This document shows positions 1 to 63,010 of a stretch of DNA of 63,010 nucleotides, in pieces. The notes beneath the pieces are model-generated. The model was given only the letters and a program-made list of their open reading frames with translations. It did not search any database and was not told the DNA's origin. A program made the position numbers and the translations under genes. Source of the DNA: a virus. The stretch is from positions 1 through 63,010 of IMG/VR virus record IMGVR_UViG_3300044638_001695; one strand, 5' to 3'. Every line of letters starts with the position of its first letter. Positions within the stretch are counted from its first letter, which is position 1.

Positions 1-127
1 GGATGGTTTACACGCTAGACGGTGCATCAGCATTTGTGACAGATAATCCAAATGATTTTACAGAATTGCACAGTTGTTTTGCACTCTACACCGCACCACC
101 ACGCAAAGAATGGGTCGGGCTGACGGA
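1..127. repeat. terminal direct repeat, copy 1
   Basis: This stretch is identical, base for base, to 62884-63010. A 127-base end overlap is the size of the largest k-mer commonly used by short-read assemblers, so it is most simply a circular-contig overlap and not a packaged terminal repeat. A gene reads through the join in frame, which supports circularity of the assembly. The physical ends of the virion DNA cannot be read from this. Confidence 0.95.
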
Positions 128-251
128 GGATGAGATGTCCGAAATCTATAACAAGAACTATGACCTATACGACACTGATATGACATACATGGACTTTTTT
201 ATTGTGCAGCGAGATGTCGAAGCCAAACTCAAGGGGAAGAACGGTGGATGA
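1..251 (+). CDS. EPVAW-repeat phage protein, C-terminal part (continues from 62601)
   Basis: This is the 3' part of a gene whose start is at 62601 across the circular junction; joined, it encodes about 177 residues. The protein holds two imperfect repeats of about 40 residues, each opening with EKQEPVAWM or EKQEPIAWM and closing with a PLYAVP or ALYTAPP motif. This repeat is familiar from many small phage proteins of unknown function. The ATG at 3 is an internal methionine, not the start. The end carries the GGGGAAGAAC ribosome site of the next gene. Confidence 0.85.
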   Translation, partial: MVYTLDGASAFVTDNPNDFTELHSCFALYTAPPRKEWVGLTEDEMSEIYNKNYDLYDTDMTYMDFFIVQRDVEAKLKGKNGG

Positions 252-465
252 TGACGACTTAATTAGACGTGCAAAGATAGCATGGCACAACAACGACACT
301 CAACATATTGCGCTACCCATATACTCGACAAGCGGCACACATCTACTGGACATTGCTTTCTACAAAGAGGGGCATGAGTGGGTCGGCAGAATCAGCCACG
401 AAGATATGGTTGAGCTAGTACGGGTTGCTGAAGTTTTAAGAAAGGAGAAGAACGGTGGGAGCTAA
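244..465 (+). CDS. small phage protein, 73 aa
   Basis: I chose the GTG at 244 because it follows an AAGGGGAAG ribosome site by a few bases and overlaps the previous stop (249-251), as expected for coupled translation. An upstream TTG at 202 has no such site. The protein is acidic at the N-terminus (VDDDDLIRRAK) and shows no family I recognise. Its last codons (EKNGGS) are written by the same GAAGAACGGTGG cassette that starts the following gene. Confidence 0.7.
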   Translation: MDDDDLIRRAKIAWHNNDTQHIALPIYSTSGTHLLDIAFYKEGHEWVGRISHEDMVELVRVAEVLRKEKNGGS

Positions 466-682
466 AACAAAACCCCCGCTGTATCGACAGACCATACCGC
501 CCGAAGATCAGGGCAAGGTTATCACTAGCAGGTACTACAGCGTTAAGCCTGAGACGCATCACTTGGGCATGGCACTTAGCCCGTACTACTACGAGTGCAA
601 CCTACGCATCGACTGGGGTATGGACGGTGGCATATACAAAGTTGAATTTCAAAACGTGGAGAAGAACGGTGGATCCATTTGA
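455..682 (+). CDS. small phage protein, 75 aa
   Basis: It starts at a GTG inside the repeated junction GAAGAACGGTGG, directly after a GGAGAAG ribosome site, and overlaps the previous stop. The product is rich in tyrosine and proline near the N-terminus (KPPLYRQ, SPYYYE) and ends in EKNGGSI. No family is recognised. Function unknown. Confidence 0.7.
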   Translation: MGAKTKPPLYRQTIPPEDQGKVITSRYYSVKPETHHLGMALSPYYYECNLRIDWGMDGGIYKVEFQNVEKNGGSI

Positions 683-1106
683 TAAGAAGAAAGCCGCTGA
701 GTTTTATATCGTGGCGTGGGTAAAGGACTGGAGGTTTCATACATATCTATCGGCTATCAATGCAAAAGACATTAGGTTTGAAGATGTGCATAAGCATTAC
801 CCTTGGATGCCAGACAAGACACACTTTTATTTTAAAGATCAACTAATACGCGCATGGACAGGGATGGCGATGAGGTCTATCAACAATAAGCTTTGGGATA
901 CGGACGACAACAAGAAACGCCTGTTGTTAGCCAAGCAGATTGAGAACTGGACATCAGACAAGGTAAGCCAATCAACATCAGAAAAGCAAGACGCCTATGA
1001 GCGTAAAAAAGCGTTGATGCAAAACAGACAAACTGGATTAGGTCACAAGGCGTCAGTAGAAACTATGCGTAGAGGCAGTGGAACACACTGGAATGTTGTT
1101 AAATAA
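669..1106 (+). CDS. hypothetical phage protein, 145 aa
   Basis: The start is the GTG at 669, again inside GAAGAACGGTGG with GGAGAAG before it. An earlier in-frame GTG at 627 lacks a ribosome site and would overlap the upstream gene by more than 50 bases. The product is basic and rich in aromatic residues (FYIVAWVKDWRFHTY) with a charged helical C-terminal half. No domain recognised. Confidence 0.7.
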   Translation: MDPFDKKKAAEFYIVAWVKDWRFHTYLSAINAKDIRFEDVHKHYPWMPDKTHFYFKDQLIRAWTGMAMRSINNKLWDTDDNKKRLLLAKQIENWTSDKVSQSTSEKQDAYERKKALMQNRQTGLGHKASVETMRRGSGTHWNVVK

Positions 1107-1115
1107 GGATAAAAC

Positions 1116-1319
1116 ATGAGCGAAGATGAAGCATTTGAATTGTTAGAAGAAGATATCCGCCGCAGAGAATATCAAGACACACTTAAACGGGCGCAGACAG
1201 AGGCGCAGGAGTTTGTGCAGGATCATGCCGCAGAGCTAGGCATCATGACGCTACGCAAAGCTTTTGAGATAGGGTATAGGTTTGGATATTGTGACGGGAA
1301 AAGTAATGCCAAAAATTAA
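1116..1319 (+). CDS. small helical phage protein, 67 aa
   Basis: ATG at 1116 follows AAGGATAAAAC, a good ribosome site. The protein is highly charged and predicted helical (FELLEEDIRRREYQDTLKRA), with a C-terminal GYRFGYCDG segment. No family recognised. It overlaps the start of the downstream wHTH gene by 14 bases, which suggests coupling. Confidence 0.7.
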   Translation: MSEDEAFELLEEDIRRREYQDTLKRAQTEAQEFVQDHAAELGIMTLRKAFEIGYRFGYCDGKSNAKN

Positions 1320-1647
1320 TCTGAAAGCACCGGCATCAACCGAAGTGATAGGCATACTGAAGTCTTTAGAAAAGGCCACAGTAACTCAGGTTACTGAGAG
1401 ATCACAATTTTCCAACTCAACAGTTAACTCTATTATTAAAAAGTTATTAGACAAAAGAAAAGTGCATGTCAGCGGCTGGCATCGAGAAAAGAATATTGGA
1501 TGGCTCAGGTCTTTCTCATGGGGTGAAGGGCATGACCTTCCCAAGCCAAAGTATCTAGAGCCGGTCGATAAGACCGAACCCGTGCGGATCAAGGAAGTCT
1601 GGCCTCAGTGTGATGTTGCGGCTAACTGGATGAGGAATCCAATATGA
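1306..1647 (+). CDS. winged-helix DNA-binding protein, 113 aa
   Basis: I chose ATG 1306, preceded by GGGAAAAG, over a TTG at 1282. Residues about 12-60 read as a winged helix: a first helix (EVIGILKSLEK), a turn-helix (TVTQVTERSQFSNSTVNSII) and a wing-like KKLLDKRKVHVSGW. MarR or ArsR-type regulators are built this way. The C-terminal half is proline-rich and unknown. It is probably a transcription regulator of the phage, but no target can be read from sequence. Confidence 0.7.
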   Translation: MPKINLKAPASTEVIGILKSLEKATVTQVTERSQFSNSTVNSIIKKLLDKRKVHVSGWHREKNIGWLRSFSWGEGHDLPKPKYLEPVDKTEPVRIKEVWPQCDVAANWMRNPI

Positions 1648-1835
1648 TCAATGTAACCATAATCTACTTAGAAGATACGGAGGATGGGAATGTTCAGGTT
1701 TCCGTGGAGGCTATCGGAGATCCTGACCAATCCCTTTCCTTATGCAACGAGGTGATGCGTGAGGTAATGAAAAAACCCAAGGCAAAACTACTTTACAACA
1801 GCATCTTTACCCGCCCGCATAAACGAGTCCAGTAA
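1644..1835 (+). CDS. small phage protein, 63 aa
   Basis: Starts with a four-base ATGA overlap on the upstream wHTH gene. Last gene of the plus-strand operon that wraps through the contig ends. It converges on the primase gene and their 3' ends overlap by 48 bases (1788-1835), with no terminator between them, so the two transcripts are antisense to each other there. No family recognised. Confidence 0.65.
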   Translation: MINVTIIYLEDTEDGNVQVSVEAIGDPDQSLSLCNEVMREVMKKPKAKLLYNSIFTRPHKRVQ

Positions 1836-2612
1836 GCTTTGCCCTGCGGCAAGAGCGCCAATCCTTAACTCTGTATCGTTAAAGTCCTCCCCCTCTACAT
1901 CAGAGAACCAAGCAGGACGATTAGCTTGCTTGGCTACCTTGATACCAGTAGCATCTCTATCCCCCACAACAAAACATTCAGGGAAATTCCTTGAGACTTC
2001 AGGGATATTCCCTGCCGAAAAGGTTACATGTATTCTGTACCTTACCCGCACGGTTTTAAGCGCCCTGCGCACCGATAACGCAGTCGCATAGCCCTCTGTA
2101 ACGATGTCGATACCTTTGTTGTCAAAGGTCGCCACAGCCCCTTTGGTGATCTGCCCTGACAGAAACTTCTTATTGCCCGTCTCGTCAATCATCTGGCAAC
2201 CAACCAAGTTCCCATTGATCCGCATGGGGATGATTAATAAGTTATTCCATACCCAACCTTTCTCCTCATCAAACCCTTTCTTGACTAAATACGGGTGGGT
2301 TTGCTTGGAACAGTTGTTAAGTATCCATGCAGCCTTGTCTGCGGCCTTCTTTTGGGCGATTTGGCGGGCTTTTGTAGCTTGGACAGCCTTTGCCCTTTCT
2401 TTCTCTAAATCACGCTTGTAGGGCGTTTCTGAGCGCCACATGATTGGCTCTTCATGAATTGCCCAATTCTGTATGAATGCCACATTACCGCTGAATTTGT
2501 ACGATCCATTCATTTTATGGGGATGGTCTACCGTAGGACACCGCACCCACTTGTCTGTAATCAGGGTCTTAATAATTAAGCCGTGCGCTTGAGCAAAAGA
2601 TTCGAATGTCAT
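1788..2612 (-). CDS. Toprim-domain DNA primase
   Basis: A 274-residue phage primase. It should make RNA primers for DNA replication. The C-terminal half is a Toprim domain: EGYATALS near residues 173-180 gives the catalytic glutamate E173, and VVGDRDATG gives the DxD pair D218/D220, followed by a DVEGEDFND segment. The N-terminal 50 residues (C25-P...H30...H32) look like a degenerate zinc-binding primase head and a Lys/Ala-rich helix links the two. It has no helicase domain of its own; the helicase is encoded just upstream with a 4-base ATGA overlap, so the two form a replication pair. Confidence 0.88.
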   Translation of the reverse strand: MTFESFAQAHGLIIKTLITDKWVRCPTVDHPHKMNGSYKFSGNVAFIQNWAIHEEPIMWRSETPYKRDLEKERAKAVQATKARQIAQKKAADKAAWILNNCSKQTHPYLVKKGFDEEKGWVWNNLLIIPMRINGNLVGCQMIDETGNKKFLSGQITKGAVATFDNKGIDIVTEGYATALSVRRALKTVRVRYRIHVTFSAGNIPEVSRNFPECFVVGDRDATGIKVAKQANRPAWFSDVEGEDFNDTELRIGALAAGQSLLDSFMRAGKDAVVK

Positions 2613-4087
2613 GCTGCTTTCGCCTTGGCTTTGGCAAACGCAATGGTTCGTGACTTGATCCAGTTCAGAACTTCAGGCGACGGATGTTTGGGAGAGGATG
2701 ATAAGCCGTTAGGTGCGCTATTGAATTTCTCTTTGTACTTGTGGTACGCCCAGCCAGTCTTGTATCCCTTGACCTGTGCATACCAAATTAACTGTGAATA
2801 GAATTCCTGATTGTTGATGACAAGCTTCTTGTTTGCGGCTTCTAACTCTTTTAGTTCGCCGGGTACAGCCTCAACCGTGGACATCCTGACCTTAACAAAG
2901 CCACACGCACCGCAAGTATCAGACTTAAATGTCCACAACACTTGGCACTTGGGACACTTAGACTCTTTCTTCTCTCGCTCTGTTGGTTCTTTCTTTGTGG
3001 CCTCACCGCCTTCCCTTAACTCTGATACGCCGTTTGCATACACCTCATCCCAGTCGTCTCTGAACCTAATGTAATTTCCGGCATGGTCAAGCCATAGGGC
3101 AAAGTCTTTGCCTTCGTGGGGGCGCAGGATCCGGCCTATCTGTTGCACATGGGAGGAGAATGACTTGGAGAAAGGTCTAGCTGATATCCCGATGCGGACA
3201 TCTGATACATCGAATCCTTTTGTCAGGATATCTGTAGCGATCAAGCCGTTGATTGCGGTGTCTGGCCTAGAGAAGTCTTCAATTGTCATTCTCTTGAAGT
3301 CGTCATCCTCTTTGTATGAGATTGATACAAAGTTATACCCTGCGGCATTGAATTGTTTCTCTAAGTCTCTGCCGTGGTCAACGCCTGAACAGAACACGAT
3401 TGTCTTCTTTGGCTCGCCAAATACTTCGTGTGTCTTTTTAACCCATTCAGAAACGATATCCCCAGTGATCTTCATGCCTCTAGTTGTGACATCATCTGCC
3501 GACCATTCGCCCGCAATCTTCTTGGCTCCTGTCATGTCAATCTCTTTGGCGATATATACCTTGAGTGGACACAACAAACCTTTCTCTACAAGTTTCTCTG
3601 TGGGTATGGCGCTTACTACATTTGTATACAGATTAGCCAATCCTTTTGTGAATGGCGTGGCGGTCAAGCCGATCACCTTCATCTGTGGATTGTCTTTTAT
3701 GTAGTCAATGATTGATTTATGTAAGACGTGGGTTTCGTCATACAAAAGAAGATCAGGCGTAGCCATCTTCTTGCGCTTTGCCAGAGTTTGTATTGAACAT
3801 ATTTGTATGCGCTCTGACGGGCGATACCGCCAGTGGCTAGACTGCATCACGCCGTGATCAATCTGATACTTGCCTAGACGCAGACTGGTTTGCTCGACAA
3901 GGACAATCCTATCCATGACCATTGCAGAACGCTGATAACTCATTGCGTACTCGTTCATGATAGCGATGGCGCACTCTGTCTTTCCTGCGCCTGTCGGAGC
4001 GTATAAAAGCTGCCGAGCATGTCCTTGTTCGAAACCTTCTTTTAACTTCTGTAATGCAGACTGCTGATGCTCTCTTAACTCAAGCAT
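2609..4087 (-). CDS. superfamily 2 DEAD/DEAH-like helicase with C-terminal zinc ribbon
   Basis: A 492-residue SF2 helicase, probably the replication or recombination-dependent helicase. Walker A is APTGAGKTE (G33-T37), motif II is DETH (117-120), motif III is GLTATPF (140-146), and motif VI is QQIGRILRP (315-323). After a charged linker, four cysteines at about 378, 381, 392 and 395 form a zinc ribbon (CPKC...CGAC), then an Ala/Lys-rich tail. The layout matches UvsW/RadD-like phage helicases. It lies in one operon with the primase. A DnaB-type replicative helicase is not found elsewhere in the window. Confidence 0.9.
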   Translation of the reverse strand: MLELREHQQSALQKLKEGFEQGHARQLLYAPTGAGKTECAIAIMNEYAMSYQRSAMVMDRIVLVEQTSLRLGKYQIDHGVMQSSHWRYRPSERIQICSIQTLAKRKKMATPDLLLYDETHVLHKSIIDYIKDNPQMKVIGLTATPFTKGLANLYTNVVSAIPTEKLVEKGLLCPLKVYIAKEIDMTGAKKIAGEWSADDVTTRGMKITGDIVSEWVKKTHEVFGEPKKTIVFCSGVDHGRDLEKQFNAAGYNFVSISYKEDDDFKRMTIEDFSRPDTAINGLIATDILTKGFDVSDVRIGISARPFSKSFSSHVQQIGRILRPHEGKDFALWLDHAGNYIRFRDDWDEVYANGVSELREGGEATKKEPTEREKKESKCPKCQVLWTFKSDTCGACGFVKVRMSTVEAVPGELKELEAANKKLVINNQEFYSQLIWYAQVKGYKTGWAYHKYKEKFNSAPNGLSSSPKHPSPEVLNWIKSRTIAFAKAKAKAA

Positions 4088-4127
4088 GAGTTTCTCCTGA
4101 CCGGAAACCGCCGGACTTCGGGTTTGT

Positions 4128-4928
4128 TTAAGCTGCTACTCTTTCTGCGCGTTTCTTCCAGTAGCTGATCTGTTTAAGCATATCAGCATTCTTGGATAGA
4201 AGTTGATCTCGTGAAGACTTTAAAGCATTGTTCTCTGCCTCAAGGGTTTTGATCTGCGCTCTTAACTCTTCAACGGTAGATTGATACTGTTCTTTCTCTT
4301 CAGGTGTTACATCTAAAGCTTTAACTGCTAGCCGGTCTTTCAAGGCGGTGAGTTCTTCTGCAAGCTCTACATTCGCCGTGGCAAGTTCTTGAATGTGATC
4401 CTCTCGTGGGTCATGCACTGGCTCTTCAGCTTTGCGGCCTATGTTGTCAGTCTTGATGACTGTCTCATTGCCTTGCTTGTTAATGTATTTCTTTTCTGTT
4501 TGCTCAAGGTTCAGAGACTTTCGGATCCTGCCAACTGTCATAGCAGATACATTGCAGTGTTTGGCAATCACTCTGTCAGACCACTCAGCCCATTCCATAT
4601 CATCGAGCAATGTCATAACGGCTTTGCGTCTGTCATCTGGTGTGCGGCGCAATCCATGATCGCTATTAACACCTACCGCATACAACACGGCATCTCGTAG
4701 TGTGCCGTTCAATACATCAACTGATACATCCTCAACACCGGCTTTCTTGTATGCAAAGTAACGATGATACCCATCGACTAAGTAGTAATGAATGCCATCA
4801 AAGAACGCCGTGATGTTTGGGAATACCGTGCCATTCAATATCTCATCGGCATATTCGGTTACTACATCCTGATTGATTGATACCCGTGATTGTGTTTGCT
4901 TGTTAAGTTGTATATCTTTAATTTTCAT
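4128..4928 (-). CDS. ParB-like protein with HTH and coiled coil
   Basis: A 266-residue protein with a ParB/sulfiredoxin-type N-domain whose core motif is DGYHRYFAYKKAG (52-64), where chromosomal ParB has GERRxRA. A helix-turn-helix follows at about 116-138 (WSDRVIAKHCNVSAMTVGRI), then a long coiled coil to the end. I chose ATG 4928: the AAAGG ribosome site is 6 bases before it and touches the alternative ATG at 4934. No parA is found in the window, yet two perfect parS sites are (55331, 55480). The changed box II makes CTP use uncertain. It could be a partition, spreading or nuclease protein. Confidence 0.8.
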   Translation of the reverse strand: MKIKDIQLNKQTQSRVSINQDVVTEYADEILNGTVFPNITAFFDGIHYYLVDGYHRYFAYKKAGVEDVSVDVLNGTLRDAVLYAVGVNSDHGLRRTPDDRRKAVMTLLDDMEWAEWSDRVIAKHCNVSAMTVGRIRKSLNLEQTEKKYINKQGNETVIKTDNIGRKAEEPVHDPREDHIQELATANVELAEELTALKDRLAVKALDVTPEEKEQYQSTVEELRAQIKTLEAENNALKSSRDQLLSKNADMLKQISYWKKRAERVAA

Positions 4929-4992
4929 TGTCATCCTTTAGACGAGCCAAAGCCACTGCGGGTGCAGACGGCCTGTAAGTGTATGTTTTCAT
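4918..4992 (-). CDS. possible leader ORF, 24 aa, overlapping the ParB-like start
   Basis: ATG at 4992 directly follows GGGGAAGAGG, and the frame stays open for 24 codons (MKTYTYRPSAPA...), stopping 11 bases inside the ParB-like gene. The ribosome site of ParB lies within it, so ribosomes ending here could re-start on ParB. The spacing between ribosome site and ATG is very short, and the peptide has no known relative, so this may be chance. Confidence 0.35.
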   Translation of the reverse strand: MKTYTYRPSAPAVALARLKDDNEN

Positions 4993-5079
4993 CCTCTTCC
5001 CCAAACCACGATCCCTCAACCGTGTGAAGCAATTCTAAACATGAATTCTGGTTATTGCAATACTGTTATTTTGTACAGC

Positions 5080-5322
5080 TTATAACATTGTTAACTGAAC
5101 AACAAACTCTTCCTTCGCTTGTTGATACTCTTCGTCTACAAACGGTTTATCTAACTTCTTGTTATTAACTTGACACATGACACACACCCGTCTACCAAGG
5201 TTTGTTTCACTTACTGAGTATTTCTTTTTCTTCATGCTACTAGTTGAGTACAACTTGCACACTGTATCAAACCCAGTCCAGTAGTGTGCTGTTCCGTCGC
5301 TAACTTTCTTAATCAGATACAT
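5080..5322 (-). CDS. small phage protein, 80 aa, CxxC motif
   Basis: Preceded by AAGGAGTTGTC, a strong ribosome site. The product has a CVMC pair in its middle, a basic KKKKYS run, and an acidic C-terminus. A TATACT at 5357-5352 could be its -10 box but the -35 is poor. Its 3' end and the 145 bases after it lead into the ParB-like gene. No family recognised. Confidence 0.7.
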   Translation of the reverse strand: MYLIKKVSDGTAHYWTGFDTVCKLYSTSSMKKKKYSVSETNLGRRVCVMCQVNNKKLDKPFVDEEYQQAKEEFVVQLTML

Positions 5323-5359
5323 GACAACTCCTTATGCAGATTAGGAAACAGAGTATAGA

Positions 5360-6150
5360 TTTGGTCAAATACTCCCCAAAGGCGGCTCATCTGAGTCACC
5401 TTCGAGAAGAATCCAATGTCATGCGGATTTAGGGGTCCAGTTGCATGAGTTTGGGTTGCGCCTATCGAGAAATGTTCTATCGCAACTAATCAGACTGTAA
5501 GCCCCCATTGTTCGAGGCCACGTTGCCGCTCTGACCGAGCTTGACACTACGGGGCGCTTGTTTCCGGCTCTCCCACCAGATTGACCTGATGGAGCTGTTC
5601 ATCGCGTGATTCAAACCCGTAGCCGCTATCTACTCCCACGGCTGGCGCTTACGCTTAGTTCGCCACTTCCATCTGCATACCCAACGCGGTTGTCCCTGAA
5701 CGTATATGCAAATGAGTTTGCGACAGCCATAAAAAAACCCTTATTGAAAGATACGAGCTTTAGGCTTGGTTGCCGCATAAGAGGGATGCACGACCATCTT
5801 CTCTCAGCTTTGACGAAGCCCGCTCCTTCAATAAGGGTTCGGGTCGCTATCGTGGGCTACCGATGGGTTACCAATCCACCAGATGAAACGAATATTAACG
5901 GACAAATAAACAAAATGCAAGTGTGGGGTCACATAAAGCAGTGTCGAAATCGGATCGGCGAAGAGTGCGAGTGCCTGCCAAGGTACTCATGGTTCCATAG
6001 CCACAGGGCGCTAACCCCTGTTCCCCACGAGAAAATAATACTACAAAAGGTGAAGCCCCGAACTTTTTGAGCTGGGGCTTCGGGGGATGCACGAGGAGAG
6101 TGCTCTGTCGGAGAAACAGACCAAGGAGGGACTTGGTATCTTAATGTAAC
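5360..6150. ncRNA. candidate large structured non-coding RNA (strand unresolved)
   Basis: The 960 bases from 5323 to 6282 hold no credible gene, which is unique in this gene-dense genome. They are full of perfect stems: AATCC/GGATT (5411-5429), GTTGCG/CGCAAC (about 5455-5486), AGCCG/CGGCT (about 5621-5642), TGGCG/CGCCA (5643-5665), GCAAA-TGAG-TTTGC (about 5708-5721), a 13-bp arm pair (5736-5748 with 5827-5839), GAGTGCCT-GCCA-AGGTACTC (about 5969-5988), ACAGGG/CCCTGT (about 6003-6021), GAAGCCCC/GGGGCTTC (about 6052-6081), TCTGT/ACAGA and ACCAAG-GAGGGA-CTTGGT (about 6120-6137). Large phage RNAs such as GOLLD or ROOL have this size and style, but I cannot match their consensus by eye. A replication origin is the main alternative. 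Confidence 0.45.
5729..5839 (-). other. closed multi-stem element with 13-bp terminal helix and T-tract
   Basis: AACCCTTATTGAA (5736-5748) pairs perfectly with TTCAATAAGGGTT (5827-5839). Inside it GAGC (5755-5758) pairs GCTC (5822-5825), GGCTT (5763-5767) pairs AAGCC (5816-5820), and AGAG-GGATG...CATC-CTCT closes a hairpin. On the minus strand the outer helix is followed by seven T residues, so it could act as a terminator or as the 3' end of a small RNA of about 110 bases. Confidence 0.55.
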
Positions 6151-6179
6151 AAAAAAAAGGGCAACCTACAAGATTGCCC
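6151..6179 (-). terminator. rho-independent terminator, minus strand (distal)
   Basis: Stem GGGCAA (6159-6164) with TTGCCC (6174-6179), loop of 9 bases, followed on the minus strand by eight T residues (6158-6151). It lies downstream of the RuvC-like gene and behind a second terminator, so it seems a back-up that insulates the hairpin-rich region. Confidence 0.85.
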
Positions 6180-6222
6180 CTAAACAAGGAGATGCCCTGA
6201 ACTAGGCACACTTCATTCTAAC

Positions 6223-6251
6223 AAAAAAAAAGGGAATCTTGCAGGATTCCC
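6223..6251 (-). terminator. rho-independent terminator, minus strand (proximal)
   Basis: Stem GGGAAT (6232-6237) with ATTCCC (6246-6251), loop of 8 bases, followed on the minus strand by nine T residues. It starts 32 bases after the stop of the RuvC-like gene and should end that transcript. Confidence 0.88.
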
Positions 6252-6282
6252 TCGGGTGTCCACAAAGGCTATAAATGGACAA

Positions 6283-6744
6283 TTAATTGTACCTCAACCA
6301 AAGAGCTATAAGTAAAGCGTCCGCCCTTCCATGATGTTTAGCCAGTCGTAACTGAGCGTCAGGCCATATCCTACGAGCTAACTCCAGACTGGCTTTCTTC
6401 TCCGTGCCTATAAGCCCGTGGTGCTTCTTCCATACCTGTGGGCGAACCAAGGTAAGGGTATCCCCAACAAGCGCTCCTACGGCCTCTATAGCGCCCGCTG
6501 CACGCATAAACTTCCCTGACGATGCAATGCCCTGCCCCGGCATAGTATGCACATCCTCTACGGCTATGTGGGTAGGTAGATCATTCCAGATTAACTCCAT
6601 CAACTCAACGGCATTGATACGCCCGTCTGTTGTTGGAAGATCACCACACCCTACATACAGGCCATCTTGATCAATAGCTCCCCACGCTCCGGAAGCACTG
6701 CCGGGATCAATTCCTACGAAAACTTTCTTTTCCACGCTTGACAT
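6283..6744 (-). CDS. RuvC-like Holliday junction resolvase
   Basis: A 153-residue RNase H-fold nuclease that should cut branched DNA made during recombination or before packaging. The acidic residues stand where RuvC has them: D13 in VGIDPGSASG, E63 in AVEDVHTMPGQG, and D142 in GRADALLIALW. Length fits phage RuvC. It is a single-gene unit, with a divergent promoter region on one side and two terminators on the other. It probably works with the exonuclease, ERF and SSB-like proteins of the divergent operon. Confidence 0.88.
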   Translation of the reverse strand: MSSVEKKVFVGIDPGSASGAWGAIDQDGLYVGCGDLPTTDGRINAVELMELIWNDLPTHIAVEDVHTMPGQGIASSGKFMRAAGAIEAVGALVGDTLTLVRPQVWKKHHGLIGTEKKASLELARRIWPDAQLRLAKHHGRADALLIALWLRYN

Positions 6745-6767
6745 CCTTGCAACACATGAATTATGAT
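6738..6767 (+). promoter_or_regulatory. sigma70-type promoter of the recombination operon
   Basis: TTGACA (6738-6743) and TATGAT (6762-6767) are 18 bases apart, on the plus strand, about 55 bases before the first small gene. The -35 box overlaps the start of the divergent RuvC-like gene. The expected start of transcription falls on the palindrome at 6774. Confidence 0.7.
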
Positions 6768-6773
6768 GGGATC

Positions 6774-6792
6774 AATCTGTTGGTAACAGATT
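6774..6792. promoter_or_regulatory. perfect 19-bp palindrome at the +1 region, likely operator
   Basis: AATCTGTT-GGT-AACAGATT has perfect 8-base arms. It sits just where the transcript from the 6738 promoter should begin, so a bound dimer would block it. It differs in spacing from the triple operator found at 11031, 54496 and 60759. The binding protein is unknown; the RHH, wHTH and LexA-like proteins of this phage are candidates. Confidence 0.6.
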
Positions 6793-6820
6793 AAACACGA
6801 GGATAACACAGGAGAGCAGT

Positions 6821-6973
6821 ATGGACTACAGCGAATTACTGATCCGTCTGGGTCAGCACACGAACATCTATCGTTCAGCAGTGTTGAAAAAACAGTTTGA
6901 ACTGGCAAGAGAGCAAGCCGAAATCATCCACAACTTAGCGGCAGATCTTTTGTTTGTCACTAGGGGGATGTAA
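6821..6973 (+). CDS. small helical phage protein, 50 aa
   Basis: ATG 6821 follows GGAGAGC. The 50-residue product is a run of amphipathic helix (RSAVLKKQFELAREQAEIIHN). It overlaps the next gene as TAATG. First gene of the recombination operon. Function unknown. Confidence 0.65.
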   Translation: MDYSELLIRLGQHTNIYRSAVLKKQFELAREQAEIIHNLAADLLFVTRGM

Positions 6974-7134
6974 TGAAAGCATTCTCTCTGCGTTGTGAAG
7001 ACGCATTCCATGAGCAATTCAAAGACATCTCATTTCCTGATGATGCAGCGATCCATATTTGGCGCGAGGCTTGGGTTGCTGCCCAGCAAGATATCGTCAA
7101 AATGATTGTCGAAGAAATCAAGGAAACAAAATGA
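6973..7134 (+). CDS. small phage protein, 53 aa
   Basis: ATG 6973 overlaps the upstream stop (TAATG) and its own stop overlaps the next start (ATGA), so it is held in a tightly coupled chain. The product is acidic with one tryptophan-rich helix (IHIWREAWVAAQQ). No family recognised. Confidence 0.65.
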   Translation: MKAFSLRCEDAFHEQFKDISFPDDAAIHIWREAWVAAQQDIVKMIVEEIKETK

Positions 7135-7436
7135 ACGATGAACAGATTGAAAAAGAATTTGTTAAGAAAGCTAAATCTTTGTCTCTTTCTTTGATAGAAA
7201 CAATCAACAAAGAAACAGCAACAGAAGACAAAGAAATTTCTGTAAAGATTGCGCTTCTTTCTTTGACAAAAGTATCGGCAAGCGTTTTATACGCCATTCA
7301 AAGAAACGAACCGGATGACGCCGTTCTTGAATTGTTTATTGCGACTATTGTTGAATCACTCAACCACCTAGATAAAAACGATTTTGCACACGAAGAAGCT
7401 CAAGACATCATAGACAAACTAAAGAGCAAGCCATGA
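7131..7436 (+). CDS. hypothetical helical protein, 101 aa
   Basis: ATG 7131 is chosen for its ATGA overlap; an upstream in-frame start at 7059 would overlap the previous gene by 76 bases. The protein is acidic, rich in Lys, Glu and Ser/Leu, and looks all-helical. Its stop overlaps the start of the exonuclease gene, so it may be a partner of it, but that is only context. Confidence 0.65.
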   Translation: MNDEQIEKEFVKKAKSLSLSLIETINKETATEDKEISVKIALLSLTKVSASVLYAIQRNEPDDAVLELFIATIVESLNHLDKNDFAHEEAQDIIDKLKSKP

Positions 7437-8314
7437 AAACCACGAACAAATTCAACTTGCCAGAGACATTTGTAAATATCTTACGCCGCCCCACATACAC
7501 AAAGGGTGGAGCAAACATCTCTGCAACAGAATTGATCAACAGTCCACGCATTGTTCAGCTTAAGAGAATCCATGATGAACGCCTTGAGCAAGATGTAGCA
7601 GACCAGATCTGGTCAATCTTTGGCACGGCAATTCACGCCGTACTAGAGCATGGCAAGGATCGAAACCATGTCGTTGAGGAAAGGCTTCATGCCGTTCTAG
7701 ACGGGTGGGCAATCTCAGGCGCTATTGATCTTCAGGTTATCGAGGAAGATGGGATAAAGGTTAGCGACTACAAGACGACCGGCGCATGGTCAGTCATGAA
7801 CGAGAAGATCGAATGGGAACAACAACTCAATATCTATGCTTGGCTTGTTGAGACTGTTAAGCAAGTTCCTGTTAAGTCTTTAAGTATTGTTGCTGTCATT
7901 CGTGACTGGAGCCGCAGGGAGGCCACTACAAGGGCGGGATACCCTGAAGCACCCGTCAAGGAAATACCCGTTTTGATTTGGTCTTACGAAGTTCGCACCC
8001 AGTTCATTAAGGACAGGATCCATGAACACGCCGCCGCATCACTTTCGGCAGAGACAAATGGTGATCTACCTCTATGTACGCCGGAGCAGATGTGGGAAAA
8101 GCCAACATCATGGGCAGTAAGAAAGGTTGGCAATGTGCGAGCAAAGCATATTTGTTACACCGAAGAGGATGCAGAAGAGAAGGCACAAGCCGCAGGTAAA
8201 GGCCATGTTATTGAAGTAAGGCCGGGCGAGAGAACGCGATGCGCTCAATACTGTCAGGTCAAAGACTTCTGCGGTCAATGGAAAGATTACAACTCAGGAA
8301 AGGAACAGTCATGA
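7433..8314 (+). CDS. PD-(D/E)XK exonuclease, Cas4/RecB-like
   Basis: A 293-residue nuclease of the RecB/Cas4 type. Visible motifs are H68 in GTAIHAVLE, D99 in SGAIDL, D112-Y-K114 in VSDYKTT, and the QLNIYAW motif at 131-137. Three cysteines near the end (C270, C274, C280 in RCAQYCQVKDFC) and C215 suggest an iron-sulfur cluster as in Cas4 and AddB. It likely resects DNA ends to give single strands for the ERF annealing protein encoded three genes downstream. No CRISPR array or cas1 is present, so a role in spacer capture is not supported. Confidence 0.85.
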   Translation: MKTTNKFNLPETFVNILRRPTYTKGGANISATELINSPRIVQLKRIHDERLEQDVADQIWSIFGTAIHAVLEHGKDRNHVVEERLHAVLDGWAISGAIDLQVIEEDGIKVSDYKTTGAWSVMNEKIEWEQQLNIYAWLVETVKQVPVKSLSIVAVIRDWSRREATTRAGYPEAPVKEIPVLIWSYEVRTQFIKDRIHEHAAASLSAETNGDLPLCTPEQMWEKPTSWAVRKVGNVRAKHICYTEEDAEEKAQAAGKGHVIEVRPGERTRCAQYCQVKDFCGQWKDYNSGKEQS

Positions 8315-8445
8315 ACCATATGCCGCCACTACCGGGTGATATTCGAGAGATTATTTTGTTTTATATACAAGACATTCAGGAAAGAATAAACAAAGTAGAA
8401 GCATTATTGTGTCTTAGCGACGAGGAAGAAGAAAATGAAGACTAG
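8311..8445 (+). CDS. small acidic protein, 44 aa
   Basis: ATG 8311 gives a four-base overlap with the exonuclease stop; the longer frame from 8239 would overlap it by 76 bases. The product ends in an acidic tail (DEEEENED). Its last codons overlap the start of the next gene. Function unknown. Confidence 0.6.
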   Translation: MNHMPPLPGDIREIILFYIQDIQERINKVEALLCLSDEEEENED

Positions 8446-8584
8446 ACAAGAATTGATATTGGATTTTATGTTGGCAATGTCACCCAGAATTTTTGACGCC
8501 GACTGGTTTGATGATGAGATTACAGCGGTTGGTATTTATGCTATGGCAGAGCTTTTAGCTGATACATATTTGGAGAAACTTTGA
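8435..8584 (+). CDS. small phage protein, 49 aa
   Basis: ATG 8435 follows GAGGAAGAAG and overlaps the upstream stop. The product is helical and acidic (FDADWFDDEITAVGIYAMAELL). Its TGA overlaps the ATG of the ERF gene. No family recognised. Confidence 0.6.
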   Translation: MKTRQELILDFMLAMSPRIFDADWFDDEITAVGIYAMAELLADTYLEKL

Positions 8585-9261
8585 TGGATAAGCCAATTGG
8601 TGTATACGGTAAACTTATTAAAGCTAGGGTTGCATTGCAGTCAAAGCAGATTAACAAGTCAGGCCACAATAAGTTCGCAGGATATAAGTACTTTGAATTA
8701 TCTGACTTCCTGCCAGCCGTGCAAGAAATCTTTGCAGAGATTGGCCTAGTGGACATTATTCAGTTCACCGCCGATGTAGCAACGATGCACTTGATCGACA
8801 TTACAGATGGCAGCAATGTTGTGTTCACCTCCCCTATGGGATCCGCCCAGTTAAAGGGATGCCACGAGGTGCAAAATATTGGCGCAGTTGAGACGTACCA
8901 ACGCAGATACCTTTATGTAGCAGCGATGGCTATCGTGGAGCATGACGCCCTTGATTCCTCTGAGCCTATTAAGGAAGAGAAGAAGCCTGAGCCAAAACCA
9001 AAGGCCGTACCTAAAGAACTCCCTATGAGCGGCAAGGATCCTGAGCGTGGGTGGAACATCACCGTTACTGAGGGCGCAGACTGGAAGGACAGCATTGTCT
9101 TGGGCGTTACAAATGCTTTAGACATGGCTGAAAAGCTTGCCGATGTTGAGAACATTTGGAAGGTTAACCGTCCTTTGTTTGACCGCCTCAAGGAAGACGA
9201 CAAGGCAACTTACGATGACTTGCTTTCAATGCTTGGCACACACAAACAAAAGTTTTTATAG
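8584..9261 (+). CDS. erf: ERF-family single-strand annealing protein
   Basis: A 225-residue homologue of the P22 Erf recombinase. It anneals complementary single strands and can circularise or repair phage DNA with the exonuclease. The ERF core covers about residues 10-130, with the typical NKFAGYKYFELSDF region, a GAQ-like middle (VGAVETYQRRYLYV in the form IGAVETYQRRYLYVAAMAIV) and a Pro/Lys-rich linker (KKPEPKPKAVPK) before a C-terminal tail. ATG 8584 is preferred over the TTG at 8581. The SSB-like gene follows at once. Confidence 0.88.
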   Translation: MDKPIGVYGKLIKARVALQSKQINKSGHNKFAGYKYFELSDFLPAVQEIFAEIGLVDIIQFTADVATMHLIDITDGSNVVFTSPMGSAQLKGCHEVQNIGAVETYQRRYLYVAAMAIVEHDALDSSEPIKEEKKPEPKPKAVPKELPMSGKDPERGWNITVTEGADWKDSIVLGVTNALDMAEKLADVENIWKVNRPLFDRLKEDDKATYDDLLSMLGTHKQKFL

Positions 9262-9270
9262 GAGAAGTAA

Positions 9271-9540
9271 ATGGAATATCCAAACAGCGGGGCATTGTTC
9301 CCTAACAAAAACAAGAAGTCTGAGTCGCACCCCAATGTGCGAGGCAATGTCAAGATAGAACGCTCGCTATTGAAGGAACTAATGAACGAAACAGATAACG
9401 AGTTAATCGAGATCGAGATTTCTGGATGGACAAAAGAGTTCAAAGACGGCAAGTTTCTTTCTTTAAAAGTATCCAAACCATACAAGAAAGAAGGTTACAA
9501 GCCCAAGAAAGATGATGACGAAGAATCAATTCCATTTTGA
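9271..9540 (+). CDS. SSB-like single-stranded DNA-binding protein
   Basis: An 89-residue protein after AGGAGAAGTAA. It ends in an acidic tip, DDDEESIPF, the form that SSB proteins use to recruit partner enzymes. The N-terminus (NSGALFPNKNKKSESHPNVRG) matches small phage proteins found beside ERF and exonuclease genes. It should coat single strands made by resection. The OB fold itself cannot be confirmed by eye. Confidence 0.72.
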   Translation: MEYPNSGALFPNKNKKSESHPNVRGNVKIERSLLKELMNETDNELIEIEISGWTKEFKDGKFLSLKVSKPYKKEGYKPKKDDDEESIPF

Positions 9541-9550
9541 GGAAAAACAA

Positions 9551-9754
9551 ATGATTAAAAAACGTGGACGCCCGCCCAAAGCAGTAGTAGTTACGCCCAA
9601 CTGGGAAGACCTGTGCAAAAAACTTCAAGAAGCCCTAGAGCGGCAGATTGATGAGACAGAGGAACTTGAAAACCAACGTGATCTTCTATCCTCAAATGTC
9701 CTAAAGCTTATGGGAGTAGTCGAATATCTGGAACGCAAGAATGGAAACAATTAA
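9551..9754 (+). CDS. AT-hook and coiled-coil protein, 67 aa
   Basis: ATG 9551 is chosen after GAGGAAAAAC; an earlier ATG at 9512 lies inside the SSB-like gene. The N-terminus KKRGRPPKA is an AT-hook, which binds the minor groove of AT-rich DNA. The rest is one charged coiled coil (LQEALERQIDETEELENQRD). It may be a small nucleoid-like or regulatory protein. Confidence 0.68.
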   Translation: MIKKRGRPPKAVVVTPNWEDLCKKLQEALERQIDETEELENQRDLLSSNVLKLMGVVEYLERKNGNN

Positions 9755-10160
9755 CTTCGAGGCTATCAAGATCGGGCTGAAACAGTCTAAGGACGGGTTC
9801 GTCCTAACCTTGGCTGTCCACCCTGAGGACATACCTGATGAGCTGATGCGTGATTTTGTTGGCTCTAGATATCAGGTAGTAATGGTCAGACTTGGGGATG
9901 ATGACCAACCGCTTAGCCGAGAGGGTGAGTTTCCCGGCGACCATGCGGTGAAGATGGCAGGGATGTTGTGCCGTAGCCAAGAGTTCTGGCGATGGCTACA
10001 CGACAGGGAAATGCTCATGGAGAGAAACGAAGCGGCTTGCACAGAATGGTTAATAAGCTACCTAGGGATTGAATCTAGGAAAGAACTTAAAACCAACACT
10101 GAGGCTCGCGCCCTTTTTAACCAGTTAAAGCGCAGTTTTGACGCATGGAGCAAACAATGA
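9741..10160 (+). CDS. conserved hypothetical phage protein, 139 aa
   Basis: Overlaps the AT-hook gene by 14 bases. The N-terminal half (LKQSKDGFVLTLAVHPEDIP, then SRYQVVMVRL) is a pattern I have met in several recombination operons of phages, always without function. The C-terminal half is helical and charged. It may act on DNA with its neighbours, which is inference from position only. Confidence 0.68.
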   Translation: METINFEAIKIGLKQSKDGFVLTLAVHPEDIPDELMRDFVGSRYQVVMVRLGDDDQPLSREGEFPGDHAVKMAGMLCRSQEFWRWLHDREMLMERNEAACTEWLISYLGIESRKELKTNTEARALFNQLKRSFDAWSKQ

Positions 10161-10441
10161 ATGACCGATTAGTCCCATACAGTGTGTATCTTTCTAAGGA
10201 ACATTACGACAAGATCCGCCTACACGCCAAGAACCGTAAGGCTTCCTCATTAGTACGAGATGCTATTACTATGATTATTGACGGCAACGACCCCTACAAA
10301 GCAGGTTACGGTCAAGCAATCCGAGACGCAATTAAGATCGTAGACGCCTGTAAAGAAGTAGAACACTTTGCCTTCAAGGGAAAATATCTCAACGATATTC
10401 TTATTGATCAAATGAAGAAGCTTGATACCAGTAGTAAATAG
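10157..10441 (+). CDS. ribbon-helix-helix protein, 94 aa
   Basis: ATG 10157 overlaps the upstream stop as ATGA; an ATG four codons earlier is possible. Residues 5-40 fit a CopG/Arc-type RHH fold: a beta strand (VPYSVYLS), then two helices (KEHYDKIRLHAKN and KASSLVRDAITMIID). RHH dimers bind short palindromes, so it is a candidate reader of the operators at 6774 or of the 23-bp set. Confidence 0.68.
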   Translation: MNDRLVPYSVYLSKEHYDKIRLHAKNRKASSLVRDAITMIIDGNDPYKAGYGQAIRDAIKIVDACKEVEHFAFKGKYLNDILIDQMKKLDTSSK

Positions 10442-10450
10442 GAGAAAGCA

Positions 10451-10696
10451 ATGGCAACAAAACGAAATTACACCAAAGAGTACGAGACGCAACAGCAACG
10501 CGGGGAGCTTCCTGACCGCATGGAGCGCCAACGCGCTAGGCGGGCGCTAGACGCGAAAGGAGTGTCTAGGGCAGGCAAAGATGTAGCCCACGTCAAAGCC
10601 CTCTCTAAGGGCGGTTCTAACGCAGATGGGATCAAACTTGAGTCGCCTAGAAAGAACCGTTCGTTCCCTAGGAAATCTAGTGGGGCAATGAAATGA
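10451..10696 (+). CDS. basic HNH-like phage protein, 81 aa
   Basis: Starts after AGGAGAAAGCA. The protein is very basic and contains DVAHVKALSKGGSNADGIKL, which resembles the H...GG..N core of HNH nucleases, but the first cysteines and the second histidine are not seen. It may be a reduced HNH or a DNA-binding relative. It overlaps the next gene as ATGA. Confidence 0.62.
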   Translation: MATKRNYTKEYETQQQRGELPDRMERQRARRALDAKGVSRAGKDVAHVKALSKGGSNADGIKLESPRKNRSFPRKSSGAMK

Positions 10697-10890
10697 AAGA
10701 TGAAGAGCAACGCATCTTATTTGCAGCACTCGCCATGCTTGGCGGAGTCATACGGCATGGTGCGATGCACAAGTTTATAGCATTAGACGCTTGGGCAATG
10801 GCGGATGAAATGCTATTGGCTAGGGATGGGCAGGAAGAAGTAGGTATTACCGCAATTAAACCTAAACGTAAACCAAGGACGACAGAATGA
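10693..10890 (+). CDS. small phage protein, 65 aa
   Basis: Linked to both neighbours by four-base overlaps. The N-terminal 45 residues form helices rich in Ala and Met, and the tail is basic (KPKRKPRTTE). No family recognised. Confidence 0.62.
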   Translation: MKDEEQRILFAALAMLGGVIRHGAMHKFIALDAWAMADEMLLARDGQEEVGITAIKPKRKPRTTE

Positions 10891-11027
10891 AAACAATTAT
10901 CTTTGCTCTTATCATGACATTTTCATCAACTACTTTTGCCGCAATGAAGTGTGAGCGCACGCCAACAGGAACTTGTTGTTGGGACACCCAGAAAGAAGGC
11001 CCATTTCGTCCACTCTCATGTGGATAA
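10887..11027 (+). CDS. small secreted cysteine-rich peptide, 46 aa
   Basis: An ATGA overlap sets the start. The first 19 residues are a clear signal peptide (KTIIFALIMTFSSTTFA) with an AxA-like cut site. The mature part is about 27 residues with four cysteines (C22, C30, C31, C45). It should be exported to the periplasm. A role in lysis control or superinfection is possible but nothing in the sequence shows it. Confidence 0.65.
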   Translation: MKTIIFALIMTFSSTTFAAMKCERTPTGTCCWDTQKEGPFRPLSCG

Positions 11028-11030
11028 ATC

Positions 11031-11053
11031 ACACTGTAACACTGTTATAGTGT
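11031..11053 (+). promoter_or_regulatory. 23-bp palindromic operator with embedded -10 box, copy 1
   Basis: ACACTGTAACA-C-TGTTATAGTGT, one of three near-identical sites (others 54496, 60759). Read toward the gene, each contains TATAGT, a good -10 hexamer, here at 11046-11051. The predicted transcript start, about 11058, is only two bases before the ATG of the HNH gene. No good -35 is seen. A repressor dimer here would cover the -10 box. Confidence 0.75.
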
Positions 11054-11059
11054 AAATCC

Positions 11060-11347
11060 ATGTATAGAAACAAGAAACTCTTAGAGGTTGTCAGGCAATC
11101 CTATTGCCAGAACTGTGGCGCACAAGATGGAACAATCGTTGCGGCGCACTCAAATCAGTTACGAGACGGCAAAGGCAGGGGAATTAAAGCGGATGACTAT
11201 CGTATCGCGGCACTTTGTTTTAGATGCCACTCTGAGTTAGATCAGGGAACCAAGATGAGCAGGGCGGAGCGCGTAGAGATGTGGGAAGAGTCTCATCGCA
11301 AAACCATTGCTTGGCTGTTTGATAACGATCATATTGAGATCAAATGA
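11060..11347 (+). CDS. HNH-type zinc nuclease-like protein, 95 aa
   Basis: Cysteine pairs CQNC (about 16-19) and CFRC (about 53-56) flank AAHSN (about 29-33), as in HNH proteins, with CHSELDQG after the second pair. Small HNH proteins near recombination genes may process branched DNA. No ribosome site precedes the ATG at 11060, and the promoter at 11031 would give an almost leaderless message. The stop overlaps the next gene as ATGA. Confidence 0.72.
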   Translation: MYRNKKLLEVVRQSYCQNCGAQDGTIVAAHSNQLRDGKGRGIKADDYRIAALCFRCHSELDQGTKMSRAERVEMWEESHRKTIAWLFDNDHIEIK

Positions 11348-12132
11348 ATCCATACCTAATCACGGAACCGACTTGCATTAGCTTCTCTGGAGGCCGGACT
11401 TCTGCTTATATGCTTTATAAGGTGCTAGAGGCGCATGGCGGAAAGCTTCCAGACGATGCCGTGGTTTGTTTTGCTAACACCGGCAAAGAAGAGGAGGCAA
11501 CCCTGCAATTTGTGCATGACTGTGAGAAAAACTGGAACGCACCTATCGTATGGCTAGAGTACCAAGCAGAAAACCCAAAGTTTAAAGTTGTTGATTTCGA
11601 TACCGCTAGCAGGGCAGGAGAGCCGTTTGCAGCTCTGATTAAGAAGCGTAGCTACCTACCCAATCCAGTAGCCAGATTCTGCACCACGGAACTCAAGGTG
11701 CTAGCAATTGATAGGTACATGAAATCAATCGACAAGCCTGACTATGTAACTCTCGTAGGGATTCGAGCAGACGAGCCTAGACGGGTTGCAAAGATGAAAA
11801 CAAACAAAGACGAGAAGCTTACGCCTCTAGCAACAGATGGGGTAACAGAGGCAAAGGTTTGGCAATTCTGGAATCAGAATTCTTTTGATTTAACCTTGCC
11901 GAAGATCAGTGGTGCTTCTAATTGCGACCTTTGTTTCTTAAAAGGCGCGGGCATTATTGCTGGATTGATTTCTCAAAAGCCAGAACGAGCTATCTGGTGG
12001 GCAGATATGGAAAAACAAATTGGCGGCAGATTTTCTAAAGACAGGCCAACCTATGAACAGATGATGCAATACCAGAGGGATCAGATCCCCCTGTTTGATG
12101 ATGAAAGTATTGCTTGTTTCTGCGGAGATTAG
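11344..12132 (+). CDS. PAPS-reductase-like PP-loop protein
   Basis: A 262-residue member of the adenine nucleotide alpha hydrolase group. The PP-loop SFSGGRTSAYML lies at 13-24, followed by CFANTGKEEEATLQFV, a CTTELKV segment and GIRADEPRR, as in phage PAPS-reductase-like proteins and DndC. CDLCFLKG and CFCGD near the end add cysteines that could hold a metal cluster. Known relatives activate sulfate or move sulfur onto nucleic acids. No dnd genes accompany it. It converges on the giant late gene and overlaps it by 4 bases. Confidence 0.78.
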   Translation: MNPYLITEPTCISFSGGRTSAYMLYKVLEAHGGKLPDDAVVCFANTGKEEEATLQFVHDCEKNWNAPIVWLEYQAENPKFKVVDFDTASRAGEPFAALIKKRSYLPNPVARFCTTELKVLAIDRYMKSIDKPDYVTLVGIRADEPRRVAKMKTNKDEKLTPLATDGVTEAKVWQFWNQNSFDLTLPKISGASNCDLCFLKGAGIIAGLISQKPERAIWWADMEKQIGGRFSKDRPTYEQMMQYQRDQIPLFDDESIACFCGD

Positions 12133-15100
12133 TTGTACTTCCTAACCTGATCGTTAAACTGTTTCATCATTCTAGTTTTTTGATCGTCAAGTTTCTTGAT
12201 GCGCTCAATAGGTTCTTGTTTCTCAACCATTTCTCTACGCCGTCTATTTAATTTAGATATTTCGTTCTCAAGCGTATTTGCGCGACGCCACATAGAGGCT
12301 TCTGGGTTGTTGCGCATATACTCTGTAACGCTTTCTCTGCGCTCAATGCGGCCTTTAATAGACGCCTCATGCTCAGCCATCTTGATGACGTTGCTATAGA
12401 AGCGCTGAGATATAGCAGGGGGAGAGTTGAGGTCGCCAACAATCTTACCGGCGATAGGAACCTTGTAGTCTGGCGTTTCCTTGTCTTGTATTTTATTGGA
12501 AACATAAGTCAAAATGCCGGACACTTCACGATATACGCCGCCACCAAGCTGTTTGCCTAGATAGTCAATCTGGTCTGCCGTTGGACTCAATGCGCCTCGT
12601 TTGTCCTTATCACCAAACGTAATAGTATTAATAAACTCGGCTAAGAATTGACTAATCGAAGGAGATGGATCGCGAGAAAGTTTATAACCCGGAACCGGAG
12701 ATGTTGCACGGGACTCCCTTGAGATTGGCCTACCAAAAGCGTCTTTATTCTCAATGAGAGCAACAATTGGATCTGCAACGGTAGGTGCAACCATTTGCAG
12801 AAGTCCACCGCCACCAAGCGGGTTAAATGCGTTAGCCAGCATTGTCACCGCATTAACAAGCTGTGGCGTAACCGATTGCCCTTTAGATGCTTTAGAAGCT
12901 GTCTCAAAGAATGTGCGACCAAGGTTTGGGAATATGTTGAATCCAAACGGCATAGGCCACATCACATACTTGCCGTCACCCGTTGGGATGATCAGGTTCT
13001 TTTGCTTTATAAATTCTGTTGGCTCATCTTCATCGAAACCTGCCATAGCCAAAGCAATTGCCTGAGCAATACCAATTCCAATACCAGCCGCCATGATCGT
13101 CTTGCCTTTCGGACCAGACAGTGTTTCATACAAGCGTTTTGTACCTTGAGCCGACGCATTAAAGAACGCATATAGAGAGCCAGCCGTAACGCCAAAAGTG
13201 CCTTTACGGTTAAAGTTAACGGTAATGTTCTTTGCAATGTCAGCCGCACGAGCCTTCATATCTTCTAATTGCTTTTCGCTGATTTTGCCGCCCGCATTGT
13301 TTGCTTCGGCTTCTTTCTTAAATTTATCAAGTGCTACACGATAGGCAGAAAGACGAGTGGCATTTTCCAAAACATCGTTGACATTAGAAATCCAGTTAGC
13401 AACCTTATAAGCCCCGCTCATGGTGATGCCACGATCAAGAGCTGCTAACTCACGATTAACAATGTTTGTAGATTGATTTAGTCTGGCAAACTGATCCTTG
13501 TATCCAACCTTGCCACCATGCTTTGTGAAGTCATCCCAAGATCCGTCTCCAGTATCGCTAAATGGCTTGTCAGCAGTTTGCTCACGCACAGCTTTGTAAA
13601 TGTCAGGTATAGCGGAGAACGTCCCCGTGAATACAGCATTCTTATCTTCTGCAATAGGCGTTGTGGAAAGGTTTAAACGAGCGCCCTGAATGTCACGCGC
13701 AAAGTTCCAAGCACCGAAGATAAGGTTGTATTGCGTGTTAATGGCAGAGAAGAACCGAGTAATAGGCGCAATCGTCTGCATGACAGAGCCTAGCTGCGGA
13801 ACATCCAAGCCTCGCAAAGACTGCACCATTTGCATGGAACGATCATTCTTTGGATTGAAAAACACAAATCTATCTTTCCCGTCCATCTTTACGGGTAGCA
13901 CGTAATCACCATACTTGGCTGTCGTGTCTATATATCTATCAACAACACCGGTTTCTTTGTTAAACCTTTCCTTGGTAGGTTCAGCCATGATGTTTTTAAC
14001 AAAGGCTTCTGCATCCTGCCTAGAAAGATCAAACTTATCTTCCAGTTCTGCAACTAATAGATCTTTGTTTTTAATAGCGTCTGGACTAATTGCCATCCAG
14101 TATTCTGGATTGGGATTCATAACCGCTAAGCCATATACGGCGCGGTTAACTTTTTCTTTTTCGATGCGATGAACTGCAATCTCTCTGTTAGCCGCAATGT
14201 TCGAAAGAACATCAATGACATCTTTAGCAGATCCAGTACGAGACTTGGCGTAGTCACCAACCCTGCGATAGCTTGAGCTTGGCAGAGAATAGTCACTCTC
14301 TTCACGGCGCAGAGGCACATAAAACTCAAACAGCGATTCCCAAGCTTCTTTCTGCTCTTTAGTGATGACACCGCCTTCCTCAAGCAAGTCACGAGTCTTT
14401 TTAAGAACCTCGTCTACTTTTTTGGCAAGCGACTCAAATACTTTCTTTTTAGCAGGATCAAGAGCCTTGAAATAGTCTTCTCTCTGCTGATAAGAAACGC
14501 CAGAGCCTTTATCTTGCTTGGTAGGGTCATTTGGGTTGCGTTTGGCAATAAGGTCGTTAGCCTCTTCTGCATGGCGCATCACCAAGTATTCAGTTAAGGC
14601 TTCATCGGTAATGTTGCCGTCTTTCATCTCTTTGATGATTGGGCGGAACTCAAGGCTAAGAAAGTCTTTTACCTGTCTTTCTGCCCGACCATGAGCAAGC
14701 GTTTCAGCGCGGTAAGCATTTAAGTCGTTGCCAATCTCACCAACGATTTTTGTAATTTCCTTTTGCACCAGATCTAGGTTGCGATGTTTATCGAATAACT
14801 GGATTGCTCTAGTATCTTTCCATGTCATTGGCTCTAACGATTGCCATGTTGCAGCGGGTTTTGGCTTTAATGGAAGAGACTTGGGTGCGGGCAATACGCT
14901 GGGTAGCGTTGCCTGCGAAGGCTTATTTGTTGGCTTAGGAATATTATATGTAGGCAGCATCTTTCCAACCATGCGTACATAATCCGACAACATTGGACTC
15001 TTGCGTTCTTTATCAGCATTGATGACGCTGTTAAATGTTTTGTATACGGAACTTTTGTTATCAAAACCCAAAACATTTTTTAACGCTTCAAACAAACCTT

Positions 15101-18100
15101 TTACAGATGTTTTAAACCTCTGCCATCCTCCGCCCAAATACGAAGCCATAAGAGGCTCGGCGTTCACTGCCCAAAACTCAGATGGATTAATGTATTGGTA
15201 GTATGAATAATCCGGCATTGCATCTGCTGCAAGTTGCATAGTTTCGTTGGTTGGGTTTTCAATAAAATTACCAACCGTTACAAAAAAAGCCTTTTCTTCA
15301 TCTGTCTTTGCATTTCGTGTTGCTTTAAGCAGGGACTTACCCCAAGCGTCAACCAATGCAGCTTGGGCGTCCTGAGTCATTAATTGCTCAAGAGAGTGCG
15401 TAACTTCATGGCGTAATGTAGATGGGTTTGTAGTTCCTTCTGATTCTTTGAAAAGACGCACAATTTTTGTTAACGCAAAGAATTGACCAGCCGCGTCAAG
15501 ATCGGCGGCCTTACCAGTAGCAGTCTTAACGGACAGCCTTAACCCATCCAACAGACTTGGATTTTTTTTGTACATTGCGTCAACGACATCGTAAACCTCT
15601 TGCGATATATTGCCATCTGCAAGTTCCTTTGCCGCCCGAGCCAAGAAATCAACCGGTGATGTTTTTGGTTCTTTTGTTGACTCGATGACGTCTTTTAAAT
15701 CTTGCGCTTGAAGAGACAAATATTTGTATGATTCTTTATCAAACGGCTTGCTTTTGTCTTTAACAAAACGACGCTGAATTGCTGCCAACTTTTGTTTTAA
15801 GCTTGCATACTTAGCAATATTTTCTTTGCGAATTTGTTCAGCAGAGTTGGAAGAAGCAATTTCTTGGTCAGGAAATATGGTTCTTAAATTGCTTGTTGAT
15901 TCCATAAAATCATCAAACGAATCCCATGACATATCTACCTTATCGGGATCAAGGTTGTCTACAACTTTGCCATCTTCTGTAAGGTAAAAAGTAAAACCGT
16001 CTAGCGTTTTGAACTCTTTGCTTTTGTTTTTCTTTCCGACGTTATAAAGAAACTCATCTTTAGACGCATACTTGACATCTTTAGCAAGTAAGAAGCGACC
16101 AATTTGATAAAGCTCACTAGCACTAGAGACAGGCTCACCAGTCGAGCGATCATAGAAATACCCACGACGAGATGGGTCAAAACCAACTTGAGTCCATGCG
16201 CTGTCTTTGGATAGCTCTTTTACCTTATTTAAAGTTTCTTCTGGGCTTGTGTTAACCCATTCGCCTTCTGCCGTTTGCAATGGCTCTTTGACAGGGTTGA
16301 TCCCCATGTTTAAGCTTTTTTCCTGACTCCTAGGTGCAAACGTGACGTTTTTAATATGCCCAGTGCTGGCGTATTTAATGACTTTTCCTGCCGTCTTGTA
16401 AGGAAGGCCTGTTTTCGGATCGTCGTTTGCCTTGCCTGTATGGATAGACACAACAGGAAGTCCCGCATTTAGCGCAGGAACGTCCATTCTTAATCCAACT
16501 TTTGTTCCATTTGGTATGGATTTTTCTACCCGTGCAGCGTCTACAGGATCGTGGAAAAAATCTACAATCTTTTGCAATGGAGTGGGTGGCTCTAAAACAT
16601 CCATTGAGACTTCAGCTATAGGCGTGTATTTGTCTGCGTAAGCGTTAAAGTCTTCTCTAGACATCTTCCCTTGCTGAAATAACCTACCAGCCGCTACGAC
16701 ATAAGGGTTGCGACCTTTTGGAGTCTTCTGACCTGTTATGTCCAATTCAGGCAATTCTTTTTTGTCTACAAATATATCTTTCTGACCAGTTAGGTCTTCC
16801 TCTGCCGTCTTGCCAAGCTCAAACTCGCCAGCAGCTTTCTCGCTACGGGCGGCGATATCTTTGCGGTCTTGCTCAGACTTGGCCTTAGCGTCAGCCTCAC
16901 GGTCAGCGCGAGCCTTGTCTGCGGCAGCTTTATCGGCAGCTTCTTGCTTGGCCTTTAACTCTTCTTCGCTTGGGCTTGTAAGTTCCGCTGGTGGCGGCGG
17001 TACATTAACTTGGCTAACATCTCCACGGCCTCCTTGCTTGGCTGCTTGGGCAATTGCTTTGGCGAGTTCTGATTTTGCACGGTTGTAATACTCCAATTCG
17101 GATAGGTTTTGAGCGCCTTTGATCCCGTCAATAATTGCACCGGAATCCAAACCTAGTTTTTGCATTTGCCTTTCAAGCTCAGCAACCTCGGCCTGCAACT
17201 CTGGGCTTGCCTTTGTAAATCCAATTACATTTAAGTCTTGTGGCGTGTAGCCAGCATCTAACATAATTTGCTTGGCTGTGTTTTCTACAACCTTTGCCGC
17301 TGGCACTTTAGCGGGAGCCTCGCCAAACATATCAGGCTCTTGAGAGCGCGATGCTTCGGCATTTACGTCAGTAGCAATACGACGCAAGCCTTCACCAATT
17401 TTCTTCGCAGAACGAGTATTGTTTGCAAACAATTGCAAGACTTGCTTGGCAATAGAGTCTTCGCTAATTAACTCTTGTTGAGCAATAACATCGGCTAGTT
17501 TTTGTCCTTGTCTGCTAGCATTAATAGCCATTTCAGCCGACTGAACAACTTGCGGACGTATATCGTACTCACCTGTTCCGGCAAGCTGCGCCATTTGTGG
17601 AGCCGCCTGAGATAGGCCGTTAATAATGTTAGCCGCATCAACAGACTTTGCCTCTGCTGCAAGTGAAACTAACGCATCATTGCCATAGGCTTTATAGAAA
17701 ATAGCAGCGTTTAGGCGATCATAAGCTTGGCGCGTTGGGCGTCCCTGCTTGTCAATCAACTCTTGCTGCTCGGATTGCGGCATTGCAGCAACGAATCCAC
17801 GAACCGTTTCTGGACTGATTGCTCCATCTTCACGGAACTCAAGCCCGTCAAGATCAATTCGGTTTGCATCGTTCTTAGCTCGTTCTGTTGCCGACAAAGC
17901 AAGAGTAGAGGAGGTATTGCTTTCATCCGCAATATCTTGAGTAACCTGATCCTGCGGCATAATGCGCACTAAAATCGGGTTCTTAATTCTGTTAATGACG
18001 TCCGGGCTAATGCCGTGAATATCATCCGCAAGAAGGTCTTGTTTGTACTGACCCATCGTGCCACGAACATAGCCTTCCTTGAGGCCGGCAATACGCCCGT

Positions 18101-19817
18101 TTGTGACGGCTTTGAAACCGGTAAATTCAGGGCTGGCATACTCTGGGATAGAAGATCCATCAACCGCATTGGACGCTATCAATTGATCTGCATCGACAAC
18201 AGCATATTGAACGGGTATTTTGCGGTTTGTTTTAGCGGAAACAACAGAACCCTGTCTTCCGACTTGCTGTGCTGGCAATGTTTGTGCGCCAAAGACAACT
18301 GGAGCGCCCTCAAGGAATGAGTTTGAAAATGCAACTCTTGAGTAGTCAGGCTTATTGGCTATTGCATTCATTTGCGCAATAGACGTTGGGCTGCTACGCT
18401 CACGGTTTTGTAAAATCGTATTAGCTGCAACACCACCTTCTGCAACCGGCTCTGCTGTCTCAGCGGCTTTTGGCGTCTCAACTAGTTCGCCCTTGTCATT
18501 CAATGGAATAATATCTTCTGCTGAAGGTTGCACAATTTTTGGTTGTGCAGGTTGTGCAACAGGAGGTAATGTACGCTGCTCAGCAGACTCTGGTGCAGCT
18601 CCTAGTGGAAGCTCTAACTCAGGCGGCTCTACTTGCACGGCTTGTGCCGGAGTAGCTTGTGTAATTTGTGCGGGGGTAGTTTGTGCAACTTGTGCAGGCT
18701 TAATAGGCAATTGCCCTTGACTGCGCTGAAATTCTTCTTCCATTGCAGCTTGGTCTAGCGCAACATCGGACGGTACGCCTTCAGGTAAAGCGACCGGAGG
18801 AGCGCCCGGGGGGGCGGCTGGAGGAGCAGTCTCAATTGTCTCCTGTTCTTCAGCAGGCGTCTCTGGCGCTTTTGGGGCCTGAGCAGCCATCTGACGAGCC
18901 TGATCTCGACGCATAGCTGTGCCGGGTATAGAAATTGTGCCGCCTAATATCCCGCCGCCGATAAAACTTTCTACAAATTCATTAATGGCATCCTGATCGC
19001 CTAGCGTCAGCCCTGCCTGTAATCTTTCTAAGAATTGTTGACCAACTTCTGTCATACCCTCTATGCCGCCTGTACGAGCGCCCTGAGCGCCGTAAGCCGC
19101 TGTGCTACGAACGATACCTTGCTTAGCAATTTCCGCAGCCTGAGCCTCTGTAACTTCTTTTCCGGCTTTACCAAACAATCTTTGTACGCCCGGGATCATG
19201 CGGAATGACAGGGTTTCTAGCGCGGATTGTGGAATGGCGGTAGCAATAGCGCCAGTAAGGTTGGTGTCTTCAAGCGCGAAGCCCCGTTCTTGCTGTCGCT
19301 GAAGATTAGATCCCGCAAATTGAATGGCTGATGCTAGGCCACTAATGCCTGTAGCCACTGCACCGGAAGCGCCTGCTGCTGTTGCAACGCCCGCCGCCGC
19401 AATGGGGGCGATCATGTAAGGGATAGATTGACCAAGCGTCTCAACAAATTTTCCCGAGAAATCGGTTGACCATCCGCCCTCTATGGGCTTAAACGCTTTT
19501 TTGCCTTTCTCTTCCGCCTCTTCTTGGATTTGCTTGGCTTTCTCTACGTCCATTATTCCAATACGACCAGCAAGACCTGCGAGGCCACCTTTGAGTCCCT
19601 GATAGCTCGAGTAAATAGACGTATCAAGATCACTTCGCGCACCAATGCCGGGCTGACCTTCTACGCCAAAACGATTGCGAATAGCGGCCTGTGTTGCTGC
19701 GTTAGCTTGTGTGTAATTCTCATCCTGCGGCGCATACTTGGTGAAGATGGCAGCTTTAGTCTCCTCGTTAGCGTTGACGTAATTAGGATCATTGAGAATT
19801 TCCGACAAGCTTGCCAT
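12129..19817 (-). CDS. giant polyvalent virion protein with DdrB/ParB-like, metallopeptidase and LPD38-like domains
   Basis: At 2562 residues it is the largest product here. About 125-300 is glycine-rich and hydrophobic, then a Pro/Ala/Gln linker. About 470-825 resembles the DdrB-like ParB domain of polyvalent proteins. A charged coiled coil follows, then an unknown globular part. HEVTH at H1470-H1474 (LRHEVTHSLEQL) is a zinc metallopeptidase motif with NPSEFWA downstream. About 2005-2400 matches the LPD38 type (ITRFFSAINTQYNLIFGAWN) with a hydrophobic stretch (MAAGIGIGIAQAIALAMAG). Such proteins are thought to be carried in the virion and injected. It is the last late gene. Confidence 0.85.
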   Translation of the reverse strand: MASLSEILNDPNYVNANEETKAAIFTKYAPQDENYTQANAATQAAIRNRFGVEGQPGIGARSDLDTSIYSSYQGLKGGLAGLAGRIGIMDVEKAKQIQEEAEEKGKKAFKPIEGGWSTDFSGKFVETLGQSIPYMIAPIAAAGVATAAGASGAVATGISGLASAIQFAGSNLQRQQERGFALEDTNLTGAIATAIPQSALETLSFRMIPGVQRLFGKAGKEVTEAQAAEIAKQGIVRSTAAYGAQGARTGGIEGMTEVGQQFLERLQAGLTLGDQDAINEFVESFIGGGILGGTISIPGTAMRRDQARQMAAQAPKAPETPAEEQETIETAPPAAPPGAPPVALPEGVPSDVALDQAAMEEEFQRSQGQLPIKPAQVAQTTPAQITQATPAQAVQVEPPELELPLGAAPESAEQRTLPPVAQPAQPKIVQPSAEDIIPLNDKGELVETPKAAETAEPVAEGGVAANTILQNRERSSPTSIAQMNAIANKPDYSRVAFSNSFLEGAPVVFGAQTLPAQQVGRQGSVVSAKTNRKIPVQYAVVDADQLIASNAVDGSSIPEYASPEFTGFKAVTNGRIAGLKEGYVRGTMGQYKQDLLADDIHGISPDVINRIKNPILVRIMPQDQVTQDIADESNTSSTLALSATERAKNDANRIDLDGLEFREDGAISPETVRGFVAAMPQSEQQELIDKQGRPTRQAYDRLNAAIFYKAYGNDALVSLAAEAKSVDAANIINGLSQAAPQMAQLAGTGEYDIRPQVVQSAEMAINASRQGQKLADVIAQQELISEDSIAKQVLQLFANNTRSAKKIGEGLRRIATDVNAEASRSQEPDMFGEAPAKVPAAKVVENTAKQIMLDAGYTPQDLNVIGFTKASPELQAEVAELERQMQKLGLDSGAIIDGIKGAQNLSELEYYNRAKSELAKAIAQAAKQGGRGDVSQVNVPPPPAELTSPSEEELKAKQEAADKAAADKARADREADAKAKSEQDRKDIAARSEKAAGEFELGKTAEEDLTGQKDIFVDKKELPELDITGQKTPKGRNPYVVAAGRLFQQGKMSREDFNAYADKYTPIAEVSMDVLEPPTPLQKIVDFFHDPVDAARVEKSIPNGTKVGLRMDVPALNAGLPVVSIHTGKANDDPKTGLPYKTAGKVIKYASTGHIKNVTFAPRSQEKSLNMGINPVKEPLQTAEGEWVNTSPEETLNKVKELSKDSAWTQVGFDPSRRGYFYDRSTGEPVSSASELYQIGRFLLAKDVKYASKDEFLYNVGKKNKSKEFKTLDGFTFYLTEDGKVVDNLDPDKVDMSWDSFDDFMESTSNLRTIFPDQEIASSNSAEQIRKENIAKYASLKQKLAAIQRRFVKDKSKPFDKESYKYLSLQAQDLKDVIESTKEPKTSPVDFLARAAKELADGNISQEVYDVVDAMYKKNPSLLDGLRLSVKTATGKAADLDAAGQFFALTKIVRLFKESEGTTNPSTLRHEVTHSLEQLMTQDAQAALVDAWGKSLLKATRNAKTDEEKAFFVTVGNFIENPTNETMQLAADAMPDYSYYQYINPSEFWAVNAEPLMASYLGGGWQRFKTSVKGLFEALKNVLGFDNKSSVYKTFNSVINADKERKSPMLSDYVRMVGKMLPTYNIPKPTNKPSQATLPSVLPAPKSLPLKPKPAATWQSLEPMTWKDTRAIQLFDKHRNLDLVQKEITKIVGEIGNDLNAYRAETLAHGRAERQVKDFLSLEFRPIIKEMKDGNITDEALTEYLVMRHAEEANDLIAKRNPNDPTKQDKGSGVSYQQREDYFKALDPAKKKVFESLAKKVDEVLKKTRDLLEEGGVITKEQKEAWESLFEFYVPLRREESDYSLPSSSYRRVGDYAKSRTGSAKDVIDVLSNIAANREIAVHRIEKEKVNRAVYGLAVMNPNPEYWMAISPDAIKNKDLLVAELEDKFDLSRQDAEAFVKNIMAEPTKERFNKETGVVDRYIDTTAKYGDYVLPVKMDGKDRFVFFNPKNDRSMQMVQSLRGLDVPQLGSVMQTIAPITRFFSAINTQYNLIFGAWNFARDIQGARLNLSTTPIAEDKNAVFTGTFSAIPDIYKAVREQTADKPFSDTGDGSWDDFTKHGGKVGYKDQFARLNQSTNIVNRELAALDRGITMSGAYKVANWISNVNDVLENATRLSAYRVALDKFKKEAEANNAGGKISEKQLEDMKARAADIAKNITVNFNRKGTFGVTAGSLYAFFNASAQGTKRLYETLSGPKGKTIMAAGIGIGIAQAIALAMAGFDEDEPTEFIKQKNLIIPTGDGKYVMWPMPFGFNIFPNLGRTFFETASKASKGQSVTPQLVNAVTMLANAFNPLGGGGLLQMVAPTVADPIVALIENKDAFGRPISRESRATSPVPGYKLSRDPSPSISQFLAEFINTITFGDKDKRGALSPTADQIDYLGKQLGGGVYREVSGILTYVSNKIQDKETPDYKVPIAGKIVGDLNSPPAISQRFYSNVIKMAEHEASIKGRIERRESVTEYMRNNPEASMWRRANTLENEISKLNRRRREMVEKQEPIERIKKLDDQKTRMMKQFNDQVRKYN

Positions 19818-19818
19818 A

Positions 19819-21195
19819 TTAGTTTGTACGCAAAAGTGGGTTGTTAGGATCTACTCCACCAGAAGGTGCGCGGCGAGGAGGAGGAGAGGACGACCCGCCA
19901 CCAAATGACGGTGTTAATGCGTTGCCAACCATACTCCAAAACCCCGGCTGCGCAGCAGGAGCCTCAGAAGCCTCTGGAGGCGCTGGAATAAACAAGCTAG
20001 GATCAAGACCCCTGCCACGGAAAATTGGTTCAGCAATAGCGTAAATTCTACGATTAATTGTGACGTTTTCAGGATCATCTACGGCACGGCCTGATGCTTC
20101 TCTCGTTTTAATCAACGCACGAATCTCTGGGTTCATGTTCAAAGCTTGATAGGCTTGAGTGATGCGTTTGTCATCAGGGCTGATTCCTGCTCGTGCAGCA
20201 GCAGCTTGAATTTGCTCAAGCCTAATTGCATCACCAACACCGCTTGCAAGACCTTGCATAGATGGTGCATAGCTTTCTTTGCCGGCTTTAAAACCTGCCA
20301 TGCGTGATTCAGGGCCAATATCAATAAGCTGACCTTCGGCTCTTTGTCGTGCAGCAAGGGCTTGATTGCGGGTATTTTGTGCCGCCGCACCGCCACCTGC
20401 AATAGCCAATGCGGGAGTGCTACGACCAGCCATGCCTAGCAAGAAGTTTGTTAACTCAGAATCTCTATCAAACGCCGTTCTCTCTTGTATTTGACGTTCT
20501 TTAGCAGCGCGTTCTTCAGGAGTGTAGTTAGAGCCACGAGTAACTTCCTCTACACGCTGTCGATACACGTCTTCCGGTCTAAGGCCCAAGAGCGCAGCAA
20601 GTCCTGCCTGCAAACCACCGCTTTGTGCGTTGGCTTGTGGTTCAACGCGAGGTGCTTCGCGTTGAGGCTCTTGGCGTCTGGCAGCATAGGCACGGCGAGC
20701 TTCTTCTTCACCAACATTACCACCTTCATCAAATGCCACAATACCGCCACCTGCCATGCGCTGCATATTTGGAGCAGCCGCACCTGAAATCCCTGCCGAG
20801 GGTGGACGTTGTGGCATAGCATTCATTATCCCACCGGCTTGGGGTTGTGGCGCAGCTCCCATCATTCCTTGTGGCGCACCGGCAGCTTGCATCAATCGCT
20901 TTTGTGCTTCCTGCTGCTCACGCATTTTGTTCTGCATGACACCGGCTTGCTCTTGGACAACCTCTTGCTTGGTCATGTCCATGACTTGTTGTTCGCGCTG
21001 ATCGGCAACGGTAGGCGGCTTCCCACCCATCTTAAGTTGCATGTCACGCTGCGCAGATTCTTTCTCTGACTTAAGTTTCTGCAAAGCCAGCAGATCAATT
21101 AGATTCTGATTCTGTGCGTACTTTTGTTGCAGCATCTGTGGATTGCCGCGATACGCATCTACCGTTTGCTCAAGTGTCTGGTCAATACCGTACAT
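19819..21195 (-). CDS. internal virion-type protein, 458 aa
   Basis: Rich in Ala, Gln and Gly, with an N-terminal coiled coil (DQREQQVMDMTKQEVVQEQA), a glycine patch MAGGGIVAFDEGGN near 150-165, a charged helical middle and a Pro/Ser-rich tail. It sits next to the giant polyvalent gene and two similar low-complexity genes, the usual place of ejection proteins in podoviruses. Function is inferred from position and composition. Confidence 0.68.
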   Translation of the reverse strand: MYGIDQTLEQTVDAYRGNPQMLQQKYAQNQNLIDLLALQKLKSEKESAQRDMQLKMGGKPPTVADQREQQVMDMTKQEVVQEQAGVMQNKMREQQEAQKRLMQAAGAPQGMMGAAPQPQAGGIMNAMPQRPPSAGISGAAAPNMQRMAGGGIVAFDEGGNVGEEEARRAYAARRQEPQREAPRVEPQANAQSGGLQAGLAALLGLRPEDVYRQRVEEVTRGSNYTPEERAAKERQIQERTAFDRDSELTNFLLGMAGRSTPALAIAGGGAAAQNTRNQALAARQRAEGQLIDIGPESRMAGFKAGKESYAPSMQGLASGVGDAIRLEQIQAAAARAGISPDDKRITQAYQALNMNPEIRALIKTREASGRAVDDPENVTINRRIYAIAEPIFRGRGLDPSLFIPAPPEASEAPAAQPGFWSMVGNALTPSFGGGSSSPPPRRAPSGGVDPNNPLLRTN

Positions 21196-21204
21196 AGTAG
21201 TTCC

Positions 21205-22044
21205 TTAGCCGAACAGTGTTTTCAGTAAGCTTGTAATCCCACCAGCCGTGCCTGCGATATTTGATATAGCAGATGGTTGCTGGTAGGAATAAGACTGAGT
21301 GGCAAGCGGCATACCTTGGAGTAGCGACTGCTGGTATTGGACTTGTTTAAACGGATAGTCACGCTCTTCTTTAAACTGACCGTAATCCGCCGCAATACCT
21401 TCACTCTCAATGCCGCGCTGCACACCACCTAGCTCTGCTTGCCTACCGAGCGCGGTTAATCCGTACTGGTTTGCTTGGTTTTGAGCTTCCATTTGGCGCT
21501 GCTGTTCGGTGTTGAACTGTTGTTGACCCACATCGTAAGCCGTCTTGTAGCCTTGACCTGTAATTTCTGCCTGCTTGCCCATCAAGTTGCGGTTAAGTTC
21601 AGACTCCATAATGGCTTGACGACTACCACCGTAAGCACCGGCCTTAGTAAGTCTTGCCGCATCACCCATGCGTGTGATCTGAGCCTGACGGCGAGCTTCA
21701 TCTAATTGAGGATTTAACGACGCCATTAAGTACGGGTTCATGTACTGTTGGGCTGTACCTTCCGCAGTAAACGACTGAGGGTTAAATGCACCCATGTTCT
21801 GAGGCAATGCCAGCCCCGCTACGCCTTGAAACGCTTGGTTCTGTAGGTTAGACGCACCGGCTGTCAACGGCCCCATATACGCCTGATACGGCGTTTCGCT
21901 CAGAGCCTGACCCTTGCCAAGCATATTAGTTACATAAGGACCCGCCCAATTAGATAGGGACGACTCCGTGCTTAGCTGTTGACCAGCAAGCGGATCAGGA
22001 ATCGTTGGGGTGGTAGTGCCTGTGTTTGCGGGACCAGTTGCCAT
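21205..22044 (-). CDS. internal virion or tail-wall protein, 279 aa
   Basis: The middle (PYLMASLNPQLDEARRQAQI, then GAYGGSRQAIMESELNRNL) is a pattern common in phage virion proteins in this position. It is Gln-rich and helical, with a hydrophobic C-terminus (SLLKTLFG). It probably travels in the virion and helps DNA entry. No enzyme motif is seen. Confidence 0.68.
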   Translation of the reverse strand: MATGPANTGTTTPTIPDPLAGQQLSTESSLSNWAGPYVTNMLGKGQALSETPYQAYMGPLTAGASNLQNQAFQGVAGLALPQNMGAFNPQSFTAEGTAQQYMNPYLMASLNPQLDEARRQAQITRMGDAARLTKAGAYGGSRQAIMESELNRNLMGKQAEITGQGYKTAYDVGQQQFNTEQQRQMEAQNQANQYGLTALGRQAELGGVQRGIESEGIAADYGQFKEERDYPFKQVQYQQSLLQGMPLATQSYSYQQPSAISNIAGTAGGITSLLKTLFG

Positions 22045-22052
22045 AATTTACC

Positions 22053-22783
22053 TCAAGCCGGTAATGTTTTCTTTGGGTTAGCGGGTTTAATCTGCTTTTT
22101 CGTACCATGCGCATGCTGACGAACCCGATCCATCATGGCGTATAAAACCTTAGCACCGGCACTTGAATTGCCACTACCCAACGCACTTACAATGTCGGCG
22201 GGAACCACGAACTCACCGTGACTCAATTTAGCTTGTTGCTTGCCTTCAATCTTTGCAGGTATTTTATCAGCCATTCCATCTGTTGCGCCACCTAAATAGT
22301 AGCCAAGATTAGCTAAGCCGCCCTGTGCGTAACCAATCATACCGCCTTGTGCCGCACCGCCCACATCGTTTACAGGCACTTCAGGCGCAGGGGTTACAGG
22401 AACTACGGGTGCTTCGGGGACTACGGGGGCGGGTGCTGTAGCTTTTGGTGCATATACCATATCGGTAAAGTACCGGCGACCCATGCTTCCGGGGCGACGA
22501 TCAGCATTATAGTCAATAGGCAATTGCTGACGGGTTGCAGTAAGCGAAGGGATTCCACCCTGATAGCCCGACTTTTGTTGGCTTCCGCCAAGCATTCCAG
22601 TGCCTTGCAAAATTCCAGCAAGGGCTGTTGGACCTAGCGTGGTTAGAAGCTTGCCCCAATCCGTACCAGAACCTAATAAGGCGTTGGTTATTGCGGGTGT
22701 TTCGGTGAACATCGAATCAATTTCTTCAGGAGAATACCCTACTGGGGTAGACCCGCTACCATAATTCTCATAATCTACATCCA

Positions 22784-22787
<4 letters not shown>
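22053..22787 (-). CDS. virion protein, 244 aa, with KLSHGEFVVPAD motif
   Basis: The second half carries GGATDGMADKIPAKIEGKQQ followed by KLSHGEFVVPADIVSALGSG, a block seen in many phage virion proteins next to ejection-type genes. The N-terminus is acidic and the middle is Pro/Val/Ala-rich. Its stop and start overlap or touch both neighbours, so it belongs to the internal-protein set. The role of the block is unknown. Confidence 0.68.
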
Positions 22788-26781
<3,994 letters not shown>

Positions 26782-26785
<4 letters not shown>

Positions 26786-27231
26786 GCAAGCACCTTAGTG
26801 AAATTCTTTTCGTAATGCGTATAACCCAAAGACTCAATCAATCCTGTATGGTCGTGGTCTACCTTGCAGCTCATCATCACACGATTAACGCCAGCATTAC
26901 GCAATACATTTTCTGCGTACTTAAATAATGCTTTACCAATCCCGTTGCCTCTGCATTTAGGAACAACGTAATACCAATCTTCTTTGGCTATTTTATAACC
27001 AATGTGCCGCATATGATCGTACACAAAAAACCCAATCCAGCCTACCAATTCATCGCCTATCCGACAGGTAATGAGCTGATACATATCTCTTGCCATAGAG
27101 TACCGGTTCCAATTAATGTCTAGCGGTACATCAGAAAACACATTTACTTCTGCATGATGCTCAACAGCTAAGGGAGCTAACTCGTCAACAATGTCTTCGA
27201 CGCGCTCAACCCCAAACAGAGGACTCATCAT
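26782..27231 (-). CDS. GNAT-family acetyltransferase
   Basis: A 149-residue GNAT protein. The acetyl-CoA motif A is visible as VVPKCRGNGIGKALFKYAEN, followed by AGVNRVMMSC and a C-terminal SLGYTHYEKNF. It lies between tail genes with four-base overlaps on both sides, where related phages also carry a GNAT. The substrate may be a virion protein or a host protein; nothing here decides it. Confidence 0.85.
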
Positions 27232-27911
27232 TCCAACCTAGATACATAAACAATAGAACCAATTGCCGACGGGTTAGCAGGGCGCACATAAGGAACCGCT
27301 TGTGCTGGAATGAATTCCATATAAACACCATCTACAGGACCCACAGGGTTATATGCTTGGTCAGTTGCCCACCACAGTTTAATCTCGTCGTCCTCTTGTA
27401 TTTCAAAAGTAACAGACGAATAAGCCACAATAAAAGAATAAACGCCCGCACTTTTTCTTGCTGGGACTGTAAACTTGCTTGTAGATCTGGCAACAACCGT
27501 TCCGTTTGTTTGCAACCAAATATACGCATCGTGCGCCGCATTATCTGTATTTGCAAGCTGCAAGCTGTAATCAATCTTATACACGCCAGAGTGGGCTGCT
27601 GTAGCGCTGCCAGATGGGTTTAATGTAAAACCACTGCTTGACTCTAGCGTATCCCACAAAACAAGTGTGGGTGTGTCGTTTGCCGTGGCATATTGATCTG
27701 TATTGTCGCTTGCTGAAATATGCGGCAACTCAAGGTACTGACCACCGTTGCTACCCAACAGTCCTTGGATAACAGAATCTATCTGCGCAAAATACAAACG
27801 CAAGATGTTTGAATATCTATTCTTAAAGTCGCGTGTATATACAGGCTCTGCCAATGGCAAAGCTGGTGCGCGAGTGTTTATTAACTTAGCCACGTCTGCC
27901 GTCTTGCTTAA
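27228..27911 (-). CDS. tail-associated beta-rich protein, 227 aa
   Basis: The start is uncertain: the ATG at 27911 begins a normal N-terminus (LSKTADVAKLINTRAP), while a GTG at 27929 is also possible. Residues about 80-225 are beta-rich with repeated short strands (GVYKIDYSLQLAN, KFTVPARKSAGVYSF), like the C1q/TNF-type heads of phage tail proteins. It lies downstream of the gp10-like gene and overlaps it, so it is probably on the tail. Confidence 0.65.
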   Translation of the reverse strand, partial: LSKTADVAKLINTRAPALPLAEPVYTRDFKNRYSNILRLYFAQIDSVIQGLLGSNGGQYLELPHISASDNTDQYATANDTPTLVLWDTLESSSGFTLNPSGSATAAHSGVYKIDYSLQLANTDNAAHDAYIWLQTNGTVVARSTSKFTVPARKSAGVYSFIVAYSSVTFEIQEDDEIKLWWATDQAYNPVGPVDGVYMEFIPAQAVPYVRPANPSAIGSIVYVSRLE

Positions 27912-29757
27912 CATCAACACGGGTAGCACCTGCCTGCCATGCCGTACCTAATTGATCAGACTCGTATCGCAAAATAAATTGACGACCACGAACTCGAATA
28001 AACACTTGACCCGTAAACTCCTCAATCGGCGCTTGGGCTATCCTAACCACCGGAGCGGAAGCATTACCACCCTCTGACAATGGATTATTAAACCCAGAAC
28101 CAGAGTTCTTCATTGGCTTAATGGTAAGGGTTAGCTGCGGGGTTAAAGCGCCAGTCGAGGCTCTAAACGTAACGTCAGGCAATACACGCCGTATGAACGT
28201 AAAGTAATCGCCGTCGCCAACGTCCCATTCGGCTGTCTCAATATAAGCATTAAGAGGCTCTGGAGTGGCGGTTTGTACATTATCGACACCAACTTCATGG
28301 TTTACGAGGTTGTAGTCATACGTTGCCGCAACGGGGTAATCGCTTACATCAGCACCAATCCATGCCGAACGCTCCATCGTGCCGTAGTACCAGATGTCTT
28401 CTAAGTAGTTATAGATAACGTACTTATCCACAACAGTGGAGTTAGCCGAGCAATAGAACCACCATACTTCGTTAAACGCCTCGTTAATACCGCCAAACGC
28501 TTGGTATGACTGAGACAGATTAATATCCGAGAACACATACTGCCGCAAGTCGCACCGCAGCGTCGTGACGTTACCGTCATATTTATAGAACTTGTCTACG
28601 CCCATCCAATAGGTCACACCAGACGCCACAGCTACCGCATTTGGTCCAATAACAGATATCCCGTCTGCTAAGAGTGTTGCGCCCCATACGGCTGGTGGAC
28701 CGAGGTATTGCAAGCTATATACAGACATATCAGTAAAAACAACAATTTCCTGACGAGTTTGCACCGCTGCAACAATCTCAGAACCGTGAGAAAGGATCAA
28801 ACTACCGGCTTGATTTGTTGCTGCTGGAGTCCAGTTTGCCGCATCCTCTTGGTCTGACCAGCGGATTAACATTGGGTTTTGTGTGGCTGATCCTATCTCA
28901 TTGGCTCCAAAAGCTAAAACGAATCTAGATACGTCAGACACCATAACAATATTTTGCTTGGTAGGAACATCTGACGCACCCCCCAATGAGGAAAGCAAAA
29001 CCCCTCTGACCGTAAGCCCTGAGCTTGCATCCCAATAGTAAATCCCGCCACCGCGAGAACCGAAGATTAAGTCTTCACCAAAGTTGCTTTGTGACCATAG
29101 CCGGATAGAGTTAACTGAAGATGTACCGACACCCCAAGTACCAGAACCCCATGTGCCAGCACCCCAGCCCGTCAAAGGAATCTGAATCTCTGGACCTACG
29201 TTAACTTGGTATGCCGCAACAACAGAAGCCCCGCCATCACCAACGTCTGCGCCCGTAGCATTTACACCGACATTGATTGTGTAAGTGTTTGCTGTAGGCT
29301 TTGTAACAACTTGATATTCCTTATTAAGCACCGTGGCAGTTATGTTCCCGCCAAGGCTTACTGCACTGCTAAAGGTAACAAAATCACCAATAACGCAGCC
29401 GTTAGCAGCGTCAGTAACCGTAAGCACCGCAGAGCCATTTGTAGCCGCGAATGTAGCTGTTCCGGTTGTGGTGGCACGAATGGGCGTGATGTCATAATAA
29501 AGACCGCCGTTTTGAATGTAAAACTTAAGGTTAGTGCCAACCCCAATAAGGTTAGCGCCACCTAGCGTCACCCAGTTCCATAAGGAACGGCAAACCCCAA
29601 GAAATGTACTAACCGAAAACATTTGCCAGCCGCCAATAGTCTCCGGCGTCCCGGCGCGAAAGCGAATCTTATCGCACTCGTACCAACCTGATTCCTGTTG
29701 ATATCGGGTGTTTTCGCGTGAAATTCCGGGTTTTAGCTGGAGTTTAATTAAAGGCAT
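27886..29757 (-). CDS. P22 gp10-like tail stabilisation protein
   Basis: A 623-residue beta-rich virion protein. The start (LIKLQLKPGISRENTRYQQE) and the SGWYECDKIRFRAG motif are typical of podovirus tail accessory proteins that close the portal-tail channel, like gp10 of P22. A GTWGSGTWGVGT repeat lies near 200. It is expected to form the tail hub below the gp4-like adaptor. The gene is separated from the adaptor genes by fibres and lysis genes. Confidence 0.75.
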   Translation of the reverse strand: MPLIKLQLKPGISRENTRYQQESGWYECDKIRFRAGTPETIGGWQMFSVSTFLGVCRSLWNWVTLGGANLIGVGTNLKFYIQNGGLYYDITPIRATTTGTATFAATNGSAVLTVTDAANGCVIGDFVTFSSAVSLGGNITATVLNKEYQVVTKPTANTYTINVGVNATGADVGDGGASVVAAYQVNVGPEIQIPLTGWGAGTWGSGTWGVGTSSVNSIRLWSQSNFGEDLIFGSRGGGIYYWDASSGLTVRGVLLSSLGGASDVPTKQNIVMVSDVSRFVLAFGANEIGSATQNPMLIRWSDQEDAANWTPAATNQAGSLILSHGSEIVAAVQTRQEIVVFTDMSVYSLQYLGPPAVWGATLLADGISVIGPNAVAVASGVTYWMGVDKFYKYDGNVTTLRCDLRQYVFSDINLSQSYQAFGGINEAFNEVWWFYCSANSTVVDKYVIYNYLEDIWYYGTMERSAWIGADVSDYPVAATYDYNLVNHEVGVDNVQTATPEPLNAYIETAEWDVGDGDYFTFIRRVLPDVTFRASTGALTPQLTLTIKPMKNSGSGFNNPLSEGGNASAPVVRIAQAPIEEFTGQVFIRVRGRQFILRYESDQLGTAWQAGATRVDVKQDGRRG

Positions 29758-29760
29758 GAT

Positions 29761-30273
29761 TTACCCAAGCATAGAGGTTGCTTTGATTTTAACAGCCGCA
29801 ACCCTGTTTAGCCATCCTTTACCGAATGTCTCAAATGTATTCAGGCTGCGATAAAAGTCCTCTTTGGCTTGGCTGAACTTCTCAATCAGCTCGGCTTCAG
29901 GGATGGCGTTGACCGCAGCTAGGGTCATCGGTCCGATCCCACCGTCAGGGGTAGCTCCCACGGCAGTCTGTAGAATCTTTGCAGAACGACCACAGCCAGC
30001 GTTTACAGCAAAGTCAAAGACAAGGTAATCAATACCTGATGGCAAATCGTCGCACTTACAGGCGTCCCAGAACTTGCGCTTGTAAAGCGGTTCAACCATC
30101 TCAGGGGTCAGCGAACGCATCTCTTTCTCATTGGATTCACGCCCAACCCATTCTTCCCAGACACGCTTTGTGACGCCAAGATTGGTCATGCCGCCGGGGT
30201 CGGAAGAATGATTACTGAAGCCCCCTTCTGATGCCAACATTTGATTAAATGATTTATCCCAGTTCTCTTTCAT
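29761..30273 (-). CDS. GH108 endolysin with peptidoglycan-binding tail
   Basis: A 170-residue N-acetylmuramidase. The GH108 signature ASEGGFSNHSSDPGG gives the catalytic glutamate E16, followed by TNLGVT. A VFDFAVNAG segment and a C-terminal PG_binding_3 part (LQTAVGATPDGGIGP) complete the usual two-domain form. No signal peptide, so it needs the holin to reach the wall. ATG 30273 follows AGGATGG; the gene overlaps the HNH gene before it by 20 bases. Confidence 0.88.
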   Translation of the reverse strand: MKENWDKSFNQMLASEGGFSNHSSDPGGMTNLGVTKRVWEEWVGRESNEKEMRSLTPEMVEPLYKRKFWDACKCDDLPSGIDYLVFDFAVNAGCGRSAKILQTAVGATPDGGIGPMTLAAVNAIPEAELIEKFSQAKEDFYRSLNTFETFGKGWLNRVAAVKIKATSMLG

Positions 30274-30769
30274 GTTCCATCCTATGGCAGTTAGCACACA
30301 ACAAAATACATTTTGATAGTTCTTCGGCTATTTTATCAATGCCGGAATTTGCTATCATCCATGAGGGGTCACCATCTTTTTTGCCTATATGATGGAAATC
30401 ATACACAGCTATACTAAAAACTCCACCGCAGCTTTGACAACATCCACCAAGAGCATTTATAAGAGATTCTTTGATTGTTCTTTGTCTTGCCTTTTTGTAA
30501 TGATTGGCACACCGCATCCAGCCGCCTTTATTATTTAACGGCTTTCCGCAATCAATACAATCTTTCGTTCTTGTTCTAACAGGCCTATCTGAATCTTTTC
30601 CTTTTTTGTTACGCAAATAATGTGCGTTGCACAACCCCTTCGCAACAGCATCATCTTGGCATTTATCAACAAGACAAGTTCCGCGCTTTACGGACAGCTT
30701 TTCTACAGCCGCATCAAGACCAGCTTGAATTATCAAAGCTATGTCTTGCTTGGCTTTACTTGCTGCCAT
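30254..30769 (-). CDS. HNH homing-type endonuclease in the lysis cassette
   Basis: A 171-residue protein with several zinc-like cysteine clusters (CLVDKCQ, CIDCGKP) and an HNH core: CCQSC, then YDFHHIG, then CANCHRMEH. ATG 30769 follows AAGGA and overlaps the holin stop by 14 bases, and its own end overlaps the endolysin start. It therefore sits between holin and endolysin without breaking either, as free-standing homing nucleases do. Confidence 0.82.
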   Translation of the reverse strand: MAASKAKQDIALIIQAGLDAAVEKLSVKRGTCLVDKCQDDAVAKGLCNAHYLRNKKGKDSDRPVRTRTKDCIDCGKPLNNKGGWMRCANHYKKARQRTIKESLINALGGCCQSCGGVFSIAVYDFHHIGKKDGDPSWMIANSGIDKIAEELSKCILLCANCHRMEHERELG

Positions 30770-31184
30770 TTTCGATTTCCTTTGTCTTGCGTCGTTCAAC
30801 CATATCTGCAACCTTTTCCACAGTCCTACCGCCAAAGTAGAAGGACATGATGATGATCCCCCACTGACCGAGCAGCTCAACATACTGCTTGTGGGTATCC
30901 ATGTCGAACGCTGACATCATCGCAAAGGTAAAGTAGCCACCCAGAATGATCAGAAGGGTCATAGGGCGTATATTTTTTGACAACCAAGAGTCTGATGCCA
31001 TATCTACAGCGTGACGCTTGGTAAGCTCGCCCTGTTCTTGCATATCTGCCTGCATCTTGGCAAGCTCACCTGACTGTTGTAGCTCTAGTAACTTGAGCTT
31101 GGCGGCTTCAGCAGCGTTAGCATCAGGGAATATCTTGTCGATAATCTTTGAGCCAATGTTCAGAATGTCAAGTATCGGTAACAT
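30756..31184 (-). CDS. holin, GTA three-segment type
   Basis: A 142-residue membrane protein. A charged amphipathic N-half (LKLLELQQSGELAKMQADMQ) precedes a short helix at SWLSKN and two clear membrane segments (MTLLIILGGYFTFAMMSAF and GQWGIIIMSFYFGGRTV). This matches the 3TM holin family of gene transfer agents and phages. It should open the inner membrane for the GH108 endolysin encoded two genes on. Confidence 0.78.
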   Translation of the reverse strand: MLPILDILNIGSKIIDKIFPDANAAEAAKLKLLELQQSGELAKMQADMQEQGELTKRHAVDMASDSWLSKNIRPMTLLIILGGYFTFAMMSAFDMDTHKQYVELLGQWGIIIMSFYFGGRTVEKVADMVERRKTKEIENGSK

Positions 31185-31185
31185 A

Positions 31186-31272
31186 TTAGAACCTCACGCC
31201 TGAAAACCATGCTTTAGTTGCTGTCCACTTGGCGCTACACCAAGCCTTGAGTGCTTCCCATTTTGCTTTCAT
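31186..31272 (-). CDS. small amphipathic peptide of the lysis cassette, 28 aa
   Basis: An ATGA overlap with the gene before and a two-base gap to the holin mark this short frame as real. The product has four tryptophans spaced along a basic helix (KAKWEALKAWCSAKWTATKA). It may touch the membrane surface and affect lysis timing. No relative is recognised. Confidence 0.55.
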   Translation of the reverse strand: MKAKWEALKAWCSAKWTATKAWFSGVRF

Positions 31273-31955
31273 TTGTCCATCTCCGATGCGGCTAATATCA
31301 TTCGGGTCTTAACGGATATCAAGTCCCGTGGCTCTTGTTTGAACCCTACAGCAATATACCCAGCAAACTTGCCAATCTCGTTGGGGATTGAAGCCCTGCA
31401 CATGTAAGTAACGCCCATCAGCTTTGCCCACTCACCAACAGGGCTAGATGACTCAAACGGCTTACACGCTACTTCGTTGTTTAACATTGAGACTACATCT
31501 GCATTGCGCTCAGGGCTGGCGGCAAACAGGCTAACAGTTAAACCTTCAAGCTTGTGGTTGCGCTCACCGTTTGCAATAGCTAATACCGTCGTTCGGCTGT
31601 TTGTTGCAAGATTCACCTTGTTAATCACAACCCCAACAGCATTTACCTCTTTAACTAAAGCGTTTGCCAGAGGAAGCAACTGTTCATGTTCTTTAAGCTG
31701 CGGCATCGAGCTGCTGGACTTAATCGCAGCCAAGATGACCTGACGGCTATCCCAAGCAAAGTATCCGGTAAAAGCAATCGTGGACAGCAAAATGACGGAA
31801 ACAAGTTTAAACGGATTGTCCACCCATTTAATGAGATCAAGAATCTTGTCGGTCATGTCGCGTGGCGCAGCTTTGGGAGCAGCTTTAACCACAGGCTTTC
31901 GTGCTACCGCTCGCTTCACAGGCGCTCTGGCAACGGTCTTCTTTGCCGTGACCAT
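31269..31955 (-). CDS. membrane-anchored lysis-region protein, 228 aa
   Basis: A basic Ala/Lys/Pro N-terminus (PVKRAVARKPVVKAAPKAAP) leads to one membrane segment (VSVILLSTIAFTGYFA, about 53-68). The rest, about 160 residues with two cysteines, would lie in the periplasm. It sits among holin and spanin-like genes and may be a spanin or lysis regulator. The family is not recognised. Confidence 0.65.
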   Translation of the reverse strand: MVTAKKTVARAPVKRAVARKPVVKAAPKAAPRDMTDKILDLIKWVDNPFKLVSVILLSTIAFTGYFAWDSRQVILAAIKSSSSMPQLKEHEQLLPLANALVKEVNAVGVVINKVNLATNSRTTVLAIANGERNHKLEGLTVSLFAASPERNADVVSMLNNEVACKPFESSSPVGEWAKLMGVTYMCRASIPNEIGKFAGYIAVGFKQEPRDLISVKTRMILAASEMDK

Positions 31956-32209
31956 TACTTATCGACCTTTGAGTCGAGCTTATCAAATATACGGTCTAAC
32001 AGCATTTCGATGCGATCAAAGCGCTTGTCCATATCTGCCCGCAGGCTCTCGACCTCAGACTTCTTGACATAATTCTCGCTCATGTGAAGCTCAAGCCTGC
32101 CAATATCGTTCTTGAGCTTCTCGACGGCGTCCCACAATTGGCGGCAAAACCACCCACCGACTGCAAGTAATGCTCCTGCGCCCAAGTTAATTAGATATTG
32201 CCAGTCCAT
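31955..32209 (-). CDS. membrane plus coiled-coil protein, 84 aa
   Basis: One N-terminal membrane segment (LINLGAGALLAVGGWFCRQL) is followed by a coiled coil rich in Glu, Arg and Lys to the end. Small proteins like this occur in many podovirus lysis cassettes and may be holin-like or i-spanin-like. Linked to both neighbours by TAATG overlaps. Confidence 0.7.
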   Translation of the reverse strand: MDWQYLINLGAGALLAVGGWFCRQLWDAVEKLKNDIGRLELHMSENYVKKSEVESLRADMDKRFDRIEMLLDRIFDKLDSKVDK

Positions 32210-32328
32210 TATGTATCCTTAAACACCGCAAAGATTACCCAAGGGATCAAGGCGGTCATAACAATCAAAATAACCGGAAGCAAAAAGATTGCTCCCAGCA
32301 AGCAAACGCTATTCTTAAGTAGGTTCAA
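32209..32328 (-). CDS. small hydrophobic protein with TTG start, 39 aa
   Basis: A TTG at 32328 overlaps the end of the upstream gene by 14 bases, and the frame stops as TAATG onto the next start. Most of the 39 residues are hydrophobic (LGAIFLLPVILIVMTALIPW), giving one long or two short membrane segments. The overlaps and the position between fibre and lysis genes support it; only an ATG at residue 24 would give a 16-residue peptide. Confidence 0.55.
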   Translation of the reverse strand: MNLLKNSVCLLGAIFLLPVILIVMTALIPWVIFAVFKDT

Positions 32329-32857
32329 CAGGCTCTACAAGCGCAACAGGTGGTACATAGTTAGGATCATGCGCCCAAGTAACTGGCGGTAAAGCCGCAA
32401 GCTCTGCGACCGTCGTGCAATTGGTAATAGCGATAATTTGTGCGTCACACTGTGTGCGGATTTCTTGACGCCAAGTGTTCCAATCCGTCGGGATGGCTGA
32501 CTTGGTTTCGTAGCCCTTGACCACACGCCAATCGCTTGGGAGCAGGATTGTGTACGCCTGTTGCTGAACGGCTGTCACGGCGTTGTTTTGCAGCGTGAAC
32601 AGGTCTTTTGGCGTGGCAGTATAGGTTACGTTCACGACGTTAAGCAGTGGGTCATACACAGGCGCGTTCTGGGTTACCCAGTAGTAAACATCTGAGGGCT
32701 GTGCGCCGTACACCACATCGACCATGCCGATAGCCGCTTTTTCTTCGGGGCTAGACAGGTTGCACCAGTTTTGAGCGTACTGAAGTCCATCCCATGTGAA
32801 GGCTGTGCCAGCGGGTACTAGGAGGGCGATCAAGCCGTTGGAGATTATTGCAAACAT
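32315..32857 (-). CDS. tail fibre assembly-like protein, 180 aa
   Basis: The N-terminus is hydrophobic (ISNGLIALLVPAGTAFTW). The middle has a chaperone-like stretch (TPKDLFTLQNNAVTAVQQQA) and the end (WNTWRQEIRTQCDAQIIAIT) is the pattern of phage fibre-region proteins of the DUF4376 type. It follows the fibre and HNH genes. A role in fibre folding is likely but not shown. Confidence 0.6.
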   Translation of the reverse strand: MFAIISNGLIALLVPAGTAFTWDGLQYAQNWCNLSSPEEKAAIGMVDVVYGAQPSDVYYWVTQNAPVYDPLLNVVNVTYTATPKDLFTLQNNAVTAVQQQAYTILLPSDWRVVKGYETKSAIPTDWNTWRQEIRTQCDAQIIAITNCTTVAELAALPPVTWAHDPNYVPPVALVEPVEPT

Positions 32858-32859
32858 AA

Positions 32860-33372
32860 CTACCTCGCTAAATATGAAATGGCTTTGAGCATTAAATCAG
32901 GGCTATCTTTAAGTAGCCCTATCCCTCTATTACACGCATCACAGAGCAATCCACGCACTCGACCTGATGTATGGCAATGGTCGATGTTTAATCGCTTCTT
33001 GTGATGGTCTGGCGGTGGTAAACTGCATATAGCGCAAAGACCTTTTTGACTTTCCAGCATTGCATCATATTCAAAAAAACCAATGCCGTAATTCTTTTTC
33101 ATTTGGTACTCAAGGTCGTATTCTTTTGACCGACTACGACCATGCTTATATGCAGGACTACCTTCACCTTTTCTACGCTGCAAACACCCACAAGACTGCG
33201 CTCTGCCCGTAGTCATTTGACCAAAGCCGATTACCTTTTCAGTGCCACAATCACACAACACTCGATATTTATAGCTACCGTTTTTAGACTTTTCTTGAGT
33301 CTGCTCCAATAGCGTAAGCATTGCTATCTTTGTGCCTGACTGGTCTTTATGGAATCTTCCTTGTGGCATCAT
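32860..33372 (-). CDS. HNH endonuclease with Endonuclease VII domain
   Basis: A 170-residue protein. The N-half has a CDCG...SCGC zinc-like knuckle used by homing nucleases for binding. The C-half is a Recombination endonuclease VII core: CAICSLPPPDHHKKRLNIDH, then CHTSGRVRGLLCDACNRGIG. It sits between the fibre gene and the assembly-like gene without disrupting either. It could be a homing nuclease or a resolvase; RuvC already covers the latter. Confidence 0.85.
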   Translation of the reverse strand: MMPQGRFHKDQSGTKIAMLTLLEQTQEKSKNGSYKYRVLCDCGTEKVIGFGQMTTGRAQSCGCLQRRKGEGSPAYKHGRSRSKEYDLEYQMKKNYGIGFFEYDAMLESQKGLCAICSLPPPDHHKKRLNIDHCHTSGRVRGLLCDACNRGIGLLKDSPDLMLKAISYLAR

Positions 33373-33377
33373 ATTCC

Positions 33378-35747
33378 TTAGCGGGCAAGAGCGTTGCGAA
33401 ACGGCGATTCGGCAAATGCGGCATAAATATAAGTATTGCTTGTATTTATTGAACCGTCAATACCTCTAATTTTGAAACCGTTGCTTAGAAAGTCTATTCC
33501 AACTGCGTTAGTATCTGTAAATTCTGCGCCTGAAGTATTTGGAGATAGTTTTGAGTTAGATACGTTGTATGCGTTTCTAGCCGTATCTTCAATAATCCAA
33601 TCATTTGCGCTAGTTGTTGATTTAATTAGAACAAACTTAGGTCTAAACCCAAGATACGCAAATGGGCCATCACCCGAACCATTACCTGCATAGCTACCAA
33701 ACGCTGAGTATCCTGCTATGGGTGTCCAGCAGTAGGCGACTTGGGTTTGACCGCTACTGTTTATGTTGCTGCTTGTGCCGATACTAAAGACGGATGAACT
33801 AGGTAATGTGCTATTCCAAACCGTTGCGGCGGTTGCGCTTGCATTTGTTAGGTTTAAATAAATATAGCCAGTTGCGCCAAGTGCTGTGTGCCAGCTAATC
33901 CAGTTATCAGCAGAATTTCGTGGTTTGGTAATAATCAAACTAGGAGCAACACCCAACCCATGCCCAACAGTCGCATTAGCACCCGTACCCGTATACGTCA
34001 CCACACTAAACCCAGCACTAGCATTAACGCTTACAGTCGATGTGATTGAGCCGTTGGTGTTGGAAGATGTTGTGCCTTGTCCTGCTTGCCATTGCCAGCC
34101 GACGTAAGTTTGACCGCTACCCGCATTATTTACAGTTGAGTCTGAACTTGTACCAAGCGTAAACCCGTTTGAATTAAACGATAACAAACCTTGTGTTTGC
34201 GTAACTTCAGCGGCTGTCGAGTTTGATGCAAGTTGTTTATTTGCGCCGCGAACGCTGTCAAACAACGCGTGTTCATAAGCATTTGTTCTTGATTTGCCCC
34301 ATACTAAATCTGGTTTAAAGCCTGCAGCGTTTGTTATGACGTTTGTTGCACCTGTCCCAGCCCACAGGTTTATATCCATCACCGTATTGCCTTGCAAGAT
34401 AGTGCTAGTCGGCAAGTTAAACGTGTTCAGGGCTACAAAGCCTGATGGGGGTGTGTAGGCAAATGGTTGCTGTCCAAAATTAACAGATTGTGCGTTATTG
34501 GTTGTATAAAAGCCAAACATAGGCGCAAATGGTGCACTAATGTTAATAGTCGTACCGCCGCTATTAACAAGCGTATTGTTTTTGTAAAAATATATTTTGT
34601 TGGCATCTACATCTACAGCCACGCCAACAATATCGTTTAATGCAAGCGTTGCAAAACCAGATGTTGTTGTGCCGTTATTGTTTATAACGCCGTTTTCGTT
34701 GTATAAAACATCGCCAGCACCCTCTGTAGACAAAGATGCTGTTGTGGTTGTCAACCCCATGCTGAAGTTATTTGCCGATCCTGTGTTCTTGGTTTCCCAA
34801 TAAAACTTACCTGTGGATGGCAATGCAATGCTTGCACGAATTTGTGCGTTTCCTGTGCCGCCTGTATTTGTGCAAACCATGTTTGCATTTGATGTTACAA
34901 GGTTTGTATTAGCACGATCTAACGGATTCAACACAGTATAGTTAGCCGCCGTAGCACTTGTCAGCGTAGGCACATCGGTCATTGAGTCGTATGTAACGCC
35001 ACTCGTAATGCTGATGTTTGTTGTAACCCAATAGTTACCATTGCCACTAAAGTCTTTGCCCAAGCCTACGTTGCTGCTTGTGGTCAGCGCGGAGTTGTCT
35101 GTGAATGGTAAGTACGCCCCGTTTGTGCCATACGTGCCGCTGTATCGTGCTGGCTGCCACACGCCTGTTGTGGAACTGTACGAACCAAATGATGTTGGCG
35201 TAAGCGCTTGGCCGTCAATAAAATATGTTTCTGCCAAGTAGCCATCAAAACAACCGTACGATAAATGCGCTAATGAAATATAAGTAGCAGCGGCTTGATT
35301 GACAGCCCCATCAAAATTTAATGATGGATCAAACGTAGAAGAAAACGCTGTAACTTGCGTTCCGTTTACATAAATTTTTACACGATTTGACGCTGTGGCT
35401 TGAGTTGTATCCCACGCAACAACAATGTGATACCAAGCTGAAGGATCACGAAATACTTGTGTTGTTGTTCGCCATGCAACGGAATATGCAGTAAATGTAA
35501 AAGTATTAGAAGAACTGAAACCAATATTTGCAAAAGTTGCATCGGTTGTATTTGCCGGACCCGAAACTAATATATTTTGATTTGACCCAAGCGACCCACG
35601 TTTAACCCAAAAACTTAACGTCCAAGTTTTACGGTTACCGCTAGCAAAAGTACGCCCTAAAGTCGCACTCGCACTAGACCTAAACCGCAGCGAGCGTGTG
35701 AGGTTGTAGCCTGTGGATGCAGAGTTACCGCCTAATACTGTTAGCAT
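33378..35747 (-). CDS. tail fibre with LamG-like and SPRY-like domains, 789 aa
   Basis: The first about 200 residues have a concanavalin A/LamG-like pattern (TWTLSFWVKRG, WYHIVVAWDTTQ, VKIYVNGTQV, YLAETYFIDGQAL). A SPRY-like part follows near 300-430 (GKFYWETKNTG, VGVAVDVDANKIYFYKNN). The last third has repeated GWQWQAGQG and LGFRPKFVLIK blocks known from phage fibres. Very low charge and high Ser/Thr/Asn fit a surface-exposed receptor-binding protein. TAATG overlap with the gene before. Confidence 0.8.
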   Translation of the reverse strand: MLTVLGGNSASTGYNLTRSLRFRSSASATLGRTFASGNRKTWTLSFWVKRGSLGSNQNILVSGPANTTDATFANIGFSSSNTFTFTAYSVAWRTTTQVFRDPSAWYHIVVAWDTTQATASNRVKIYVNGTQVTAFSSTFDPSLNFDGAVNQAAATYISLAHLSYGCFDGYLAETYFIDGQALTPTSFGSYSSTTGVWQPARYSGTYGTNGAYLPFTDNSALTTSSNVGLGKDFSGNGNYWVTTNISITSGVTYDSMTDVPTLTSATAANYTVLNPLDRANTNLVTSNANMVCTNTGGTGNAQIRASIALPSTGKFYWETKNTGSANNFSMGLTTTTASLSTEGAGDVLYNENGVINNNGTTTSGFATLALNDIVGVAVDVDANKIYFYKNNTLVNSGGTTINISAPFAPMFGFYTTNNAQSVNFGQQPFAYTPPSGFVALNTFNLPTSTILQGNTVMDINLWAGTGATNVITNAAGFKPDLVWGKSRTNAYEHALFDSVRGANKQLASNSTAAEVTQTQGLLSFNSNGFTLGTSSDSTVNNAGSGQTYVGWQWQAGQGTTSSNTNGSITSTVSVNASAGFSVVTYTGTGANATVGHGLGVAPSLIITKPRNSADNWISWHTALGATGYIYLNLTNASATAATVWNSTLPSSSVFSIGTSSNINSSGQTQVAYCWTPIAGYSAFGSYAGNGSGDGPFAYLGFRPKFVLIKSTTSANDWIIEDTARNAYNVSNSKLSPNTSGAEFTDTNAVGIDFLSNGFKIRGIDGSINTSNTYIYAAFAESPFRNALAR

Positions 35748-36058
35748 TATTCAGCCCAAGGTAAGGGTGAGGGTTGTGGGGCTACAACCTTTTGCGCGTC
35801 AATCTGAGCTTGTACCTCGGCTTCCCAACTGGCAATACGGTCAACACCAGCAGCGTCTTGAGTCCAGCCAATAGCTTGGGCTTCAGTCACTTGAGCGTAT
35901 GGCGTGTAGTTGTTTAGGTCAGCGGGAAGCAGGTTGAGCGAATAACTGACTTGACCTGTCAATCCGTTTTGCGTGTCTGACAACGTAAAGTTAGTCATTG
36001 TCACCGTGTCAGGTTTGACATCATTAGTGACCATCATTGAGTTAATTGTCCACTTCAT
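35747..36058 (-). CDS. small fibre-region protein, 103 aa
   Basis: ATG 36058 is set by a TAATG overlap with the upstream fibre gene. The product (start KWTINSMMVTNDVKPDTVTM, later QVSYSLNLLPADLNNYTPYA) belongs to a type of small protein placed after fibre genes in many phages. It may be a fibre chaperone or a cap protein. Function not known. Confidence 0.65.
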   Translation of the reverse strand: MKWTINSMMVTNDVKPDTVTMTNFTLSDTQNGLTGQVSYSLNLLPADLNNYTPYAQVTEAQAIGWTQDAAGVDRIASWEAEVQAQIDAQKVVAPQPSPLPWAE

Positions 36059-37866
36059 TACGCCACCGCCTGTGAGATGCCTTGTTGATAGAGGTTTGTG
36101 CCATCGCTCCTGAATACGAAGTAGTCCTTTGCGCCTGCTGCCGTGGACAAGGTTGGTGCTGTACCGCCAGCCCACTTGAATACTGCGTTCCATGTAAGCG
36201 TGTTGCTACCAGCGTTTTGTATCACAGCCAGAGCGTAGAAGCCACCGTTCTTTAGGTTCGTTGGTGCGCCCATCGTTCTATTTGACGATACAAACGTAAA
36301 CGTAGCGACTTGACCGCCAGCCGTGCCTGTGTTCCAAGCAATTGTAGCTGCATCAGTAAGCGTCAGGTTAGGCGAGTATGCCGAATCCACAACAACATAC
36401 CCATCGCCTTTTGGTGTCAGGGTAATGTCAACGTTGGTGTCTGAGCCTTGAGCAGATAATGTAGTTGTCGCTCCTGTAGCCCCACCCGTTACCTGTAGAT
36501 AATTAACAGCGGAGGCTGTGTGGGCTATTACAAATTGTTGCAGTCTTGATGGAAACTCACCATTTGTATAAAAAAGATGATTGCCCGTACCTTTCGAATA
36601 ATATTCAAGAAAAATATTTGTATCCGAACCTTTTGCATATATCTGCGGAGAACCCGTAGTCGCTTGCCCTCGAATTTCTACATAATTCACCGCACTAGCA
36701 ACAGGCGTGACACGCAGGGATTCTGCGCCGGGGGCTGCGCCTAGGGAGATTGCTCCTGATTGAATTGCAAGTCTGGTTACATATCCTGCGTTTACATCAC
36801 GAAAATAAGCATTTCCGTTAACATCAAAATATGTAGCGTTGGCATTAAAGTCCGAACTAAACGCATTAACCACAGTACCGTTGTTTGTGTAGTAGCCAGT
36901 TGAACCTGTAGCCGTAGTGTTGTTATATACGTTTCCACCAGTTACATCTAATTTCCCACTATTTGTGGTAGTGCCAATCCCCACATTACCATTAAAGAAG
37001 TTAGCAGCCGAACCCGCAGCGTAAAAGTTCCAACGTCCTGTTCCTGCACCTATGTTGCCGTAGAAACCAAAGTTGTTAGTTGCGCTTGTCATGGTATTTT
37101 CAGCATAAATACCGTATTGGTTTGTAACTGTGCCTGTAAATGTACCGGGATTCATGTACATATGAGCAAGAGCCGTAACAGTAGCTCCTGCTGCAACAGT
37201 CGGACTTGATAATATCAATATGCCATTTGCTGTTACATCTGATTGAATTGCTCCAGTAATACCAATTGCGTTGGCGCTTGTACCGCCTGTAATATTTTTA
37301 GATATATTCAAGTTATTAGTTGCAGAACTTGAACCAATCCCAACATTGCCCGTGTCATCAATCGTAACCGCTGAGTTTTGGATAATCTTGCCCGTTGTGC
37401 CGTCAAACCGTGCAATAGCGTTATCCGTAGCGGAGGCAGGACCGACCACATCGCCGCCCAAACCGCCGCCACTGACCACGTTCGTGCCATCGCAATACAA
37501 CAGCGCAGTTGATCCGTTAGGAACCGAAATCCCTGTACCCGCAGAAGTCTTAAGCGTTACTGCGTAGCCGCCTGTTACCGAGTTTTTGATAATGTAGACT
37601 TTAGATGCCGCAGGACAGATTACCGTAGCCGCCGCACCCGGTGCGCCTGAACATTGTAGGATGGCACAACGTGCTTCGTCTGTGGTTCCATCGGCAGTAG
37701 TCAGCGTATGACTAGCGGTAGTCCATGTATTAATCGTGGCAAGACCAGCAACAGCCTGCTCAACCATAGAAGTAATGTTGTTATTTACAACATCGCCCCA
37801 AGCGCCGTTTAGTTCACCTGTTACGGGAAGAGCAAGCTTAAGTATCGGGGTATACGCGGTTGTCAT
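36058..37866 (-). CDS. tail fibre protein, 602 aa
   Basis: The N-terminus (TPILKLALPVTGELNGAWGD) is the attachment part of many phage fibres. Then comes a long, beta-rich, low-charge region with GNVGIGSSSATNNLNIS-type and LGGDVVGPASATDN repeats. The end (GSNTLTWNAVFKWAGGTAPT) is a widespread C-terminal fibre module. It likely forms one of two fibres that touch the host. Confidence 0.78.
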   Translation of the reverse strand: MTTAYTPILKLALPVTGELNGAWGDVVNNNITSMVEQAVAGLATINTWTTASHTLTTADGTTDEARCAILQCSGAPGAAATVICPAASKVYIIKNSVTGGYAVTLKTSAGTGISVPNGSTALLYCDGTNVVSGGGLGGDVVGPASATDNAIARFDGTTGKIIQNSAVTIDDTGNVGIGSSSATNNLNISKNITGGTSANAIGITGAIQSDVTANGILILSSPTVAAGATVTALAHMYMNPGTFTGTVTNQYGIYAENTMTSATNNFGFYGNIGAGTGRWNFYAAGSAANFFNGNVGIGTTTNSGKLDVTGGNVYNNTTATGSTGYYTNNGTVVNAFSSDFNANATYFDVNGNAYFRDVNAGYVTRLAIQSGAISLGAAPGAESLRVTPVASAVNYVEIRGQATTGSPQIYAKGSDTNIFLEYYSKGTGNHLFYTNGEFPSRLQQFVIAHTASAVNYLQVTGGATGATTTLSAQGSDTNVDITLTPKGDGYVVVDSAYSPNLTLTDAATIAWNTGTAGGQVATFTFVSSNRTMGAPTNLKNGGFYALAVIQNAGSNTLTWNAVFKWAGGTAPTLSTAAGAKDYFVFRSDGTNLYQQGISQAVA

Positions 37867-37875
37867 ATTCAGTCC

Positions 37876-38631
37876 TTACGTCGTGGCAATATCTTGCCAA
37901 TTTGATGTTTGAGCATCGTTGATATTTTGCCAGTTAGCGTTCTGGTTGTCATCTATTAATTCCCATAACGGCCTTGACGTCAGTTGATCCGAAATCGTTA
38001 CACCTTCAGACACCGCTGTTGCAAACACCATTATCGCGTTAAAAGCTTCTACCACCTGCGTAGCCTCGTTAACCGAAGCCACAAAATTCATTTGCGCACT
38101 GATTGCATCGCTTGCCACCGACAGCTCATTAACACTTGCACCAAGTACGTTCTGTACAACTACCTCATCTGAACCCGTAGCCGTGTCTTCAAACGATACA
38201 AAGAACGCAAAACCTACATCTAATGCTTCACTACCTACCGCGCTCTCGCTCACAGACGAGGCAAAATTCATAGCACCAGAACTTACATCAGAAGCTGTAG
38301 TCGTCTCATCTACTGATACCGCAAAATCCATTTTAGCCGCGTTTACCTCAGACCCAACCACCGCTTCTGCAACCGATGCTTCAAATGTACCTAGACTGCT
38401 AGACGCATCAGACACAACGGCGGACTCCGTAACGGCTGAATTAAACGCGCTTCCTGCCACTACCGTTGCATCTACAGAGGTACTGCTTTCTGTTACAGCC
38501 GAGTTAAACACGCTTCCTGCTACTACGGTTGCATCAACTGATGTGCTGGTTTCGGACACGGATCGGTCATAGACGGACATACCCCATCCGGCTTCACCCC
38601 AAGTGCCAGAACCCCAGCCGCCTTCAGCCAT
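37876..38631 (-). CDS. repeat-built tail protein, 251 aa
   Basis: After GWGSGTWGEAGWG the chain is about eight imperfect repeats of 22-25 residues, each around a VSE-S/T...S-D motif (examples NSAVTESSTSVDATVVAGS, NFASSVSESAVGSEALDV). Two adjacent repeats near 38440-38540 are still almost the same in DNA, so they duplicated recently. The C-terminus ends with WELIDDNQNANWQNIND. Such proteins are structural parts of the tail or its fibres. Confidence 0.72.
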   Translation of the reverse strand: MAEGGWGSGTWGEAGWGMSVYDRSVSETSTSVDATVVAGSVFNSAVTESSTSVDATVVAGSAFNSAVTESAVVSDASSSLGTFEASVAEAVVGSEVNAAKMDFAVSVDETTTASDVSSGAMNFASSVSESAVGSEALDVGFAFFVSFEDTATGSDEVVVQNVLGASVNELSVASDAISAQMNFVASVNEATQVVEAFNAIMVFATAVSEGVTISDQLTSRPLWELIDDNQNANWQNINDAQTSNWQDIATT

Positions 38632-38632
38632 C

Positions 38633-38797
38633 TTAGACCGCTACAAGCTGAGCTTCGTCGAACCACCGTTGCTGCGTCCCGCGATCATCCGCCCATTCAA
38701 CCAAACATTGAACAGTGCCATCCTCAAGCATACGCATGGCTACGATAGGACCGCTAGGAGTCGCAACATTTAACTTAACCACATCACCTTTTTTCAT
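38633..38797 (-). CDS. small DUF2158-like protein, 54 aa
   Basis: ATG 38797 lies 6 bases after AAGGA, better than the ATG at 38803 that touches it. The start MKKGDVVKLNVATPSGPIVA and the later CLVEWADD look like the compact beta fold of YodC/DUF2158 proteins. Fits tightly between two tail genes. Function unknown. Confidence 0.65.
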   Translation of the reverse strand: MKKGDVVKLNVATPSGPIVAMRMLEDGTVQCLVEWADDRGTQQRWFDEAQLVAV

Positions 38798-38806
38798 GTT
38801 CATTCC

Positions 38807-39388
38807 TTATGCAGCATCAAGGCTAAAGGTGTAAGTAACATTAAGCTGGTCACCAGACGCAACAGAACGATCACCGGGGGCGGCAAAGTCAGAAGCAGAG
38901 AACAGTACGCCGGTTGTGCCACTTTTAGTGTTGTTGCTAATCAGAAACGCACCACCAACCGTAGCTGTCGCATCGATTGTGAAAGCCGATGGCGATGCCG
39001 AGTTTGTGATAACCGATGGGTCTGCTGTAGTCGCAGCGGCGAATGTAGCGGCTGGGCGCGTTGCATTGCTGTAAGGAACAATCTCTGTCCACCCAGCGTG
39101 AGAAGCTGCGGTATCACCTGCTGCTGGCGTATTGGAGGCTGCTGCGCCATATAGACCAATGTACCAAGTAGCTGTATAAGAGCTGCCTGAAAAATACTTG
39201 TCGTTCATGTCTTTTAAGCCGACGTTTACAACGAGGTTCTTTAGGTTCTCTTCCCACTTAACTTGACCATCAGCACCAATACACTGAACGGTATAGACGC
39301 CACCTGCGGCGACTTTATCTTGTGCGCCAACAGTGCGGGTAAGTGCCGCTGAAATTTTATCGCTTGACGATGCTTGATTAACTAACAT
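38807..39388 (-). CDS. minor virion protein, 193 aa
   Basis: Beta-rich, Ala/Thr-rich, low charge (WEENLKNLVVNVGLKDMND, then YTATWYIGLYGAA). This pattern is common in phage tail or head decoration proteins. Starts after AAGGAG. Part of the tail gene run. The exact role is not known. Confidence 0.65.
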   Translation of the reverse strand: MLVNQASSSDKISAALTRTVGAQDKVAAGGVYTVQCIGADGQVKWEENLKNLVVNVGLKDMNDKYFSGSSYTATWYIGLYGAAASNTPAAGDTAASHAGWTEIVPYSNATRPAATFAAATTADPSVITNSASPSAFTIDATATVGGAFLISNNTKSGTTGVLFSASDFAAPGDRSVASGDQLNVTYTFSLDAA

Positions 39389-39399
39389 GAAAAACTCCT

Positions 39400-39831
39400 T
39401 TAAGCTGAACGCACGATTGCATTTTGGAAATCGGCTAGTGGAAAATTAATAACAAAGTTGCCACTAGACGTAGTTTTATCTTCACCGAAATCTAGTACGG
39501 CGATAGCAGGGTTTGTAACACCATCTGCCTTATAAATAAGCGCACCACGCGCAGTGATTGACGTAACAGGCCAAGTCACCGTTGCAAAGCTAATGAACGC
39601 CACACTATTAGATAGCGTTGGGTATGTAGAAATAGTAAGAACCTGCCCACCGGCGGTATACCCAGTGCCAGATGATTCGTCTGCGGTAGAGTACGCCGTA
39701 GTGTTTTGATTAAGCGTTGCGGCAGAGGTGTATAACGCTACTTTAAATACTTGCGTAGTCGTGCTGCTAAAGTTAAACACACCCTCTAGCAAGCCGCGCT
39801 TATACGAATCAACAATCGTTTGCGTAATCAT
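39400..39831 (-). CDS. minor tail protein, 143 aa
   Basis: Begins ITQTIVDSYKRGLLEGVFNF and continues as short beta strands with FKVALYTSAATLNQ and ALIYKADGVTNPAIAVLDFG. This is a familiar virion protein type near connector genes. Overlaps the adaptor gene before it by four bases. Confidence 0.68.
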   Translation of the reverse strand: MITQTIVDSYKRGLLEGVFNFSSTTTQVFKVALYTSAATLNQNTTAYSTADESSGTGYTAGGQVLTISTYPTLSNSVAFISFATVTWPVTSITARGALIYKADGVTNPAIAVLDFGEDKTTSSGNFVINFPLADFQNAIVRSA

Positions 39832-40478
39832 GTCACATCCTGACGAAACTGACCCGAACGATACGCATCTTGACGCTGCTTGCCATCACCCAACTGCTTG
39901 AGCAACATAATAGACTGAAGATACAGTTTCTCGTAGAACGCAACCACATCAGGCTCGCCCTTGATAAACCGTATTGCTTCAATCAATGCGCCGTTAAGTA
40001 GCGCCGAATCAAAGTTATCGCCAAGCCATGATGTTCCGGCTGTGACAATCGACTCAGGGTAGTAGAAGTAATGAAGCTCTGCCGTATAAACAGCATCTGG
40101 CGTCGGACCGAGGATCAATGTCAGCTCAGTGTCGTCATTGCTATTCGGACCAAAGATTGCATAATACTTTGGCGTACCGGTGCTTGTAGGCGTTGGATAG
40201 GCTTGACGGATAAAGTTCACATCTTTGTTTAACAAGAACTCATACGCACCATTTGCCTTGACGATAGCCAAGGAATACACCGATAAGAAATCGGTTGGAG
40301 CGGATAGATACTTGTTGTTCGTCGATGTTACGCCCGTGACGTTCTTACGCAGGTTTGATATCTGAACAGTGTTGTAGATTTTCTGTTCAGCTTGCTTTGT
40401 AAACATAGCCAATTCATCTACCGTGAAAGAGTTCTCACAGATGTCAGCAATGTTTGTACAAAGTTCAGCGTAGTTCAT
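39828..40478 (-). CDS. phage adaptor/tail connector protein, 216 aa
   Basis: The pattern (start NYAELCTNIADICENSFTVD, LAMFTKQAEQKIYNTVQISN, and ELHYFYYPESIV) is that of the gp7/gp11-like adaptors that join connector and tail in short-tailed phages. Helical ends and a beta centre fit. Four-base overlaps link it to both neighbours. Confidence 0.72.
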   Translation of the reverse strand: MNYAELCTNIADICENSFTVDELAMFTKQAEQKIYNTVQISNLRKNVTGVTSTNNKYLSAPTDFLSVYSLAIVKANGAYEFLLNKDVNFIRQAYPTPTSTGTPKYYAIFGPNSNDDTELTLILGPTPDAVYTAELHYFYYPESIVTAGTSWLGDNFDSALLNGALIEAIRFIKGEPDVVAFYEKLYLQSIMLLKQLGDGKQRQDAYRSGQFRQDVT

Positions 40479-40762
40479 GCCATCGGACCCCGTGCCATCT
40501 TACCTTTCGTCTGCGCTTTACCACCGCGCACTTGAATGCCGCTAGTTTTGGTTGGCGTATTTCTGTTGCCAACACTCACTCGCATAGCTTCTGTTGAGCA
40601 ATTAACTTGATTGCTCGACAAAGTGTTAGGATCAACACCGCCAGATACCGCAGCTTGCGCTGCGGCTGAATCAATCTTTTTACCTGTCATGGTGTGCGGC
40701 TCTGCGTAAACAGAAGCGGGACCCACTTCTTTGCCCATCATTTTTTGGCTATATTTACCCAT
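40475..40762 (-). CDS. small basic virion-region protein with GKxxxKGKM tail, 95 aa
   Basis: A Ser/Gly/Lys-rich, likely disordered protein. It ends with KTSGIQVRGGKAQTKGKMAR, a form related to the KTKGRM tags on the proteins at 42743-43937. It follows a 59-residue basic gene. Function unknown; virion-bound or DNA-binding is possible. Confidence 0.65.
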   Translation of the reverse strand: MGKYSQKMMGKEVGPASVYAEPHTMTGKKIDSAAAQAAVSGGVDPNTLSSNQVNCSTEAMRVSVGNRNTPTKTSGIQVRGGKAQTKGKMARGPMA

Positions 40763-40764
40763 GA

Positions 40765-40944
40765 TTACCCCTGATTAGCGACTTTGGCTAGACCACGACC
40801 CATCTTCTTCATGGCTTCAGAAGTCACACCTGCTGACTTTTTGCCGCCCTTCATCCCCATGACTTTTGCGCCATCAGAACCCAAGTTCTGCACATCAGTC
40901 TTACCTTTTTTTGCTACGCCATCAGCGCCACGTTTATATGCCAT
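40765..40944 (-). CDS. small basic protein, 59 aa
   Basis: A short, Lys/Gly-rich product (start MAYKRGADGVAKKGKTDVQN, later GMKGGKKSAGV). It stops two bases before the next start. Its composition is that of the run of small basic virion-region proteins at 40475-44614. No family recognised. Confidence 0.62.
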   Translation of the reverse strand: MAYKRGADGVAKKGKTDVQNLGSDGAKVMGMKGGKKSAGVTSEAMKKMGRGLAKVANQG

Positions 40945-40953
40945 GATCGGCTC

Positions 40954-41259
40954 CTAAGAAATAGTAACTTGCCCAACGAAAGAAGTAGTCGTTACACCAA
41001 CTGCTTGTATTACTTGCGACCGACTCTGCGGATATCCGGTAAAGTCTGGACGTGGATTACGAATTGCTTGCGGGTCATCTACAGGCCACATACCAAGCTG
41101 AAGCTGCGGCTGGTCTGGACTCCAGCACTCATTACAAGCTTTAATATTGGTAGTCTTCGTCTTAACAATTAGATAGCGTAGTGTCCGTAGTTTATACCGA
41201 AAGCCACAGATATCACACTCCGCAATCGCTTTACTATCAGACGCAAACTTATTACCCAC
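40954..41259 (-). CDS. zinc-ribbon virion-region protein, 101 aa
   Basis: CDIC (about 15-18) and CNEC (about 42-45) form a zinc ribbon, followed by SPDQPQLQLGMWPVDDPQAI and RNPRPD. This small protein is widespread next to gp4-like adaptors in podovirus-like genomes. It may be structural. Ends with a short beta segment. Confidence 0.72.
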   Translation of the reverse strand: MGNKFASDSKAIAECDICGFRYKLRTLRYLIVKTKTTNIKACNECWSPDQPQLQLGMWPVDDPQAIRNPRPDFTGYPQSRSQVIQAVGVTTTSFVGQVTIS

Positions 41260-41261
41260 AA

Positions 41262-41969
41262 CTAGCTCCGGATACCGGTAATGCGTGGCACAAAACGCAC
41301 AGACGCTTTCTCACGATCCTCACCCGCAGCTAACTCAAATTGAAACTCGTACTCTTGTTTTAACATCGGCATACGCGGTGCTAACTCCGGATACTTCATG
41401 GCGATGTAATACGCCAAGCCAGCAGAGATTGCCGGTAAGAATCGGAAGTTTGCGTCTTGGGTGTTTGCACCCGTGCCAGCATCGTCGATACGACGCATAC
41501 GCCAATATTTAAAAACGTAGTAAGGGTCTAATGCCGTACCTTGGTTAGGAACAGGCCATACAACAATCTTAGGGTTATCCCTGAGTCTGCGAACCCATAC
41601 CTGAATGGGGCGGCCTTGAGCTAATTTGTTAGGGATTGTTGCGTAAGTAGATACGCTAATACGAGATATGGTGAGGTCAGACTGGGTGGAGTAGTTACCT
41701 GCGCCTGTACGGATAACATGATCCATTATATCAATCGTATCGGCAGGGAGGTCATACTCAGCTTGACCTTGGATAAGATCAATCTCACCCTCGTCAATCG
41801 TCCACATGTTAATGCCACGGTTTTGAAACTCGATGGTCATTAGGTTCATAGACCGTGTGGCGGTGCGAAGATCATAACCTGTACGCAGTTCTCGACCAGC
41901 GCGTTCAAACGCCTCTTCAGCCAATTCAGCGAAGTCTAGATTAAATGCGGTGGTTCCAGAAACAGCCAT
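41262..41969 (-). CDS. P22 gp4-like head-tail adaptor, 235 aa
   Basis: The start (FNLDFAELAEEAFERAGREL, RTGYDLRTATRSMNLMTIEF) and QGQAEYDLPADTIDIMDHVI match the gp4-like connectors that attach below the portal. FLPAISAGLAYYIAMKYPEL is the usual C-terminal helix. It should add to the portal after packaging and form the tail attachment site. Confidence 0.78.
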   Translation of the reverse strand: MAVSGTTAFNLDFAELAEEAFERAGRELRTGYDLRTATRSMNLMTIEFQNRGINMWTIDEGEIDLIQGQAEYDLPADTIDIMDHVIRTGAGNYSTQSDLTISRISVSTYATIPNKLAQGRPIQVWVRRLRDNPKIVVWPVPNQGTALDPYYVFKYWRMRRIDDAGTGANTQDANFRFLPAISAGLAYYIAMKYPELAPRMPMLKQEYEFQFELAAGEDREKASVRFVPRITGIRS

Positions 41970-42202
41970 TATCTAAACCCCGATGTTTTCTTAGCAATAC
42001 GTTTTGGTTGAGCTACAAACTGCTTACCCGCCGCTTTACCTTTACGCTTGGCTTTGGTTGTAGCGGCATACTCAGCAGGGGTCAACGCATCAATAGCCTT
42101 CTTTGGCAAATACCGCTCTCCAGTCTCTGACGACTTTTTGCCTGACTTGGTTGTCCATTTCTGGTCACCCCAATCTTTTAGCGATTTTTGCGGAGCTTTC
42201 AA
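41969..42202 (-). CDS. DUF5872-like basic protein, 77 aa
   Basis: The block DWGDQKWTTKSGKKSSETGE, RYLPKKAIDALTPAEYAATT, AKRKGKAAGKQFVAQPKRIA is the conserved core of the family I recall as DUF5872. It is small and very basic. It overlaps the adaptor start by one base. Found in many phages and giant viruses; function unknown. Confidence 0.75.
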   Translation of the reverse strand: MKAPQKSLKDWGDQKWTTKSGKKSSETGERYLPKKAIDALTPAEYAATTKAKRKGKAAGKQFVAQPKRIAKKTSGFR

Positions 42203-42474
42203 TCCTTGTACCCCCCGCCTGCTTCTTTGTACTTCTTAGCTACTAACTGCGCCTTACGCGCTGACCACTGACCTGCATTCGTACCGTGAGTTGCTGCGGC
42301 TTTTACTTGGGACACAATCCTCTTGCGAAGACTGGGCTTTGTGTAATTGCCAGCAGCGTTCACTTTGCCACCTTCAGCAAACATCTGAAACTTGTCACCG
42401 TCCTTACGGCGCATGGTTTTACCCTTCGGCATCTTTGACGGCAGGATTGCACCCATACCACGGCTTGCTCTCAT
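42199..42474 (-). CDS. small basic conserved protein, 91 aa
   Basis: Starts RASRGMGAILPSKMPKGKTM and contains FAEGGKVNAAGNYTKPSLRK and HGTNAGQWSARKAQLVAKKY, a pattern I know from many phages next to connector genes. Very basic. Four-base overlaps on both sides. Function unknown. Confidence 0.72.
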   Translation of the reverse strand: MRASRGMGAILPSKMPKGKTMRRKDGDKFQMFAEGGKVNAAGNYTKPSLRKRIVSQVKAAATHGTNAGQWSARKAQLVAKKYKEAGGGYKD

Positions 42475-42746
42475 CGCATTACCTTTGCTTTTTTAGGAGC
42501 AGCCTTTTTAGTTAGAAACATCTTCTCAACCATTTCTATCCGCTGCGGCTTGGTTGTAACTTTGTTAATGATACTTTTCCGTTTGGCGGAAGTTTGATCT
42601 TTATCGTAAAAGCCAGCTTTTTCTAGCGCCTTCTTATTGACCGGACTAGATACCTTACCGCCCTTCTTCATGTAACCCATCTTATTGCGTACTTCAGTGG
42701 GTAACTTTGCAAGTCCGGGGTTGCTGTCTTTATCAATGGGTTTCAT
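42471..42746 (-). CDS. small basic protein, 91 aa
   Basis: ATG 42746 overlaps the upstream stop as ATGA; the longer frame to 42782 would overlap more. Contains GYMKKGGKVSSPVNKK, a KKGG module shared with its neighbours, and a Lys-rich C-terminus (KKAAPKKAKVMR). Likely a virion or DNA-binding accessory protein. Confidence 0.68.
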   Translation of the reverse strand: MKPIDKDSNPGLAKLPTEVRNKMGYMKKGGKVSSPVNKKALEKAGFYDKDQTSAKRKSIINKVTTKPQRIEMVEKMFLTKKAAPKKAKVMR

Positions 42747-43087
42747 ACCATACGACCTTTTGTTTTGCCGCGAATAGCACAACCATCGGCTCGTTTAGAT
42801 GCACCAGATTTAACTGACCCACCTTTCTTGTAGTCACGTTTCTTAGTGTAGTCGTAACCTGCATCGGTTGCTGCACGCATATCACGATACTCTTGTGTAT
42901 CGTCGTCTGTTGGGGGATTACCGCTTAGATCCACTGGAGGAAGACTCTTTACGCCTTCCTTCATTCGCTGACGTTGAATAAAGTCTTTTGCAAACTCATC
43001 TGCGCTCTTGCCGCCACGAATCCGCTCAGCAGCTAATTGCGCCATTTCGTTTTGCTTGTCGATCTGTGCTTGACGTTTTGGATCCAT
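42743..43087 (-). CDS. small protein with RADGC-KTKGRM C-terminal tag, 114 aa
   Basis: An acidic/basic helical N-part (RQAQIDKQNEMAQLAAERI) and a middle linker precede a C-terminal tag of about 27 residues: KKGGSVKSGASKRADGCAIR then GKTKGRMV. The same tag ends the next two genes upstream. The tag has one conserved cysteine and many lysines. It may bind DNA, metal or another virion protein. Confidence 0.72.
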   Translation of the reverse strand: MDPKRQAQIDKQNEMAQLAAERIRGGKSADEFAKDFIQRQRMKEGVKSLPPVDLSGNPPTDDDTQEYRDMRAATDAGYDYTKKRDYKKGGSVKSGASKRADGCAIRGKTKGRMV

Positions 43088-43089
43088 GA

Positions 43090-43644
43090 TTACACCATCC
43101 TGCCTTTTGTTTTGCCACGGACAGCGCAGCCGTCGCCACGCTTAGATGCTGAAGATTTAACTGAGCCACCTTTCTTAAATGATCCTTCCACAGCCCTACC
43201 TGCTCGAACGGCTTCTGCGCGACTTCTACGAGCATTGCCAGTATTGCGCATTATCATATCAATCAAATCACCAACAGGACCGGGGCGGTCAAAACTACCG
43301 CGACTAGGTGGAGGACGACGGTTTGCGCCGGGCGTTGCCGATGGACCTTCTTCTGGCATCTCTACGAATTCCGCAGGAGCGGCAGGCAAAGGACGCGCAG
43401 GGATAACTCTACGAGGGGCAACAGGCACAGGACGCGCTTCAGGCATACGAACCTCACGACCCATCAGATCAGCCGCTTGGCGATCCGATAAAGTACCCGC
43501 CATGCGTAAAGCTTCAGCACGGTCTTCGGAGGAAATGCGTTCGTTGCGACCTGCGCGTAAACCCGCATCAACGTCAGCTTGTGTTAGACCTGCATCAATA
43601 TCAGCTTGCGTCATTCCGCCAGAAGCATAGCGTTTCTTTTTCAT
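43090..43644 (-). CDS. protein with RGDGC-KTKGRM C-terminal tag, 184 aa
   Basis: N-terminal internal repeat (MTQADIDAGLTQADVDAGLR), a helical part with DRQAADLMG, a proline-rich middle (PVPVAPRRVIPARPLPAAPA), and the C-terminal tag KKGGSVKSSASKRGDGCAVR then GKTKGRMV. The body is unlike its neighbours, so the tag is a shared module on different proteins. Function unknown. Confidence 0.72.
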   Translation of the reverse strand: MKKKRYASGGMTQADIDAGLTQADVDAGLRAGRNERISSEDRAEALRMAGTLSDRQAADLMGREVRMPEARPVPVAPRRVIPARPLPAAPAEFVEMPEEGPSATPGANRRPPPSRGSFDRPGPVGDLIDMIMRNTGNARRSRAEAVRAGRAVEGSFKKGGSVKSSASKRGDGCAVRGKTKGRMV

Positions 43645-43937
43645 AACATTTTTCCTTTGGTTTTGCCCTTAACACAGCACCCATCTGCTCGCTTGGAAGC
43701 AGAACCAACTTTGCCACCTTTAGCCATTTTCTGTGGCTCGTCAAAAGGCAATGCACCCGGAGTGATCTTGCCCATAGACTGTAGGCTGCGTGGACGTGGA
43801 GCACCCATTAGTGCGCCCATGCCGGGTGTTTTCATTTTCATTGGTGCGCGACGACCCTTATCGCGCAAGGCTTTAGAAAAAGCAGGGGATGCTGGGACAT
43901 CGGGGTCATCAACAGATTGGGTTGGAACCATTGCCAT
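43641..43937 (-). CDS. protein with RADGC-KTKGKM C-terminal tag, 98 aa
   Basis: The body is Pro/Met/Lys-rich (KALRDKGRRAPMKMKTPGMG) and probably disordered. The C-terminus is AKGGKVGSASKRADGCCVKG then KTKGKML, the third copy of the tag shared with the next two genes. Four-base overlap with the following gene. Confidence 0.72.
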   Translation of the reverse strand: MAMVPTQSVDDPDVPASPAFSKALRDKGRRAPMKMKTPGMGALMGAPRPRSLQSMGKITPGALPFDEPQKMAKGGKVGSASKRADGCCVKGKTKGKML

Positions 43938-43946
43938 GATATTTCC

Positions 43947-44360
43947 TTAACAGGCGCGTCCGCCGCGATTCATTTTAATCATCTTACCTTGGGTTTTTCC
44001 CTTGGATTCGATGCCGCCGCCTTTAGCCATCTTAGTCATGCCGCCACTCTTGGCAGCAAAAGCTGGAACCTTTTTGCCATCTTTCATAACCATTGGCATG
44101 CCGCCTTTTTTAAGCGCTGCCATATCGGTTTTCTTGCCGCCGTGCATTTGCTTGTCGTGCATACCAACGGCTTTTTTGACCATGGCTTTGTCTTGTTTCA
44201 TGTCGCTTTTCATAGCACCACCCTCTTTGAATTTACGGCCTTTATCGGCCTCGTTAAAGTCTTTACCAACGGACTGTGATACACCAACTTTCTTAGCAAA
44301 CGATGGACTGTGGGCAATCGCCGCCATGAAATTAGCTTGTTTTTTTGAGCTAGAGGGCAT
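43947..44360 (-). CDS. SKKQANFM-type basic protein, 137 aa
   Basis: ATG 44360 overlaps the upstream stop as ATGA. The start PSSSKKQANFMAAIAHSPSF and AKKVGVSQSVGKDFNEADKG form a conserved block met in many phages of this kind. The rest is Lys/Gly/Met-rich with AAKSGGMTKMAKGGGIESKG and ends KTQGKMIKMNRGGRAC, a looser version of the neighbouring tag. Function unknown. Confidence 0.72.
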   Translation of the reverse strand: MPSSSKKQANFMAAIAHSPSFAKKVGVSQSVGKDFNEADKGRKFKEGGAMKSDMKQDKAMVKKAVGMHDKQMHGGKKTDMAALKKGGMPMVMKDGKKVPAFAAKSGGMTKMAKGGGIESKGKTQGKMIKMNRGGRAC

Positions 44361-44614
44361 CAGCATTTCCACCGTTTGAGGCTTGCAGCCTTGCGTGTAG
44401 GTTGACCCTTTTCGTCTTTCATCGGGCCGGGCATACCTGACATTCTGGCACAAAACGACTTCTTACGAGGACCACCTTCTGGCTGTGGAGCCTTTAGGTT
44501 TGATCCAGTCGCAGCATTGTATTTGGCGCGTCCTTTGGCGGTTAAACCAGCCCCCTTGGATACGGGTAGCTTTTCGCCACGACCGATAGCCAGAGAGGGG
44601 GTTTTCTTAGCCAT
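44360..44614 (-). CDS. DUF6321-like protein, 84 aa
   Basis: ATG 44614 is chosen because it overlaps the end of the upstream gene by 8 bases; the longer frame lies inside that gene. The block PVSKGAGLTAKGRAKYNAAT and KSFCARMSGMPGPMKDEKGQ, with a final LKRWKC, is the core of a family I recall as DUF6321. Very basic with two conserved cysteines. Found in phages and some viruses; role unknown. Confidence 0.75.
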   Translation of the reverse strand: MAKKTPSLAIGRGEKLPVSKGAGLTAKGRAKYNAATGSNLKAPQPEGGPRKKSFCARMSGMPGPMKDEKGQPTRKAASLKRWKC

Positions 44615-44882
44615 AGAACACCGTAGCAGTAGCACTAGACAACGTAACGTGAATATCCGTGCGGCAGAGGATACCTTCGCCGGGGATAATGACGTTGACT
44701 GTGCCAGCCGCAGCAGGAGCCGTATAAGAGAAGACTGTGGCTCCACCAGAACCTCCGTCTTTAATGACGACTGTGCCGCCTGTAGCGAACGCCACAAGAA
44801 CGCCTTTTAGTCGAGCTGACGCTGCGTATGCAGTGCCCGTGGTGGTGCGCTCGGCTGCTTTTACATCATATTGCATAGCCAT
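44607..44882 (-). CDS. small beta-rich virion protein, 91 aa
   Basis: Ala/Gly/Thr/Val-rich, with strands such as GVLVAFATGGTVVIKDGGSG and a final LSSATATVFYG. It resembles small head decoration proteins that follow capsid genes. Low charge. Not assigned to a named family. Confidence 0.65.
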   Translation of the reverse strand: MAMQYDVKAAERTTTGTAYAASARLKGVLVAFATGGTVVIKDGGSGGATVFSYTAPAAAGTVNVIIPGEGILCRTDIHVTLSSATATVFYG

Positions 44883-44891
44883 AATTAGCTC

Positions 44892-45050
44892 CTACTGTTC
44901 TTGCGTTTCTTCTGGCGCTTCTAAGCGATTGATAAGCATTTGATAGGCCGCAACAGTTGCTTTTGATTGAAGGAGGAAGACTTCAGCCTTCCCCGCCTCT
45001 TTCTGCAACTCGGCAATCTCTGCTTCCAGAAATTCCTTGGTAATCTGCAT
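44892..45050 (-). CDS. small coiled-coil protein, 52 aa
   Basis: A TAATG overlap with the upstream gene sets the start. The product is a single charged helix (TKEFLEAEIAELQKEAGKAE) with an acidic tail. Similar short helical proteins occur between capsid and connector genes in other phages. Function unknown. Confidence 0.65.
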   Translation of the reverse strand: MQITKEFLEAEIAELQKEAGKAEVFLLQSKATVAAYQMLINRLEAPEETQEQ

Positions 45051-45628
45051 TATGTATTCGTTGTGGTCAACATAATGTAGTAAGCAGTGCCAGCGCTGTC
45101 CACAATCTTCAATGAGTTTGTAGCAGCGCCCTGCGTATTTGCCGTTACCATCGCAGAAGGAACATTAAACAAGTTAGCAACCGTACCCGATCCACTGTTC
45201 GTAAAACGAATAAACGAAGCGTTAGTCCAAGTACCGCCAGACGCAAAATCAGAGTCAGCTTGAATAGCTGCGATTGTGCCGCCGGGGTTAGTAGAACTGC
45301 CACCCAATGTAGCGCGAAGCGCGTTACCAGCACCAGAAATAGTGCCCGAGCCATTAATTGACAAGCTAACGTGAGCACCGTTAATTGTGCCGCCTGTTGC
45401 GCCGCCTACGCCTGTCACTCTGGTCAAGGCGCGGATTGTTTCACCGGAACCTGTTGAAGTGAATGTTAAGCGGGAGTAATTTAAACGCGTATCGCCGGTT
45501 GTAGCCGAAGAAGTTGCGTAAGCGGAGTCAATGTTTTGAGCGGTAGTTACAACAATAGGGTCAGTGTCTGTGCCAGAAACAAAACCGTTAAGCGATTTGA
45601 CTGGGCCGCTGAATGTGGTCAATGCCAT
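45050..45628 (-). CDS. beta-rich virion protein, 192 aa
   Basis: Thr/Ser/Gly-rich with almost no charge (start ALTTFSGPVKSLNGFVSGTD, later GGTINGAHVSLSINGSGTIS). This looks like a head fibre or decoration protein. It is the first structural gene after the GIY-YIG insertion and follows the folded element at 45629-45737. Confidence 0.68.
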   Translation of the reverse strand: MALTTFSGPVKSLNGFVSGTDTDPIVVTTAQNIDSAYATSSATTGDTRLNYSRLTFTSTGSGETIRALTRVTGVGGATGGTINGAHVSLSINGSGTISGAGNALRATLGGSSTNPGGTIAAIQADSDFASGGTWTNASFIRFTNSGSGTVANLFNVPSAMVTANTQGAATNSLKIVDSAGTAYYIMLTTTNT

Positions 45629-45737
45629 GATAATTCCTTGTATATGCAGTACTTCGCCTTATAGTCTCTGCATCGTCCGCTGGGGCGGTCTATAAGGCTG
45701 GAGGTTCCCAGATATGCTATTTATACGCTTTATTTAG
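45629..45737 (-). other. folded RNA element between GIY-YIG gene and virion gene
   Basis: On the minus strand, GCCTTATAG pairs with CTATAAGGC (9 bp). Between these arms CCGC-CCCA-GCGG forms a hairpin, and ATGCAG, also between the arms, can pair with CTGCAT just after them, giving a pseudoknot. The segment ATGCAGAGACTATAAGG resembles the P7/P3 region of group I introns, but no P8 domain fits between the strands. It may be an intron remnant or a separate regulatory fold. Confidence 0.5.
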
Positions 45738-46634
45738 TTATGGTGCAAGGAGTTTGTTTGCAATTAAGTCTTTATCGGTTTGCGTCTGTGTTGCGCCGAT
45801 GCCACCATAGCTAAACGTATAGCCCGCCAATCGCCCCTTGGATAACGGCTTGCCAGATTTAAGGGCGCGATTCAACGTAGGCATTTTTAAACCGTAATAG
45901 CTTAGTACGGCAGTCAAGCTAGGAAACAAGATTCCATCAGGCATGACAAAGACGGTTTTGCTCATCTTGGCTTTTGATTCCGCCGTATGCTTGCGACCCT
46001 CCCAATGGCTGTAATGGCCGGCTTCTGCGGCGGCACGTATCTTTGCCTTACCTTCTTCAGAAATCGTTCTGGGAGCCTTTTTGATGCCTCTCTGGGAATC
46101 GCCTATCTTTTTACGTGTCTCTTCGTCTCGAGTTTTGCCGAGCCAAGGTTTGACGGGATTGGCTAGTTTGCTGGCGCTGATTTTAGCTTTGGCTTCGGCT
46201 GTGTGAGCAACGCCTACGCGAGGGTGATTAAAGTAATCCTCTGCGTAAAATTCTTTCAGAGAAGTAGAAATCTTTTGCTTTTGCGGATCGCCCATTGCTC
46301 TGCCGTAATTAGGGGTTGCTTCAGCGGGGGCATCCCTCCAAGGGGCGTCTGATCTATATCCAGAGTTGTAGCAATATGGCTTTCCTACGTGTTCTTTTAA
46401 ATAACGATCTTCTATTTCCTGTAGGTTTAATAAATCTGGCACTTCTTCAATAACCACAAAATCAAATTTTGCCTCACCGTACTTGTTCCAAGCGGCCTGC
46501 AAATGTTTACAGTGGTGTCGATTGCCACGCAATAATTTGCGATGTTGACGGAAACGCACTTTTTTATGGATGGTGCTACCTACGTAAAATTTATCGTTAA
46601 CAAGGTTAACAATCTTGTAAATAACTTGGCTCAT
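45738..46634 (-). CDS. GIY-YIG homing endonuclease with NUMOD3 repeats
   Basis: A 298-residue protein. The GIY-YIG domain is at the N-terminus (VIYKIVNLVNDKFYVGSTIH, then RFRQHRKLL and a later ENRYLK-like IEDRYLK). Behind it are four NUMOD3-type DNA-binding repeats (HTAEAKAKIS, RDEETRKKIG, ISEEGKAKIR, HTAESKAKMS). It has its own promoter and follows a terminator, so it is a free-standing mobile gene set between capsid and decoration genes. ATG follows CGGAGATAG. Confidence 0.9.
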   Translation of the reverse strand: MSQVIYKIVNLVNDKFYVGSTIHKKVRFRQHRKLLRGNRHHCKHLQAAWNKYGEAKFDFVVIEEVPDLLNLQEIEDRYLKEHVGKPYCYNSGYRSDAPWRDAPAEATPNYGRAMGDPQKQKISTSLKEFYAEDYFNHPRVGVAHTAEAKAKISASKLANPVKPWLGKTRDEETRKKIGDSQRGIKKAPRTISEEGKAKIRAAAEAGHYSHWEGRKHTAESKAKMSKTVFVMPDGILFPSLTAVLSYYGLKMPTLNRALKSGKPLSKGRLAGYTFSYGGIGATQTQTDKDLIANKLLAP

Positions 46635-46666
46635 TACTATCTCCGGTACAAAGCTAATGAGACTCT

Positions 46667-46695
46667 AATGTACCATCGGTACTCGCGCGTGTCAA
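46667..46695 (-). promoter_or_regulatory. sigma70 promoter of the GIY-YIG gene, with palindrome
   Basis: TTGACA (46695-46690) and TACATT (46672-46667) are 17 bases apart on the minus strand, a strong match. A 13-base perfect palindrome GTACC-ATC-GGTAC (46670-46682) overlaps the -10 box and may be an operator. The promoter may also serve the virion genes downstream, cut off from the head genes by the terminator at 46702. Confidence 0.78.
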
Positions 46696-46701
46696 CAACA
46701 A

Positions 46702-46726
46702 TAAAAAACCCCTCCGAAGAGGGGTT
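46702..46726 (-). terminator. rho-independent terminator after the capsid gene
   Basis: AACCCCTC-TTCG-GAGGGGTT, an 8-bp stem with an ultra-stable TTCG loop on the minus strand, followed by a T-run. It lies 33 bases after the capsid stop and should keep head-gene expression separate from the endonuclease and later genes. Confidence 0.93.
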
Positions 46727-46758
46727 CCAATCTAGCGTAAACGCTTGATTTATAAGGC

Positions 46759-47667
46759 TTAGGCTCCGGGTGAACCGAAGATACCCAGCGGATCGCTCAC
46801 TCCAAACGAGTACCGCTCTCGTGCTTTATAACGACTGTTCCCTGTATCAAAATCGGAATCCATTCCTGTTTGCATTGGAGTGCGGACGAAATGTTTCAGA
46901 CCGTTAGGCACGTCAGTCAACAGGAACCAAGCATTGGTGTCGGTCAGGTAGTTATTGATTGTGTAACCACCGGGGATCGAACCGTTGTTCTCGATTGCGT
47001 TGATGTCGTTATCAGCCGTACCAACACGCAGTTTTGTTTCGAGCAAACGAGTTGCCACGAACTGAAGTGCTGGAGGAATGACCAACTTGGTTGGCTTAGC
47101 GGCGATCAGCAGACCACGTTCGTCTGTCCACGCTGCGATCTGAATAACGGCGGCTTCCAAGGAAGTCTCGTTCAGGTCCGCTGCAACAGAAGGACGGTTG
47201 CTGTTTACACCGCCAGAAACCAGCGGATGTGCAGTCGAGCAAAGGACTTGACCGTCACCGTAGGTATAACCAGCAGCAAATGCGTTGTTAAGGATATTAG
47301 CTGCCTTAACCTGCTTGGTGTATGCCATACCGCGAGCCAATGCTTTGGTGTAACGTGACGACAGGCTGTCGTACAGGTTATCTTCAATCGCTTCTTCAGT
47401 GATCGAAAAGCCCATTGCGATGGTTTCGTGGTTGTAACGTGCCGTCCAAGCTTCCTGCGCGTTGTCATAAGCCATCGCAGCGCCTTCATTCTTGACAGGA
47501 GCAGCGTTAAAGCCCGACAGCTTGGTTTCTTCTTCGAACGAACGCTCTGAAGATTCTGTTTCAAAAATCTCTTTGTGTTGTTCGCCGTACTTTTTGTACT
47601 CAAGACCAAACAAGGCGTTCAAGCCCGGAAGGAGTTCTTTAAGTAGTTGTGCGCGTGAAATAGCCAT
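46759..47667 (-). CDS. major capsid protein, 302 aa
   Basis: A Mu gpT/HK97-fold type head protein. The start (ISRAQLLKELLPGLNALFGL) and the middle (YNHETIAMGFSITEEAIEDN), then LCSTAHPLVSGGVNSN, KLVIPPALQFVATRLLETKL and a C-terminal KARERYSFGVSDPLGIFGSP are those of major capsid proteins in podovirus-like phages. It forms the shell around the scaffold. No cleaved delta domain is visible, so a separate scaffold is expected and is present. Confidence 0.88.
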   Translation of the reverse strand: MAISRAQLLKELLPGLNALFGLEYKKYGEQHKEIFETESSERSFEEETKLSGFNAAPVKNEGAAMAYDNAQEAWTARYNHETIAMGFSITEEAIEDNLYDSLSSRYTKALARGMAYTKQVKAANILNNAFAAGYTYGDGQVLCSTAHPLVSGGVNSNRPSVAADLNETSLEAAVIQIAAWTDERGLLIAAKPTKLVIPPALQFVATRLLETKLRVGTADNDINAIENNGSIPGGYTINNYLTDTNAWFLLTDVPNGLKHFVRTPMQTGMDSDFDTGNSRYKARERYSFGVSDPLGIFGSPGA

Positions 47668-47678
47668 GATTTAGCTCC

Positions 47679-48284
47679 TTATACGCCGGTTGCGTTGTTG
47701 TACTGGTGCATGCCAAAGTTGATCTTGACGATCACTTCTGGGAACACATCAGCAGCAGTTGCTGTATCTCGAACCACATCAATAATACGAATAGGCAGAG
47801 TGTTGGTTGTGGCAGTCGAGTCCAAAAGAGCTACTTTCGAGTCACCAGTGATGGTCGAACCAGCGTTTTGAACCAGAGTAGCGTTGTTACCGATGGCGCT
47901 GATACCAACACCAGTGATAACGGTTGTGCCAGAAACAACGGCAACTTGAAACAGCGTATCAGGATCATCTGCAACGACTGCAAAAATCTTCGTGCCAGAC
48001 TTGATAGCGGTGCTAGCAGGATAATATTGCTGTTGTTGGATCTGACCTGTTGATGCGTTGGTGAAACTTACACCAAGAAACACGCCGACAGGAGTAGCCG
48101 TAGTCGTACCGGCGTCCTTTTCGATTGTGCCATCAGAAACACGCTTGACGAGATCACCGTAGAAAATGTCAGTAGCATAGCCACTAGCAATTTCCATTAG
48201 GCGGGTTGCTCCGGAGAACACCTGCCCACCGATCAAGTTGATCGGCTTTAGCCCGTAAGGGGCGCTTACAGTTGGATAAGCCAT
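47679..48284 (-). CDS. head decoration or stabilisation protein, 201 aa
   Basis: Starts AYPTVSAPYGLKPINLIGGQ and continues beta-rich with GVFLGVSFTNASTGQIQQQQ. This type regularly precedes the capsid gene in related phages and is taken as a capsid-associated protein. No enzyme motif is present. Confidence 0.68.
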   Translation of the reverse strand: MAYPTVSAPYGLKPINLIGGQVFSGATRLMEIASGYATDIFYGDLVKRVSDGTIEKDAGTTTATPVGVFLGVSFTNASTGQIQQQQYYPASTAIKSGTKIFAVVADDPDTLFQVAVVSGTTVITGVGISAIGNNATLVQNAGSTITGDSKVALLDSTATTNTLPIRIIDVVRDTATAADVFPEVIVKINFGMHQYNNATGV

Positions 48285-48293
48285 TTAAGACTC

Positions 48294-48749
48294 CTAAGTT
48301 TGATTACCGGATCCGAAAGTAACCCTTGATTTACGCTCACTAAAGAGCGGCATCGTGGGATTATTTTCTTTCATAAAGTTATTATCTACAGCCCGCATCT
48401 GATTTTCACTCTTTTGTTGAATGGAATCGTCACGAGCCTTGACACGTTCTGCCGGTTGTTTGCATAACATCAGCCCACCAATCACGATGTTGTCCTTAAA
48501 CTGACCGTTTTCGACAATCAGAATCTGGATTTCGGGATGGTCTGCTGCCTTGCAAGGTTCCCAGCCAGAACGAATTTGTGTGGAAAAGTTCGTAGCATCA
48601 GCTTCGCCGCGTGTCGCGATACGCACCCAATGAAATCTCCATCCTGCCTGCGGTTTAGGGCTTGGCAAGGTTTCGGGATCCAGCCATGCTTGAGGGCGGG
48701 ATTCGGTTTCACGAGTTTGTAGATCTTGAGGTAAACGATTTTGAGCCAT
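48294..48749 (-). CDS. conserved head-region protein, 151 aa
   Basis: Contains WRFHWVRIATRGEADATNFS, IRSGWEPCKAADHPEIQ, IGGLMLCKQPAERVKARDD and NFMKENNPTMPLFSERKSRV, a pattern conserved in podovirus-like genomes between scaffold and capsid genes. It is probably a virion or assembly protein. No domain name recalled. Confidence 0.7.
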   Translation of the reverse strand: MAQNRLPQDLQTRETESRPQAWLDPETLPSPKPQAGWRFHWVRIATRGEADATNFSTQIRSGWEPCKAADHPEIQILIVENGQFKDNIVIGGLMLCKQPAERVKARDDSIQQKSENQMRAVDNNFMKENNPTMPLFSERKSRVTFGSGNQT

Positions 48750-48751
48750 GA

Positions 48752-49729
48752 TTATTTCCTTTGTCCTAAAGCAACCTGTTTGGCGTATTCTTCAAGCGGA
48801 ACTCCAAGCCGTTTAGCCAGAGCTACCGAAGATGGGGTCAGCACAATCTTTTTTGGCGCGGTGCTGCGCGTTGCGGGAGCGACTACGTTAGATTTCTGTC
48901 TTGGTTTTTCAACCTCAACTTCCTCGGCGTCGTCAAACTCGTCGGGAAAAACTTGTCGCATGCGAGAATTGATCTTCTCGTAGTATTCATCTGAGCGAGG
49001 GTCTAAGCCCTGTTTTACTAATTTCTGGTGCAACCCCAGAGCAAAGCTCGTCATCTCGTCATCCGAGCCAAACCATGAATTTTGTTTCTGCCAATTCACA
49101 GCTTTCTCGTCAACTTGCGGACTTGGGGCGGTTTGTTGCTGTTTTACTTCAACTTCTGGTGTTTGTACAGCGGGTAAGCGAAAATTATTTACACGATCAG
49201 CTTTGATTTTAGCCGCAGTCAATTCATCTTGCGCTGCAACAACGGCATCAGAATCACCCGATTCGTAGGCGATTTTGTATTTAGCCTTGGCTTGCTCTAC
49301 CTCTGTAGCAGTAGCGCGTTTAGCCTGCTCAAGAAGGACTTCTTGGTTCTTTCCAACCGTACCTTTTAGATTTTTGTTCTCCTCAAGGATCTGCTGGGCG
49401 AATCGAATAGCCTCTTCTTTCTCGCGGAAAGCTGTCTCTTTTGCGCGACGTTCGTCATGATAGCCCTTGGTTAAGTGGCTCATGCGTTTACGCACTTTTT
49501 CGGAGTAACCCTCTAGTTCTTCATCCGTTGGGTCTTCCGGAGGGTCAGATGGTTTGCGGTTGCGATCCTGTGGTGGGGTGTCATCCACAATTTCGATCTC
49601 AACCTCTGGTTTTTTGTCTTCTGGGACATCAACTTCTACCTCTTTTTCAGAGGCGCGGCCTTCTACTTCTACTTTAAAGTCTTGCTTGTCTAGGTCTTCA
49701 AACCCAAACTCGACTGGTTCCATAGCCAT
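48752..49729 (-). CDS. capsid assembly scaffold protein, 325 aa
   Basis: An acidic N-terminus (EVEVDVPEDKKPEVEIEIVD), a long coiled coil (KRMSHLTKGYHDERRAKETA), and a C-half with NSWFGSDDEMTSFALGLHQK and DEYYEKINSRMRQVFPDEFD, as in phage scaffolds. It should fill the procapsid and leave before or during packaging. Position between portal and capsid fits. Confidence 0.82.
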   Translation of the reverse strand: MAMEPVEFGFEDLDKQDFKVEVEGRASEKEVEVDVPEDKKPEVEIEIVDDTPPQDRNRKPSDPPEDPTDEELEGYSEKVRKRMSHLTKGYHDERRAKETAFREKEEAIRFAQQILEENKNLKGTVGKNQEVLLEQAKRATATEVEQAKAKYKIAYESGDSDAVVAAQDELTAAKIKADRVNNFRLPAVQTPEVEVKQQQTAPSPQVDEKAVNWQKQNSWFGSDDEMTSFALGLHQKLVKQGLDPRSDEYYEKINSRMRQVFPDEFDDAEEVEVEKPRQKSNVVAPATRSTAPKKIVLTPSSVALAKRLGVPLEEYAKQVALGQRK

Positions 49730-49739
49730 AATTTATCCT

Positions 49740-50111
49740 TTAAATAGCACGCGAAACACCACGCGGATCGGCAACAACAGCTTCAATGCTGTCATCGTTT
49801 ATCAAACGTAATTCCTGACCATTGACGTGAAGTCTTGTGCCAGTGTGAGGGCGGATCACTACATAATCACCAATTTCGCACCACGGTCCGTTAGGAAACC
49901 GGTCTTTATCGCTATAGGCTTCTGCACCCATATCTAATACCAGCCCAACAGTGGTCATGATTCGTTCTTCGTTCAGAGTACGATCTGCCTTAAGAATACC
50001 TGAGTCAAACTCTTTCTCAATCGTAGGCAATGCGATAAGCAAACGGTAGCCAACAGGCTTAGGTAGCTGTTGTTCCATTTCTGCTTCGGTTACTTCGACT
50101 TGTTCAGTCAT
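49740..50111 (-). CDS. phage GroES-like co-chaperonin
   Basis: A 123-residue GroES homologue. The core PKPVGYRLLIALPTIEKEFD is the GroES start, FDSGILKAD is the mobile loop with the SGIL tripeptide that binds GroEL, and EIGDYVVIRPHTGTRLHVNG with a later SIEAVV is the C-terminal part. ATG 50111 overlaps the upstream stop by 8 bases. It probably caps host GroEL to enlarge the folding chamber for the capsid protein, as T4 gp31 does. Confidence 0.88.
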   Translation of the reverse strand: MTEQVEVTEAEMEQQLPKPVGYRLLIALPTIEKEFDSGILKADRTLNEERIMTTVGLVLDMGAEAYSDKDRFPNGPWCEIGDYVVIRPHTGTRLHVNGQELRLINDDSIEAVVADPRGVSRAI

Positions 50112-50301
50112 TGTCGTCATCCATATAGTTACGAGCAAGGTCAAGAATTTCACGCTGCGCCAGACTTAGACCTGTAATCAGTCCGCACATATTCCGGTAA
50201 TGGGTGTAATCTTTACAACCCCCATCAGCCATGAACTCGGTAGCAGAGCTTTTATGCTCGTTTAACTTTTTAATCAGCGCGTCAAAGACGGTGTTTGCCA
50301 T
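50104..50301 (-). CDS. small conserved head-region protein, 65 aa
   Basis: A short helical protein (start ANTVFDALIKKLNEHKSSAT, then DYTHYRNMCGLITGLSLAQR). It resembles small proteins that follow portal genes in many phages. Ends in an acidic DDDND. Overlaps the GroES-like gene. Role unknown. Confidence 0.68.
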   Translation of the reverse strand: MANTVFDALIKKLNEHKSSATEFMADGGCKDYTHYRNMCGLITGLSLAQREILDLARNYMDDDND

Positions 50302-50303
50302 AT

Positions 50304-52691
50304 TTATTCACCCTTTTTGTTAGAACTCATGTAAGTCTTTAAGAAATCCATTTTGTTCTTGTTTGTTGCTTGCTTACCTTGCAGTGCAAGGCGGTTTGCT
50401 TCATTCTCAGCAGAAACACCTAGTTTCTGTTTCTCAAGCTCAAGCTTAGCGGCGGCAAGTGCGACATCTGCCTTATCTTTCTCGGCCTTACGCTGCACGT
50501 CGGACTGCTTGATTTGAACTTCTGCTTGCTGCAACTGGAACAACGGATCTTGCTGTTGTTGTTGAGCTTGCTGTTGCGCTGCTTCCTGTTGGTGAATCTG
50601 CGTGAGTTGTTGTCCAGCATCGGCAACCAGTCTAGCCAACTGAACTTCAATCTCTTCTGGCAGCTCTTCATCAGGAGCGGGTAGTGTGACACCAAGTCTT
50701 TCTTCAATCTGCTTGCGATACTTAAATGCCAAGTGCTCTGCGATGTGGGCTTGGAGGGAAGCCATCATCTGTTGAGCCATTGGGTTTTGTCCCATCGTCT
50801 GCGCAATCATTGGGTCTTGCATAAACGATGTATGCGCCATGAGGTGAGCGTCTTGGTCTTGGTAGATAAACGCTTTAACAGGCTTGCCGATAAGAATTGC
50901 CATGTTCTCCGATACGGGATCTTTTGGCTTTTGGTCATCAGTCGTCGGTACAAGTTTGTCGGCATTCTTAATGCCTAGAACCTCAATCATCTGACGGTGC
51001 AACTGTGGCAAGTCATAAATCTGTGGAGCTTGTTGCGCCATCTGTAATACGGCTTGGTACTGAACGACTCGTTGCGCCATTGTGCTGCTGTTAGGATCAC
51101 TAACAGGGATGACATCAACCATCGCATAATCTGACTTCTTAGCGCGTGGCTCGCCTTCGTCTGGCTGATACTCATACTCTTCTGGCGCATAGTCTGCCAT
51201 GATAGCTTTGAGTAATTTAAACTCTTGCTTCATTGCGTAATGAACACGAGACTGCACTGCTGCCATAGGTTTGAGGGTGCGCTCAAGTAAGGCAAGAGTT
51301 GTTCCAACAGGGGCGTTTGCGCTCATGTCAGAAATGTTCATATCACTGATTGCGCCTAGACGACGGCCTTCGTCGGTGATGCGTTGTAACAAGGTTAGAA
51401 GCGTTTGGCTTGGCTCCTTGTACGGCATCATTAGGATATTGTCTTTAATGCTTCCGCTAGGTACATCTACATCACGGAATTCGCCGGGGGCGATAGGTGT
51501 GTCGTCACCCTTTACCCGCAGACCGCGAGACTTAAGACCACCGGGAAGATTAGCAAGAGTGCCAGCATCAACAAGCTGACGAATAATAGAAGTACCTGCA
51601 CGGGCGTATCCTCCAATAATGTGGATCAACCCCATACCGTAAAAGCCAAAGCCGGGGACATATACATAATGCACAAAGTGCTGACGCTTAAGTCTTAACT
51701 CATCATCTGGATTCCAATTACGGCGAATAGCCAATACGGTAGAAGTGCTGCGTTCAATCGTAATAACATAAGGTTTAGCAAGATCATCTTCATCGTCTAC
51801 TCCGGGAATGTTGTAGTCGATGTGTATCTCACACAGCGCATAGCGTTCATCATCAGACAGTGTGTAGCCGCCCTCTTCTGCTTTACGCTTTTCGATATCT
51901 GTATGGAACGTCTCTGGCTCGCCTAAGTCTACATCGCAGTAAAAACCACTAGCTTGAAGTTTCTTGACTTCGTTCTTAGTCTTGCGCATGATGTGTGTCA
52001 CGCGCTCAGCACTCTCAATATGGGACGCGCCATAAGGCACAATCACGTCCTCGGCGGGAATGTAGATCGAGACTTGACGGTTTAAGCTTGGGTCAAAATA
52101 AACTTTCTTAAACGCTGAGCCAGCCAACCCAAGTGAATACAACGCACGCTCATGCTCAGGGCGGTATTCCACCATGACATCAGTCAGCTCATAGTTCATG
52201 TCATTTTGGACACGCTTGGCTGCGTCTTCTTTCTCTTTTGTGATCTTGCCGATAATCTGCGTTCTTACAGGACCGGCAGCCGGGAAAGTCTCGGACATTG
52301 CTTCGGCTTGGAATCTTATTGCGGCTTCTGCTAATACTGTAGAGTAAACCCCGCAAGCATCTTGCCAAGGTTCTGTGCGCTCTTCGTACTTAAAGCCTAA
52401 GACATCTAAGCCCTTGACATAAGTATCAGCCCAGTCTTTACGACTGTTCACGTCTGCATCGACAAGCTCAAGTAACTCAGAGGCAAGTGATTGAAGTTCG
52501 CCGTCATCGAGAATCTCTGCAATGTTTTCGTTAAACTCGCTGTCTTCTTCTAGTTCTTTTTCTGGAATGAGCGTAATTTCTACGCTGCCATCAGATAGAG
52601 TGACCATCTCAGGGTTAACAATATCTATTTCGAGTGCGGCTTCGTCTTGATCGTCTATTCCAAGAGGGGCGGCGTACAGACCTTTTTCCAT
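50304..52691 (-). CDS. portal protein, P22-like, 795 aa
   Basis: A large portal (start after AAGGATAAGTC). Typical blocks are WKLADTYV-like RKDWADTYVKGLDVLGFKYE, PWQDACGVYSTVLAEAAIRF, PAEDVIVPYGASHIESAERV, HYVYVPGFGFYGMGLIHIIG and SDMNISDMSANAPVGTTLAL. The C-terminal 150 residues are Gln/Ala/Lys-rich coiled coil (QQEAAQQQAQQQQQDP), like the long P22 barrel. It forms the twelve-fold channel for packaging and exit. Size points to a short-tailed phage. Confidence 0.88.
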   Translation of the reverse strand: MEKGLYAAPLGIDDQDEAALEIDIVNPEMVTLSDGSVEITLIPEKELEEDSEFNENIAEILDDGELQSLASELLELVDADVNSRKDWADTYVKGLDVLGFKYEERTEPWQDACGVYSTVLAEAAIRFQAEAMSETFPAAGPVRTQIIGKITKEKEDAAKRVQNDMNYELTDVMVEYRPEHERALYSLGLAGSAFKKVYFDPSLNRQVSIYIPAEDVIVPYGASHIESAERVTHIMRKTKNEVKKLQASGFYCDVDLGEPETFHTDIEKRKAEEGGYTLSDDERYALCEIHIDYNIPGVDDEDDLAKPYVITIERSTSTVLAIRRNWNPDDELRLKRQHFVHYVYVPGFGFYGMGLIHIIGGYARAGTSIIRQLVDAGTLANLPGGLKSRGLRVKGDDTPIAPGEFRDVDVPSGSIKDNILMMPYKEPSQTLLTLLQRITDEGRRLGAISDMNISDMSANAPVGTTLALLERTLKPMAAVQSRVHYAMKQEFKLLKAIMADYAPEEYEYQPDEGEPRAKKSDYAMVDVIPVSDPNSSTMAQRVVQYQAVLQMAQQAPQIYDLPQLHRQMIEVLGIKNADKLVPTTDDQKPKDPVSENMAILIGKPVKAFIYQDQDAHLMAHTSFMQDPMIAQTMGQNPMAQQMMASLQAHIAEHLAFKYRKQIEERLGVTLPAPDEELPEEIEVQLARLVADAGQQLTQIHQQEAAQQQAQQQQQDPLFQLQQAEVQIKQSDVQRKAEKDKADVALAAAKLELEKQKLGVSAENEANRLALQGKQATNKNKMDFLKTYMSSNKKGE

Positions 52692-52700
52692 GACTTATCC

Positions 52701-54197
52701 TTAGTAGTAAGCGCCTTTGCGCCTAAATGATCTTGGTTCATCTATTTCATCCGTTTGTAAGCGAATGAACCCGCCTTTGCGGAAACGAAGTAAAGCTTGA
52801 CTTGTACTATCTACAAAGTCATCGTGATCCGAGTTTGGAAATGCTGCTAATTCTTCTATCACTTCTTCTGCCCATCTCTTTGGGGGAGCCCATACCTTTC
52901 CGGATGCAAATAAGTCGGATATAGCGTTAACGCGCACAATCTTATCATTACCCCTAGTCGGCGTAAACTCCTGAACCGGTATGCCCATCGCCCGTAACTC
53001 ATAAATCAGTGGCGCACCAGAGGCTTTGGCTTCCACAATAAACGAATCTGGCTCCCATTCTTTGTAGTATTTCATGGCAATTTCCTTTAACTCCGGAAAC
53101 TCCATCCTCTTTTTAAAGGCGTCTAATAAAATAAGATTAGGATCTTCTGGGTTCTCGTTTGGGTAGAAAACACCCCAAGTCGTACATGCCGAATAGTCAG
53201 CCCTCTCGCTTTTTGAGAATGCCGTATCCCAGCTCTGTAAGATATATTCACATGGAGGAGGCTCTTCTTTCTCCCACAGCTTCCACCAATCTCTCTTAAT
53301 TAACGCACCCTCTTCGGACGTTGGGCTTTGTTGGTACTGAGCATTCCACTTTGCCGGAGGGAGTTCATCTCTGAGAGCGTCTAATTCCTCGTAGCTCCAA
53401 AACTCAGGCCAAAGAGGGTTGCCGGAAGGTAAGATTGCCGGAAATTCAATTAGCTCCCAAGTCTCGCCGTCTCTCTCCATTGAGCTTTGTAAGATCCTGC
53501 CCGTTAAGTCTTTCTTCGACCAGCGCGTCATAACAATCACAATTGACCCACCCGGCTGAAGACGCTGCCGAGGACCTGAGGTGTACCATTCATACACAGA
53601 GTCAAATATCTCAGGGGAAGATGCCGCTAGCTTCGCCTCTTGTTCAGAGTGTGGGTCATCAATAATCAAAAGGTCAGCACCCTTACCCGTTACCGTACCT
53701 CCAACCCCAATAGCAAAATACTCGCCGTTGTGATTAGTTGACCATCGTCCCGCTGCTTTCGAGTCTTGTCTCAAGCTTACATTCGGGAAAACTTTGGCGT
53801 ATTGCTCACTCCCTACTAAGTTCCTCACCTTACGTCCAAATCCCGTCGCCAATTCCGCCGTGTTCGAACACTGGATAATCTTCTTATTAGGATACTTCCC
53901 TAAAAACCAAGCCGGTAAAAGGTAGCTTGCAAACTCAGACTTCGTATGTCGCGGGGGCATATTAATGATCAGTCTCTTTAACCTTCCTTCCGCAATATCT
54001 TGAAACTTCTTTGCCATCACCTTATGGTGTCGCCCATTCACAAACCCGGGCCACATCTCATTTGTGTAAGCCATAAAGTCTTTCTGAGCCTTCTCTCGTT
54101 TAACAGAAGACTCGTAATCCGCAAGCATAGCCAAGAACCCTTCTTGCTCAGCCGCCGGTAAGCTCTCTATGGCTTTCGTGATCTCATCTAAATTCAT
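52701..54197 (-). CDS. terL: terminase large subunit
   Basis: A 498-residue Terminase_6-type motor and nuclease. The ATPase is at the N-half: Walker A NMPPRHTKSEF (79-89), Walker B LLIIDDPH (176-183) and VMTRW (222-226). The nuclease starts at about 318 with LQSWDTAFSKSERADYSACT, where D324 is the first metal ligand. It packages the genome through the portal. The gene overlaps the LexA-like wHTH gene by four bases. Confidence 0.95.
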   Translation of the reverse strand: MNLDEITKAIESLPAAEQEGFLAMLADYESSVKREKAQKDFMAYTNEMWPGFVNGRHHKVMAKKFQDIAEGRLKRLIINMPPRHTKSEFASYLLPAWFLGKYPNKKIIQCSNTAELATGFGRKVRNLVGSEQYAKVFPNVSLRQDSKAAGRWSTNHNGEYFAIGVGGTVTGKGADLLIIDDPHSEQEAKLAASSPEIFDSVYEWYTSGPRQRLQPGGSIVIVMTRWSKKDLTGRILQSSMERDGETWELIEFPAILPSGNPLWPEFWSYEELDALRDELPPAKWNAQYQQSPTSEEGALIKRDWWKLWEKEEPPPCEYILQSWDTAFSKSERADYSACTTWGVFYPNENPEDPNLILLDAFKKRMEFPELKEIAMKYYKEWEPDSFIVEAKASGAPLIYELRAMGIPVQEFTPTRGNDKIVRVNAISDLFASGKVWAPPKRWAEEVIEELAAFPNSDHDDFVDSTSQALLRFRKGGFIRLQTDEIDEPRSFRRKGAYY

Positions 54198-54445
54198 ATA
54201 TTCTTAAACTTAATCCAAGAAGGCCGAACACTTCTTCCACGATTAGGAACCCTCTTACAAGCCCCACTCTCACATAACCTCTTAACCATCCTATGCACAT
54301 TAGACCTACTCTTATCTCCAGTAAGTAACATAATGTCATCTATAGAAGGACCAAACCCAAACCTCTTCCACCACTCCTCTATAACCATATATATCTCTTT
54401 CTGTCTCTCAGTCATAATCTTCTCTATACACTCTTCCCGTTTCAT
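54194..54445 (-). CDS. LexA-like winged-helix protein without protease domain, 83 aa
   Basis: TERQKEIYMVIEEWWKRFGF, GPSIDDIMLLTGDKSRSNVH, RMVKRLCESGACKRVPNRGR is the LexA-type N-terminal winged helix, but the autocleaving peptidase is absent. ATG 54445 is placed 8 bases after GGTGGGGGG. A 23-bp operator with a -10 box lies upstream and a hairpin covers the ribosome site. It may repress its own gene and the other two operator sites. It sits between the terminase genes. Confidence 0.8.
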   Translation of the reverse strand: MKREECIEKIMTERQKEIYMVIEEWWKRFGFGPSIDDIMLLTGDKSRSNVHRMVKRLCESGACKRVPNRGRSVRPSWIKFKNI

Positions 54446-54453
54446 AAAATATA

Positions 54454-54491
54454 CCCCCCCACCCTTTTGTATCCAAAATCATAAGGGGGGT
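54454..54491 (-). promoter_or_regulatory. leader hairpin masking the ribosome site of the wHTH gene
   Basis: On the minus strand ACCCCCC (54491-54485) pairs with GGGGGGT (54459-54453), and TTTTG-GATA-CAAAA forms an inner stem. The pairing hides the GGTGGGGGG ribosome site that lies 8 bases before the ATG. The transcript predicted from the TATAGT at 54503-54498 would begin at this hairpin, so the leader may control translation. Confidence 0.6.
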
Positions 54492-54495
54492 GTTT

Positions 54496-54518
54496 ACACT
54501 ATAACAATGTTACAGTGT
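54496..54518 (-). promoter_or_regulatory. 23-bp palindromic operator with embedded -10 box, copy 2
   Basis: Minus-strand reading ACACTGTAACA-T-TGTTATAGTGT, same orientation to the downstream gene as copies at 11031 and 60759. TATAGT (54503-54498) is the likely -10 box. The site overlaps the last codons of the small terminase gene (stop 54510). It also shares GGATAAATCA just upstream with copy 1. Confidence 0.75.
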
Positions 54519-55286
54519 GTTTGATTTATCCGGATATACATGGGGGGCCTCTTCATTGGATTTTTGATTGGGTGATTCGTGTGGATCTGATTTTTGTGAT
54601 GTTGATTCGTGTGGAATACTATGTATATAGTCCATAGGGTACTCAACGCCTAAGTCGGGGGGTGCGGGTACGGTGGGGTCGTCATCCGGCTGATTCTGAT
54701 TCTCTGGCGGCGTCTCGTTTAACTCGGCGAGTAATGAGTCAGCGTCATCGTTGACTGTGATATCTTCGGCTTGGGTATTCATTACAGTCTTAAGCTGATC
54801 TAATAGGCGTTGACGGATATCGTCTGACTTATGTACTACTAAGGTTTCCTTTCTATCTAAGAATAGTCCAACCTCTGCTACGCTTCCCAGTAGTTTGAGA
54901 CAAGCCACCCTTTGTGCTGGGGGAAACTCTTCGTCTAATACATGCTTGGTTAACTGAGATACGACTAGGGATCTCAATTGAGTAGGGGTTTGGTATTCCT
55001 CGTATGCTTTCTGGGCTCTAAAGGACTCCACTGCTACTTGTATTCTCTCATCCGTTGATAGAACACTCGCACGACTTCCTACACTCTTGGGACTACCCTT
55101 AGCACCATAGGCTTTCCTATATGCTCCTACCTTAGTGCCTTTACCTAATGCTAGCTCTTTAGCGAACTCTATTTGTCTATTAGTAAGGTTGACAGGAGAA
55201 CCACTAGCTCCCCTTAGTAACTCACTCATAGGGATTTGTTCTAGTCCTCTCTCTATCTGTTCTCTACTGAGTTTCAACTTAGCCAT
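54510..55286 (-). CDS. terS: terminase small subunit-like protein
   Basis: A 258-residue protein. Residues about 1-90 show a helix-turn-helix (NLTNRQIEFAKELALGKGTK, then VGAYRKAYGAKGSPKSVGSR) and are like phage small terminases. A middle helical part (LTKHVLDEEFPPAQRVACLK) follows. The C-terminal 70 residues are acidic, Pro/Ser/His-rich and disordered, with a SxPHES repeat-like stretch. It should recognise phage DNA for packaging. No clear ribosome site precedes the ATG. Confidence 0.8.
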   Translation of the reverse strand: MAKLKLSREQIERGLEQIPMSELLRGASGSPVNLTNRQIEFAKELALGKGTKVGAYRKAYGAKGSPKSVGSRASVLSTDERIQVAVESFRAQKAYEEYQTPTQLRSLVVSQLTKHVLDEEFPPAQRVACLKLLGSVAEVGLFLDRKETLVVHKSDDIRQRLLDQLKTVMNTQAEDITVNDDADSLLAELNETPPENQNQPDDDPTVPAPPDLGVEYPMDYIHSIPHESTSQKSDPHESPNQKSNEEAPHVYPDKSNTL

Positions 55287-55330
55287 AAAAATATGCGGGA
55301 TTTTAGGTTTCGGGTTTCTTAACTGGGGAA

Positions 55331-55346
55331 TGTTCCACGTGAAACA
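55331..55346. promoter_or_regulatory. canonical parS site 1
   Basis: TGTTCCACGTGAAACA fits the bacterial chromosomal parS consensus TGTTNCACGTGAAACA at all positions. It lies 45 bases before the small terminase start. A ParB dimer, from host or phage, should be able to load here. A 16-base match is very unlikely by chance, and a second one lies 149 bases away. Confidence 0.88.
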
Positions 55347-55479
55347 TGGGGTACAAAAGAAGAATATACGATTACTGGGGGAATGTACAGCACCCTAGGA
55401 ACGATTTAAACCCACCGCCACGCCTTTTATGGCTTAGTTGATACCTAGACATAGGGCAAAACAACGCTTACTTTTTATA

Positions 55480-55495
55480 TGTTTCACGTGAAACA
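55480..55495. promoter_or_regulatory. canonical parS site 2
   Basis: TGTTTCACGTGAAACA is the exact full palindrome of parS. The two sites flank about 130 bases of non-coding DNA between the late and early operons, and form a small centromere-like cluster. Confidence 0.9.
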
Positions 55496-55624
55496 ATCCT
55501 AATCATATTAGGGTAAACACCTAGAAAATAATTGATAATTATATGTATTGAGATGCAATAGGTGTGATCTAATTAACCAATGCAATACATCAATATTTAT
55601 TAACCATGTATAGGAGTAGTAACT

Positions 55625-55867
55625 ATGAGCATAACGACACAACCTTACGTTATCAATAAATTGACTTTCTTTCGACGTGTTATCCCCACACGCTCCGCAA
55701 AGCTGAACACTTTCGAAGTGTTTCCATCTGAACAGCACAAATTAAACATTGTTAGAACAAGCCTAGAAACCCCTACAGGCACAGCCCATAGTGTCGGCTT
55801 TGTGTTTGATGGTGTCGCTTATCACCTTGAATCAGAAATGAAATTCACCCCAAACCAACCGGAGTAA
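55625..55867 (+). CDS. first gene of the small-gene operon, 80 aa
   Basis: ATG 55625 follows AGGAGTAGTAACT. The product is beta-like and neutral (TTQPYVINKLTFFRRVIPTR). The first gene after the parS and AT-rich region, so it should be strongly made early. No family recognised. Confidence 0.7.
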   Translation: MSITTQPYVINKLTFFRRVIPTRSAKLNTFEVFPSEQHKLNIVRTSLETPTGTAHSVGFVFDGVAYHLESEMKFTPNQPE

Positions 55868-55873
55868 TACACC

Positions 55874-56083
55874 ATGAAAACCACAATAAACGGCATCACA
55901 ATAGAGATCGAACAATATGACGATTCTTCAAATTGTTTCCTCTCTTATAAAAAATATGATTCTTCCCTAGCACTCGCTGAGGACTTGGGAGGTTTTGAGG
56001 ACAGCGACACAGGAGAGATACACCCAATTGATCCGGCAACGCTTTATAAAATTTCAGCTTGGGCTTATGCCAACGGATACTGA
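55874..56083 (+). CDS. small acidic protein, 69 aa
   Basis: Starts six bases after the previous stop. Acidic in the middle (EDLGGFEDSDTGEIHPIDPA) with a Trp/Tyr C-terminal helix (KISAWAYANGY). Acidic small proteins of this kind may mimic DNA or bind host enzymes. No family recognised. Confidence 0.65.
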   Translation: MKTTINGITIEIEQYDDSSNCFLSYKKYDSSLALAEDLGGFEDSDTGEIHPIDPATLYKISAWAYANGY

Positions 56084-56089
56084 GGAACA

Positions 56090-56275
56090 ATGACAATGAA
56101 CATTACCGTATCAATCAAGAGCCACTACGGCACACAGTACATATACCCCGTTTGCGATGCCGCTCAAAAGCTTTGCGACCTTACTGGAAAGAAAACCCTC
56201 AGCCAACGGGATATTGGCATCATTAAATACCTAGGTTATTCCATCAACGTACAACAGCCGGAGATTACATTGTGA
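56090..56275 (+). CDS. small phage protein, 61 aa
   Basis: Two starts fit (56090, 56096); a GAGGAAC precedes both. The product (ITVSIKSHYGTQYIYPVCDA, DLTGKKTLSQRDIGIIKYLG) looks like a compact alpha/beta domain. Overlaps the next gene. Confidence 0.65.
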   Translation: MTMNITVSIKSHYGTQYIYPVCDAAQKLCDLTGKKTLSQRDIGIIKYLGYSINVQQPEITL

Positions 56276-56655
56276 ACAATCAAACCCTTTTAGACTTACT
56301 CACTCTTGCCCTTCCCTATGTTGAGGACTGCGCCGAGAATACAGACTATAAACCCGCCGCCGTTCAGGCACTCGCCGACCGCATACGGGCAGAAATTAAC
56401 GCAAGCGATTGGGACTATTACGAGTTTTCAATAGGAGAGCATTTTGTCCCCGCCATTATCAATGGCGACTACACCGGATTAAACGACACCGAAGAAAGAC
56501 AGTTAGATAAATTTTTAGCTGAATATAAAAATGGTCACTGGGGATATGAGGACTTAATAGGATTCTCTGAGGACTGCAGGACTTGCGAAGTATGCGACCA
56601 ATACACCAAAACAATGCAATTGCGCTTTCACTTTAAACAATCAGACAGAGGTTAA
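56272..56655 (+). CDS. conserved mobile-element protein, 127 aa
   Basis: GTG 56272 gives a GTGA overlap. The block FSIGEHFVPAIINGDYTGLN, DTEERQLDKFLAEYKNGHWG is a small domain met in many phages and plasmids. A C-terminal CRTCEVCDQY may bind metal. Found often near antirestriction genes; function unknown. Confidence 0.72.
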   Translation: MNNQTLLDLLTLALPYVEDCAENTDYKPAAVQALADRIRAEINASDWDYYEFSIGEHFVPAIINGDYTGLNDTEERQLDKFLAEYKNGHWGYEDLIGFSEDCRTCEVCDQYTKTMQLRFHFKQSDRG

Positions 56656-56658
56656 GCC

Positions 56659-56883
56659 ATGACACGCAAAGACTACGAACTTATCGCCGCCGTTTTAAAA
56701 CGATACACCGACACAGACAACGCCCACATCGAACACATGGCAGAAACGGACTTCGAACCATCAGACACAGACCGAGCCAGATCGAGCCGCACCCGTCTTA
56801 TTATGCGGGATATTGCAACCGCACTAGAAACAGAAAACCCCCACTTTAATCGTATAACATTCTATAAGGCTTGCGGACTATGA
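56659..56883 (+). CDS. conserved small phage protein, 74 aa
   Basis: The start TRKDYELIAAVLKRYTDTDN and the end NRITFYKACGL mark a small helical protein common in phages of Proteobacteria. Function unknown. ATGA overlap with the next gene. Confidence 0.7.
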   Translation: MTRKDYELIAAVLKRYTDTDNAHIEHMAETDFEPSDTDRARSSRTRLIMRDIATALETENPHFNRITFYKACGL

Positions 56884-57008
56884 CCGACCACCACACCCCA
56901 CAACGCCAAGCATGGCTTAGGACTCTGCAACCCCGTCCATTTCTTGCAGATACCGCCGCCGCACTATTAGCCGTCCTTGCTTTACTCGCCGCCCTTTTTG
57001 TTTTATAA
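56880..57008 (+). CDS. single-pass membrane peptide, 42 aa
   Basis: ATGA overlap. The last 19 residues are one hydrophobic helix (TAAALLAVLALLAALFVL), the first half is basic and polar. It should sit in the inner membrane with the N-terminus in the cytoplasm. Too small to assign; a superinfection or early membrane factor is possible. Confidence 0.6.
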   Translation: MTDHHTPQRQAWLRTLQPRPFLADTAAALLAVLALLAALFVL

Positions 57009-57035
57009 ATACAATACACGAGATCCGGAGAAATC

Positions 57036-57329
57036 ATGTCACACCAACAAGAGGCACTACAGCGTGCGACCACTTCGCAAAGCTTCAGCAACTATCCCCT
57101 AATCATTCAGGGCTTCAGCGAGCGAGGCATCCCGCCCGAACAGATCCGCCCCCGAGAGAATGTTTTTACTTTCAACGCTTGGAGACAACTCAGCCGCACC
57201 GTAAAGAAGGGAGAGAAGGGAGTGCAGATTATTACTTGGATACCCTGCGAGAAGGACGGCGAGAAGTTTATGCGACCAAAGACTACTACCGTTTTCCACA
57301 TTACCCAAACTCAGGAGCTAACAAAATGA
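57036..57329 (+). CDS. ArdC N-terminal-like ssDNA-binding protein, 97 aa
   Basis: The core RENVFTFNAWRQLSRTVKKG, EKGVQIITWIPC is the N-terminal single-strand-binding domain of ArdC antirestriction proteins. The metallopeptidase half is missing. ATG follows CCGGAGAAATC. It may protect entering single-stranded or damaged DNA, or may just be a relative that lost the antirestriction role. Confidence 0.78.
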   Translation: MSHQQEALQRATTSQSFSNYPLIIQGFSERGIPPEQIRPRENVFTFNAWRQLSRTVKKGEKGVQIITWIPCEKDGEKFMRPKTTTVFHITQTQELTK

Positions 57330-57652
57330 TCCAGACCATTAATATATTTGATTTTCGGGACGCGTTTCACCGCATGGGGCGAACTGAGCAATTCAGTAAC
57401 GCCGCCCTGAAAGTTATTTTCGACTACATCGAAGACTACGAACGGGACACAGGCGAACAGGTCGAGCTAGACCCGATAGCTATTTGTTGCGACTGGGCAG
57501 AAGACACGCCCGAAGGTATCGCACACGACCACGACATAGACCTAGAGGGAGTAGAAGAGGACGATATCCACTCCGCCGTAATGGAGTACCTCTGCGACTC
57601 GACACACGCCGAAGACACAGGAACGGGCACGATTGTTTACATCAAATTCTAA
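57326..57652 (+). CDS. conserved acidic phage protein, 108 aa
   Basis: ATG 57326 overlaps the ArdC-like stop by four bases; the longer frame from 57179 would lie inside that gene. The pattern INIFDFRDAFHRMGRTEQFS, IFDYIEDYERDTGEQVELDP, CCDWAEDTPEGIA is conserved in phages and plasmids of Proteobacteria. Very acidic, so DNA mimicry is possible. Confidence 0.72.
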   Translation: MIQTINIFDFRDAFHRMGRTEQFSNAALKVIFDYIEDYERDTGEQVELDPIAICCDWAEDTPEGIAHDHDIDLEGVEEDDIHSAVMEYLCDSTHAEDTGTGTIVYIKF

Positions 57653-57662
57653 GAGGCACGCC

Positions 57663-57809
57663 ATGCAAACCGACCTTATGAAATTGTCAAATAGTCTTTT
57701 CGACCTGTCGAGGGACTGTCCCAAGGAATACGAAACCGTATTAATTGAGGCATCAATAGCACTTATGAAAATCAACACCGCAACCGAGGCACACCATGCA
57801 ATCAATTAA
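57663..57809 (+). CDS. small phage protein, 48 aa
   Basis: ATG 57663 follows AGAGGCACGCC. A small helical product (LMKLSNSLFDLSRDCPKEYE). Its end overlaps the next gene by 14 bases. No family recognised. Confidence 0.55.
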   Translation: MQTDLMKLSNSLFDLSRDCPKEYETVLIEASIALMKINTATEAHHAIN

Positions 57810-57975
57810 CTATATTCACCAAGAACTAATTACAGTTTGCCCTTTCCCGCCCGAGAACGAGCCGCATTTTATTATCCAGATCCGCTCATTTTCCGGACGA
57901 AAGACCAAGCATATAAACATTACGCCCGAGCAGTTTAAAAAGATCGAGCGAATTCTAGAGGGTTTGCCATGCTAA
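57796..57975 (+). CDS. small phage protein, 59 aa
   Basis: Overlaps both neighbours. The product has a beta-like first half (ELITVCPFPPENEPHFIIQI) and ends with a helix (TPEQFKKIERILEGLPC). No family recognised. Confidence 0.55.
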   Translation: MQSINYIHQELITVCPFPPENEPHFIIQIRSFSGRKTKHINITPEQFKKIERILEGLPC

Positions 57976-58181
57976 GAGATCTAGCCGCCGCAGTAATCGA
58001 AACCCTACCCGCTCAGTCCGGCACACTTTATGCCGCCTTGATGGGGCAGGGATGCACGCTCAGCCAATACGAGCAGATCCTAGAAGCACTCACCGAGACC
58101 GGACTAATACGGCAGGACGGGCAGTTAATCGACAGCACGCCACAGGGTAAAAGCTTTTTACTACTGGCATCAAAAGGCTAA
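57969..58181 (+). CDS. winged-helix-like protein, 70 aa
   Basis: Residues 15-65 fit a compact wHTH (SGTLYAALMGQGCTLSQYEQ, ILEALTETGLIRQDGQLIDS) with a wing before TPQGKSF. It may control transcription of the phage. Confidence in the fold is moderate; the protein is only 70 residues long. Confidence 0.6.
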   Translation: MLRDLAAAVIETLPAQSGTLYAALMGQGCTLSQYEQILEALTETGLIRQDGQLIDSTPQGKSFLLLASKG

Positions 58182-58219
58182 TTTTTGGGAATTCCCTACA
58201 CGCAAAAAAGGACTACAAA

Positions 58220-58399
58220 ATGCAAATCTCTTACCACAAAAAACATCCAGTCAAAGGTTGGCATCATGTTATTACGGCAGACGCAAAAGACCCGCACGCA
58301 TGGCGCACCGATCAAGACCAATTTGTAATTCAATTTATAAAGAAAACAGGCGCAGGAGTTGTCACAATGGGCGCATCAATGTGGGAGGTCAAGAAATGA
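58220..58399 (+). CDS. small phage protein, 59 aa
   Basis: ATG 58220 follows AAGGACTACAAA. The product is His/Trp/Lys-rich (SYHKKHPVKGWHHVITADAK). The stop overlaps the next gene as ATGA. No family recognised. Confidence 0.6.
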   Translation: MQISYHKKHPVKGWHHVITADAKDPHAWRTDQDQFVIQFIKKTGAGVVTMGASMWEVKK

Positions 58400-58563
58400 T
58401 TCGATCCGGCTCTTGGGTAATCGTCAACCGACAAACAGGCGAGGCAATACTGGAAACCTTCAGCGAAAAGGTAACTAAGGCTATCAACACAAAAAAGTAT
58501 CAGGTAATGACAGCATACGACTACCTATGCAAACTCAACGCAAACATCAAGGCACAACGATGA
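58396..58563 (+). CDS. small phage protein, 55 aa
   Basis: ATG 58396 is preferred because of the four-base overlap; the longer frame from 58258 covers the previous gene. The product (GSWVIVNRQTGEAILETFSE, KVTKAINTKKYQVMTAYDYL) looks like a small alpha/beta domain. No family recognised. Confidence 0.6.
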   Translation: MIRSGSWVIVNRQTGEAILETFSEKVTKAINTKKYQVMTAYDYLCKLNANIKAQR

Positions 58564-58715
58564 AACACCTATTCAACATATGGCTACAAGGTCAGCACTC
58601 GGTAACGACCATTATGGCAAACAGCGCACAGCAAGCCGCTACTATTTTTATTGCTCGCAATGATCTAGAAATAGCAGAAGATCATCCAGACCTAAACATC
58701 AAGCAGATTTATTAA
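58560..58715 (+). CDS. small phage protein, 51 aa
   Basis: ATGA overlap sets the start at 58560. The product has short strands and one Ala-rich helix (SAQQAATIFIARNDLEIAED). Its HSVTTIMANSAQQAA part recalls the KTYQVTIKA group at 59108, weakly. No function known. Confidence 0.58.
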   Translation: MKHLFNIWLQGQHSVTTIMANSAQQAATIFIARNDLEIAEDHPDLNIKQIY

Positions 58716-58727
58716 AAGGCTATCAAA

Positions 58728-58946
58728 ATGAAATACGAAACCAAGTGCTGTACTGTTTTCGATATACCAAGCGATCCGCTTGCCCGTAAGGTGCATTTTT
58801 ATGATGTAACTATTGCGCTGAATTCTTGGGATGAAAACGAAGACGCAGAGGACGAGCAGATTTTCTTTTATATGGACGGGCAACCACTAGAAGTCGGCAT
58901 GATTTTAGGTGATGGCTTTGTAGTTTCACACATTGACGAGGAATAA
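58728..58946 (+). CDS. small acidic protein, 72 aa
   Basis: The product has beta-like sections and an acidic block (WDENEDAEDEQIFFYMDGQP). No ribosome site of note beyond AAAAGG. No family recognised. Confidence 0.62.
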   Translation: MKYETKCCTVFDIPSDPLARKVHFYDVTIALNSWDENEDAEDEQIFFYMDGQPLEVGMILGDGFVVSHIDEE

Positions 58947-58949
58947 TAA

Positions 58950-59111
58950 ATGAACATCACACCAGACCAAATTAGCAAGATCAGAGAAGCAATGCACCTC
59001 GCAGGGTACTTTGCAGAAAACCCAAGCAAAGAGCAAACCGCCCAAGACAGGTCAACAGTTAGAACGGCATGGGAAGTAATTTATTCAATCGAACGAGGAG
59101 AGCAAGAATGA
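58950..59111 (+). CDS. MNIT-family small protein 1, 53 aa
   Basis: Starts NITPDQISKIREAMHLAGYF and ends with AWEVIYSIERGEQE. It is one of three paralogues here (others 59278, 59448) with the same start, the same LAGYF-like motif near residue 18 and a helical end. The copies are interleaved with other small genes. Function unknown. Confidence 0.65.
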   Translation: MNITPDQISKIREAMHLAGYFAENPSKEQTAQDRSTVRTAWEVIYSIERGEQE

Positions 59112-59281
59112 AAACCTACCAAGTAACTATCAAAGCAGTTATTACAAAGACTTTCGAAGTGGAGTGCGAAGAGGAGGGGCAAGCATACGAGGAGGCGTGC
59201 GAGTTATTTAGCTGTGATTGTGATGGGGTTGACGAGGACTATGAACAAGACGCAATTTCAATTAAAGAGGTGACAGCATGA
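59108..59281 (+). CDS. KxYxVTxxA-family small protein 1, 57 aa
   Basis: ATGA overlap. KTYQVTIKAVITKTFEVECE then a helix EGQAYEEACELF and an acidic tail. It shares its layout with the protein at 60827 (KNYEVTLIATVRKVIPVRAN). It ends EVTA, encoded by the GAGGTGACAGC junction that starts the next gene. Confidence 0.62.
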   Translation: MKTYQVTIKAVITKTFEVECEEEGQAYEEACELFSCDCDGVDEDYEQDAISIKEVTA

Positions 59282-59451
59282 ACATTACAAAAGAGCAATT
59301 TCAAGCAATCGAATGGGCACTCACTCTTGCAGAGTATTTTGTAGCCGATCAAGAGCCATCTAATGATTGTCATAAGGATGATTTAGAAACCCTGACAAAT
59401 GCACAGAAAGCCATTGCAGAGGTTCGTAAACAAAATGAGGTGACAACATGA
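59278..59451 (+). CDS. MNIT-family small protein 2, 57 aa
   Basis: Starts NITKEQFQAIEWALTLAEYF; same family as 58950 and 59448. Ends KQNEVTT, written by the GAGGTGACAAC junction. ATGA overlaps on both sides. Helical and acidic. Function unknown. Confidence 0.62.
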   Translation: MNITKEQFQAIEWALTLAEYFVADQEPSNDCHKDDLETLTNAQKAIAEVRKQNEVTT

Positions 59452-59621
59452 ACATCACGCCGGAACAACTAAGCACAATCAGATCCGCTCTATGGCTTGC
59501 AGGGTGGCTTGTCACAGACTCAGAAAAAGACGGGTACATCGAACTACTTGAATCCGACAGAGCCACTGTTAAGAAGGCTTGGGATACCGTCTATCAAATA
59601 GAACTAGGGGTAACAGCATGA
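59448..59621 (+). CDS. MNIT-family small protein 3, 57 aa
   Basis: Starts NITPEQLSTIRSALWLAGWL; third paralogue. The end (AWDTVYQIELGVTA) is close to the end of copy 1 (AWEVIYSIERGEQE). ATGA overlaps on both sides. The sequence divergence shows the duplication is not recent. Confidence 0.62.
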   Translation: MNITPEQLSTIRSALWLAGWLVTDSEKDGYIELLESDRATVKKAWDTVYQIELGVTA

Positions 59622-59851
59622 AGATAACGCTCAGGGACTACCAAACAAAAGAGTTTGTTAATTCAATAGGTATCGTTGACAAAGGGGTGTTTGTATTAGA
59701 AAAACCTAGCCCGACTTGGTATCGAGAGTACGCCGAGGCTTTGTATTTTATTAACAATGCCGATGCAATGACCGGAGTTATTGCCGATGACTGGACAGAT
59801 GACTACGAAACACCAATCAAACCCTACATGACTTACGAGGTGACAGAATGA
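59618..59851 (+). CDS. small phage protein, 77 aa
   Basis: ATGA overlap sets the start. The product (KITLRDYQTKEFVNSIGIVD, KPSPTWYREYAEALYF) is alpha/beta and acidic, with a late DDWTDDYETP. It ends EVTE through the repeated GAGGTGACA junction. No family recognised. Confidence 0.6.
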   Translation: MKITLRDYQTKEFVNSIGIVDKGVFVLEKPSPTWYREYAEALYFINNADAMTGVIADDWTDDYETPIKPYMTYEVTE

Positions 59852-59985
59852 ACGCTATAAACACAATCCAATCACTTATCAACCTGATATACGAACTCTA
59901 TCCTGACGATCCGGCGATGTACGACTGCGAGGCAATCATTCAGAACGCACAAGAAACTATCAAACAACTAAAGGAACTAGCATGA
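59848..59985 (+). CDS. small helical protein, 45 aa
   Basis: ATGA overlap with the previous gene and four-base overlap with the next. The product is helical and acidic (NTIQSLINLIYELYPDDPAM). No family recognised. Confidence 0.58.
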   Translation: MNAINTIQSLINLIYELYPDDPAMYDCEAIIQNAQETIKQLKELA

Positions 59986-60221
59986 AAGAACTCGAACAGA
60001 AGTGGACTAACGATATCGCCGCCTTGCTAGTCGGCAAAAAGATCACCAAGGTACGCTACATGACCGAGGCAGAGCGGGACGAGATCGGATGGTACGCCCG
60101 TCCGATTGTGATCGTATTGGATGACGGCACAGCACTATACCCAAGCCGAGACGATGAAGGTAACGATGCAGGATCAATCTTTACCAACAACGATTCACTT
60201 CCAACTATCCCTGTTTTTTGA
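59982..60221 (+). CDS. conserved small phage protein, 79 aa
   Basis: The pattern KWTNDIAALLVGKKITKVRY, MTEAERDEIGWYARPIVIVL, DDGTALYPSRDDEGNDAG is found in many phages and is often annotated only as hypothetical. A compact alpha/beta fold is likely. Confidence 0.72.
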   Translation: MKELEQKWTNDIAALLVGKKITKVRYMTEAERDEIGWYARPIVIVLDDGTALYPSRDDEGNDAGSIFTNNDSLPTIPVF

Positions 60222-60230
60222 GAGGCAAGC

Positions 60231-60509
60231 ATGAGCGAATTTTATATAGACGATAGCCAATTCAACGGACTGGACAGCGATGCACCAGACCAAGGGATAA
60301 TCATTGAGGCGCTGAAAGATGTTGCTGACAAGCTAGATTCTGAGGGCGTGTGGTGCTGTAAAGGCAACTATCAAATGCACTTTTGGAGTGATGAAGAAAA
60401 ACCACAAACAATATTCTCTAACGCCTTTGTCCTATCAAATCCTGACGATCCAAACGACTCAACCACAGAAAACTATTCCTATTACTTTGAGATCAAGAGA
60501 GCATCATGA
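60231..60509 (+). CDS. small acidic protein, 92 aa
   Basis: ATG follows AGAGGCAAGC. The product is acidic and polar, with CCKGNYQMHFWSDEEKP in the middle. No family recognised. ATGA overlap with the next gene. Confidence 0.62.
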   Translation: MSEFYIDDSQFNGLDSDAPDQGIIIEALKDVADKLDSEGVWCCKGNYQMHFWSDEEKPQTIFSNAFVLSNPDDPNDSTTENYSYYFEIKRAS

Positions 60510-60745
60510 AAACAAACCTAGAACTAGCGCAAGACTTTGCCATCGAGCAATGCCTATCCGACTACCCACCAGAGGCTACCTACGCAGAGATATACGAGTG
60601 GATAGAGAATGGCACAGAGGACGAGGACGGCAGTCGGTTAGTCACGCCTTGGGAGCCGCTCGAATACTGCGACATATTGCACATCATGGACAACATGGTC
60701 AGCGCAGTCGCAAGGCTATTAGACAAACATAAATTGTCGAGTTAG
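60506..60745 (+). CDS. small acidic helical protein, 79 aa
   Basis: Start KTNLELAQDFAIEQCLSDYP, acidic centre (WIENGTEDEDG) and a C-terminal helix. It ends just before the third operator. No family recognised. Confidence 0.62.
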   Translation: MKTNLELAQDFAIEQCLSDYPPEATYAEIYEWIENGTEDEDGSRLVTPWEPLEYCDILHIMDNMVSAVARLLDKHKLSS

Positions 60746-60758
60746 CAAAAAGCTATTC

Positions 60759-60781
60759 ACACTGTAACAATGTTATAGTGT
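60759..60781 (+). promoter_or_regulatory. 23-bp palindromic operator with embedded -10 box, copy 3
   Basis: ACACTGTAACA-A-TGTTATAGTGT. TATAGT at 60774-60779 is the probable -10 box, giving a start near 60787 and a 40-base leader to the gene at 60827. No strong -35. It divides the small-gene operon into an upstream and a downstream part. Confidence 0.75.
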
Positions 60782-60826
60782 AATATAACAGATGAGCGAG
60801 TGCTTAACTATGTCAGTGGAGATGCT

Positions 60827-61012
60827 ATGAAAAACTACGAAGTAACATTGATCGCAACAGTACGGAAGGTTATCCCTGTGAGAGCTAATGATGGTAACGA
60901 GGCGATGGATATTGCCGCAGAAGAGATAACCTCTGGTGATATAGACCTAAGTGACTGGGAGGTTCTTGAAATTGGCGTTGATGACGCAGAGGAAACTTAT
61001 GAAGAAGACTAA
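60827..61012 (+). CDS. KxYxVTxxA-family small protein 2, 61 aa
   Basis: ATG 60827 follows GTGGAGATGCT; a GTG at 60800 is less likely. KNYEVTLIATVRKVIPVRAN, then a helix with GNEAMDIAAEEI and an acidic tail. It is a paralogue of the protein at 59108. First gene after the third operator. Confidence 0.65.
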   Translation: MKNYEVTLIATVRKVIPVRANDGNEAMDIAAEEITSGDIDLSDWEVLEIGVDDAEETYEED

Positions 61013-61142
61013 TCCAATACATGTGGTCAAGCCGCTAACAATGTTTACGCTTAAGCAAGTGGCTACTAGACCTAGATGCCTAGATATTCTCACTATGCCT
61101 AGCCGTATGGGCGGCGCATTGTTCTACCCAAAGGAGATTTAA
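60999..61142 (+). CDS. small basic protein, 47 aa
   Basis: ATG 60999 follows GAGGAAACTT and overlaps the previous gene by 14 bases. The product is basic (NPIHVVKPLTMFTLKQVATR). Its stop abuts the next ATG. Small size limits confidence. Confidence 0.5.
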   Translation: MKKTNPIHVVKPLTMFTLKQVATRPRCLDILTMPSRMGGALFYPKEI

Positions 61143-61361
61143 ATGACGGTGAAAGTAAAGATCGGTTCAGCATATGAACCTAAGTGGTTCGAACGCCGCT
61201 ACACCCAAGGTACTTATTCGGCTAAGAACATACCACCCTGCGAGGAAACAGCGTGGCTACAGAACGCCATGCTAGGCACATACAAACCTAAGATTCGGCA
61301 TAAGGCTATTTTGTTTCTGATTGGATCCGCTGTGGGGATCTACTGTTTAGCCTATCTATGA
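61143..61361 (+). CDS. membrane protein with one C-terminal helix, 72 aa
   Basis: A polar N-part (SAYEPKWFERRYTQGTYSAK) and a C-terminal membrane helix (AILFLIGSAVGIYCLAYL). It should be tail-anchored in the inner membrane. The stop overlaps the next gene as ATGA, also a membrane peptide. Confidence 0.6.
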   Translation: MTVKVKIGSAYEPKWFERRYTQGTYSAKNIPPCEETAWLQNAMLGTYKPKIRHKAILFLIGSAVGIYCLAYL

Positions 61362-61462
61362 CAAACATACTGCTAGCTTTTGCTGTCGTGACTAGATCAA
61401 TCCTGTTAGTAGGATTGGTTACTGCGCTCATCATATGGCTATCACTAAAGATCGGAGATTGA
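61358..61462 (+). CDS. single-pass membrane peptide, 34 aa
   Basis: ATGA overlap. Nearly all hydrophobic (LLVGLVTALIIWLSLKIGD). It should cross the inner membrane once. Paired with the tail-anchored protein before it. Function unknown. Confidence 0.55.
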   Translation: MTNILLAFAVVTRSILLVGLVTALIIWLSLKIGD

Positions 61463-61463
61463 A

Positions 61464-61754
61464 ATGAAGAGACTAATCGTTGGGGCTTTACTGATTGTCG
61501 CATCAACCGCATACGCTGAAACATGGCGTACACCTAACACTAACGGCGGCTACATCGTCATTACTAGCAGAGACTGTCCAGAGTATCCGAACAAAGGACT
61601 GCGCTCAGGATATACATACATTCAAGGCGGCAGGACGCTGACATTTTGTTGGGCATTCATTGATGGAATGATTAAAGCTCTATACAAAGACGGGACTGAG
61701 TATATGTACAACCCCGCAAACTTTGAGAAGATTCCGGCAGGGAGACAAGGATGA
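61464..61754 (+). CDS. secreted protein, 96 aa
   Basis: A signal peptide with AYA cut (KRLIVGALLIVASTAYAE), then a beta-rich body with two cysteines (SRDCPEYPNKGL and TFCWAFIDGM) and GTEYMYNPANFEKI. This pattern is common in phages of Proteobacteria. The product should reach the periplasm. Function unknown. Confidence 0.7.
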   Translation: MKRLIVGALLIVASTAYAETWRTPNTNGGYIVITSRDCPEYPNKGLRSGYTYIQGGRTLTFCWAFIDGMIKALYKDGTEYMYNPANFEKIPAGRQG

Positions 61755-61975
61755 ACAGGGACATGAGGGACTACAAACAGCTATTGAGGGTGCTAGAGAA
61801 CGGCTACATGATGACTCATGATGAAATGAAACAGGTGGCAGAGATCATTAAGGTGCTGAAGGCTGACGCAGATAGGTATCGTTGGCTTAATCGTTCAACA
61901 GCCCAGTTGTTTATGGTGACTGACAAAGAGATGGACGAGCAGGTTGACCGAGCGATGAACGGGGGGCGGGAATGA
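61751..61975 (+). CDS. conserved small phage protein, 74 aa
   Basis: Helical and charged. The DADRYRWLNRSTAQLFMVTD segment, with EMDEQVDRAM, is a motif in many small phage proteins (ead/Ea22-like tails). ATGA overlap on both sides. Function unknown. Confidence 0.68.
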   Translation: MNRDMRDYKQLLRVLENGYMMTHDEMKQVAEIIKVLKADADRYRWLNRSTAQLFMVTDKEMDEQVDRAMNGGRE

Positions 61976-62082
61976 ACGAAGGATTTATAACTTTTATATT
62001 TTTTATTGTCTGGTCGGTCGGCATCTTTAACCTTGGGTGCTATGTCGGTGAGCGGGATGCGAAAGAGGAGATGCAAAGATGA
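61972..62082 (+). CDS. single-pass membrane peptide, 36 aa
   Basis: ATGA overlap. One hydrophobic helix (FITFIFFIVWSVGIFNLGCY) and a charged C-tail (GERDAKEEMQR). Expected in the inner membrane. Third of four such peptides in this operon. Confidence 0.55.
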   Translation: MNEGFITFIFFIVWSVGIFNLGCYVGERDAKEEMQR

Positions 62083-62303
62083 ACGAACGAATCAAAGCGC
62101 TTGCTGAACAGGCGGGGTTATGGCCTGCTGTTACCGATGTATTCCCAAAAGAACTTGAACACTTTGCAGAGCTAGTTCTTCAAAACTACGCTAGTCAATT
62201 GATAACTGACGCAGAACAAGCAAGGAAAGATGAGCGTGAGGCGTGTGCGAGGTTGTGTGATAAATATCAGGCAGAAACGATCAGAGCAAGGGGTAGGAAA
62301 TGA
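62079..62303 (+). CDS. small helical phage protein, 74 aa
   Basis: Start NERIKALAEQAGLWPAVTDV and the end ACARLCDKYQAETIRARGRK form a pattern known from many phages of Proteobacteria, and contain two cysteines. ATGA overlap on both sides. Function unknown. Confidence 0.7.
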   Translation: MNERIKALAEQAGLWPAVTDVFPKELEHFAELVLQNYASQLITDAEQARKDEREACARLCDKYQAETIRARGRK

Positions 62304-62428
62304 ATTATGAATCCGTTGTGTTTGCTTTATCTACTTTTTTGATTTTTGCTTCGGTGTTTGCGGGCATTGTCTATTGTTTGATTCTGATTAAAGAACTGTG
62401 GCAAAAACACCGTGGGGGAAAAAGATGA
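62300..62428 (+). CDS. single-pass membrane peptide, 42 aa
   Basis: ATGA overlap. A long hydrophobic helix (VVFALSTFLIFASVFAGIVY) and a basic tail (KHRGGKR). Expected with the tail in the cytoplasm. It could be an early membrane or superinfection factor; nothing decides it. Confidence 0.55.
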   Translation: MNYESVVFALSTFLIFASVFAGIVYCLILIKELWQKHRGGKR

Positions 62429-62604
62429 ACGATATTTTTTTAGTTGTTCGGGCGCTCAAAGAAGTAGTGAGCGAGCCGCATTGGTATGACGTTGACTGCG
62501 TTGACGAGGGTTACCGAGCCGCTCTTAGGCTAGAGCAGTTAAAGCCTGTGATGGTCTTGTCAACAGGAACAAAACTCTACGCACTAGACGAGGAGACGAA
62601 ATGA
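62425..62604 (+). CDS. small phage protein, 59 aa
   Basis: ATGA overlap sets the start. The product is helical with an acidic centre (VDCVDEGYRAALRLEQLKPV). No family recognised. Confidence 0.6.
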   Translation: MNDIFLVVRALKEVVSEPHWYDVDCVDEGYRAALRLEQLKPVMVLSTGTKLYALDEETK

Positions 62605-63010
62605 GCCGTGAAATTATGCAGCAAGCGTTGGCTAAGTTTGAAAGCCTGTGGGAGATTGGCATTGATGCTGTTTATAAGGTTGAGTTACTTCCTGAGATTC
62701 GCGCCCTACGCCAAGCCATCGAGCAAGCAGAGAAGCAAGAGCCTGTGGCGTGGATGGTTCGTGATTCTATTGATGGCTCTTGGTATCCGTGCGCTTTTGA
62801 AAACCCAGCAGGAGCAATTAAAGGTGAGAGTAAACCTCTATATGCCGTACCACAACAAGCAGAGAAACAAGAACCCATAGCTTGGATGGTTTACACGCTA
62901 GACGGTGCATCAGCATTTGTGACAGATAATCCAAATGATTTTACAGAATTGCACAGTTGTTTTGCACTCTACACCGCACCACCACGCAAAGAATGGGTCG
63001 GGCTGACGGA
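62601..63010 (+). CDS. EPVAW-repeat phage protein, N-terminal part (continues at 1-251)
   Basis: ATG 62601 after GAGGAGACGA, overlapping the previous stop. The frame is open to the last base and is the same frame that continues at 1-251, giving about 177 residues. An N-terminal helix (EIRALRQAIEQAEKQ) is followed by two repeats that begin EPVAWM and EPIAWM. The short AEKQEP motif recurs in DNA as nearly equal copies. Confidence 0.85.
   Translation, partial: MSREIMQQALAKFESLWEIGIDAVYKVELLPEIRALRQAIEQAEKQEPVAWMVRDSIDGSWYPCAFENPAGAIKGESKPLYAVPQQAEKQEPIAWMVYTLDGASAFVTDNPNDFTELHSCFALYTAPPRKEWVGLT
62884..63010. repeat. terminal direct repeat, copy 2
   Basis: Second copy of the 127-base end overlap. 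Removing one copy leaves a 62,883-bp circle. It lies wholly inside the coding sequence that starts at 62601 and continues at 1-251. Confidence 0.95.

Follow-up and report, generated by a model that had tools for sequence, protein, structure and literature searches.

A modular structured RNA locus on the minus strand of a phage genome combines a conserved 5' element with exchangeable 3' modules

GOLLD and ROOL are large structured RNAs of phages that are abundant and conserved, and still unexplained. ROOL is a phage RNA of several hundred nucleotides that is often found near tRNAs, and GOLLD is likewise associated with tRNAs (PMC12286853). The locus analysed here resembles ROOL as a large structured phage RNA with tRNA genes beside the loci of some relatives, but the two differ in their modular layout. 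With GOLLD it has in common the large structured RNA, the occurrence of tRNA genes in or close to certain loci and the combination of a conserved with a variable part, but in the present locus it is the 5' part that is conserved and the 3' part that is swapped. Among other phage RNAs, the small phi29-type packaging RNA (pRNA) carries loops that are variable in sequence yet always complementary, and the P4 CI and P1/P7 c4 RNAs are models for trans-acting attenuation and immunity. A 2017 paper of candidate structured RNAs is said to have described RF02932, which forms part of some of the loci discussed below.

The window, by which we mean the whole stretch of 63,010 bases that was analysed, is a complete IMG/VR virus record. 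Its portal protein is about 42-44% identical to the portals of Pelagibacter phages HTVC027P and HTVC023P and of Synechococcus phage MinM2. A primase, a helicase, a PD-(D/E)XK nuclease and a ParB-like protein are also encoded, and no tRNA genes were found in the window itself. The gap 5323-6282 is bounded by a Holliday junction resolvase-like gene and an ORF of 80 amino acids, both on the minus strand (Table 1). The original prediction had described these 960 bases as a hairpin-rich region without a credible gene and as a possible new RNA or a member of the GOLLD/ROOL class.

In the suggested check against Rfam, nothing in the window reached the gathering score of any family; six weak matches at E<=10, all within 6110-6400 and each below gathering score, were set aside as chance or terminators. 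Neither covariance models nor ARAGORN gave a match in the window to a tRNA or tmRNA, a group I intron, OLE or HEARO. The model of the conserved 3' region of GOLLD (RF02032) matched none of 30 carrier records at E<=10 and did not reach its gathering score in the window; the ROOL model (RF03087) likewise matched none of 30 carrier records at E<=10, though no control genome gave a match to it. ROOL also went unmatched when the window and 38 loci were scanned against the whole of Rfam with cmscan. Membership in the GOLLD/ROOL class is thus not supported, for ROOL on the strength of a search with a silent control, and we regard the locus as a probably new phage RNA, mosaic in make-up and similar to GOLLD and ROOL in kind rather than one of them.

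The lack of a credible gene was upheld by comparison with the related locus L003 (related loci carry L numbers throughout). ORFs inside the gap show substitutions spread evenly over the three codon positions (20/15/16), and the homologous strand has stops in all frames; their coding potential was therefore rejected. The neighbouring ORF of 80 amino acids, compared in the same way, shows the expected third-position excess (15/11/25). Relative to shuffled sequences the region folds with z = -4.80 on the minus strand and z = -3.01 on the plus strand. We take the minus strand as the sense strand of the RNA, because of the promoters, the U-runs and the helices of the element d homologs, which hold 141 G-U against 9 A-C cells. 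It follows that in the direction of transcription the two intrinsic terminators come after the resolvase gene and before the RNAs, and do not follow the RNA as had been proposed from a reading of their order on the wrong strand. A replication origin, whose signals the original prediction had named as evidence against an RNA, was rejected: the window holds three DnaA boxes, as by chance, none of them within the gap, and the turn in skew coincides with the switch of gene strand.

The original prediction stood in part. The region is structured and non-coding, but its 960 bases hold several units and not one RNA; on the minus strand these are RNA b, unit c, element d with its promoter, and a module of about 400 nt (Table 1).

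Table 1. Positions of the features of the RNA locus and of its neighbours in the window
Feature	Position	Strand	Remarks
ParB-like gene, after the 80-aa ORF	4128-4934		
80-aa ORF, downstream neighbour	5080-5322	-	kept in L003 and L004
3' structured module, type G	5330-5727	-	77-85% identity to L087, L005 and L088
Element d, conserved 5' RNA (about 155 nt) with a U-run at its end	5731-5886	-	covariance model R1, 125 bits in the window
Element d, 3' arm of closing helix P2, then U-run (about 5736-5730)	5736-5751	-	pairs with 5824-5839
Pseudoknot arm 2, TCGTG, hypervariable	5789-5793	-	
Element d, 5' arm of closing helix P2	5824-5839	-	pairs with 5736-5751; compensatory changes
Pseudoknot arm 1, CACGA, hypervariable	5850-5854	-	
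Promoter of element d, TTGCAT-17-TAATAT	5892-5920	-	sigma70-type match
Unit c, multi-stem, closed by GTGGGG/CCCCAC	5923-6028	-	kept in L003, L004 and L006
RNA b, three C-rich-loop hairpins, then a terminator-like hairpin	6040-6138	-	fold z -4.26
Promoter of RNA b, TTGTAG-17-TACATT	6143-6171	-	equal spacing in L003-L007
Intrinsic terminator 2, overlaps the promoter of RNA b in sequence	6157-6181	-	terminator scan
Intrinsic terminator 1, likely that of the resolvase gene	6230-6253	-	terminator scan
Holliday junction resolvase-like gene, upstream neighbour	6283-6744	-	phrog_1770, E 1.3e-28

RNA b was seen solely in close relatives. Its promoter is weak in the window and better in relatives (e.g. 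TTGCAG-17-TATATT), the 17-base spacing being constant. The three hairpins (6121-6136, 6105-6119 and 6089-6103) carry the loops UCCCUCC, UUCUCCG and UCUCCUC, which resemble an anti-Shine-Dalgarno sequence (CCUCC/CUCC) and are kept in L003-L007 while the stems vary. The terminator-like hairpin GAAGCCCC/GGGGCUUC at 6052-6081 contains the GAAGCCCC stem that had been noticed earlier. RNA b could repress the translation of many mRNAs. The 8-bp stem with a GCCA loop, also noticed earlier, was found by direct reading of the sequence at 5970-5989. By itself, unit c has weak folding support (z just -1.07). In L003 an insertion of about 1.9 kb that carries several ORFs (about 2365-4250) falls precisely at the junction of unit c with the element d promoter, so that the two units are separable.

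Element d is composed of a 5' hairpin, a pseudoknot, a long helix and a terminator-like U-run. The search motif for its core (TTCGTCAAAGCT, 15-45 bases, GGCAACCAAGCC) was found in 84 IMG/VR stretches; since the motif served for collecting these, its invariance among them is partly a product of selection, from which the rest of the fold is free. The exact motif was absent from 84,980 bacterial and archaeal genomes, and the covariance model R1 gave no match at E<=1e-4 among 399 genomes of the order to which the MAG L104 belongs, in a search run without a positive control. Blastn searches of GenBank phages gave no match either, whether the query was the region itself or a consensus-like copy of element d, and a search of part of the journal literature found no description of the element d RNA.

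Sixty element d sequences align with the promoter immediately ahead. A sigma70 match of at least 9/12 was found at the promoter site in 73% of 62 homologs, against 0.8% at random places, the window's own promoter being weak (7/12). RNAalifold predicted 35 pairs, 22 of them with compensatory double changes. In the covariance model alignment of 62 sequences, standard pairs fill 91.3% of the cells, against 75.2% in shuffles, and the covariation score of 0.459 (0.172 in shuffles) was reached in none of 500 shuffles. Double-change cells number 415, against 146 in shuffles, and no slid register came near. Covariation, for which R-scape had been recommended, was thus confirmed by a shuffle test, and the long closing helix of the original prediction was recovered as P2 (16 nt, 94% complementary). 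An alignment that included the divergent L006 (A2) was dropped, as L006 was misaligned. This locus has a divergent 5' element at about 3382-3555, in which the hairpin loop TTGGAAC matches GTTCCAA in the helix, with a type E head behind it.

The non-coding sequence behind element d sorts into about ten types. That of the window, type G, has 104 predicted pairs, 14 of which show compensatory double changes among four sequences; alone, the module folds with z just -1.43. Sharing of the 3' parts is mosaic, exemplified by L036, which joins the head of L040 to the middle of L046. Type H, found behind element d in L034 and L093, is the Rfam family RF02932 (Betaproteobacteria-1), whose threshold of 49.4 bits is reached in these loci and others and not in the window. 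RF02932 therefore equals one 3' module behind element d, but the family covers 120 nt only, without 5' elements, and the type G module of the window does not match it.

A search with the pattern of the RF02932 module gave 27 viral stretches and one beta-proteobacterial MAG (L104). The newly found stretches lack element d and have other 5' elements in its place, with no evident sequence similarity and with the layout of element d: a promoter, a 5' hairpin, a long helix with a U-run, and a hairpin whose loop complements the helix interior. Two more 3' heads were collected, in 112 and at least 120 stretches. Immediately upstream of the heads A, DE and H, a long helix with a U-run was present in 175 of 209 cases (84%), against 19 of 400 random places. 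Loop pairing of at least 7 bases was found in 22 of the 23 members of class d2 (20 distinct sequences; 6.2 when shuffled) and in 12 of 12 members of class d3 (9 distinct; 2.6 when shuffled). All nine combinations of d, d2 and d3 with heads A, DE and H were observed. The circular podovirus genome L128 has d3 joined to head A, and in the circular siphovirus genome L127 d2 is joined to RF02932, just after tRNA-like sequences. Classes d2 to d4 gave no Rfam match. Homologs, covariation, promoters and this widespread modular architecture bear out the view of the region as a new large structured phage RNA. In MW202545.1 (5652-6109) and MW202484.1 (33533-33892) hypothetical proteins are annotated over RNA loci of these types, and are probably spurious.

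No separate promoter was recognised for the 3' modules, from which we infer one transcript with partial read-through. Against a single transcript, strong terminators follow the 3' modules in just 11 of 68 loci, so that any 3' end of the long type G RNA is provisional. The two parts may instead be independent neighbours, since element d is followed immediately by an ORF, without a 3' module, in L051 and L098, since RF02932 occurs without a 5' element in L111 and in bacterial genomes, and since the helix with its U-run is terminator-like. In that case element d would be a self-contained sRNA gene of the ordinary kind, its pseudoknot intramolecular; the 3' modules would be RNA genes in their own right, adjacent by chance, and the pairing would drift neutrally. 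The arrangement of a promoter, an RNA and a GC-rich helix with a U-run on one strand does fit the layout of an sRNA gene with an intrinsic terminator. We nevertheless consider this explanation unlikely, as the 84% of 3' heads with a U-run helix directly ahead have no other promoter recognised there, and as the pseudoknot changes far faster than the other helices (see below). RF02932 without a phage-type 5' element was also seen in L129, L131, L132, L133 and L136, all from the order of MAG L104, and genome G318 has three RF02932 matches.

By their terminases the carriers of element d form two lineages, one with 62-76% and the other with 35-43% identity to the TerL of the window. Upstream of the locus they encode a resolvase, primase, TerL, VRR-NUC or ERF, and downstream ParB, HNH, a 2OG-oxygenase or others; these names come from sequence reading and PHROGs, with a profile test for part of them. 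In many loci the structured RNA ends shortly ahead of an ORF, as would a cis-regulatory leader or riboswitch of downstream genes. Such a role is scarcely credible here, because the genes behind the locus share no relationship (ParB, HNH and 2OG oxygenase are among them), a diversity that argues against a riboswitch for one gene, and because the RNA has its own U-run with several hundred nucleotides more of structured RNA in between. In 14 loci (e.g. L037, L047 and L074) an HNH-like endonuclease gene lies right after the 3' module on the same strand, at about +475 from element d, and is possibly a homing endonuclease that uses the RNA locus. tRNA genes adjoin L028, L049, L060, L080, L126 and L127, and some sit inside a locus. 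One arm of the type D module (L027 3327-3442, minus strand; also L039 and L025) is formed by a tRNA-like domain that is degenerate and carries a long insert; the L027 copy scores 33.7 bits against the tRNA family. Blastn with other 3' modules matched, among GenBank phages, the uncultured Manatee Spring phages alone.

The pseudoknot of element d joins the single-stranded segment after the 5' hairpin (e.g. TTCACTGAA) to an inner hairpin loop (GTCAGTG). At least six contiguous Watson-Crick pairs were found in 56 of 62 sequences, against a mean of 3.1 (sd 1.6, maximum 10) when the partners were shuffled, with 41 distinct pairs of pseudoknot sequences; the window's own has just five Watson-Crick pairs plus one G-U. 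A column-wise count on the covariance model alignment gave 51.5% paired, a value blurred by a one-base register shift, and for this reason the per-sequence permutation test was preferred. Between relatives with under 5% divergence elsewhere, 25-36% of the pseudoknot positions are changed, against 8% for the inner stem P3, 1% for the 5' hairpin and 0% for P2, figures that come from 28 pairs of few lineages. L025 and L027 are identical outside the pseudoknot and differ in two of its six pairs. That the pseudoknot outpaces the other helices yet stays complementary is unexpected for a helix merely holding a fold, and suggests selection for different, matched codes. The rapid change could in part be relaxed sequence constraint, and the pairing is equally possible inside one molecule.

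Matched complementary segments and termination are also properties of the small P4 CI and P1 c4 phage RNAs, but element d has no second target copy nearby and no Rfam match. By analogy with these, the short terminated RNA might pair in trans with a like nascent transcript and force its termination at the U-run, the code defining an immunity group. Consistent with such RNA-based immunity or attenuation are the promoter, the matched hypervariable complementarity and the terminator-like helix across unrelated 5' classes. It appears rather doubtful to us, as no excess of further copies of the pairing motif was found in the 400 nt ahead of element d or the 600 nt behind it, whereas P4 leaders carry repeated target sequences, and as the genes downstream vary between phages. 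A cis-acting antiterminator like HK022 put, in which the 5' RNA would alter RNA polymerase and thereby carry transcription past the RNA's own terminator and those further on into the genes behind, could account for the promoter-proximal RNA, the terminator-like helix and the same-strand downstream genes in most loci. This is very improbable: the RNA cannot finish folding before the 3' arm of the terminator helix has been synthesised; downstream, no conserved gene was found within reach in nine loci, and in five others the gene there is on the opposite strand; and put is not known to need a variable code.

We favour self-specific RNA-RNA recognition. A pairing that changes faster but remains complementary is what one would predict where the RNA of each phage has to match itself while failing to match those of relatives infecting the same cell. 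The likeness to pRNA lies in this variable but matched pairing; the differences are that no family match was found and that the carriers in which a terminase was seen have ordinary TerL genes. Sequence comparison establishes the conservation of the locus, its strand, predicted secondary structure, pseudoknot and promoter position and the exchange of 5' and 3' modules. For its working we lean towards a minus-strand non-coding RNA locus with a bipartite RNA, made up of element d and an exchangeable 3' module, with partial read-through and self-recognition pairing. The promoter would be followed by the compact 5' RNA and then by the structured 3' module, type G in the window. The U-run would stop some transcripts at about 155 nt, while others would continue across it and include the 3' module, reaching about 550 nt. 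The pairing of the 5' segment with the helix interior would serve as a self-recognition code, probably joining RNA copies as in GOLLD, ROOL and the packaging RNA.

The locus adds a further family, carried by well over a hundred phage contigs, to the large structured phage RNAs. Its modular logic is visible and its pairing hypervariable yet matched, and these two properties open its function to swap tests. RF02932, known as an orphan motif, gains a place in a larger architecture. Tentatively, and as a conjecture that we hold well short of conviction, these loci may represent a two-part class of phage RNA with an evolving kissing-pair code at the 5' end and a swappable effector at the 3' end, which would amount to an RNA-only self/non-self system between competing phages.
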